A stretch of 34,176 bases of DNA from Hoeflea sp. (GTDB taxonomy: Bacteria > Pseudomonadota > Alphaproteobacteria > Rhizobiales > Rhizobiaceae), in assembly GCF_030682515.1 (NCBI RefSeq), contig NZ_JAUXOD010000013.1:1-34176 (forward strand). Direction: 5' to 3'. Position numbers and translations under genes: made by a program. The notes below the pieces were generated by a model, which saw nothing but the letters and a program-made list of their open reading frames with translations, was not told the DNA's origin and did not search any database. How positions within the stretch are numbered: the stretch's first letter is position 1; every line of letters starts with the position of its first letter. Of the stretch, positions 1 to 34,176 are shown one piece after another.

Positions 1-2024
1 ATCTCGCCGTCATACTCGAAATCGACCCGGCGCTTGTCGAGAATTCTCACCGCCTCGCGCACCCGCTCCGAGCGCTCGCCGGTCGGGTGGCCAAAAGTGG
101 AGTAGGCCAGCATCGCCACCCGCGGCTCGTAGCCCAGCCGCCGCGCCATGCCGGCGGCCTCCTCGGCGATGTCGGCCAGTTCCTCGGAATTGGGCATGTC
201 GATCACCGCGGTGTCGGCCACGAACACCGTGCGGCCGCGGCACAGCGCCAGCGACACGCCGATGGTGCGGTGGCCGGGCCTCACATCGATGCAGCGGAGA
301 ATGTCCTCGAGCGCGGTGGAATAGTTGCGCGTGGTGCCCGTCACCATGGCGTCGGCGTCGCCCAGCGCCACCATGCAGGCGCCGAAATGGTTGCGGTCGG
401 TGTTGATCAGCCGCTGGCAGTCGCGGTGCAGGTAGCCCTTGCGCTGCAGCCTTGCATAGAGATAGTCGGTGTAGGCCTCGACGCGGCGCGAGACGCGGGC
501 ATTGACCAGTTCGATGCCGGGGCGATCAAGGTCGATGCCGGCAAGCTTGGCGGTTTCGCGCACCTGCTCCTCGCGTCCAAGCAGGCAGGCGGTGCCGAGC
601 CGCTGGTTCACATAGGAGACGGCGGCGCGCATCACCTGCTCCTCCTCGCCCTCGGCAAAGACGACGCGGCGCGGATGGCGGCGGACGCGCTCATAGAGCC
701 GCTGCAGGGTGGAGGCGATCGGATCGCGCCGGGCCGAGAGTTCCTGCGCATAGGCGTCCATGTTGAGGATCGGCTTCTGCGCCACGCCCGACGCCATCGC
801 CGCCTTGGCGACCGCGACCGGAATGGCCGAGATCAGCCGCGGATCGAACGGCACCGGGATGATGTATTGCGGGCCGAAGCGCGGCCGCACACCCTGGTAG
901 GCGGCCGCCACATCGTCGGGAACATCCTCGCGGGCGAGGGCTGCCAGCGCCTGCGCGGCGGCGATCTTCATCTCCTCGTTGATGGTGGAGGCGCGGACAT
1001 CGAGCGCGCCGCGGAAGATGTAGGGGAAGCCCAGGACGTTGTTGACCTGGTTGGGATAATCCGACCGCCCGGTGGCCATGATCGCGTCATTGCGGATGCG
1101 GGCGACCTCTTCCGGCGTGATCTCGGGGTCGGGATTGGCCATGGCGAAGATGATCGGTTTGGGCGCCATCGAGCGGATCATGGATTCGCTCAGCGAGCCC
1201 TTGACCGAGAGGCCGAGCACCACGTCGGCGCCGTCGATGGCGTCCGACAGCGACCGTGCCGGGGTCTCGATCGCGTGCGCCGATTTCCACTGGTTCATGC
1301 CCTCGGTGCGGCCCTTGAAGATCACGCCCTTGGTGTCGCACAGCGTGATGTTGGCGGGCGCGAAGCCCATCGCCTTCAAGAGCTCGATGCAGGCGATGGC
1401 GGCCGCGCCCGCGCCGTTGCAGACGAGCTTCGTGGTCTTCAAGTCGCGGCCGGTCAAATGCAGTGCGTTGATCAGGCCCGCCACCGCGATGATCGCCGTG
1501 CCGTGCTGGTCGTCATGGAACACCGGAATGTCCATGATTTCGCGCAGGCGCTGCTCGATGATGAAGCAGTCGGGCGCACGGATGTCCTCGAGATTGATGC
1601 CGCCGAAGCTCGGGCCCAGGAAGCGCACGCAATTGATGAATTCGTCGACATTCTCGGTGTCGACCTCGAGGTCGATGGAATCGACATCGGCGAAGCGCTT
1701 GAACAGCACCGCCTTGCCTTCCATCACCGGCTTGGAGGCAAGCGCGCCCAGATTGCCCAGGCCCAGAATGGCGGTGCCGTTGGAAATGACCGCCACCATG
1801 TTGCCCTTGGCGGTGTAGTCGAAGGCCCGCGACGGATCCTCGGCGATCGCCTTGACAGGAACCGCGACGCCCGGCGAATAGGCGAGCGACAGGTCGCGCT
1901 GGGTCGACATCGGCTTGGTCGGGTTGATCTCGAGCTTGCCGGGTCGGCCGCGGGCGTGGAAATCCAGCGCCTCCTGGTCGGTGACAGCGGAAAACGAACG
2001 ATCTGGCTTGTCGGTGTCTGGCAT
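1..2024 (-). CDS. maeB: NADP-dependent malic enzyme (partial, C-terminus cut by window edge)
   Basis: Oxidatively decarboxylates malate to pyruvate with NADP+, feeding acetyl-CoA and NADPH supply from C4 dicarboxylates in the cytoplasm. The protein starts MPDTDKPDRSFS and soon shows the malic-enzyme motif LAYSPGVA. The last part in the window belongs to the C-terminal phosphotransacetylase-like domain (LAYSTFGHPTGE) typical of the large MaeB/Tme form. About 674 codons are present; the family is usually near 760-775 residues, so roughly 90 are missing at the left edge. The ATG at 2022-2024 was chosen because the conserved N-terminus begins right after it. It is divergent from mutS across about 150 bp. 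In rhizobia the tme gene sits next to mutS, which supports the NADP form over the NAD form (Dme); cofactor choice is inferred. Confidence 0.93.
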   Translation of the reverse strand, partial: MPDTDKPDRSFSAVTDQEALDFHARGRPGKLEINPTKPMSTQRDLSLAYSPGVAVPVKAIAEDPSRAFDYTAKGNMVAVISNGTAILGLGNLGALASKPVMEGKAVLFKRFADVDSIDLEVDTENVDEFINCVRFLGPSFGGINLEDIRAPDCFIIEQRLREIMDIPVFHDDQHGTAIIAVAGLINALHLTGRDLKTTKLVCNGAGAAAIACIELLKAMGFAPANITLCDTKGVIFKGRTEGMNQWKSAHAIETPARSLSDAIDGADVVLGLSVKGSLSESMIRSMAPKPIIFAMANPDPEITPEEVARIRNDAIMATGRSDYPNQVNNVLGFPYIFRGALDVRASTINEEMKIAAAQALAALAREDVPDDVAAAYQGVRPRFGPQYIIPVPFDPRLISAIPVAVAKAAMASGVAQKPILNMDAYAQELSARRDPIASTLQRLYERVRRHPRRVVFAEGEEEQVMRAAVSYVNQRLGTACLLGREEQVRETAKLAGIDLDRPGIELVNARVSRRVEAYTDYLYARLQRKGYLHRDCQRLINTDRNHFGACMVALGDADAMVTGTTRNYSTALEDILRCIDVRPGHRTIGVSLALCRGRTVFVADTAVIDMPNSEELADIAEEAAGMARRLGYEPRVAMLAYSTFGHPTGERSERVREAVRILDKRRVDFEYDGE

Positions 2025-2175
2025 TGTTCCATCCCGTTGTGGGCGACCTTGTGTACGGCGCCTCAACCCTGTTGTCTTTGTCCTCTTCCCACCGTTAGGG
2101 TGGTTGGAACGGCCTGTAAAGCCGCCCCTCCACTGAAGCTTACATCGCAAACCACTGAAAACCCAAGACAGGCAT

Positions 2176-4932
2176 TTGCCCTTGAACGCCGAAAACCCGC
2201 TCCATCCCGCCACACTGACGACGGCCGAGCTCGCCACGGCCGAAAGCCGGGCGACGGCCACGCCGATGATGGAGCAGTTCATCGAGATCAAGGCCAACAA
2301 CCCGGATTCGCTGCTGTTCTACCGGATGGGCGATTACTACGAGCTGTTCTTCGAGGACGCGGTCGACGCGTCGCGCGCGCTCGGCATCACGCTGACCAAG
2401 CGCGGCCAGCACCTGGGCCAGGACATCCCGATGTGCGGCGTGCCGGTGCATGCGGCGGACGACTATCTGCAGAAGCTGATCTCGCTCGGATTCCGGGTGG
2501 CGGTCTGCGAGCAGACCGAGGATCCGGCGGAGGCCAGGAAGCGCGGCGCCAAGTCGGTGGTCCGGCGCGACGTCACGCGGCTGGTCACCCCCGGCACGCT
2601 CACCGAGGACCGGCTGCTCGATCCGTCGCGGTCGAACTTCCTGATGGCGCTGGCGCGCATCAAGGGCTCGGGCGAGGCACAGTTCGGGCTCGCCTGGATC
2701 GACATCTCCACCGGCGCCTTTCATGTCGCCGAGAGCCGGGCGGCGCGGCTTCTGGCCGATATCGCCCGGGTGGAGCCGAGCGAACTGATCCTGGCCGAGA
2801 ACGTGTTCCATGATCCGGAGATCCGGCCGCTGATCGACCAGATCGGCCGGGTGGCCTCGCCGCAGCCGGCGGTGCTGTTTGACAGCGCCACCGCAGAGGG
2901 CCGGATCTCGCGGTTCTTCGAGGTGGGCTCGCTCGACGGTTTCGGCAGTTTCTCGCGCGCGGAGCTGGCCGCCGCCGCCGCCGTCATCGCCTATGTCGAA
3001 AAGACCCAGATCTCCGAACGCCCGCCGCTGGGCAAGCCCGAGCGCGACAGCGACGGCGCGCGGATGTTCATCGATCCGGCGACGCGGGCCAATCTCGAGC
3101 TTGTCCGCACGCTGTCGGGCGAGCGGCAGGGCAGCCTGATCAAGGCCATCGACCGCACCGTGACCGGCGGCGGCGGGCGAAAGCTGGCCGAATGGCTGAT
3201 GGCGCCGCTCACCGATCCCGGCGCGATCAACGCAAGGCTCGACGGCGTCTCCTTTCTGATCGCAGAGCAGGCGCTCACCGACACGCTCAGGCGCGCGCTC
3301 AAGGGCGTGGCCGACATGCCGCGGGCGCTGTCGCGGCTGGCACTCAACCGCGGCGGCCCGCGCGATCTCGGCGCGATCCTGACCGGCGTGCGCGCCGCGG
3401 GCGACATTGCCAGGCTCTTTGCGGCGGGCGACCCGCCCGAGCACCTGGCGCGCGCCGTGACCGCGCTGCAGGTGCTTCCGGGCGAGATCGCGGCGCAGCT
3501 CGCGGCCACGCTCGATGACGAGCTGCCGCTGATGAAGCGCGACGGAGGTTTTGTCCGCGCCGGCCATTCGGCGGAACTCGACGAGCTCCGGGCGCTCCGC
3601 GACCAGTCGCGCCGGGTGATCGCCGGGCTGCAGCTCTCCTACGCCGAGGAGACCGGCGTGCGCTCGCTCAAGATCAAGCACAACAACATGCTGGGCTATT
3701 TCATCGAGGTCACCGCCCAGAACGCCGGGCCGCTGATCGAGGGCGACGCGGCGCGGGCGCGCTTCATCCACCGCCAGACCATGGCCAACGCCATGCGCTT
3801 CACCACGCTCGAACTGTCCGATCTCGAGACCCGTATCGCCAACGCGGCGGGCGAGGCGCTGGCGATCGAGCTCGCGGCCTTTGACGATCTTGTGCTGCTC
3901 TCCGTCTCCCATGCCGACGCCATCAAGGCGGCCGCCGACGCGCTGTCGGTGATCGACGTGACGGCCGCCCTTGCCGAACTTGCCCAGGAACAGGGCTATG
4001 CCAGGCCGCGGGTCGACGACAGCCTCGCCTTCGAGATCACGGCCGGTCGCCATCCGGTGGTCGAGCAGGCGCTCAGGCGCCAGGCGGCGCAGCCGTTCGT
4101 CGCCAATGATTGCGATCTGTCGCCGCCCGAGCGAAGTCCGGACGGCGGGGCGATCTGGCTGCTGACCGGTCCCAACATGGGCGGCAAGTCGACCTTTTTG
4201 AGACAGAACGCACTGATTGCGATCATGGCGCAGATGGGCTCCTTCGTGCCGGCGGGCTCGGCCCATATCGGCGCGGTCGACCGGCTGTTCTCCCGCGTCG
4301 GGGCGTCGGATGATCTGGCGCGCGGGCGCTCGACCTTCATGGTCGAGATGGTCGAGACGGCGGCGATCCTCAACCAGGCCGGCCCGCGCTCGCTGGTGAT
4401 CCTCGACGAGATCGGGCGCGGCACCGCGACCTTCGACGGGCTGTCGATCGCCTGGGCGGCGGTCGAGCATCTGCATGCCCAAAACCGCTGCCGCGGCCTG
4501 TTCGCCACCCATTTCCACGAGTTGACCGCGCTCTCGGACAAGCTACCGCGCCTCTTCAACGCCACCATGAAGGTCAAGGAATGGCAGGGCGACGTGGTGT
4601 TCCTGCACGAGGTCGGCCCGGGGGCGGCCGACCGCTCCTACGGCATCCAGGTGGCGCGACTGGCAGGCCTTCCAGAGGCGGTGGTGGCGCGGGCGCGCGA
4701 GGTGCTCACCCTGCTCGAATCGACCGAGCGGGAGAACCCGGCCAACCGGCTGATCGACGATCTGCCGCTGTTTGCCGTGTCTGTGAACCGGGAACCCGTG
4801 AAAACCGCCAAGGGGCCGTCCGCATCGGACACCTATCTCACCGAGCTCAACCCCGACGACATGACGCCGCGCGACGCGCTCGAGGCGCTCTACGAGCTCA
4901 AGCGGCGGCTCATCGAGCCCGGAAAGAGCTGA
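2176..4932 (+). CDS. mutS: DNA mismatch repair ATPase MutS
   Basis: Recognises mismatches and small loops and recruits MutL for repair. It has 918 residues, a full-length MutS. The N-terminal mismatch-binding domain carries [15 protein letters not shown], with the FYRxGDxYE mismatch-contact motif. The central lever and clamp follow, then the ATPase with Walker [10 protein letters not shown] (about residues 664-672), Walker [12 protein letters not shown] and a helical C-terminus. No ATG precedes the conserved N-terminus: TTG codons at 2176 and 2182 are the candidates, and the first ATG (2266, [12 protein letters not shown]) would remove the region seen in rhizobial homologues (TATPMMEQ). The start is therefore probably TTG and not firm. 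The gene is monocistronic-looking, followed by a possible hairpin terminator. Confidence 0.96.
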
Positions 4933-4948
4933 TGCATCACCACCCCCG

Positions 4949-4972
4949 GCTGCGGTCACGCACCGCCGCAGC
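4949..4972 (+). terminator. GC-rich hairpin after mutS, possible terminator
   Basis: Arms GCTGCGG (4949-4955) and CCGCAGC (4966-4972) form a perfect 7-bp stem 17 bp after the mutS stop. There is no T-run behind it, so it is at best a weak or Rho-assisted terminator. Confidence 0.3.
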
Positions 4973-5055
4973 GTCTCGGTTTCGGTCTTCCAATCCGGCG
5001 AGAAAACGGTATGAAAGCCGGAGACTCCCTAGTCGCCAAAAGGTGAACAAGTCCC

Positions 5056-6048
5056 ATGAGCAAGTTTGACGTCCTTTGCATCGGCAATGCCATTGTCGAC
5101 ATCATCGCCCGCTGCGACGAGTCCTTCCTCGTCGACAACGCCATCATCAAGGGTGCGATGAACCTGATCGATGCCGAGCGTGCGGAACTCCTGTATTCGC
5201 GGATGGGGCCGGCGATCGAGGCTTCGGGCGGCAGCGCCGGCAACACGGCCGCGGGGATCGCGAGCTTCGGCAGCCGCTCGGCCTATTTCGGCAAGGTCTC
5301 CGCCGACCAGCTGGGCCAGATCTACACCCATGACATTCGCGCCCAGGGCGTGCATTTCGACACCAGGCCGCTCGATGGCACGCCGCCCACGGCGCGCTCG
5401 ATGATCTTCGTCACCCCCGACGGCGAGCGCTCGATGAACACCTATCTCGGCGCCTGCGTCGAACTCGGCCCCGAGGACATCGAGGCCGATGTGGTGGCGG
5501 ATTCTAAAGTCACCTATTTCGAAGGCTATCTGTGGGACCCGCCGCGCGCCAAGGAGGCCATCCGGCTCGCCGCCGAGATCGGCCACAAGCACGGCCGGGA
5601 AATGTCGATGACGCTGTCCGATCCGTTCTGCGTCGGCCGCTACCGCGACGAGTTCCTCGAGCTGATGCGCTCGGGCACCATCGACATCGTCTTCGCCAAT
5701 TCCGACGAAGCGAAATCGCTCTACGAGACCGATGATTTCGAGGACGCGGCGCGGCAGCTTGGCCGGGATTGCCGGCTGGCGGTCATCACCCGCTCCGAAC
5801 TCGGGTCGCTGATCATCTCGGGCGGCGAGCGCATCGAAGTCGAGGCCACCCCGGTCGACGCGGTGGTCGACACCACCGGCGCGGGCGATCTCTACGCCGC
5901 GGGCTTCCTGCATGGCTACGCCCAGGGCAAGCCGCTCCATGTCTGCGGCAGGCTCGGCAGCCTTGCCGCGGGTCTGGTGATCCAGCAGATCGGCCCGCGG
6001 CCGCTGATGTCGCTCAAGGACGCCGCCCGCGGGGCGGGTCTCGCCTGA
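5056..6048 (+). CDS. Adenosine kinase / PfkB-family sugar kinase
   Basis: Predicted to phosphorylate adenosine or a related nucleoside/sugar with ATP. It is a 330-residue ribokinase-fold protein. The N-terminal PfkB signature region GGSAGNTAAGIASFG (about residues 57-71) and the C-terminal signature DTTGAGDLYAAGFLHG, with the catalytic Asp and anion-hole GAGD, are intact. The start MSKFDVLCIGNAIVD has a Shine-Dalgarno AAAGGTGA about 10 bp upstream. Alphaproteobacterial proteins of this type next to mutS are annotated as adenosine kinase; the exact substrate cannot be proven from sequence. It lies alone, 22 bp before the LysE gene, so the two may be co-transcribed. Confidence 0.87.
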   Translation: MSKFDVLCIGNAIVDIIARCDESFLVDNAIIKGAMNLIDAERAELLYSRMGPAIEASGGSAGNTAAGIASFGSRSAYFGKVSADQLGQIYTHDIRAQGVHFDTRPLDGTPPTARSMIFVTPDGERSMNTYLGACVELGPEDIEADVVADSKVTYFEGYLWDPPRAKEAIRLAAEIGHKHGREMSMTLSDPFCVGRYRDEFLELMRSGTIDIVFANSDEAKSLYETDDFEDAARQLGRDCRLAVITRSELGSLIISGGERIEVEATPVDAVVDTTGAGDLYAAGFLHGYAQGKPLHVCGRLGSLAAGLVIQQIGPRPLMSLKDAARGAGLA

Positions 6049-6069
6049 CACGGCTCGTCGGAGAGCGCC

Positions 6070-6702
6070 ATGCCGCCCATCGAGCTTCTGATTCCGTTTT
6101 TCATCACAACGGCGGTGTTTGCCTATATTCCCGGCCCGGCGATGCTCTACGCCACCGCCCAGACGATTGCGCGCGGCCGCAAGGCCGGGCTGATGGCGTC
6201 GCTCGGGATTCATCTGGGCTGCTACGCGCATGTGGCCGCAGCCGCGGCCGGACTGTCGATCCTGTTTCACGCCGTGCCGTGGCTCTACATGGCCGTGAAG
6301 CTCGCGGGCGCCGCCTATCTGGTGTGGCTCGGCGTGTCGCTGCTGCGCGGTGCGTCTGCGAAGGCGACCGTTGAGCCCGGCGTCCTGCCGAGATCGGGGC
6401 GGCGCGCCTTCATCGACAGCATGACGGTCGAAATCCTCAATCCGAAGACCGCCATCTTCTTCATGGCGTTCCTGCCGCAGTTCATCGATGCGTCGGCGAG
6501 CTTCCCGGTGTGGCTGCAGTTCGTGATCCTCGGGACTATCGTCAACCTGATGTTCTCGTCGGCCGACATCGTCTGCGTGCTGCTGGCGGGTGTGCTGATC
6601 GGGCGGCTCAGGCAATCCGGGTCGGCGCAACGGCTGATGCAGCGGCTCGGCGGCACGGTGCTTGTCGGCCTGGGCGCCAATCTGGCGCTGCAGCGGACGT
6701 AA
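6070..6702 (+). CDS. LysE/RhtB-family amino-acid exporter
   Basis: Inner-membrane exporter of amino acids or related metabolites. It has 210 residues with about six hydrophobic segments. The family signature near the N-terminus is present (IPGPAMLYATAQTIARGRKAGLM as YIPGPAMLYATAQT then RGRKAGL), as is the internal NPKTAIFFMAFLPQF motif. Length fits the family. The ATG at 6070 follows GGAGAGCGCC, a usable ribosome site. It converges with the TRIC-type gene, leaving about 30 bp between the stops. Substrate unknown. Confidence 0.88.
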   Translation: MPPIELLIPFFITTAVFAYIPGPAMLYATAQTIARGRKAGLMASLGIHLGCYAHVAAAAAGLSILFHAVPWLYMAVKLAGAAYLVWLGVSLLRGASAKATVEPGVLPRSGRRAFIDSMTVEILNPKTAIFFMAFLPQFIDASASFPVWLQFVILGTIVNLMFSSADIVCVLLAGVLIGRLRQSGSAQRLMQRLGGTVLVGLGANLALQRT

Positions 6703-6733
6703 GGCGTCATTTCCAGGTTCGGCGCCGGGACGC

Positions 6734-7369
6734 CTACATCATGTCTTCGGGCGGGCGCCCGGGACGCGGCTTGTAGGGCGAGAATGTCCAGCCGTAGCGG
6801 ATGGCGCCGCCGCGCACGGCGAATGCCAGGATGACGCCCGCGAGCGAGGCTGCGATCAGCGGTGCGCCGATCAGGCTTGCGGCAATGAAGCCGCCGGCGC
6901 CGGCGAGCGCCGCCGAGACATAGATTTCCGGACGCATCAGCACCGAGGGCTCGCCCGACAGAAGATCGCGCAATATGCCGCCGAGCGTCGCCGTCATCAT
7001 GCCGGTGACGAGCGCCACGACCGGCGAGCCGGACACCGCCAGGCCCTTGGCGGCCCCCATCACCGAATAGGCCGACAGGCCGATAGCGTCGAGCCAGAGC
7101 AGCAGGCGGTAGCGCGATTCGACCAGATGGGCGGTGAAGTAGACGATCACCGCCACGCCGGCGCAGACCAGAAGGTATTCGGGCCTTGTGACCCAGAACA
7201 CCGGCGTGGCGCCGAGCACGATGTCGCGGAAGGTGCCGCCGCCGATGCCGGTGACGGCGGCCAGGAAGATGAAGCCGATCATGTCGAGTTGCTTGCGCGA
7301 GGCGGCGAGCGCGCCGGTGGCGGCGAACACCGCGACACCGGCATAGTCAAGGATTTCGAGCAGGGTCAT
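6734..7369 (-). CDS. Trimeric intracellular cation channel (TRIC/UPF0126) family membrane protein
   Basis: A 211-residue membrane protein with two repeats of the UPF0126/YicG glycine-rich domain: GALAASRKQLDMIGF then GGGTFRDIVLG in the first half, and MGAAKGLAVSG then ATLGGILRDLLSGEPSVLM in the second. Bacterial members form trimeric potassium/monovalent cation channels, and some (YicG) affect glycine use; the role here is unknown. About seven membrane helices fit the hydrophobicity. The C-terminus FSPYKPRPGRPPEDMM is basic and cytosolic by inference. It converges with the LysE gene and lies downstream of grpE on the same strand with a 39-bp gap. Confidence 0.87.
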   Translation of the reverse strand: MTLLEILDYAGVAVFAATGALAASRKQLDMIGFIFLAAVTGIGGGTFRDIVLGATPVFWVTRPEYLLVCAGVAVIVYFTAHLVESRYRLLLWLDAIGLSAYSVMGAAKGLAVSGSPVVALVTGMMTATLGGILRDLLSGEPSVLMRPEIYVSAALAGAGGFIAASLIGAPLIAASLAGVILAFAVRGGAIRYGWTFSPYKPRPGRPPEDMM

Positions 7370-7408
7370 GCGTCACCTCTCCCGCCCGCGGATCCCGCGG
7401 CGTTGACC

Positions 7409-8035
7409 TCAGGCGTCTTTTTCGGCCTGGGGGCTGGGGCCGGGCTCAGGCGTGACGGCGATATCCTTCGGGCCGCCCTTGGCGACGCCCACCATGGCGG
7501 GCCTGAGCATGCGGTCACCGATCACGTAGCCCGGCTGCACCACGTCCACCACCGTGTTGTTGGGCACGTTGGCGTTCGGCACCTCGTACATGGCCTGGTG
7601 GAAGTTCGGATCGAACTTCTGGCCCATCGGCTCGAGCTTGCGCACGCCGTGGCGTTCGAGCGCGGTCGCCATCGCCCGTTCGGTGAGCTCGACGCCCTCG
7701 ATCAGGGTCTTGAGGCCGTTGTCGGTCGCGTCATCGGCCTGTTCGGGGACGGCCGCCAGCGCGCGCTGGAGATTGTCGGAGACCTGCAGCATGTCGCGGG
7801 CGAAGCCGGAAATGGCGTAGCTCTTGGCGTCGCTGATCTCGCGCGCGGTGCGGCGGCGCAGGTTTTCCATGTCGGCCGCCATCCGAAGGCGCTGGTCCTT
7901 GAGTTGCTCGATGTCGGCGGCAAGTGCTGCCATCGGGTCGTCGTCGGCCTGCATGGGAGTGACGGTCTCGCCCTCCTTCTGTGCGGCGTCGGCCTGTGGC
8001 TTGGTGTTGTCGCGGCCCTGGCTTTCATCGCTCAT
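7409..8035 (-). CDS. grpE: Nucleotide exchange factor GrpE
   Basis: Releases ADP from DnaK during the chaperone cycle. It is a 208-residue protein with an acidic/polar N-terminus, a long helical coiled-coil region ([30 protein letters not shown], split here) and the GrpE beta domain signature ([20 protein letters not shown], then [10 protein letters not shown]). The start MSDESQGRD is chosen over an upstream TTG because AGGACA lies just before it and the extra N-terminal residues look unrelated. It is downstream of hrcA on the same strand with a 114-bp gap, the usual alphaproteobacterial arrangement. Confidence 0.95.
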
Positions 8036-8149
8036 AATGTGCTTGTCCTGACTTTTTCCGATTGAAATCTTGGGGAGTTGCCCCGCATATCGACGTTCGG
8101 GAGGCAAAAATCAAGGGCCGAACTCAATCGCGGGGCGGATCGGGCGGCG

Positions 8150-9235
8150 CTATTTGCGCACCAGGCGGGAGACGAGCTGCGCGGTGTAATCGACCATGGG
8201 CACGATCCGCGCGTAGTTGAGGCGGGTCGGGCCGATGATGCCCACGGCGCCCACGACCCGGTCCTCGCTGTCGCGCCAGGGGGCGACGATCAGCGACGAC
8301 CCCGACAGCGAGAACAGCTTGTTCTCCGAGCCGATGAAGATGCGCACGCCCGAGCCTTCCTCGGCCAGCGTCATCAGTTCGATCAGGCTTTCCTTGCGTT
8401 CGAGCTCGTCGAACAGCAACTTGAGCCGCTCGAGCTCCTCGCCCGCCGACAGGCCTTCGAGCAGGTTGCCGCGGCCGCGCACGATCAGCCTTGCGGCACT
8501 CGCGCCTTCGCGCGCACCCGCCCAGACGGCCAGGCCCCGCTCGACCAGATCGCGCGACAGCACATCGAGTTCCGATCGCACCTCGTCGGTGATGCGCTGC
8601 AGCTCACTGCGCACCTCGCTCAATGTGCGTCCGGCCAGATGGGCGTTGAGAAAATTGGATGCCTCGGTCAACTGGCCCGCAGTCACGCCGTCGGGCAGTT
8701 CCATCACCCGGTTCTCGACCTGGTCGTTGCCGCCGACCAGCACCACCAGCGCCCGCCTGGGATCGAGCCTTATGAACTCGATGTGGCGGATGACGGTGTC
8801 CTGCTTGGCGGCGATCACCAGGCCCGCGCCGCGGGTCATGCCCGAGAGCATCTGGCTCGCCTCGGTCAGAAGTGTCTCCACCGGCCGGCCCGGATCCTGC
8901 GCGTGGACCTGGCGTTCGATGGTGGCGCGCATGTCGGGCTGCAGGTCGCCCACCTGCATGAAGGCGTCGACGAAGAAGCGCAGGCCCTTCTGCGTGGGCA
9001 GGCGGCCGGCGCTGACATGCGGCGCGTAAATGAGGCCCAGATCTTCCAGATCGATCATCACGTTGCGGATCGAGGCGGGCGACAGCGACATCGGCAGCAT
9101 GCGCGACAGGCTGCGCGAGCCGAGCGGATCGCCCGATTCCATGTAGCTTTCCACAAGCGCGCGGAAGATCTCCTGCGAGCGCTCATCAAGCGCTCCGACA
9201 AGATCCGCCGGGATGGAGGGCGTGTTCATGGTCAT
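8150..9235 (-). CDS. hrcA: Heat-inducible transcription repressor HrcA
   Basis: Represses groESL-type operons by binding CIRCE elements, with GroEL as cofactor. It has an N-terminal winged helix (SGDPLGSRSLSRMLPMSLSP), the conserved IRNVMIDLEDLGLIYAPHVSAGRLPT stretch (IRNVM, then PHVSAGRLPT) and a GAF-like core ending in MVDYTAQLVSRLV. The reading frame is open to 9265, but GAGGAC precedes the ATG at 9233-9235 (MTMNTPSIPADL), so that start is preferred. I saw no clear CIRCE inverted repeat in the hrcA-rph intergenic region, so hrcA itself may not be autoregulated by CIRCE. Divergent from rph. Confidence 0.95.
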   Translation of the reverse strand: MTMNTPSIPADLVGALDERSQEIFRALVESYMESGDPLGSRSLSRMLPMSLSPASIRNVMIDLEDLGLIYAPHVSAGRLPTQKGLRFFVDAFMQVGDLQPDMRATIERQVHAQDPGRPVETLLTEASQMLSGMTRGAGLVIAAKQDTVIRHIEFIRLDPRRALVVLVGGNDQVENRVMELPDGVTAGQLTEASNFLNAHLAGRTLSEVRSELQRITDEVRSELDVLSRDLVERGLAVWAGAREGASAARLIVRGRGNLLEGLSAGEELERLKLLFDELERKESLIELMTLAEEGSGVRIFIGSENKLFSLSGSSLIVAPWRDSEDRVVGAVGIIGPTRLNYARIVPMVDYTAQLVSRLVRK

Positions 9236-9468
9236 CGACAGTGTCCTCAAGGGCTCCGCTGGCAAGGGCCTTGGACGGGAACATCGGACCCCTTACCCGG
9301 CGAATATAGGGTTTTGCGGCGCAGCGCGGAAGGGGCAATGCGCAGAGGCGCGATTGCGCCCCGGCAGACAGGCCCGGACCCGCGGAGCCGGGGGCCAGCG
9401 CTTTTCCTTTGCATCCTGCAGGCGGCGCCGATAGAAGGCCGGCAACACGGATCATCAGGAGAGACACA

Positions 9469-10194
9469 ATGCGTCCATCGGGCCGGAAAACAGACAAGAT
9501 GCGGGCGGTAAGCTTCGAGCGCAACGTGTCCAAGCATGCCGAGGGATCCTGCCTGGTCAAGTTCGGCGACACCCATGTGCTGTGCACGGCGAGCCTCGAG
9601 GAGCGGGTCCCGCCATGGCTGCGCAACGGCGGCAAGGGCTGGGTGACGGCGGAATACGGCATGCTGCCGCGCTCGACCGGCGACCGCATGCGCCGCGAGG
9701 CGACGGCCGGCAAGCAGGGTGGCCGGACGCTCGAGATCCAGCGGCTGATCGGCCGCTCGCTGCGCGCCGTGGTCGATCTCGAAGCGCTTGGCGAGCGCCA
9801 GATCACGGTGGACTGCGACGTCATCCAGGCCGATGGCGGCACGCGCACCGCGGCCATCACCGGCGCCTGGATCGCGCTTTATGACTGCCTGAAATGGATG
9901 GAGGCGCGCTCGATGATCAAGACCGACCGCGTGCTCAAGGATCACGTCGCCGCAGTCTCCTGCGGCATCTTCGCGTCGCAGCCGGTCATCGATCTTGATT
10001 ATCTCGAGGATTCGGCCGCCGAGACCGACGCCAATTTCGTCATGACCGGATCGGGTGGCATCGTCGAGATCCAGGGCACCGCGGAAGGCGCGCCGTTCTC
10101 GGAAGCGCAGCTCTTAGAACTGATGGCGCTGGCCAAGGCCGGGATCGCCGATCTCGTGGCCCTGCAGAAGGAGACGGTCGCAGGACCGCTGTAA
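9469..10194 (+). CDS. rph: Ribonuclease PH
   Basis: Phosphorolytic 3'-5' exoribonuclease that trims tRNA precursors. It is 241 residues long with the expected RNase PH order: [17 protein letters not shown] at the start, [14 protein letters not shown], the arginine-rich [19 protein letters not shown], then [15 protein letters not shown] and [19 protein letters not shown]. The start ATG has a strong AGGAGAG 7 bp upstream; an open frame reaches further upstream but lacks family similarity. It is followed after 6 bp by rdgB, forming the operon rph-rdgB-hemW, divergent from hrcA. Confidence 0.96.
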
Positions 10195-10200
10195 CAGAAG

Positions 10201-10863
10201 ATGCCCCACCCCTCGCCCGCCCTGCTGACCAGGCTCCTGGTCGCCAGCCACAATTCCGGCAAGATCTCGGAGATGCGCGACCTGTGCGGGCCGCTCGGCA
10301 TCGAGGTGACTTCGGCCGCCGAGCTCGGCCTGCCCGAGCCCGAGGAGACCGGCGACACGTTCGAGCTCAATGCCGCGACCAAGGCGCTCGCCGCCGCGCG
10401 CGCCTCGGGCCTGATCGCGCTCTCGGATGATTCCGGCCTGGTGGTGGATGCGCTCGACGGCGCGCCCGGCGTCTACACCGCCGACTGGGCGACGCTCGCC
10501 GACGGCAGCCGCAGCTTCGAGGTCGCCATGCAGAAGGTCGAGGACGCGCTCAAGGCGCGCGGGGCCGTGACCGGTGCAGCGCGCACCGGCCGGTTCGTGA
10601 GCGTGTTGTGCCTGGCCACACCCGAGGGCGAGACCAGCTTCTATCGCGGCGAGGCGCCGGGCGTGCTGGTTTGGCCGCCGCGCGGGTCATCAGGTTTCGG
10701 CTACGATCCGATGTTTCGGCCCGATGGCCATTCCCGCACCTTCGGCGAGATGCCGGCCGAGGAGAAGCACGGCTGGAAACCCGGCCAGGCGACCGCGCTG
10801 TCGCACCGGGCGCGCGCCTTCAAGCTGTTTGCGGAGCAACGCCTGGGCGTTCCCACCCCGTGA
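10201..10863 (+). CDS. rdgB: XTP/dITP pyrophosphatase (non-canonical purine NTP pyrophosphatase)
   Basis: Hydrolyses dITP, XTP and related damaged nucleotides to monophosphates, keeping them out of DNA and RNA. It is 220 residues long with the Ham1/RdgB motifs: [14 protein letters not shown] at the N-terminus, [25 protein letters not shown] in the middle (SDDSGL is the catalytic region), [10 protein letters not shown], and SHRARA near the C-terminus. The start lies 6 bp after the rph stop. Its stop TGA overlaps the GTG start of hemW by 3 of 4 bases (GTGA), indicating translational coupling. Confidence 0.96.
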
Positions 10864-12080
10864 GCCAGGTTTCCTCGACCGCCGGCGACGTCGTGCCGGA
10901 CAGCAACTCACCCGATGCCATTGCACCCGACACCGGCAATCCCGGTTTCGGCGTCTACCTGCACTGGCCATTCTGCGCCGCCAAATGCCCCTATTGCGAT
11001 TTCAACAGCCATGTCCGCCACGCGGGCGTCGACCAGCAGGCCTATGTCGCAGCCTTTGCCCGCGAGATCGCCACGATGCGCGAGATCTCCGGTCCGCGCG
11101 TCGTCACCTCGATGTTCTTCGGCGGCGGCACGCCCTCGCTGATGGCGCCCGAGACGGTCGCCGCCATTCTCGACGCCGTGCGCGCAGCCTGGGTGGTGCC
11201 GGACGGCATCGAGATCACGCTCGAGGCCAATCCGTCGAGCGTCGAGGCCGGCCGGTTCCGCGGCTACCGCGACGCAGGCGTCAACCGCGTGTCGATGGGC
11301 GTGCAGGCCTTGAACGATGCCGATCTCAGGCGGCTGGGACGGCTGCATGACCGGGCCGAGGCGCTGAAAGCCATTGGCCTGGCGCGCGAGATCTTTCCGC
11401 GGATGTCGTTCGATCTGATCTATGCGCGGCCCGACCAGACCCTTCAAGGCTGGGAAGCGGAACTCAAGGAAGCCATCTCGCTCGCCGCCGACCATCTGTC
11501 GCTTTACCAGCTGACGATCGAGGAAGGCACCCCGTTCTACGGGCTGCACAAGGCCGGCAAGCTGATCGTGCCCGATGGCGAGCTGTCGGCCGACCTTTAC
11601 GAACTGACCCGGCAAGTGTGCGAGGATCACGGGCTGCCGGCCTATGAAGTCTCCAACCACGCCCGCCCCGGCGCCGAGAGCCGGCACAACCTCACCTACT
11701 GGCGCTACGGCGACTATGCCGGCATCGGACCCGGCGCCCATGGGCGGCTGCTCACGCCGGAAGGCAAGATCGCCACGGCGACCGAACGCACGCCGGAGAA
11801 ATGGCTGGAGCTTGTCGCGGCCAACGGCCACGGCATGGTCGAGACCACCGAACTGGGCCTGTCAGAACAGGCCGACGAGCTGCTGCTGATGGGGCTCCGG
11901 CTGCGCGAAGGCATCGACCTCAACCGCTGGAGCGCGCTTTCGGGCCGCACGCTCGACACTGAACGGACCTCTTTCCTGATCAGCCACGGCATGATCGAGG
12001 AGATGGGCCCCGACCGCATCCGCTGCACGCCCGAAGGCATGCTGGTGCTCGACGCTGTGGTGGCGGACCTTGCGTTCTGA
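10860..12080 (+). CDS. hemW: Radical SAM heme chaperone HemW (coproporphyrinogen III oxidase-like)
   Basis: A 406-residue radical SAM protein. The iron-sulfur motif [10 protein letters not shown] (CxxxCxxC followed by F, the HemW version) follows GVYLHWPFC. Further family blocks are [28 protein letters not shown] and [20 protein letters not shown]. HemW binds and delivers heme and lacks the true HemN activity, so older oxygen-independent CPO annotations are probably wrong for this subgroup. A longer open frame begins at 10608, but the sequence before 10860 is the out-of-frame rdgB coding region. The GTG at 10860 within the rdgB stop is the likely start. Confidence 0.94.
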
Positions 12081-12176
12081 GGGATGCGGGCGGGCTTTGC
12101 GGGAACTCAAGCGCAGCACTCAAGCCGCTTTGAGCAAGTGCCGCAGGATCGCCCGTTATTGAGACGGATTGAGTCT

Positions 12177-12204
12177 TGAAACAGAATGCCATGATCCTGT
12201 TTCA
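12177..12204. repeat. Imperfect palindrome, copy 1 (between convergent genes)
   Basis: TGAAACAG (12177-12184) and CTGTTTCA (12197-12204) are exact inverted arms around a 12-nt loop beginning AATGCCA. Four T follow on the plus strand. A close relative lies at 14760-14786. Both copies sit between convergent genes, so a bidirectional terminator or dispersed palindromic repeat is possible. Confidence 0.6.
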
Positions 12205-12282
12205 TTTTCGGTTGTCAGGAATGGGGTGGTTTGCGGACTAACGGCTTTCCGTGAGCCAGGGAAGCAGGACTGCAACGCTCAT

Positions 12283-12860
12283 CTACAGCTGCTTTCGGGA
12301 TATCCGATAGACGGACGCGGGTGGGAAGTTCAGCAGCGCGCGTCCGATGAGCTTGGCCTCCAAACCCAGTAGCCTGAGAATTTTCTGAGGGACCGGGCAC
12401 CGGGGCCCGTAAGTGAATTGGTAGAACGAGCCATCGGGAACGAGATGCCTGAACGCGCCGGACATGATCGCCTCGACCTGGTTCGTTGTCATCGAAAGGA
12501 GGGGCAGCCCGCTAACGACTACACCGACCGGGCCGCGAATGCCGAAGCTTCCGAGCTCGGCGGCATCTTCCTCGATGAGGTTGCACGCGGGAAGCGTCGG
12601 GAGAGCATGCTGGCGAACTCGCGGCCCATTTCGACGAGAACGAGGTTCTGTTCCGCTACGCCGCGCGCGATAATGGCACGGGTAAAGGCGCCGGTACCCG
12701 GACCGAGTTCGATGACGGGGCCGCAGCTTCCGTCAAGTTCTTGCGTGATCAATTGAGCAAGCGAACGCCCGGACGGGACAATCGAAGCGACGCGCAGCGG
12801 CTTTCGGCTCCATGCGCGAAAGAAGACGAATGCGTCCGTGGACGCGCATCTGGAATTCAT
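12283..12860 (-). pseudogene. Frameshifted class I SAM-dependent methyltransferase
   Basis: The first part (12860 down to about 12582) reads as a Rossmann methyltransferase, with PSGRSLAQLITQE followed by GPVIELGPGTGAFTRA (SAM-binding motif I) and ENLVLVEMG (motif II-like acidic end). After SRRFPRA the frame runs into unrelated sequence and stops. One base away in frame the protein continues LIEEDAAELGSFGIRGPVGV, then VVSGLPLLSM and MTTNQVEAIMSGAFRHL, to a stop at 12283. One missing C (ACCTC for ACCCTC on the coding strand, near 12579-12582) explains the break. The rest is intact, so the lesion is recent or a sequencing error. It resembles rhizobial phospholipid N-methyltransferase-type proteins; substrate uncertain. 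Its ATG overlaps the stop of the upstream epimerase (ATGA), so they form one operon. Confidence 0.75.
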
Positions 12861-13843
12861 GGTCGGAGAGCTCCCGCGCGCATTTCCTCGACGCCTTGCT
12901 CCCAGGTGACGACCGGAGCGTATCCAAGTTCGTTTCGTGCACGGCTGTCAGACATGGTGAAGTCGTAGCCGACCAGTCGCAGCATCTGGCGCGTCAGCGG
13001 CGGCTCCCCCTTGAGGCGGAAGGTGCGCCATGCAGCTTCCATGACAGTCGCCAGGAACCAGGCGAGGCCAAGCGGGGCAGACCTGGAGCCCGGATCAACG
13101 CCCTGTGTGGCAAGCAAGGTCCCCATGACCTCCCGCAGGCTTCGGTCCTTGCCGTCGGTCACGAAGTAGGCCCGACCGCCGGTCGAGCTTTCGGCCGCGA
13201 GCAGGGCGGCATGGCACACGTTCTCGACATGCGCGGTGGACATCAGGCTCCTGCCGCCGCCCGGCCACCTGAACCTCCCGGCATTCACGTTGTGGATTGT
13301 CTCCCGGATCATGGGCATGTCAGCGCCCCAGATCATTGGGGGCAGGATGATCGCGGTTCGCATGCCGGCAGGATCGTCGGCTTCGATCAGAATCTGCTGC
13401 GCGCGCCCTTTGCTGGCGATGTAGGGTGCCCAGCGAGGGAAGGCGAGCGGTGCGTCTTCGGTCACTCCGCGCATCGGCCTTCCCGGCCCCATGACGACGG
13501 CACCCGCGCCGATCTGAATGAAACGCTTGACCCCCTGCGCCTTCGCTGCCGCGAGGACATTACGGGTTCCGTCGACATTCGCCCGCTCGAACGCTTCTGC
13601 CGACCCCCACAGCTTGAACATGGCTGCGGCATGGAACACCACTTCGGCGTCACCGATCCCACGTGACAGCGCCTCGACGCTGTCGAGGTCGCCCGGCACC
13701 GGTACGGCACCCAGTGCTGTCAGTTTCGCCGCATCACCGGGTGATCGGTGCAGGGCGCGGACCTGCCAGCCTCTGTTCACGAGCATCTTTATCAGTCGAC
13801 CACCGAGAAAGCCGGTGCCACCCGTTACGAAGGCCTTTGTCAT
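12857..13843 (-). CDS. NAD(P)-dependent epimerase/dehydratase (extended SDR)
   Basis: A 328-residue extended short-chain dehydrogenase. The nucleotide-binding motif TGGTGFLG is at residues 8-15, the NVDGTRNVLAAA block follows, and the catalytic YIASK (YxxxK) is intact. It is similar in layout to dihydroflavonol reductase/3-beta-hydroxysteroid dehydrogenase-like SDRs; the substrate is unknown. The start MTKAFVTGG has GAGGTGG upstream and is preferred over an upstream in-frame codon. Divergent from a TetR gene with a shared dyad operator, so it is almost certainly the TetR target. The next gene in the operon is the frameshifted methyltransferase. Confidence 0.87.
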   Translation of the reverse strand: MTKAFVTGGTGFLGGRLIKMLVNRGWQVRALHRSPGDAAKLTALGAVPVPGDLDSVEALSRGIGDAEVVFHAAAMFKLWGSAEAFERANVDGTRNVLAAAKAQGVKRFIQIGAGAVVMGPGRPMRGVTEDAPLAFPRWAPYIASKGRAQQILIEADDPAGMRTAIILPPMIWGADMPMIRETIHNVNAGRFRWPGGGRSLMSTAHVENVCHAALLAAESSTGGRAYFVTDGKDRSLREVMGTLLATQGVDPGSRSAPLGLAWFLATVMEAAWRTFRLKGEPPLTRQMLRLVGYDFTMSDSRARNELGYAPVVTWEQGVEEMRAGALRP

Positions 13844-13872
13844 TTCGCCACCTCTGCGCAAGCATTGTTGTT

Positions 13873-13904
13873 ACAAGTTACATATTACGTAATCTGTAAC
13901 TTGT
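13873..13904. promoter_or_regulatory. 32-bp dyad operator between the epimerase and tetR genes
   Basis: Outer arms ACAAGTTACA (13873-13882) and TGTAACTTGT (13895-13904) are exact inverted repeats. The centre is another perfect palindrome, ATTACGTAAT (13884-13893). Only one base pair of the 16 in each half fails to match. Symmetry and position between divergent TetR and target genes make this the TetR operator (inference). Confidence 0.8.
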
Positions 13905-13910
13905 TGACAA
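13882..13910 (-). promoter_or_regulatory. Predicted promoter of the epimerase operon
   Basis: On the minus strand, TTGTCA (13905-13910) and TAATAT (13882-13887) are separated by 17 bp. Both elements lie on the dyad, so bound repressor would block RNA polymerase. Confidence 0.5.
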
Positions 13911-13932
13911 GGGGTGGGTGCGCACCTATTTT
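13904..13932 (+). promoter_or_regulatory. Predicted promoter of tetR
   Basis: TTGACA (13904-13909) and TATTTT (13927-13932) are separated by 17 bp. The -35 touches the right edge of the dyad, giving autorepression. Transcription would start within a few bases of the ATG at 13940, and no clear Shine-Dalgarno is seen, so the mRNA may be leaderless. Confidence 0.5.
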
Positions 13933-13939
13933 TCTCGCC

Positions 13940-14581
13940 ATGTCAGAAAAGCAGAACGTCATCTCGCCCACGGCAATCCTCGAGGCTGCGACGGCGCTCG
14001 TCCGTCGACTGGGCGAAGGCAAGACGAATATGGTGGATATCGGCAGGGCGCTCGGGGTCAGCCACGCTGCGCTCTATCGGCTCTTTCCCTCCAAGGCCGC
14101 GGTCATGGACGCCATCGTCCAAGAGGCCATGGACGAAGAGGAGGAACTTGCCGGGAAGTGGTTGGACGCGGAGGGACCGGCTGCCGAACGCCTGTTGCAC
14201 ATGGTTCTCGACATCCACCATCGCAAACGCACGCGGTTCACAGGTGACCGGGAAATCCATGACCTGTATCGGCGTATCCTGGTCGAGCGGCAGGACATGA
14301 TCATGGCTTACTCGCAGCGCATGACCCGGCTGATCCAGAAGCTGATCGCTCAAGGTGTCGACCGGGGAGAGTGGCACGTCAGCGACGTGCCCCAGGCGGC
14401 GAGCGTGGTGCGCGACGCGGTCACGGCATTCGTTCATCCCCTACTGCTCGCGCAGGCCATCGAGGCAAATGCACCTGTCGAGGATCAGCTCCGCGCCACG
14501 GTAGCGACCCTCAGCCGAGCCTTTGAGGCTGGTGTCGACTATAGCAGCATCCGTCCGTTGGGGAGTCGTTCAAAGCCCTAG
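13940..14581 (+). CDS. TetR-family transcriptional regulator
   Basis: A 213-residue TetR repressor. The N-terminal helix-turn-helix spans about residues 8-55: ILEAATALVRRLGEGKTNMVDIGRALGVSHAALYRLFPSKAAVMDAI contains the recognition helix SHAALYRLFPSK. The C-terminal helical ligand-binding domain is of ordinary length. The frame is open far upstream, but the similarity starts at MSEKQNVISP. It is divergent from the epimerase/methyltransferase operon and shares a dyad operator with it, so it probably represses both that operon and itself. The ligand is unknown. Base composition of this cassette is slightly lower in GC than the flanking housekeeping genes, suggesting acquisition. Confidence 0.9.
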   Translation: MSEKQNVISPTAILEAATALVRRLGEGKTNMVDIGRALGVSHAALYRLFPSKAAVMDAIVQEAMDEEEELAGKWLDAEGPAAERLLHMVLDIHHRKRTRFTGDREIHDLYRRILVERQDMIMAYSQRMTRLIQKLIAQGVDRGEWHVSDVPQAASVVRDAVTAFVHPLLLAQAIEANAPVEDQLRATVATLSRAFEAGVDYSSIRPLGSRSKP

Positions 14582-14759
14582 CCTGAGATCGGAGCGGGAG
14601 TGCTCCGACTGCGCCCGGCCCTTCAGCCAATGGCATGTTTGCACGATCCCAAGGCGGTGAGCGGTAGCTTCAGAAGCTGCGTCAATCGGAAGGGAATGGC
14701 CGCTTTCGGGAAATTCCCACGAACGCCGCCATGTCTCTTGTGAGGTCGCTAGCGGTCTA

Positions 14760-14786
14760 TGAAACAGAATTGCCAACACTGTTTCA
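14760..14786. repeat. Imperfect palindrome, copy 2
   Basis: TGAAACAG (14760-14767) and CTGTTTCA (14779-14786) are exact inverted arms with an 11-nt loop beginning AATTGCCA. Arms and the first loop bases match the copy at 12177-12204. The surrounding 14582-14815 intergenic stretch between convergent tetR and SulP genes shows no other feature I can support. Confidence 0.6.
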
Positions 14787-14815
14787 CAGTCCACATACCA
14801 GGCTTCCACAGCCCC

Positions 14816-16081
14816 TCACCTGTCCGGCTCGGACCAATCCGTCTCCACCGCCTTGCGCCGGCTCAGTCTCAAGGCGAGGCCCACCGACACGCCGACGCCG
14901 ATGGCGACCGTCAGGTCGACGAGCACCGTCAGCACCAGCGTCAGCAGCAGCAGCAGGATGTCGCTCTTGCGACCCCGCGCGTATTCGCTCCATTTGTGCG
15001 GCTCGGTCATGTTCCAGGCGGTGATGATCAGCAGTGCCGCGAGCGCCGGCATGGCGAGATAGCCCGCGAGCGGGGCTGCGAGCAGCATCACCAGGAGGAT
15101 AATGGCCGCATGGACGAGGCCCGCGACCGGTGTCTTGCCGCCGGCCTTGATGTTGGTCGCGGTGCGCGCGATGGCGCCGGTGGCGGGAAGGCCGGTGAAC
15201 AGCGCCGAGCCGATATTGGCGATGCCCTGGGCTGTCAGTTCGGCATTTGGCCGGTGCTGGCCCTCGATCATCTTGTCGGCGACCATGGCCGAGAGCAGCG
15301 ATTCGACGCCTGCCAGAAAGGCGATGACGAGGGCGGACGGCAACAGCTCGATCATGCGGGAGGGCGACAGGTCGGGCAGTTGCGGCCAGGGCATCTGGTT
15401 GGGCAACTCGCCAAAGCGGGAATAGAGCGTGTCGACGGGCAGCGCCATCAGCGCCACGAAGGCCGAGCCGACCCCGACGGCGATGATGAGGCCGGGAAAT
15501 CGCGGAAACAGCCGGCGCAGCAGCACGATCAGGATGAGCGTCATCACGGCAATGCCGAAGGACGGCAGGCTGAAGCTTTCGCGCGCCTCCCAGAGCACCG
15601 GGATCTTTTCCAGGAAATCGGCCGGCACCTCGGCCACCGAAAGCCCCAGGAAATCCTTGAGCTGGCTGGTGGCGATGATGATGCCGATGCCGATGGTAAA
15701 GCCGTTGACCACCGCTTCGGGCACGAAAGCGATCAGGTTCCCGGCGCGGAAATAGCCGGCAATCATCAGAATGACGCCCGCCATCAAGGTGGCCAGCACC
15801 AGGCCGTCATAGCCGTGCTGGGCGATGACGCCGAAGACGACGACGATGAAGGCGCCGGTCGGCCCGCCGATCTGGACCCGGCTGCCGCCAAACAGCGAGA
15901 TCAGGAACCCGCCGACAATGGCGGTGATGATGCCCTTGGCCGGGTCGGCGCCCGAGGCGATGGCGATGGCGAGGCTCAATGGCAGGGCGACCATGGCGAC
16001 GGTGGCGCCGGCCAGGAGGTCGCTCACGAACAGCTGCCAGCTGTAGGTCTTCATGGTGGTGAGAATCTTGGGCTGGCGCAT
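14816..16081 (-). CDS. SulP-family anion transporter lacking a STAS domain
   Basis: Inner-membrane transporter of the SLC26/SulP family (sulfate, bicarbonate or other anions). It has 421 residues, almost entirely hydrophobic helices. Family blocks include ALPLSLAIAIASGADPAKGI, GGSRVQIGGPTGAFIVVVFG and GFTIGIGIIIATSQLKDFLG, then PATGAIARTATNIKAGGKTP. The protein ends directly after the last helix (LALRLSRRKAVETDWSEPDR), so the cytosolic STAS domain of typical 500-residue or longer members is missing. This short form is known in some bacteria, and the stop looks natural. The ATG at 16081 is used; an alternative is MKTYSWQ nine residues later. Confidence 0.88.
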   Translation of the reverse strand: MRQPKILTTMKTYSWQLFVSDLLAGATVAMVALPLSLAIAIASGADPAKGIITAIVGGFLISLFGGSRVQIGGPTGAFIVVVFGVIAQHGYDGLVLATLMAGVILMIAGYFRAGNLIAFVPEAVVNGFTIGIGIIIATSQLKDFLGLSVAEVPADFLEKIPVLWEARESFSLPSFGIAVMTLILIVLLRRLFPRFPGLIIAVGVGSAFVALMALPVDTLYSRFGELPNQMPWPQLPDLSPSRMIELLPSALVIAFLAGVESLLSAMVADKMIEGQHRPNAELTAQGIANIGSALFTGLPATGAIARTATNIKAGGKTPVAGLVHAAIILLVMLLAAPLAGYLAMPALAALLIITAWNMTEPHKWSEYARGRKSDILLLLLTLVLTVLVDLTVAIGVGVSVGLALRLSRRKAVETDWSEPDR

Positions 16082-16176
16082 GTCATGAGCCTGTTGTTGA
16101 AATCGGGAATGCCACCTGTCCGCATATGTGCGGCGGTATAAGTCCGGGTCAGGTCGCCGATGCGGCCTGACGAGAT

Positions 16177-16446
16177 CTAGTCCTGCCCGGGCGGAGCCTC
16201 GGCGGCCTTGAGCCTGACGCCGCGCCCGCCCCTGTCGCTGCGGGCGTCATCGCCGATCAGCTCGATGCCGGCCTTGTCGAGTGCCGCGACCACCTTGGTG
16301 AGCGTGTCGACGATGCCCCGGACATTGCCGTCGCTGGCTTCCATCCGCTGGATAGTCGGCAGCGACACGCCCGCAAGCGCCGCGAGGGTTTTCTGGTCCA
16401 TGCCCAGAAGCGCGCGGGCGGCGCGCAATTGCGAAGCGGTGATCAT
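16177..16446 (-). CDS. Small XRE-type helix-turn-helix regulator
   Basis: An 89-residue protein with a Cro/C1-type helix-turn-helix at residues about 3-57 (ITASQLRAARALLGMDQ, TLAALAGVSLPTIQRMEAS) and a short basic tail. Such single-domain proteins bind DNA as dimers. The start MITASQL has GAGAGGAC upstream; an in-frame start ten residues earlier lacks one. Upstream of it (16486-16514) AGCATC occurs twice as a direct repeat around a CATCATGATG palindrome, a possible operator. It lies between the SulP gene and the GGDEF-EAL gene on the same strand; its targets are unknown. Confidence 0.82.
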   Translation of the reverse strand: MITASQLRAARALLGMDQKTLAALAGVSLPTIQRMEASDGNVRGIVDTLTKVVAALDKAGIELIGDDARSDRGGRGVRLKAAEAPPGQD

Positions 16447-16556
16447 GGGTGTGTCCTCTCGCCTCAGCCTTGGCATGCATGTATATAACCAGCATCATGA
16501 TGTGTAAAGCATCAATCCTGGCCTTTCAGATATGAAGCGATGAAGGTGTGTGCGGC

Positions 16557-18551
16557 TTACCCGGCGGCCTGCGCCTCGACCGGCTGGCGCAGAAAGCCGG
16601 CGACGTCGATTTCGGGCATGGGGCGCGAATAGAAATAACCCTGGACCAGTTCCCCGCCGAGGGTTCTGAGCACCGCCATTTCCTCCTCGGTCTCCACACC
16701 TTCGATGACACAGCTCAGGCCCATGTCGGAGCTCAATGCAAGCAGCGACTTGACGATCTTGAAACTCGCCGGGTTCTTGTTGAGGTCGGTGACGAAACTG
16801 CGGTCGATCTTGATCTTGGTCAGCGGCAAGGCGTGGAGCTGGCTGAGACTGGAATAGCCTGTGCCGAAATCATCAAGCGCAATGCCGCAGCCCAGCGCCT
16901 TGAGCATGTCGATGGCGATCTTGGCCTGCGCGAAATCATACATCATGGCGGTTTCGGTGATCTCGAAATCCAGGCGCCTGGGATCCACGCCACTGCCAAG
17001 GATGTTGGCGACAATGGCCACGGCCCCCTCGGAGGTGCTGATGTCATGGGTCGACAGATTGAAGGACAGCCCCACGTCGTCAGGCCAGCGCGAGGCCGAA
17101 GCCAGCGCCTTCCTGAGCAGCACGCGAGTCATCGGACCGATCAGGCCGGTCCGTTCCGCCACGGGGATGAACTGGCCGGGCGGCACATTCCCCAGAACCG
17201 GACTGGTCCACCGCGCCAGGGCCTCGAAGGCTATTGTCCTTCCGGTCCTGATATCGACGATGGGCTGGAAGTGGACCTCGATTTCCTGTTCGAGATCGGC
17301 CTGAACGAGCGCGTGCTCAATCCGCTTGTCCTTCTCGATTTCGACGACATGGCTGTTGGCAAACAGGGCGGCATGGCCGCGGTTGGAGCGTTTGCCCTGG
17401 TAAAGCGCATAGTCGGCCCGCTCATAGAGATCATGGGCGCTGTCAGCCATTTCGGGATAGACGGCGAACCCGATCGACCCCGAGATCTGCACATTTGCTT
17501 CCGCAAGCACGAATGGATCGCGCAAGGCCGCGCAGATCCGCTCGCCAAGCGCCAGCAGGTCCTCATTGCCGGGACAGTCGGCGACCGTCAGCGCAAATTC
17601 ATCCCCACCGAGCCGGGCGATGTGGGTGTTGTCTTCCGTGAGAGCCGCAAGCCGTTTGCCAACTTCGACCAGAAGGCTGTCGCCGACCTTGTGGCCGTAC
17701 AAATCATTGACCGGCTTGAAGCCATCCAGATCGAGGATGCCGACGGCGAGTCGACGTTCGCCGTTTGCGGCGAACATCTCGTCAAGATGAGCGAAGAACT
17801 GGCGGCGATTGGGAAGCCCGGTCAGGCTGTCGAGATTGGCGAGGCGTAAGTTCTCCTGGCTCACGGTTTCGAGCTTGCGCCGCGCGCTCACCGCGCCGGC
17901 AAAGTACCGGAACTGCACCGTGACCACCATCAGCAGGGCGATCGACACCAGCGCCAGATTGACGGCCATGCCCGCGAACGCCGCAACGCCGGTCAGGCTA
18001 AACCATGTGACGAAACCCGCATTGATGGCAATGGCGGCGATGAAGGCCGCGGACGGCAGCTGCTGCAGGCAGATGATGACGCCCAGGCCGGTAATGCCTA
18101 TGAAGAAGGCAATATTGCCCTGCAGATAGGCGTTTCCATAGGGGAAGAGCGCCAGCGCCCAGCCCGTCAGCATGACCGAGAGGACGAAGGCGAACAGGTT
18201 GGTCTGCCTCAACGCCTTCCGTGCAGCCTCGGGGGTCGGCGCCGTGTGCCTCGCCCGCCACCAACTCAGCAGGCGCACACCACATATGAGGGTGAACCCA
18301 ATGGGGACGTGAATGGCCAGCCATGCCGGAGCAACTGTCACGAAATTCATCGCAAGCGCCCAGGCGTTGATCAGCACGATAGAGTACATCAACGGCACCT
18401 GGCTCGAGAAGACCCCGAACTGGGCCTTGAGCAGATCCGGATTGCCGTCAGACACCGAAAGTTGACGGTAAATGGGCCCAAAAATCGATCGCAGCATTCG
18501 TGCAGCCGTCTGGTTGGAGGCCGGAATTGTCCCCGACAAGACGCCGACCAT
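16557..18551 (-). CDS. Membrane-bound GGDEF-EAL cyclic-di-GMP protein
   Basis: A bifunctional-type c-di-GMP enzyme of about 664 residues. The N-terminal half has six or so membrane helices (about residues 55-220, a MASE-like sensor region). A GGDEF domain follows (DSLTGLPNRRQFF; active-site RLGGDEF intact near residue 317), then an EAL domain (FEALARW, FNLSTHDI, ITETAMMYD, ALDDFGTGYSSL, KIDRSFV, VIEGVETEEE). Both active sites look complete, so either synthesis or hydrolysis is possible. There is no evident RxxD inhibitory site just before GGDEF. The start is uncertain: TTG 18563, ATG 18551 or ATG 18497 (MLRSIFGPIYRQ) are all in frame without a strong ribosome site; the last may be the true one. 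Confidence 0.92.
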   Translation of the reverse strand: MVGVLSGTIPASNQTAARMLRSIFGPIYRQLSVSDGNPDLLKAQFGVFSSQVPLMYSIVLINAWALAMNFVTVAPAWLAIHVPIGFTLICGVRLLSWWRARHTAPTPEAARKALRQTNLFAFVLSVMLTGWALALFPYGNAYLQGNIAFFIGITGLGVIICLQQLPSAAFIAAIAINAGFVTWFSLTGVAAFAGMAVNLALVSIALLMVVTVQFRYFAGAVSARRKLETVSQENLRLANLDSLTGLPNRRQFFAHLDEMFAANGERRLAVGILDLDGFKPVNDLYGHKVGDSLLVEVGKRLAALTEDNTHIARLGGDEFALTVADCPGNEDLLALGERICAALRDPFVLAEANVQISGSIGFAVYPEMADSAHDLYERADYALYQGKRSNRGHAALFANSHVVEIEKDKRIEHALVQADLEQEIEVHFQPIVDIRTGRTIAFEALARWTSPVLGNVPPGQFIPVAERTGLIGPMTRVLLRKALASASRWPDDVGLSFNLSTHDISTSEGAVAIVANILGSGVDPRRLDFEITETAMMYDFAQAKIAIDMLKALGCGIALDDFGTGYSSLSQLHALPLTKIKIDRSFVTDLNKNPASFKIVKSLLALSSDMGLSCVIEGVETEEEMAVLRTLGGELVQGYFYSRPMPEIDVAGFLRQPVEAQAAG

Positions 18552-18747
18552 ATAAGGGACCAATTAAATTAGAGTTTCCGATATGAGATCTTGTACTCCC
18601 GCCGGGGCCGGTCGAGGCGCGCGCCGGTCGCGGGCGGGTCCCAAAAATCCGCATCCCACTCGCTCTGCGGCGCAAAACTCTGCTAAACGCGGATGACACA
18701 GCAAACCCGGCTTGCCTGGCACAGGGCGCGGGAGCGGCGGAGCGGAC

Positions 18748-19701
18748 ATGACACGCAAGACATCACAGGCTGCGGGCGATGGCCGCGACGAGGCGGATGC
18801 CGCCCGGCCGGCGCGCAGCTTCCGCATCGGCGCGCATCTGGTCGCCGCGCGGCCGCTCGAGCCGGGGCTCTATCTGGTCTCCACCCCCATCGGCAACCTG
18901 GGCGACATGACGCTGCGCGGGCTCGAAACGCTGGCGGGCGCCGATCTCATCGCCTGCGAGGACACGCGCGTGAGCCGGGTGCTGCTTGACCGCTACGGCA
19001 TTGCGACACGGCCCTACGCCTATCACGAGCACAATGCCGAGCGCGCCGGACCCAAGCTGATGGCGGCGCTCGAGGCGGGCAAGAGCGTGGCGCTGATTTC
19101 CGACGCCGGCACACCGCTTATCTCGGACCCGGGCTACCGGCTGTCGCAGGGTGCGATCGTGGCCGGGGTGCCGGTGATCCCGATCCCTGGCGCGTCGGCG
19201 CCGATGGCGGCCCTTGTGGCCTCGGGCCTGCCGAGCGACGCCTTCCTGTTCGCGGGTTTCCTGCCGTCCAAGGACAAGGCGCGGCGCGACCGGCTGGCCT
19301 CGCTCGCCGCCACGGAGGCGACGCTGATGGTCTTCGAGAGCCCCAACCGGCTGGCCGCCTGCCTGAAATCCGCGGCCGATGTGCTCGGCCCCGACCGGCC
19401 GGCGGCGGTCTGCCGGGAACTGACGAAGGCCTATGAGGAGATCCGGCGCGGCACGCTGGGCGAACTGGCGGCCAGTTACGAGGGCGAGACCGTGCGCGGC
19501 GAGATCGTGCTGGTGATCGGCCCCGGCTCCGCGCCGCAGCCCTCCGACGCGGATGTCGCGGCGGTGCTCGAAAGGCTCGCCCGGGAGTTGCCCGCCGGCA
19601 AGGCTGCCACCGAAGCGGCACGGCTCACCGGCCAGCCGCGCAAGGATCTCTATCAGCGGCTTCTCGCCATGAAGTCCGGCCCTCCCAGGGATGAGGCGTG
19701 A
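18748..19701 (+). CDS. rsmI: 16S rRNA (cytidine(1402)-2'-O)-methyltransferase RsmI
   Basis: Methylates the 2'-OH of C1402 in the decoding centre of 16S rRNA. It is 317 residues long with tetrapyrrole-methylase-fold motifs: LYLVSTPIGNLGDMTLRGLE at the N-terminus, IACEDTRVSRVLLDRYGI, ALISDAGTPLISDPGYRL and IPGASAPMAALVASGLPSD. The ATG at 18748 (MTRKTSQ) has GGAGCGG upstream. It carries an N-terminal extension of about 40 residues before the conserved fold, as in other rhizobial homologues. Its stop overlaps the GTG of yraN. Confidence 0.95.
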   Translation: MTRKTSQAAGDGRDEADAARPARSFRIGAHLVAARPLEPGLYLVSTPIGNLGDMTLRGLETLAGADLIACEDTRVSRVLLDRYGIATRPYAYHEHNAERAGPKLMAALEAGKSVALISDAGTPLISDPGYRLSQGAIVAGVPVIPIPGASAPMAALVASGLPSDAFLFAGFLPSKDKARRDRLASLAATEATLMVFESPNRLAACLKSAADVLGPDRPAAVCRELTKAYEEIRRGTLGELAASYEGETVRGEIVLVIGPGSAPQPSDADVAAVLERLARELPAGKAATEAARLTGQPRKDLYQRLLAMKSGPPRDEA

Positions 19702-20066
19702 GGCCGGCCGGCAAGCTTGAGAGCAAGCGGCGCTTCGAGCGCAAGGGCCGGCGCGCCGAATGGATGGCCGCGCTGGCGCTGATGCTGAAGGGCTACCGGA
19801 TCGTGGCCTTGCGCTACAAGACGCCCTCGGGCGAGATCGACATCGTGGCGCGCAAGGGCGATCTCGTCGCGCTCGTCGAGGTCAAGGCGCGCCGCGACCT
19901 CGTCTCCGGCGTCGATGCCGTGAGTTACGCCGCCCAGCGGCGGATCGCGGCGGCCGGAGCGCTCTTTATCAGCCGGCAACCGGACTCGGCCCGGCTTTCC
20001 TGGCGCTGCGACATCGTCGTGGTCAGCCCCTGGCGCTGGCCGCAGCATCTGGAAGACGCGTTCTGA
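19698..20066 (+). CDS. yraN: YraN/UPF0102 family putative endonuclease
   Basis: A 122-residue protein of the UPF0102 family, an RNase H-like/Holliday-junction-resolvase-like PD-(D/E)XK fold. The likely active site is in GEIDIVARKGDLVALVEVKAR (D of EID and the E-V-K). The biological role is unproven; a DNA-processing nuclease is the usual suggestion. The GTG start sits in the rsmI stop (GTGA), so it is translationally coupled. In many rhizobia gshB follows directly; here about 3.6 kb intervene. Confidence 0.9.
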   Translation: MRPAGKLESKRRFERKGRRAEWMAALALMLKGYRIVALRYKTPSGEIDIVARKGDLVALVEVKARRDLVSGVDAVSYAAQRRIAAAGALFISRQPDSARLSWRCDIVVVSPWRWPQHLEDAF

Positions 20067-20097
20067 GGAATGGTCGGCCCGGCGCCGATTGGCGCAC

Positions 20098-21066
20098 TCA
20101 CCCTGCAGGGCGGGTCACGAAGGCCGCGATCTCATCGCTCACGTCGTCATCATGACCAAGCCAGAGGTGCCCGCCGGTGGGGAAGATCACGAGCCGGGCG
20201 TCGGGGATCAGTCCGGCGATGCGCCGCGCGGTCCCGGCCGTTCCGAAGCGGTCGTCGTCCGCGGAAATGACCAGGGCCCGCGCCCGGATCGACGGCAGAT
20301 CGATGTCGGCCGGACTGCCCGCCATCCTGCCGTCCTGCGCCATGCCTTGCGCGCGGCTCCGGATCGGCATCAGCTCGGCGAGCACGCAGTAGGCCCTCTC
20401 CCGCTCCGGGGCGGAGACGGTCGCGAGCAGCGCCGGATCGGTGGCCAGAAGCGTGCCGATCATCCGCTCGGGCGCAAGGGTCTTCGCGGCCCAGAACCAG
20501 CGGTCCGAGTTGAGCAACCTCTCCACCAGGAACCGTTGCAGTGGGGTGAATTCGACCGGATCGCGGCTGGCAAGGTTCATCGCCGGAACCATCAAGACCA
20601 GATGCGAGCACCGGTCCGGATGGCGGAGCGCGAACTGCGCGGCCGGCAGCGCCCCGGCGGACCCGCCGGCGACCGCGATCCTGTCGATGCCGAGATGGTC
20701 GAGCAGGTCGGCCAACGCATCGGCCTGGTTCTGCGGCGACGGATCGGCCGGGAAATCGCTGCGCAGATAGCCGAAGCGCGAGGGCGCGATGACCTGGAAA
20801 CCGCGGGCAATCAGTCCGCCGGCAAAGCGCAGGCCCTGGTCGAAGCCGCCGCCGGTGCCGTGCAGCATCAGCAAGGGCTGGCCGGTGCCTTCCACCGCAT
20901 ATTCAAGGGCGCCGGACCGGGTTGTCACAAGGCTGCTTTTCCCCGAAATCCGGCCGATGGCTGCGGACATCGCCTCGCGATAGGATCCCGCGGCATAGAA
21001 ACCCAAAGCCGCCACACTGCAGGCGGCGGCGGACCCCACGATCAGACTGCGGCGAGACAGGGACAA
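20098..21066 (-). CDS. Alpha/beta hydrolase with N-terminal signal or anchor
   Basis: A 322-residue alpha/beta hydrolase. The nucleophile elbow GGSAGA (serine), the oxyanion region LLMLHGTGGGFDQG, an acid loop ISADDDRFG and the catalytic His in GGHLWLGHDDD are present. The first 30 residues (MSLSRRSLIVGSAAACSVAALGF) form a twin-arginine-like signal or membrane anchor, so it is probably exported or periplasmic. Substrate unknown; esterase or lipase activity would be the default guess. It converges with yraN. Confidence 0.87.
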   Translation of the reverse strand: MSLSRRSLIVGSAAACSVAALGFYAAGSYREAMSAAIGRISGKSSLVTTRSGALEYAVEGTGQPLLMLHGTGGGFDQGLRFAGGLIARGFQVIAPSRFGYLRSDFPADPSPQNQADALADLLDHLGIDRIAVAGGSAGALPAAQFALRHPDRCSHLVLMVPAMNLASRDPVEFTPLQRFLVERLLNSDRWFWAAKTLAPERMIGTLLATDPALLATVSAPERERAYCVLAELMPIRSRAQGMAQDGRMAGSPADIDLPSIRARALVISADDDRFGTAGTARRIAGLIPDARLVIFPTGGHLWLGHDDDVSDEIAAFVTRPAG

Positions 21067-21175
21067 GTGCGCGCCCTCACATCCAAGCTCCGCAGCCTAG
21101 CCGGAACCGGCCGACTGGCCATGACATGGGTCAAGGCAAATGCGGCCGCCGGCCGGACCATGACACCATCATTCG

Positions 21176-21409
21176 TCAGCGATCCGTCGAAAGGCGGCCG
21201 GACGAGCGGGACAGCGACCGCCGCCAGATCCGGGTTGATGCTTCAGCGGCTGCATCGAAGCGCGACGCCAGCCACTCGACGCCAAGATAGATCAGCCGGG
21301 CGCCGCGCCCGCCATGCAGTTCCATGAACGCGTCCTCCGCGGAGCGGCCGCCCGCGCGGCGGGACGGTTCAAACGGACGGCGGGTCGGGCCGATGGCGTA
21401 GATGATCAT
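21176..21409 (-). CDS. Small protein of unknown function, divergent from lysR
   Basis: A 77-residue ORF beginning MIIYAIGPTRRPFEPS. AGGAGAG stands 6 bp before the ATG, which is why I keep it although the sequence is not recognised. It contains no evident domain. It is basic at the C-terminus and lies divergent from the LysR gene with about 100 bp between them, the classical position for a LysR target. The alternative is that it is non-coding. Confidence 0.5.
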   Translation of the reverse strand: MIIYAIGPTRRPFEPSRRAGGRSAEDAFMELHGGRGARLIYLGVEWLASRFDAAAEASTRIWRRSLSRSSGRLSTDR

Positions 21410-21513
21410 AGGCGGCTCTCCTGTCGCAAGCCGTGTCGGGACTGGCTTGACCTCAGGGAAATTTACTGGCTCGCTGCCACGCATGGAATGAAACGGTTTG
21501 AAAGGATCTTTTC

Positions 21514-22335
21514 ATGCATGAAAATGCCGGATGGGATGATCTGCGGCTGTTCCTTGCGGTCGCGCGGGAGGGAGGCCTGTCGCCGGCAGCCCGGACGACG
21601 GGGCGAAGCGCCGCGACGCTCGGGCGGCGCATGCTGGCGCTGGAGCGGTCGATGGGCCGCGAACTTTTCATCCGGCACGAGCGCGGCTACGAGCTGACAG
21701 CCGAGGCGCGCCTGCTCGTCGAGGAACTGACCCAGATCGAGACCCGGATCACCCGGGTGACTGCGGCGCGGCGCGACTTGGAGCGGCCGCTGGTCAAGGT
21801 CTCCGCCGGCACCTGGACCACCCTCGCCCTGCTCGACGACCTCGATGTCCTCACCGGCAGCCCGGCGGACATCAGGCTCCGGTTCGTCTCCTCCGAAGCC
21901 CGGCTCGACATTGCCCGCCGCGAGGTCCTCATCGGCATCCGCAATGCGCGGCCGACCGGGGACAGCCTGGCCGGGCGGAGCCTGTCGCGCGTCGAATTCG
22001 CGGCCTATGCCCGGCCCGGCGCCCCGGACCGCTGGATCAAGGTGCTGGCCGACACGCCCTCGGCGCGCTGGCTCGACAGGATGGTGGGCAAGGACGCCGT
22101 CTGCGAGGTCAACGCGCCGCGCAACAGCCTCGACCTGGCGCTAGCCGGCAAGGGCATGGCGCTGCTGCCGACCTTCATCGGCGACCGGCAGAGCGGGCTC
22201 GGACAGGTGGGCGGCACGATCGCCGAGCTGGCCCACGACCGCTGGATCGTCACCCACCAGGACGACCGGCATCTTCCCGAAGTCCGCCGCACCATCGACC
22301 GGCTGTGCCGGGTGCTGGATGGGCGGGGCCGGTAG
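21514..22335 (+). CDS. LysR-family transcriptional regulator
   Basis: A 273-residue LysR protein. It has an N-terminal winged helix (WDDLRLFLAVAREGGLSPAA, SAATLGRRMLALERSMGRELF, HERGYELTAEA) and a substrate-binding domain that ends near RRTIDRLCRVL. The domain is shorter than the usual ~300-residue member, as in the rhizobial subgroup whose linker runs straight into the effector domain. AAAGGATC precedes the ATG. Its target is probably the divergent small gene or the adjacent hydrolase; the effector is unknown. Confidence 0.9.
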   Translation: MHENAGWDDLRLFLAVAREGGLSPAARTTGRSAATLGRRMLALERSMGRELFIRHERGYELTAEARLLVEELTQIETRITRVTAARRDLERPLVKVSAGTWTTLALLDDLDVLTGSPADIRLRFVSSEARLDIARREVLIGIRNARPTGDSLAGRSLSRVEFAAYARPGAPDRWIKVLADTPSARWLDRMVGKDAVCEVNAPRNSLDLALAGKGMALLPTFIGDRQSGLGQVGGTIAELAHDRWIVTHQDDRHLPEVRRTIDRLCRVLDGRGR

Positions 22336-22449
22336 GGATATGGGAGCGGATGGGTGGCGCGCCTGACGGCGGGGCGGCGGAGAGCTGTTTCTTGGGGCTT
22401 TTTGCTCATTTGAGCCTTAGGTGATTACCCGGCGCTCAGCCTTGCACGG

Positions 22450-22481
22450 TTGACAACCTCCTTGGAGTTTCTTTCTATACT
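22450..22481 (+). promoter_or_regulatory. Possible promoter of the OmpA-domain gene
   Basis: TTGACA (22450-22455) and TATACT (22476-22481) are good hexamers, but 20 bp apart, which is longer than ideal. A hairpin CATGCCGA/TCGGCATG (22499-22506 and 22515-22522) lies just downstream in the presumed leader. Confidence 0.35.
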
Positions 22482-22629
22482 GGCGGAAAGTTCCCCCCCA
22501 TGCCGATTGAGAATTCGGCATGGCACATGTCACGAAGATCATGACCGCTGTGGAATAATGCGCAGTTCGACACGCGCTGAACTTGATTTTATCGAGCAGA
22601 GCCCTGCCGGAAACAGGAAAGGCAAAGAC

Positions 22630-23541
22630 ATGATGCTGCGCACCCTGTTCGCCCTATTTATTGCAGCAGGCCTGTCTCTACCGGTCACGCGGCTGGCCGC
22701 GCAGGAAAATTTGACGCCGGTGATCGAACCCTATGCCGGGTCCGAGGAGCGCGTTCGCGAGCGCGTGACGGAAGCCTATGGCCGCACGGCGCGGGTCATC
22801 GGGCTCGAGGACGGCAAGGTGCTCGACGAACGCTTCGAGGGACGCGTGCTGCTCATGCGGTTTCGCAATCCCGCCGACCGCTCGACATTCGAGATCATGA
22901 CCAATTACAGGCAGGCGCTGGAGGCCCGCGGCTTTACTGTCGAATGGCAATGCGAATCCCGGCCGCTTTGCGGCAACAGCTCCGACGGCGGCTGGGTCAA
23001 GCGCAACGGCATGAATCTCGGTCTGGGGCGCGAGATCGGTTATTTTACCGGCCAGATGCCCTATGAAGGCGGAACGGTGTTCGTTTCGGTCGGGGTGGAG
23101 CGCTCCAACCACTATGTCCAGGTGCTTCAGTCCGATGCGATGGAGACCGGCCAAGTCCGCGTCCTGGATGCCGAGGCCATGGCCTCGTCCCTCGACGCGC
23201 AAGGCAAGATCACGGTCGAGAACATCTATTTCGATTTCGGAAAGGCAGAGCTTCTGCCCGAATCCGACGAGGCCATCGCCGAGATCGCCCGGCTTCTGTC
23301 CGACCGGGTCGCGATTGGCCTTTATGTCGTGGGCCATACCGACAGCGTCGGCGGTTTTGAGGCGAACCTCTCGCTTGCTCGCGAAAGGGCCGCTGCAGTG
23401 GTCAGCGCGCTTGAAAATCGTCACGGGGTGGCGACGGGGCGGGCCGTTCCCGCCGGCGTCGGACCGCTCGCCCCCGTCGCCAGCAATGCGACCGAAGCCG
23501 GCCGCGCGCTCAACCGCCGGGTCGAGATCGTTCTGCGGTAG
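22630..23541 (+). CDS. OmpA-domain envelope protein with DUF4892-like N-terminal half
   Basis: A 303-residue exported protein. A signal peptide (MMLRTLFALFIAAGLSLPVTRLAAQ) is followed by a domain of about 150 residues resembling DUF4892. A C-terminal OmpA-type peptidoglycan-binding domain follows (ENIYFDFGKAELLPES, VGHTDSVGGFEANLSLARERA, AGRALNRRVEIVL). It likely sits in the outer membrane or periplasm bound to peptidoglycan. The ATG was chosen because AGGAAAGG precedes it and a signal peptide follows; the open frame upstream has no such signal. Not in an obvious operon. Confidence 0.87.
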   Translation: MMLRTLFALFIAAGLSLPVTRLAAQENLTPVIEPYAGSEERVRERVTEAYGRTARVIGLEDGKVLDERFEGRVLLMRFRNPADRSTFEIMTNYRQALEARGFTVEWQCESRPLCGNSSDGGWVKRNGMNLGLGREIGYFTGQMPYEGGTVFVSVGVERSNHYVQVLQSDAMETGQVRVLDAEAMASSLDAQGKITVENIYFDFGKAELLPESDEAIAEIARLLSDRVAIGLYVVGHTDSVGGFEANLSLARERAAAVVSALENRHGVATGRAVPAGVGPLAPVASNATEAGRALNRRVEIVLR

Positions 23542-23711
23542 GGCAGGGCGCTGCCGCCGACATTCATCCGCCGCGCCATCCAACGAAAACCTGCGGATCA
23601 GCCAGCCGTGCCCCCCCACTCCTCGTTGTCCAAATTCCACCCCTCCCCCGTTGCAAACGCCCCCCCTCAGCGCCTATGTGATCCCATCAGAGTGGCGGAG
23701 ATTTTTGACCC

Positions 23712-24659
23712 ATGAGCAAGATCCGGAATGTCGCGGTCCAGATGGACCATGTGAGGTCGATCAGGATTGCGGGGGATTCGACCTTCGCCATGTCGCTGGA
23801 GGCGCAAAGCCGCGGCTACAAGCTGTTTCACTACACGCCCGACCAGCTGTCGATGCGTGATGGCGAGATCGAGGCGGTGGCCGAACCGATGATCCTCAGG
23901 GATGTCGAGGGCGACCATTTCGAGCTCGGGCCGCAGGAAAAGATCAAGCTTGCGGACATGGACGTGGTGCTCCTGCGCCAGGATCCGCCGTTCGACATGG
24001 CCTACATCACCTCGACGCATCTGCTTGAGCGGGTGCATCCGAAGACGCTTGTGGTCAACGACCCGGCCTGGGTGCGCAACTCGCCCGAGAAGATCTTCGT
24101 CACCGAATTTCCCGACCTGATGCCCAAGACGCTGATCTCGCGCGATCCGGCGACGATCAACGCCTTCCGCGCGGAAGTGGGCGACATGATCCTCAAGCCG
24201 CTCTACGGCAATGGCGGCGCCGGCGTGTTCCACGTCAAGCCCGACGACCGCAACCTGGCCTCGCTCTTGGAAATGTTCGCGCAGATGTACCGCGAGCCGT
24301 TCATCGCCCAGGAATATCTGCCCAAGGTCCGGGCCGGCGACAAGCGCATCATCCTCATTGACGGCGCGCCGGTGGGCGCCATCAACCGGGTGCCGGCCGA
24401 GCATGATTCGCGCTCCAACATGCATGTCGGCGGCCGCGCCGAACATTCGGAGCTCACGCCCCGCGAGCAGGAAATCTGCGCCCGCATCGGCCCGTCGCTC
24501 AAGGCCCGCGGCTTCATCCTGGTGGGCATCGACATCATCGGCGACAAGATGACCGAGATCAACGTGACCTCCCCCACCGGCCTGCGCGAGATCCGCAAGT
24601 TCGGCGGCCCGGACGTGGCGTCCCTGTTCTGGGACGCGGTGGAAAGCAAGCGCTCCTGA
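23712..24659 (+). CDS. gshB: Glutathione synthetase
   Basis: Joins gamma-glutamylcysteine and glycine with ATP to make glutathione. It is 315 residues long with an ATP-grasp fold. Family blocks include [19 protein letters not shown], the SMRDGEI loop, [57 protein letters not shown] and [12 protein letters not shown]. The start [13 protein letters not shown] has GGAG upstream. In rhizobia gshB is normally found near rsmI, yraN and comM, as here apart from the inserted hydrolase-LysR-OmpA block. Confidence 0.96.
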
Positions 24660-24826
24660 GGCGGGCGCCCCGCGCGGGCGCCACCATCGCCCGATTTGCT
24701 GCCGGCCGCGTTGGCACCCGGGCCTGTCCGCGCGGTCGGGGAACCTTGACCATTCAGGACAGGATGTTCCCGCCCTACAACCCGGCACAACCACACTCCC
24801 CCTAAAAGTGCAATCGTTGCCATATT

Positions 24827-24841
24827 GTTCTTGTTTTGCTC
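24827..24841. promoter_or_regulatory. Candidate LexA (SOS) box upstream of comM
   Basis: GTTC (24827-24830), seven bases, GCTC (24838-24841) differs by one base from the alphaproteobacterial SOS box GTTC-N7-GTTC. comM is a known LexA target in some alphaproteobacteria. It lies about 110 bp before the comM ATG. Confidence 0.5.
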
Positions 24842-24949
24842 CGCATACCGTGCTTCACTGGAATCTGATCGCGCATAACGGGAATTTTTGACCATCCCGG
24901 CGCGGCTCGGCAGGCACGATTTCAACGGGCAGGAGAAGGGGCCGGGGAC

Positions 24950-25609
24950 ATGGTTGCGCGGGTCAGTACGGTTTCGTTCCAGGGCATCGAGGCGGTGCCG
25001 GTCGATGTGCAGGTGATGATCGCCCCGGGAAAGGTCGGCATGCACATTGTCGGCCTGCCGGACAAGGCGGTGGCCGAAAGCCGGGAGCGGGTGCAGGCTG
25101 CGCTGCACGCCTCGGGCCTGGCGCTGCCGGCCAAGAAGGTGACCGTCAACCTGGCGCCGGCGGACCTGCCCAAGGAAGGCTCCCACTTCGACCTGCCGAT
25201 CGCGCTCGGGCTGATGGCCGCACTCGGCGCCATCCCGGGCGATGCGCTCGATGGCTATGTGGTGCTGGGCGAGCTCTCGCTTGATGGCACCATCGCTTCC
25301 GTTGCGGGCGCGCTGCCCGCGGCGATCGGCGCCAATGCGCTCGGCAAGGGGCTGATCTGCCCGTCCGCCAGCGGCCCTGAGGCGGCCTGGGCGGGCCAGG
25401 ACATCGACATCATCGCGCCGCGCTCGCTGATTGCCATCGCCAATCACTTCCGCGGCACGCAGGTGCTGGCGCGCCCGGTGCCGGCAATGCGGGCAGCCCC
25501 CCTCAACATGCCCGACATCAACGAGATCAAGGGTCAGGAGACCGCCAAGCGGGCGCTCGAGGTGGCGGCCGCCGGCGGGCACAATCTGATCAGATTATGT
25601 TGCACATAA
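24950..25609 (+). pseudogene. comM: comM/yifB (Mg-chelatase-like competence ATPase) 5' fragment, interrupted by the mobile element
   Basis: ComM is a hexameric helicase promoting branch migration during natural transformation. The 219-residue frame holds the N-terminal domain (FQGIEAVPVDVQVMIAPG, VGLPDKAVAESRERV, LPKEGSHFDLPIALGLMAA, YVVLGELSLDG) and enters the ATPase domain (NEIKGQETAKRALEVAAAGG). Normal ComM continues HNL-L-M-xGPPGSGK, the Walker A. Here homology ends right after HNLI at about 25591, and the frame runs 6 residues into AT-rich element DNA before a stop. No ATPase domain can be made, so the product should be inactive. The remainder of comM is presumably beyond the right end of the window. 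Confidence 0.88.
25583..25609. other. Element/comM junction with two adjacent palindromes (candidate att site)
   Basis: AATCTGATCAGATT (25583-25596) is a perfect 14-bp palindrome straddling the end of comM homology. TTATGT (25595-25600), three bases, ACATAA (25604-25609) is a second perfect inverted repeat. Together they look like a recombinase core and arm site; exact crossover unknown. Confidence 0.45.
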
Positions 25610-25777
25610 CCCTCTGATTTAATTCACTTCCGGGAATTGTGTCGACGACCTAACTCTTATCGGATTTCAATTAGCCGCCGTTCTCAGAGGCCACCAATGC
25701 CTTTTGGACAAATATTTTTAATCTGTAATAATAGAGACTACTCGTTTAGCGCTATCCGCGAGTTCCTGCCTTTGAAA

Positions 25778-25835
25778 GACACTATAACCAGAGGGCATAG
25801 TGCATAGTCGGTCACTACAACTCTAAGTCACTACA
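25778..25835. other. Candidate oriT upstream of the relaxase
   Basis: The 298-bp gap 25610-25907 has no coding sequence. On the bottom strand the core TAGTG occurs three times with similar flanks: complements of GACACTATAACC (25778-25789) and GTCACTACA (25811-25819 and 25827-25835). On the top strand CATAGTGCATAG (25796-25807) adds another. MobV relaxases nick in TAGTGTG-type sequences, usually just upstream of their gene. Confidence 0.4.
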
Positions 25836-25876
25836 TCTATATTTATTTTTTGCTTTATTTTTAATTCGCCGACATG

Positions 25877-25901
25877 TACTCTTATTCTATTATTCAGAGT
25901 A
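25877..25901. promoter_or_regulatory. Inverted repeat just upstream of the relaxase start
   Basis: TACTCT (25877-25882) and AGAGTA (25896-25901) flank 13 bases, ending 6 bp before the ATG. This may be an operator or the relaxase's own regulatory site. It covers the probable ribosome-binding region, where only a weak CAGAG is seen. Confidence 0.35.
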
Positions 25902-25907
25902 TATTAA

Positions 25908-27047
25908 ATGGCATATCAATTTGTACATCTCGATTTATGGTCTCGCAAAGCTGACGCCAAAGGTCGTTCGACTTCATTCATTTTCGACGAAGCCAGTCGC
26001 AAGCCGATAGCCTGCGTTCACGTCCCTGACCCAAAACCTTCGACAACCCTATATGGCGTTGGCATAGAAGAGGCTCGGCAGATGCACGATGCTGCCACCG
26101 CGATCGCAGCAACCACGGTAAAGGGCAAACCTCGGAAAATCCGTGCGGATCAGAAAACCCTCCATACCGTCGTCGCGTCACATCCATACACCGTTGAGGA
26201 AGTTCGAGGTGATAGAGCGAAGCTCGCTGAGGTTCGCGAATGGGAACGCCTATCGATCGCATGGCTGCGCGAGCAATATGGTCCAGCTCTCAAGACCGTA
26301 ATTCGGCACACTGATGAAAAACAGTGGCACATACACGCGTACATAATTCCGACCGCCGACCCCGAAATGAAGGCGATGGGTTTTCATCCGGGCACGATCG
26401 CAAAGCGAGTGGTCAAGGCCGCTGGACCTCGTCCAGGCGAAGACGCCAAAGCGCTGAACAAACGTTCTGATGTCGCCTACAAATCCGCTATGCGCGAATG
26501 GCAAGATTCTTATCATGATGCCGTTGCCGCACCGTGTGGGCTGACACGCCTGGGGCCAGCCCGTCGTCGGCTATCACGAGAAGAATGGAAAGCCGAGCAG
26601 GCTCAAGCTGGCGCTCTCAAGAAAGCTCTCGATCGGGCAGCCGACGTCGAAACAAAAGGCCAAGCCTACATTGATCGAACGAAAGCCGCGGCAGCTTCAC
26701 TGAAAGCTGAAGCGGAGGCAAAGGCTGCCCGGTCTCAGGGTGTCGGCGGCGCGGTTCGCGCGGTCGTCGACGGAATTCAAGAGTCTCGCATTCGGGATCA
26801 AATTCGTCGCGAATTCGCCCAGGATATTTCAGCGACGAGTGCAGCGCTCAAAAAACTGAAGGCTGAAGTCGCGAGAGAACAAGATGCGCGGCGCAATGCC
26901 GATAAATCGGCGGCCGATGCTCGTTATGTCAGTCGTCAACAATCAGCTCGGTTGGCCAATGCAAATCAGGAAATTCGACGGCTATCCAATGCTCTTACGG
27001 CAGCGCTGGACGAGCAGACCCCGATCAATGGGGGGATGGTGCCATGA
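25908..27047 (+). CDS. MobV (Mob/Pre)-type relaxase
   Basis: A 379-residue relaxase that would nick oriT and pilot the strand during conjugative mobilization. The metal-binding motif HTDEKQWHIHAYIIP (residues 134-148) matches the MobV HxDExxPHxH pattern, except that W replaces the usual P. The N-terminal Mob/Pre domain covers about residues 1-215. The rest (about 220-375) is rich in Ala, Lys, Glu and Arg and predicted to form long coiled coils, as in other Mob/Pre proteins. It is the first gene of an operon in which each junction overlaps by 4 bp. Its codon usage is AT-richer than that of the chromosome on the left. Confidence 0.83.
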   Translation: MAYQFVHLDLWSRKADAKGRSTSFIFDEASRKPIACVHVPDPKPSTTLYGVGIEEARQMHDAATAIAATTVKGKPRKIRADQKTLHTVVASHPYTVEEVRGDRAKLAEVREWERLSIAWLREQYGPALKTVIRHTDEKQWHIHAYIIPTADPEMKAMGFHPGTIAKRVVKAAGPRPGEDAKALNKRSDVAYKSAMREWQDSYHDAVAAPCGLTRLGPARRRLSREEWKAEQAQAGALKKALDRAADVETKGQAYIDRTKAAAASLKAEAEAKAARSQGVGGAVRAVVDGIQESRIRDQIRREFAQDISATSAALKKLKAEVAREQDARRNADKSAADARYVSRQQSARLANANQEIRRLSNALTAALDEQTPINGGMVP

Positions 27048-27730
27048 CCCCAGGTGAGCGAATTTTCTGGAGTAACGCGAACTCAACATTTGCAAGGATG
27101 GGTATGTCGCACCTCGATCCTGCACACGGCGCGGCGGTGGAAATCGTAGACTGGTGCCGTCGGATGCGACGGCGGCCAACCCATATCAGGCAGCGGTTTC
27201 TTGAACAGGAATCGCCAGCGTTGTTGGCTTATTTCGAGGCTTTGGATGCCAGTGATAGCCATGTCGCCTGGCGCACATTGGAAGACCGTATCAACAGAGC
27301 TGTACAGGAATCCGACATGAAGTCGTTCCCATGCGGATTCCCATGGCAAGTCACGATTTGGCTCCTCCTGCCTGAGCTAGCCGCAATAGGTCAGGCGATC
27401 CTGGACAAGCAGGCTCAGGCAAACGGGTGTAACCTGGACCCAGCCCCAATGCCGATTCAGAACCAGGATGATGCCGCAGGTAGCGATGGTGGCGATAAAG
27501 GTTCCGGCGACAAAACAGGGTCAGCTGGCTCCACTGCGAAACCGCTATTTCTTCCGTCTTTGCGGCTTCATTTACCCGCGACGACTGTCGTCTTGAGCGA
27601 TATTGAGCGCAAAATTTTCGATTTGAATAATGAGGCTGCCGAGGATGAAACTGATCCCAACAATCCAGTTGAGATTGAAGGCCCAGATGGGCCAGTTGCT
27701 CATCATGGGCCGATTGGCGGCAATCCGTGA
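27044..27730 (+). CDS. Unknown protein in the relaxase-DotA operon
   Basis: A 228-residue protein I do not recognise. The first 125 residues look globular and largely helical (RIFWSNANSTFARMG, VEIVDWCRRMRRRP, PWQVTIWLLLPELAAIGQAI). A Gly/Asp/Ser-rich linker follows (about 145-168), then a short acidic C-terminal part. No signal peptide or membrane helix. Start and stop overlap its neighbours (ATGA before, GTGA after), implying translational coupling and possibly a stoichiometric partner of the relaxase or of the DotA-like protein. Confidence 0.75.
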   Translation: MTPGERIFWSNANSTFARMGMSHLDPAHGAAVEIVDWCRRMRRRPTHIRQRFLEQESPALLAYFEALDASDSHVAWRTLEDRINRAVQESDMKSFPCGFPWQVTIWLLLPELAAIGQAILDKQAQANGCNLDPAPMPIQNQDDAAGSDGGDKGSGDKTGSAGSTAKPLFLPSLRLHLPATTVVLSDIERKIFDLNNEAAEDETDPNNPVEIEGPDGPVAHHGPIGGNP

Positions 27731-29685
27731 TCGACCTACTTGCTGAACCGTCTTCAACAAATATCGCCTGGCAATGGGTTTCCGCAGTCTTGCCCGGGGA
27801 CGCGGTCTCGCCTTGGGGCCGAACGCTTCAGGTTTTCACAAGTGCGTTGTTCTTCTTCGCGGCGCTGGGCCTATCATATGGTGTTGTCAGCGGCATCGTT
27901 TCCTCAGCATACACAGGAAAAGTTCTGGGCGACAAATGGCATCAAATCTGGACACCGCTCCGGATTGTAGTCGGCCTTGGACTGCTCGTTCCGCTTCCGT
28001 CGACAGGGTTCTCGTCGGTGCACTACCTGCTACGCGATGTCGTTGCTCGTGGCGGGATAAATTTGGCCGATGCGACCTGGAATACCTTTGTTGGTGTCGT
28101 TGCGAAAGACGGCGTTCCTATCGTGCCGATATCAAACAATGGCTCGACGATTGCAACGGCAATCTTGAAACATGAAATCTGCGCAGCAGTCTACAATGAA
28201 GCTGGCTCAACGTGGGGTTGGACTGCTCCAGTTCCTCCGGTTGTCGGAGAGGAAACTGGCCTTGGGCTTCCTGGCTCCGACAAACAAGTTGTCTGGTCAT
28301 ACGGTGCGACATGTGGGCGGTTCTCGTACAGCATTCCAACTGATCGAGAAGTCTTCTCGAATGCGCGGCGTGAGGCGGTAGCGGTACTTATAGGTGCTTT
28401 CAGACCTGAAGCCCAACGGTACGTGCAGCTGGCCGCTAACACATCGGGGATTACCTCCGCGGACGGCATATCGTCAGCGATCTCGATGACCGTCCTGTCG
28501 CCTAGTCTTGTTCAGGATATCCGGGCAATCGGGACCGCCTTCGACATACGGATTGCCAAAGCTGCGAGGGCTGAGGTGGCTAAAGTCGATATAGATTCGC
28601 GCTCGAAACTTGTTACCGCTGCACAACAACAGGGGTTTCTTGCAGCGGGTCTATATTGGCGCAACTTGGCACAAGTCAGCGAGCTGACGACATCACTGAC
28701 GAATGAACGGATGGAAGACACGGCTCCGAAGTTGGATGGTGACTTTGGGGGAGCCATAGACCGCGCATTTTCAATCCTGGCTTTGCAGGTGTCTGGTGAA
28801 GCGGCACGGGTGAATCTGAGTGCAAATGATTTTGCCTCCGTAGGCGATGAAAGTGCTGACTTCCTGACAAAGCTGTTGGCCCCAGTGGCCCGATCGCTGG
28901 CGGAATGGGCGGCAACATCTGGCAACGACACTGATGCCATGTCGGGCCTGATTTCTTCGGGACACGCAATGATAGCCGCTGGCTGGACAGCAATCGCAGC
29001 AGGCGGAACGCTCATGATCGCCAGCTCGAACTGGTTTTCATCAGCGGTCGGCGCGGGCGGTGCGGCTGACTGGTTTCTTGATTGGTCGAAATGGGTAATT
29101 GGTGCGCTGATGATCCTCGGAAGTCTACGGGCTTATGTCATTCCGCTCATGCCATTTGTCTTCGTGTTCATGGCCGGAATGGCGACCCTTGCGGCCTTAA
29201 TCGAAGCCATGATCGCCCTGCCATTGTGGTGCATGAAATGGCTGAGAATGGACAATGGCGGGGATTTCGCAGGTGAGTCCGTACGGATGGGCCTTCTGCT
29301 GCTCGTCAACATAGCGTTGCGTCCAGCGCTCGCCGTCCTGGCGCTCTGCGCAGCCTACCCCGTCTTCGACGCTACACTTGGCACACTCGACAAACTCTGG
29401 CCTGCCGCATTCTTCGGTCAGACAGGTGGCCATGTCGTCGGATTGGTTGGCTTCGTGGTGATGACCGCAATGCACATGTACCTCGTCTGGTACGCCTGCA
29501 TGCGAGGGTTTGGCCAAATTTGGAGCCTGCCAGATCGGGTACTCGCCTGGATTGGTCAGCCTGGGTCGGGTGGCGAGGCAAGCATGACGTCTGGAGCTTT
29601 CGGGGGGATGATCGCTATCGCTGGGAGAGGTGGCATGCCGCGAATGGCTATGGGATTGAACTCAAGAAAAGGAAAAGTGACATGA
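27727..29685 (+). CDS. DotA/TraY-family type IVB secretion/conjugation membrane protein
   Basis: A 652-residue polytopic inner-membrane protein. The N-terminal region carries the DotA/TraY signature: a helix (about 35-60) then SAYTGKVLGDKWHQIWTPLR, VVGLGLLVPLPSTGFSS and GGINLADATWNTFV. A large periplasmic domain follows (about 110-400). Then come several helices: about 410-435, 460-505, 530-560 and 580-605. DotA/TraY proteins belong to IncI/Dot-Icm type IVB machines; TraY of IncI plasmids is also the target of entry exclusion. The start is a GTG overlapping the previous stop. No other type IVB gene appears in this window, which is unusual for a complete transfer system. Confidence 0.85.
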   Translation: MIDLLAEPSSTNIAWQWVSAVLPGDAVSPWGRTLQVFTSALFFFAALGLSYGVVSGIVSSAYTGKVLGDKWHQIWTPLRIVVGLGLLVPLPSTGFSSVHYLLRDVVARGGINLADATWNTFVGVVAKDGVPIVPISNNGSTIATAILKHEICAAVYNEAGSTWGWTAPVPPVVGEETGLGLPGSDKQVVWSYGATCGRFSYSIPTDREVFSNARREAVAVLIGAFRPEAQRYVQLAANTSGITSADGISSAISMTVLSPSLVQDIRAIGTAFDIRIAKAARAEVAKVDIDSRSKLVTAAQQQGFLAAGLYWRNLAQVSELTTSLTNERMEDTAPKLDGDFGGAIDRAFSILALQVSGEAARVNLSANDFASVGDESADFLTKLLAPVARSLAEWAATSGNDTDAMSGLISSGHAMIAAGWTAIAAGGTLMIASSNWFSSAVGAGGAADWFLDWSKWVIGALMILGSLRAYVIPLMPFVFVFMAGMATLAALIEAMIALPLWCMKWLRMDNGGDFAGESVRMGLLLLVNIALRPALAVLALCAAYPVFDATLGTLDKLWPAAFFGQTGGHVVGLVGFVVMTAMHMYLVWYACMRGFGQIWSLPDRVLAWIGQPGSGGEASMTSGAFGGMIAIAGRGGMPRMAMGLNSRKGKVT

Positions 29686-29885
29686 AGAAAATAATGATCT
29701 GGATGGCATTAGGATTGGGACTGGCGGCCGCTTTCGGCTTTGCAGGACTGGCCTATTTGTCTGCAACGATGATTACGCTGACGGTGTTCTGTGCAACTCC
29801 AGCTCTGCTCGTTGTTCTCATCAAAGCCATTTCCAGCCGATTGCGTCGCAGACGAACTGCTTTTGAAAGTGGAGTCTTGCCATAG
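29682..29885 (+). CDS. Small membrane protein, last gene of the relaxase operon
   Basis: A 67-residue protein with two hydrophobic helices (about residues 5-25 and 28-48) and a basic C-terminus (SSRLRRRRTAFES). Its ATG overlaps the stop of the DotA-like gene (ATGA). Candidate entry-exclusion or accessory protein by position only; no family recognised. Confidence 0.7.
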   Translation: MKKIMIWMALGLGLAAAFGFAGLAYLSATMITLTVFCATPALLVVLIKAISSRLRRRRTAFESGVLP

Positions 29886-30073
29886 ATTGCGCTGGGTTAT
29901 TTTGCGAATGCATATATGAGATAACGCAACACGAAGTTTTTTTATAAATTCAAAATATTGTTGTTGACGAGCTTTTCGATTTCGGTAACCATCAATACAT
30001 AGAGGTTGCCCAACGGACACTTTTATAGGTTTTGTTTCCCTCAAAGGGTTTTGAACTACGTTCAAGCAAAACA

Positions 30074-30344
30074 AGTCACCGCCACACAGGCGGCTCTGAA
30101 GAATAATGCTATTGGCGTTGTGTCAAAAGCTGCTCACAAGGCCTTCTAGGCTATGTTCACCGCCATGTAGGCGGCTCTGAAGAGGCGATTTTGACGATCG
30201 GTCAATTTCGAAATTTACCGCCACACAGGCGGCTCTGAAAACGAATGCTACTGGCTCTATGTCAAAAGCTATTCACAAAGCCTTTTAGGCTATGTTTACC
30301 GCCATGTAGGCGGCTCTACTACCGCCACGTAGGCGGCAAATCAC
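30074..30344 (+). CRISPR. Five type I-F CRISPR-like repeats without cas genes (atypical, irregular spacing)
   Basis: Repeat copies start at 30074, 30155, 30213, 30294 and 30317. The best copy (30155-30182, 28 bp) has GTTCAC, stem CCGCC, loop ATGTA, stem GGCGG, tail CTCTGAAG. This is the architecture of the type I-F repeat cut by Cas6f/Csy4 (GTTCAC, 5-bp stem, 5-nt loop, 8-nt tail ending GAAA). Copies 1 and 3 have loop ACACA, copies 2 and 4 ATGTA, copy 5 ACGTA; copy 5 keeps only the hairpin and overlaps copy 4. The gaps are 53, 30 and 53 bp, not the constant 32 of I-F arrays. The two 53-bp gaps are homologous to each other, so they are not acquired spacers. The full 139-bp unit is duplicated. 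No cas gene is in the window. Confidence 0.6.
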
Positions 30345-30367
30345 ACTGCGAAGGTGAGATGCGAAAC

Positions 30368-30392
30368 GGGCGGCAGGAATGTCGCCCTTTTT
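30368..30392 (+). terminator. Intrinsic terminator downstream of the repeat hairpins
   Basis: GGGCGGCA (30368-30375) pairs with TGTCGCCC (30380-30387), giving 8 bp with one G-T wobble around a GGAA tetraloop, followed by TTTTT (30388-30392). The stretch 30393-30665 shows no gene I can support. Confidence 0.75.
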
Positions 30393-30665
30393 GTTGTCTA
30401 TGGTTCATCTGGAAGAATTATTCGACCCATTTCTGAAACACGTGAACTACCGCCAGTTCGAGCTCGTTTATAACCTCGGGGTTGAAGAGGGTGCGTCAAC
30501 TCTCGGCCCAAAGCTGACTTTAACACCGTGTTCAGAGACCACCTGTATTTTTGATTCCGCAGTTGCAGGCGCGTAAAAATTCAATGGAACAAAAAATGCG
30601 ACACGAATTTCCAGATGGCGAAAAGTAGGTTCAAGCTGATCGGTGTTGTTGGGAAGGAGCTGAAA

Positions 30666-31211
30666 ATGCGATACGCCCACAAGGAGAAGGCTTATTCAGA
30701 GCCCTTTGCTAGTCTGCTCGAAACAAGTCCCGCATTCCTACTTTGGATTTTACGCCAGACCCGTTTTGCATCGGAAGCGCCAGGAGCGAGGCTGTTATTT
30801 GAAGAAATGGCCGCGACCCGCTCTAAAGCCAGCCGAACTTGGTGGGGCTCGCACTTCACCATGTCATGTAAATGCGATGGGTGCAGAGGCGGACGAGAGA
30901 CCGACGTTCTCGCTATTGTTGAACTGTCCAGCGGTGACCGCATCGCGTTGCATTTTGAGGTAAAGCATCCCAAAGACCGCCTGAGCCAAGGTCAAGCAGC
31001 GCGATACAAGCTCAGAGCGAACTGCTGGGCAGCGAATGCTCCACCGACCATGATCGCGCACACCGAAGCGACCACGATTCTATTATGGACTGAACCAACG
31101 ACCAAGCACGCAACATCCGAGGTCTCGGATTTCGATAACGTGATAACTTGGGACGCTCTCACCGCTGAATTTCCTGATGCTGGAATTCCAGATTGTTCGG
31201 AACCTGGCTAG
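30666..31211 (+). CDS. PD-(D/E)XK nuclease-like protein of unknown role
   Basis: A 181-residue protein. The pattern TDVLAIVELSSGDRIALHFEVKHP followed by QGQAARYKL is a PD-(D/E)XK-type active site (D, E-x-K and a downstream Q). A CxxC-like KCDGCRGG lies just before it, possibly a zinc or structural site. The frame is open from 30615, but AAGGAG stands 7 bp before the ATG at 30666 (MRYAHKEKAYSE), so that start is preferred. It is the first gene after the repeat-hairpin RNA. Whether it acts on DNA or RNA and in attack or defence cannot be said from sequence. Confidence 0.72.
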   Translation: MRYAHKEKAYSEPFASLLETSPAFLLWILRQTRFASEAPGARLLFEEMAATRSKASRTWWGSHFTMSCKCDGCRGGRETDVLAIVELSSGDRIALHFEVKHPKDRLSQGQAARYKLRANCWAANAPPTMIAHTEATTILLWTEPTTKHATSEVSDFDNVITWDALTAEFPDAGIPDCSEPG

Positions 31212-31309
31212 ACACCATTGGATGAATTTTAACCCAAAATGCTTGGAGTATTTGCACGAAGCCGACTCTTATGGCTCACTCCCAGGACAACCAGAGGAAA
31301 GTGCCGTAA

Positions 31310-31495
31310 ATGAGTGGTTTTACTGCAAAAGAGATAAAAGCCGAGCAAGACCGACGAGCCAAAGCGCGCAGGCACGATGGGATCATTGAGACGACTAGAG
31401 AGGGTAAGGACACGATCTGCTTGCATTGCGGCAACCCCATGCATTCTTGGGAAGCGAGCGATCCTGAGAATCCACTTTGCGATCTTTGCCTCTAG
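31310..31495 (+). CDS. Small zinc-ribbon protein
   Basis: A 61-residue protein. Its basic N-terminal helix (EIKAEQDRRAKARRHD) is followed by a CLHCG and CDLCL pair (CxxC-x18-CxxC), a zinc-ribbon layout. GAGGAAAG lies about 8 bp before the ATG. Small proteins of this type are common on mobile elements and may bind nucleic acid or a partner enzyme; function unknown. Confidence 0.7.
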   Translation: MSGFTAKEIKAEQDRRAKARRHDGIIETTREGKDTICLHCGNPMHSWEASDPENPLCDLCL

Positions 31496-31512
31496 CTGTT
31501 GATGCGAAGCGA

Positions 31513-31529
31513 GAACGCTATGAGCGTTC
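31513..31529. repeat. Short perfect hairpin after the zinc-ribbon gene
   Basis: GAACGCT (31513-31519), ATG, AGCGTTC (31523-31529). It lies 18 bp after the stop with no T-run; possibly a weak terminator for either strand. Confidence 0.35.
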
Positions 31530-31655
31530 CCTCCGTGCTCGGCACTTACTACCAACGAACGGCGGGTGGGCGCATAATTTCCATTGAGATTTGAACCATG
31601 TGAATCTTCTCCCAGAGTTGCGAGCGTCGGTGGGGATCGGTGTGATCCGCATGGA

Positions 31656-31925
31656 TCACTGGAACAGATTGAGTATGTTCTTTGGTCCAGTATTGGCAAT
31701 CTGAAGTGATTGGATAGCAAGATTCTGTTGCGTCTGTAATGCTTTGAGTCTTGCCGATTCTTGGTTCATATCCGCATCGACCAGGCGACCTATACCTTTT
31801 TGGAGCGAAGCCATGAGGCTTCGGGTGAATTCCGTTTGGCTGTCGATTCGCGAGCGGAGCGCACCCAGAGCTGCCGCTCCATCGATGATCTTGTTTGTCG
31901 TTGTATCTAGGTATACTCGGAGTCA
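31656..31925 (-). pseudogene. Flagellin C-terminal fragment
   Basis: On the minus strand an open frame ending at 31656 reads NKIIDGAAALGALRSRID, then RSLMASLQKGIGRLV, LVDADMNQESARLKALQ and QNLAIQSLQIANTGPKNILNLFQ. This is the D0/D1 C-terminal coil of an alphaproteobacterial flagellin (family pattern LVDADMNEESxxLxALQxQQxLgxQxLsIAN). The 5' side, with start, variable region and N-terminal coil, is missing. The gene breaks off at about 31905-31925, where the IS630-type remnant begins. It is a transposed or captured gene piece, not functional. Just downstream (31608 to 31558 on the minus strand) GGGAG followed by an ATG opens only 16 codons. Confidence 0.8.
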
Positions 31926-31981
31926 TCGGAAATCCGAAATCTGGTTTGACATTTTGAGGATGATGGATTCAGCATGTCACC

Positions 31982-32326
31982 ATGAGGCCATCGAATTTTC
32001 TAACCACTCAGCAGCGTCTGGCACTTGAACGGATTGTGCATCGCCCACGCGGGGATCATGGGGTTGCGCGGCGGGCGAATGCGATTTTGCTGTTGGATGA
32101 TGGCAAGAGCTATGCGCAGATTGCGGAGTTTTTGTATCTTGATAACGACACCGTCCGGGGCTGGTTCAAGCGCTTTGAGGCGGGTGGCTGGGATGCTTTG
32201 GAGCGGTTTGACTGGCAAGGCGGTCAGTCGCATTTGACACCAGCGCAGCAAACGGCGCTCAACGATTGGCTGGAGACGCGCCTGTGCCGCGACACTGGCC
32301 AGATCAGGGCCCATATCTTGAATTAA
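31982..32326 (+). pseudogene. IS630-family transposase, N-terminal fragment
   Basis: A 114-residue frame. The N-terminal helix-turn-helix of IS630/Tc1-type transposases (SYAQIAEFLYLDNDTVRGWFKRFEAGGWDAL) is followed by the conserved QTALNDWLETRLCRDTGQIRAHI. Family members continue for over 200 residues with the DDE catalytic domain. Here the frame ends immediately, at the first TCTTGAATTA repeat (32316). It is cut on its right by that repeat block and lies against a broken flagellin gene on its left. Confidence 0.82.
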
Positions 32327-32461
32327 TTTTCGCGACCATGTTCGGAGTCTTGAATTAAATTCCGCCAGAGGGTCAATAAAATCTATGGTTGTGTCTGGGG
32401 ACTTGAATTAGGCTTTTGGAGTCTTGAATTAGGCCCAGATTCGGCCTGGAGTCTTGAATTA
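32313..32461. repeat. Five phased copies of a GGAGTCTTGAATTA motif
   Basis: Copies at 32313-32325 (degenerate), 32344-32357, 32397-32410 (GGGGACTTGAATTA), 32418-32431 and 32448-32461. Distances between starts of successive copies are about 31, 53, 21 and 30 bp, close to whole turns of B-DNA, so bound proteins would lie on one face. It resembles the multiple end-binding sites of IS21- or Tn7-type transposons, but no such transposase is present. Confidence 0.7.
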
Positions 32462-32488
32462 ACAGCCCGAAATTATTCATTAACCATG

Positions 32489-32785
32489 TTATTTTTTCGC
32501 GGGTTTATAAGCCAAAAAACTTATGATGAACCCTATTTTCTGATCTTCATCCCATTCGGCGACCGCTTCCAGGAACCGTCCCACGCTGTTTTGGTTCAAG
32601 CTGAATGCTATCGCCAGCGCGGCGTCGATCTGCTCACCGTCGATAAACTGGATTTCGAATTCATCTACATGATCGCCGTAAGCGTTCACCGCCTTACCAG
32701 CCAACACTCGATAGTCCTCGAAATTCTGGAAATAGAATCCTGGCGCGGTCTGGTCGAATGGTAGTGCGTGAAGTGAAACAGTCAT
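32489..32785 (-). CDS. ArdA-like antirestriction protein
   Basis: A 98-residue protein with the pattern GFYFQNFEDYRVLAGKAVNAYGD, VDEFEIQFIDGEQIDAAL and FLEAVAEWDEDQKI, matching short rhizobial ArdA-type antirestriction proteins from plasmids and ICEs. ArdA mimics DNA and inhibits type I restriction enzymes. The protein is acidic, as expected of a DNA mimic. The ATG at 32785 has AAGGAAGG upstream; an in-frame codon 17 residues earlier is less likely. It overlaps the stop of the upstream small gene (ATGA), so the operon runs 33214 to 32489. The short length compared with plasmid ArdA (about 165 residues) leaves activity uncertain. Confidence 0.72.
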   Translation of the reverse strand: MTVSLHALPFDQTAPGFYFQNFEDYRVLAGKAVNAYGDHVDEFEIQFIDGEQIDAALAIAFSLNQNSVGRFLEAVAEWDEDQKIGFIISFLAYKPAKK

Positions 32786-32946
32786 ACGACCTTCCTTAGC
32801 AGCGTTATGATGAAAATCAGGGCAAAGGTCATGCACATGATCAGGCTGGCGATCTCGACCGCCTGAGGGAGTTTGATGCTGAAGCTGTAGAGTGCCGAAA
32901 ATGCGAACAACACGGCAGGCAAGGTGAGGATGCGGAGAGCGGACAT
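32782..32946 (-). CDS. Small hydrophobic protein upstream of the ardA-like gene
   Basis: A 54-residue protein (MSALRILTLPAVLFAFSALYSF) with two membrane helices. AAAGGAAG precedes the ATG. It overlaps the ardA-like gene by 4 bp. Not recognised. Confidence 0.65.
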   Translation of the reverse strand: MSALRILTLPAVLFAFSALYSFSIKLPQAVEIASLIMCMTFALIFIITLLRKVV

Positions 32947-32974
32947 TTTGTTACTTCCTTTAATGATTTGGCTT

Positions 32975-33214
32975 TCACATACGCGTAAGTCGACGGAACG
33001 CTTGCAAACCGCCACGCCTGATCTCACGTTCAATTTCTGTACCTGCACCGGGTAGCCGCGAGCGACGGATCAGCGTTCTTGATGATGTCTTTCTGTCTTG
33101 GGTGTAGAGTGTCGCGACATACGCATTGAGCTGTCCAGCAGCGTTGCAATCGTTGAATTCTTCAATGACAAGGTCGACGACCAATCCCCTAAAAATTGTG
33201 GTTCTGATCGCCAT
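32975..33214 (-). CDS. Small unknown protein, first gene of the ardA-like operon
   Basis: A 79-residue protein starting MAIRTTIFRGLVVDLVIEEF. GAGGT lies 7 bp before the ATG; a GTG three codons earlier is an alternative. The C-terminus is strongly basic (IRRSRLPGAGTEIEREIRRGGLQ). No family recognised; its position as first gene of a co-directional trio suggests a shared role with ArdA. Confidence 0.6.
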   Translation of the reverse strand: MAIRTTIFRGLVVDLVIEEFNDCNAAGQLNAYVATLYTQDRKTSSRTLIRRSRLPGAGTEIEREIRRGGLQAFRRLTRM

Positions 33215-33652
33215 CTCGGTCACCTCAAAGCACTGTTATTATTGAGATATTGATAGCACAACGCTACAACTGAGCCCAGGCGAATACGCGGACAGGTTGC
33301 TTTATGCCGGAGACTTTCCTGGTGATTTCACTAAGAATTTAGGGGTTTCACTCGTGTTGATGTTCCCAGTTCGATGCGGGCTGCAAGCCGATCGAACCCG
33401 CGCCTAACGCGGAAGGCAGATGTTCCCCGTCCCGATAACCAATTCACACCGCAAGCGGAGCGACAGACACCCGAAGAGGCCGAAACGAAGTGCAGGACGG
33501 CAGCGCCGTTGGCAGAGTGAGCACCGCGGTATGCTGGTGACTAAGGGATGAAAATTGAGACTGAGCTGGCATTGACACCTACCCGCTAGAGGGGGTTGTG
33601 ATGCCGAAATGCAAGTCTATAGTGTGCTTCAGAAACCTCGGTGAGGGCTGAT
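33215..33652. other. Intergenic region with a strong hairpin and a MobV-like core
   Basis: No coding frame is convincing. A nested hairpin lies at 33369-33397 (arms GTTCGAT/ATCGAAC, inner GGCT-GCA-AGCC). TATAGTGTG at 33618-33626 matches the nick-core of MobV oriTs, but also fits a promoter for the next gene as TTGTGA (33596-33601), 16 bp, TATAGT. Confidence 0.45.
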
Positions 33653-33952
33653 ATGATCGCTTGGATAAGGACATATTTTGAACAGCGGCAGGTGGCTCGT
33701 CGTCGTTGGAAGGCTGACGCCAGAAAGCTTGTATCAGCCGACCCTTTGGAGGCTTACTATCATGCCCAGCTATTGGCGGCACGTTGCCGAAGCGCTGGCG
33801 AAACCGACCAATTTTTGCATTGGTCGAAGGTCGCTGCCGAAGTCGCACGGATCGAACCATTGGCGGAAATGGATTACGCAAAGGTGACAGCCATTAGTGA
33901 TCGCGAAGAGGCTCGGCACAAACAACATCAATTCCGAGCATCGAGAAATTGA
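33653..33952 (+). CDS. Small soluble protein of unknown function
   Basis: A 99-residue, charged, mostly helical protein (MIAWIRTYFEQRQVARRRWK; AYYHAQLLAARCRSAGE; HWSKVAAEVARIEP). The first 15 residues may be weakly amphipathic. GGTGAGGG precedes the ATG; a GTG four codons earlier is an alternative. It is followed after 12 bp by the nuclease gene, likely co-transcribed. Not recognised. Confidence 0.6.
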   Translation: MIAWIRTYFEQRQVARRRWKADARKLVSADPLEAYYHAQLLAARCRSAGETDQFLHWSKVAAEVARIEPLAEMDYAKVTAISDREEARHKQHQFRASRN

Positions 33953-33964
33953 AGGTAGCCGAAA

Positions 33965-34176
33965 GTGCGTACTCTGAAATTGACAATCGCCGCCGTAATC
34001 ATCTTCGCCGTTTCGCCAGCTGCATCCGCATTCGAAACAGTGGCAACAATGAGCGGCATCGCGAAGGTGAAGGATGGCGATGGTATCCTGTTTGGCCAGG
34101 TTGAAGTTCGTCTCCAAGGGATCGCCGCACCAGAAGACAACAGCAACAGTTTGGACGCTGGCGGGAAGGCCTCTAC
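33965..34176 (+). CDS. Secreted staphylococcal-nuclease-like protein (partial, cut by window end)
   Basis: The GTG at 33965 opens a frame running off the window: signal peptide MRTLKLTIAAVIIFAVSPAA (cleavage near ASA-FE), then SGIAKVKDGDGILFGQVEVR and LQGIAAPEDN. This is the N-terminal part of the SNase/thermonuclease fold (DGDG, VRL.GI.APE). GAAGG lies 9 bp upstream. Such exported nucleases are common on rhizobial plasmids and islands; the role may be surface or entry-DNA processing. Only 70 codons are visible, so catalytic Arg/Glu residues further on cannot be checked. Confidence 0.82.
   Translation, partial: MRTLKLTIAAVIIFAVSPAASAFETVATMSGIAKVKDGDGILFGQVEVRLQGIAAPEDNSNSLDAGGKAS

Follow-up and report, generated by a model that had tools for sequence, protein, structure and literature searches.

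Why should a string of hairpins resembling type I-F CRISPR repeats lie next to conjugation-type genes in a genome of Hoeflea sp., and what could such a string do? The window (the whole stretch of DNA analysed here, 34,176 nt, one contig in a genome of 4.67 Mb) carries a multi-hairpin locus that is flanked upstream by a conjugation-type gene set and then a small ORF (Table 1). An earlier note on this DNA had proposed that the hairpins form an RNA decoy of the Racr (RNA anti-CRISPR) kind, mimicking I-F repeats. We lean, though not strongly, towards a related answer, in which positions 30001-30392, within an integrated conjugative-type element, would encode a non-coding RNA that acts as an RNA anti-CRISPR-like decoy. 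The I-F likeness on which that proposal was built stands, but its solitary picture was too narrow, the relatives of the locus being strings of several hairpin kinds.

Table 1. Features of the multi-hairpin locus and of the DNA upstream of it, in window coordinates.
Feature	Position	Strand	Basis or remark
ORF, weakly MobV-relaxase-like, element context	25908..27047	+	NCBIfam MobV 44.2 bits, below cut-off of 100
traY-like gene (DotA/TraY, type IVB / I-type conjugation)	27727..29685	+	TIGR04346 221 bits, cut-off 100
Small membrane-protein-like ORF between traY and RNA locus	29682..29885	+	Sequence
TTGACG, candidate -35 of the putative RNA	29964..29969	+	TTGAC at most 100 nt upstream in 7/12 loci
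Small hairpin CCCT-CAA-AGGG	30038..30048	+	Possible kin of the relatives' H1 hairpins, likeness by eye
Tandem duplication, unit 1	30073..30178	+	106 nt, 87% identical to 30212-30317
I-F-like hairpin copy A	30074..30101 (stem 30079-30093), tail CTCTGAAG	+	CRISPR-DR4 20.4 bits at 30076-30101; 20/28 to G798 I-F repeat
Small hairpin B, within 53-nt gap	30140..30152	+	Pairing kept in second copy
I-F-like hairpin copy C (copy of the earlier note)	30155..30182 (stem 30160-30174)	+	CRISPR-DR4 28.5 bits; 22/28 to G798 I-F repeat
Tandem duplication, unit 2	30212..30317	+	106 nt, 87% identical to 30073-30178
I-F-like hairpin copy A'	30213..30240 (stem 30218-30232)	+	CRISPR-DR4 29.8 bits; 20/28 to G798 I-F repeat
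Small hairpin B'	30279..30291	+	Counterpart of B
Copy C', stem kept, tail lost	30294..30321 (stem 30299-30313)	+	Own hairpin probability 0.01
Fifth stem D, without I-F-like tail	30322..30336	+	Predicted pairing with C'
Intrinsic-terminator-like hairpin, then TTTTTGTT	30368..30387	+	Terminator scan; Shinella relatives have a similar terminator sequence

The traY-like gene upstream places the RNA locus on a conjugative-type element, in keeping with the mobile setting first proposed for it, and a comparable small ORF occupies the equivalent position in G369 and in Hoeflea L125, as judged from a comparison by eye only. The AT-rich leader was also borne out, with 64% A+T over the 150 nt preceding position 30001. 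The strong intrinsic terminator that had been claimed was recovered as a terminator-like hairpin, but the same scan called no sigma-70-like promoter on the + strand of the locus, where TTGACG was chosen as the candidate -35 element because of its recurrence upstream of related loci. Downstream of the locus, a short IS630-type helix-turn-helix ORF (31982-32326) is probably a transposase fragment.

The hairpins of the window are real and I-F-like. Among 4227 Rfam families (cmscan, 715 bases), the I-F repeat family CRISPR-DR4 was the best match for three copies, with E-values of 1.6e-4 for A', 4.1e-4 for C and 0.12 for A; searched alone against the whole 4.67-Mb genome, it gave 2.5e-4, 6.4e-4 and 0.187, the next-best site standing at 3.9. 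Every copy lies below the 35-bit gathering limit of this family (best 29.8 bits), which is why a gathering-level Rfam scan of the window returned no match. The stem is CCGCC/GGCGG, as compared with CUGCC/GGCAG in CRISPR-DR4. Against the I-F repeat of G798 (GTTACCCGCCGAGCAGGCGGCTCAGAAG), which was obtained after the loci had been fixed, the sense strand of the window scored 16, a value matched by 4 of 500 hairpin-preserving shuffles, whereas the reverse complement stood at the null; the resemblance also held with four alphaproteobacterial repeats. The first four copies agree with the G798 repeat at 18-22 of 28 positions and with CRISPR-DR4 at no more than 21 of 28, and the likeness extends beyond the stem to the 5' flank and to the tail (CTCTGAAG), which shares 7 of 8 positions with the G798 tail and 5 of 8 with that of CRISPR-DR4. 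The copy to which the earlier note had drawn attention (GTTCACCGCCATGTAGGCGGCTCTGAAG) is indeed I-F-like, and all five of the CCGCC-5nt-GGCGG stems were located; as I-F repeat copies, however, the five hold up only in part, the CTCTGAA tail being present in three, with CTCTACT in copy 4 (C') and CAAATCA in copy 5 (D).

The five stems lie within 260 nt, and the spacings of 53, 30 and 53 nt given previously are exact for the four 28-nt units, the stem-to-stem steps being 81, 58, 81 and 23. The array arose when a unit of 106 nt, copies and gaps together, was duplicated in tandem at a step of 139 nt, and the two units have diverged to 87% identity; these duplicated gaps and irregular steps agree with the earlier view that it is not a normal array. 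In their I-F-like hairpins the two units have the same stems and loops; most of the differences fall in the linkers, and the change in hairpin B preserves its pairing. The gaps fold, as had been claimed, with one such small hairpin in each 53-nt gap (B and B'), and a 366-nt stretch folds better than its own shuffles (z -5.3, 0/100). Hairpins of the B type (GGCC/AGCC-5nt-GGCT) occur in both units, and a comparable hairpin precedes an I-F-like copy in G034 and G272. Copies 4 and 5 are predicted to pair together, with hairpin probabilities of 0.01 and 0.00 as against 0.41-0.87 for copies 1-3, and as they now stand, two of the five are probably no decoys.

Eleven relatives were assembled from ten other Rhizobiaceae genomes, making twelve loci in eleven genomes with the window. 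Three Shinella plasmids were reached through a weak BLAST match of the repeat and further loci through motif searches, one of which matched 25 of 394 genomes, with the places read at five of them. When one mismatch was allowed, the motif ACCGCCNNNNAGGCGGCTCTGAA gave 17 sites in 15 of the 394 Rhizobiaceae genomes (reversed control, 3 sites in 3 genomes); the 17 sites were judged by reading, and G091, G403, G083, G094 and G143 were excluded. Among 297 sampled genomes of the order, the same motif gave seven one-mismatch sites outside the window's own genome, counted as raw pattern matches (control, 2), and no exact site outside that genome, and no DNA match to the locus was found in 17 congeners. 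Locus ends were set by eye, and one member of each of the kin pairs XJ20a/ATCC and G034/G272 was dropped in the ten-locus and later tests. Left out of the twelve were a Shinella sumterensis copy (L133, about record 170713-171013; L132:1-100), which is interrupted by an IS5-family element, the second of the G269 copies and a further unit in G198 (L182, about 1720-1860), where a promoter-like sequence and a GTTCCCCTTGAGGG hairpin follow the first terminator, resembling a neighbouring second RNA. Plasmid p3 of Shinella XJ20 has two distinct multi-hairpin loci (L261:3188-3432 and L130:7767-8083), and the G091 site (L181:1501-1560), a single motif of the I-F-like kind with a second hairpin between two genes, is a possible shortened relative outside the counts.

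A search for relatives on other elements had been proposed, and three of the twelve loci are on plasmids (Shinella relatives among them), three lie behind traY and three lie near an integrase-like gene, each of these genes scoring below the Pfam domain cut-off. In G369 and G147, related RNA loci follow traY homologues that are 70% and 62% identical, respectively, to that of the window. Near the loci of G198, G248 and G269 no recognisable mobile gene was found, the G248 locus adjoining nnrU/nnrS, and the downstream genes vary among loci. Synteny with traY was rejected as the defining context, Hoeflea BAL378 having a traY of 84% identity yet no such hairpin downstream. A match on another contig of the window's own genome (L175), with neither the I-F-like stem nor a GTTATGTT-type motif, was judged to be chance. 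BLAST against phages and plasmids with the window, and with L153 and L134, yielded nothing useful, and the hairpin patterns had no match in viral contigs except for one that was too loose to be informative.

The twelve loci combine several kinds of hairpin. F hairpins (CCGCC..GGYGG) number 22 in 11 loci, E hairpins (CTCTGC-ANAC-GCAGAG-ATGTACC and variants) 13 in seven, C hairpins (CTCCC-TTCAC-GGGAGGG) four in four and H1 hairpins seven in five. In the E hairpins, pairs 2, 4 and 5 have undergone two-sided changes and one cell is mispaired, under a pattern that admits mispairs only partly. The strict E pattern has 12 occurrences in the 3,394 bases of the loci and none in the remaining fetched DNA (548,075 bases); the corresponding counts were 13 against 1 for F, 4 against 5 for C and 2 against 0 for H1. 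Of the relatives, G198 comes closest to the G798 repeat, its F hairpin agreeing at 25 of 28 positions, with an identical GAGCA loop. Pooled I-F scores (z 10-11) are inflated because most relatives came through the F motif itself, and the evidence we regard as fair is that of the window by itself, of those parts of the G798 comparison that played no role in the searches (loop and 5' flank) and of the surplus of motif sites over the reversed control.

Judged by their sequences, the hairpins of some relatives also resemble I-E and I-C repeats, on the sense strand only and beyond hairpin-preserving shuffles. The repeat library came from 20 cas1 regions of Rhizobiaceae and included five repeats of I-E form and six of I-C form, classes that we take from Cas1e model matches for L225 and L230 (the latter gave no array) and, for the remainder, from the general form of the repeats. 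The twelve loci scored 138 against 120.0 in hairpin-keeping shuffles for I-E (z 3.3, 1/200) and 140 against 122.0 for I-C (z 4.3, 0/200), p-values that are optimistic because the likeness was noticed before testing (partly post hoc), while the II-C and reverse-complement libraries gave z from -1.4 to 1.2. Under the same qualification, ten non-redundant loci with randomised repeats gave 1/400 for I-E and 6/400 for I-C, and with the F copies removed both stood at 0/1000, against 52/1000 and 443/1000 for the reversed controls (z 1.85 for the reversed I-E library). Against random windows, p-values of at most 0.05 were obtained for I-E likeness in XJ20a, G332, G034, G272 and G248 and for I-C likeness in XJ20a, G147, G198 and G269; these single-locus values are conservative because the background windows still contained a few fragments of arrays (maximum scores 29 and 32). 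Examples are CGTTCTCTGCAAACGCAGAGATGTACCG in G332 beside the I-E repeat CGTTCCCCGCACGCGCGGGGATGAACCG, and CTCCCTTCACGGGAGGGTG in G269 beside the I-C repeat CTCCCTTCACGGGAGCGTG. The window itself gave no I-E-like or I-C-like signal (0.60 and 0.55 against random windows). No weight was given to an I-C-like tail in G147 (CGTGGATTGAAAC), the 5' stem of which also occurs in G369 without that tail. We put forward tentatively, and with more doubt than confidence, that these loci form a composite class of RNA anti-CRISPRs on Rhizobiaceae plasmids and integrated elements, in which one transcript would mimic I-F, I-E and I-C repeats (perhaps H1 and others as well) and titrate the processing nucleases of several subtypes, the window being a member rich in I-F-like copies through tandem duplication.

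I-F systems that such hairpins could meet are present in the Alphaproteobacteria. In G798 there are 14 repeats with a 60-nt step, a Csy3 above the cut-off and Csy1 and Csy2 by Pfam; plasmid p3 of Pararhizobium gei has 26 repeats with annotated csy2, csy3 and cas1f, and further I-F arrays were found in Neokomagataea tanensis (8 repeats) and Acetobacter ascendens (3 repeats). The comparison with I-F repeats that the earlier note had proposed came out positive, the CCGCC/GGCGG stem being common to all four of these arrays, including that of a Rhizobiaceae plasmid. I-F is rare, with Csy3 in 1 of 133 genomes of the class and a single Rhizobiaceae record among 36 plasmid matches. The NCBIfam Csy4 model (TIGR02563) misses the Cas6f-position proteins at L263:6282-7103, to which Pfam Csy4 gives 24.8 bits against a cut-off of 25, and at L264:11047-11697 (P. 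gei). Since TIGR02563 misses two alphaproteobacterial systems, I-F may be under-called in the class, and the notion that these bacteria have no I-F (0 of 297 order genomes above the cut-off, one partial) was discarded as uninformative because the model overlooks the Cas6f-position proteins of G798 and P. gei. A CRISPR array with an unusual repeat (GTATCCGGGGCCTTCGGGCCCCGGCCTCATTGAAGC, 63 copies found) begins at L239:10684 in a Rhizobiaceae genome.

In the window's genome, neither the Cas1 nor the Cas6f family was matched, as expected from the claim that no cas gene lies nearby, the Cas6f model used being one that misses alphaproteobacterial Cas6f-position proteins. No carrier genome has cas1 (0/11, against a family rate of 39/247), an outcome with a chance of about 15% if the carriers are independent, and it therefore neither favours the decoy idea nor rules it out.

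A decoy RNA could diminish CRISPR immunity in the following way. The locus would be transcribed from the + strand, and its I-F-like hairpins would be bound by Cas6f of an I-F system belonging to the recipient or to a co-resident plasmid, which would probably cleave each stem at its 3' base. Each RNA would offer three working copies, and Cas6f, perhaps with Cas7f, could then be locked in dead-end complexes; targeting of the incoming element would weaken and its transfer would benefit. The composite version would titrate Cas6e and Cas5c as well. Such a decoy would take effect in a recipient or on a plasmid sharing the cell, and in P. gei the I-F system is indeed carried by a plasmid.

In the passages of Camara-Wilpert et al. 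(2023; PMC10651486) that deal with RacrIF1, Cas6f binds and cuts the RNA, for which the stem-base pair C6-G20 is required, Cas7f assembles into a dead-end filament and the 8-nt tail is dispensable. In favour of a decoy we count the stem-base C-G pair in all 22 F copies, which the search pattern requires, and the duplication having left the F hairpin cores nearly unchanged. The Rfam and G798 matches, the I-F system of the P. gei plasmid, the mobile setting of many of the loci and the I-E-like and I-C-like hairpins of relatives also count in its favour. Against it we count the recurrence of the tail here, in relatives largely selected for it, although the tail is dispensable in RacrIF1, and the 0/11 carriers with cas1, as compared with CRISPR-Cas in about 90% of the hosts of SRU-bearing prophages and viruses, according to the part of that study on such hosts (PMC10651486). 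Identity of at most 79%, the lack of a called + strand promoter, the rarity of I-F, the three relatives without a mobile gene and the 17 congeners without a relative also count against it. Weighing both sides, the sequences suggest, as the best reading, a Racr-like RNA decoy with several hairpins, which in some relatives would be composite.

Three other explanations were weighed. First, the locus could encode an unrelated regulatory RNA, the hairpins of which bind an RNA-binding protein of the host or element or act as a sponge, the CRISPR likeness being convergence on GC-rich hairpins with 5-nt loops. We consider this unlikely, though it deserves serious attention: it would accommodate the several hairpin kinds per string, of which only some are CRISPR-like (H1 and B are unmatched), the absence of cas1 in carriers and the occurrence of F-motif loci across the Rhizobiaceae although I-F is rare, but it is at odds with a sense-only match to three CRISPR repeat classes beyond hairpin-preserving shuffles, with the II-C and reversed libraries at the null (save the reversed I-E value already given), and with the match of the F tail and 5' flank, beyond the stem, to I-F.

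Second, a degenerate I-F mini-array, now or once processed to crRNA-like pieces made of an 8-nt handle, 30 or 53 nt and a hairpin that guide the Csy complex of another element, seems to us improbable. Handle-like tails are kept, the C-to-A' spacing of 58 nt is near the 60 of I-F arrays, and RacrIF1 with an added repeat and spacer made a working crRNA, as stated in the RacrIF1 passages of PMC10651486. The gaps, however, are mutual duplicates and not unique spacers, the stretch 30180-30216 has no plasmid match at E<=1, 21- and 20-base pieces of two gaps have no exact viral match, and the relatives are irregularly spaced with hairpin kinds mixed. A normal or remnant array was likewise ruled down by the duplicated gaps, the irregular steps and the lack of a gap match in plasmids or of an exact one in viral contigs. 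Finally, a Cas-dependent regulator of the crRNA-mimic type known as CreA/CreR, or the RNA antitoxin of a type III toxin-antitoxin system, in place of an inhibitor, is very improbable: repeats followed by a terminator and the ORF 30615-31211 would fit, but the genome has no recognised cas system to regulate, that ORF, which stands where a ToxN/CptN/TenpN-type toxin gene would be sought, has no NCBIfam match and in Pfam only a non-significant one to VRR_NUC (E 0.19), and the genes downstream differ among loci.

We return to the favoured reading, an RNA anti-CRISPR-like decoy, and to its place among known systems. The alphaproteobacterial I-F arrays share with the window the CCGCC/GGCGG stem and a 5-nt loop ending in A, but in them nearly identical repeats recur every 60 nt with cas genes close by, none of which is the case in the window; nor does it show the unique spacers of an I-F array or reach the 35-bit limit of CRISPR-DR4. 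RNA mimicry without strict sequence identity reportedly exists in the structural crRNA mimic against Cas13 of Hayes et al. in 2025, which concerns another CRISPR type than the I-F likeness seen here. Viral mini-arrays resemble the window in their small number of repeats and in lying on a mobile element that has no cas, but in the sections of PMC11656645 that describe them the repeats are identical to those of the host and the spacers are directed against related viruses, neither of which was found in the window.

The closest comparison is with RacrIF1 and other SRUs, with which the window shares a hairpin that resembles a CRISPR repeat and lies on mobile DNA, outside any array and with no attached cas operon nearby, the stem-base C-G pair, and one I-F-type copy plus flank as the unit. 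It differs in being tandem and duplicated, with 18-22 of 28 matching positions, and its relatives are mixed with I-E-like and I-C-like hairpins. Racr are described as solitary units in the sections of Camara-Wilpert et al. (2023; PMC10651486) that introduce them, whereas the window has five stems in 260 nt, and its best identity to known I-F repeats, although the resemblance exceeds chance, is 79% (22/28) and not 90%; for both reasons it is not a proven Racr member. Searches of the open-licence PMC literature turned up no description of tandem or multi-subtype Racr loci. SRUFinder, by the search rules given in PMC10651486, requires an identity of at least 90% and discards clustered matches, so loci such as that of the window would be missed. 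Together with the Cas systems that match them, of which a Rhizobiaceae plasmid carries one, the twelve loci form a directly testable set. If the composite decoy reading is true, it would help to explain the spread of plasmids among hosts with differing CRISPR types, and RNA anti-CRISPRs would exist not only as the solitary units of RacrIF1 and its kind but also as modular multi-subtype decoys assembled on conjugative elements, which identity-based SRU searches pass over.
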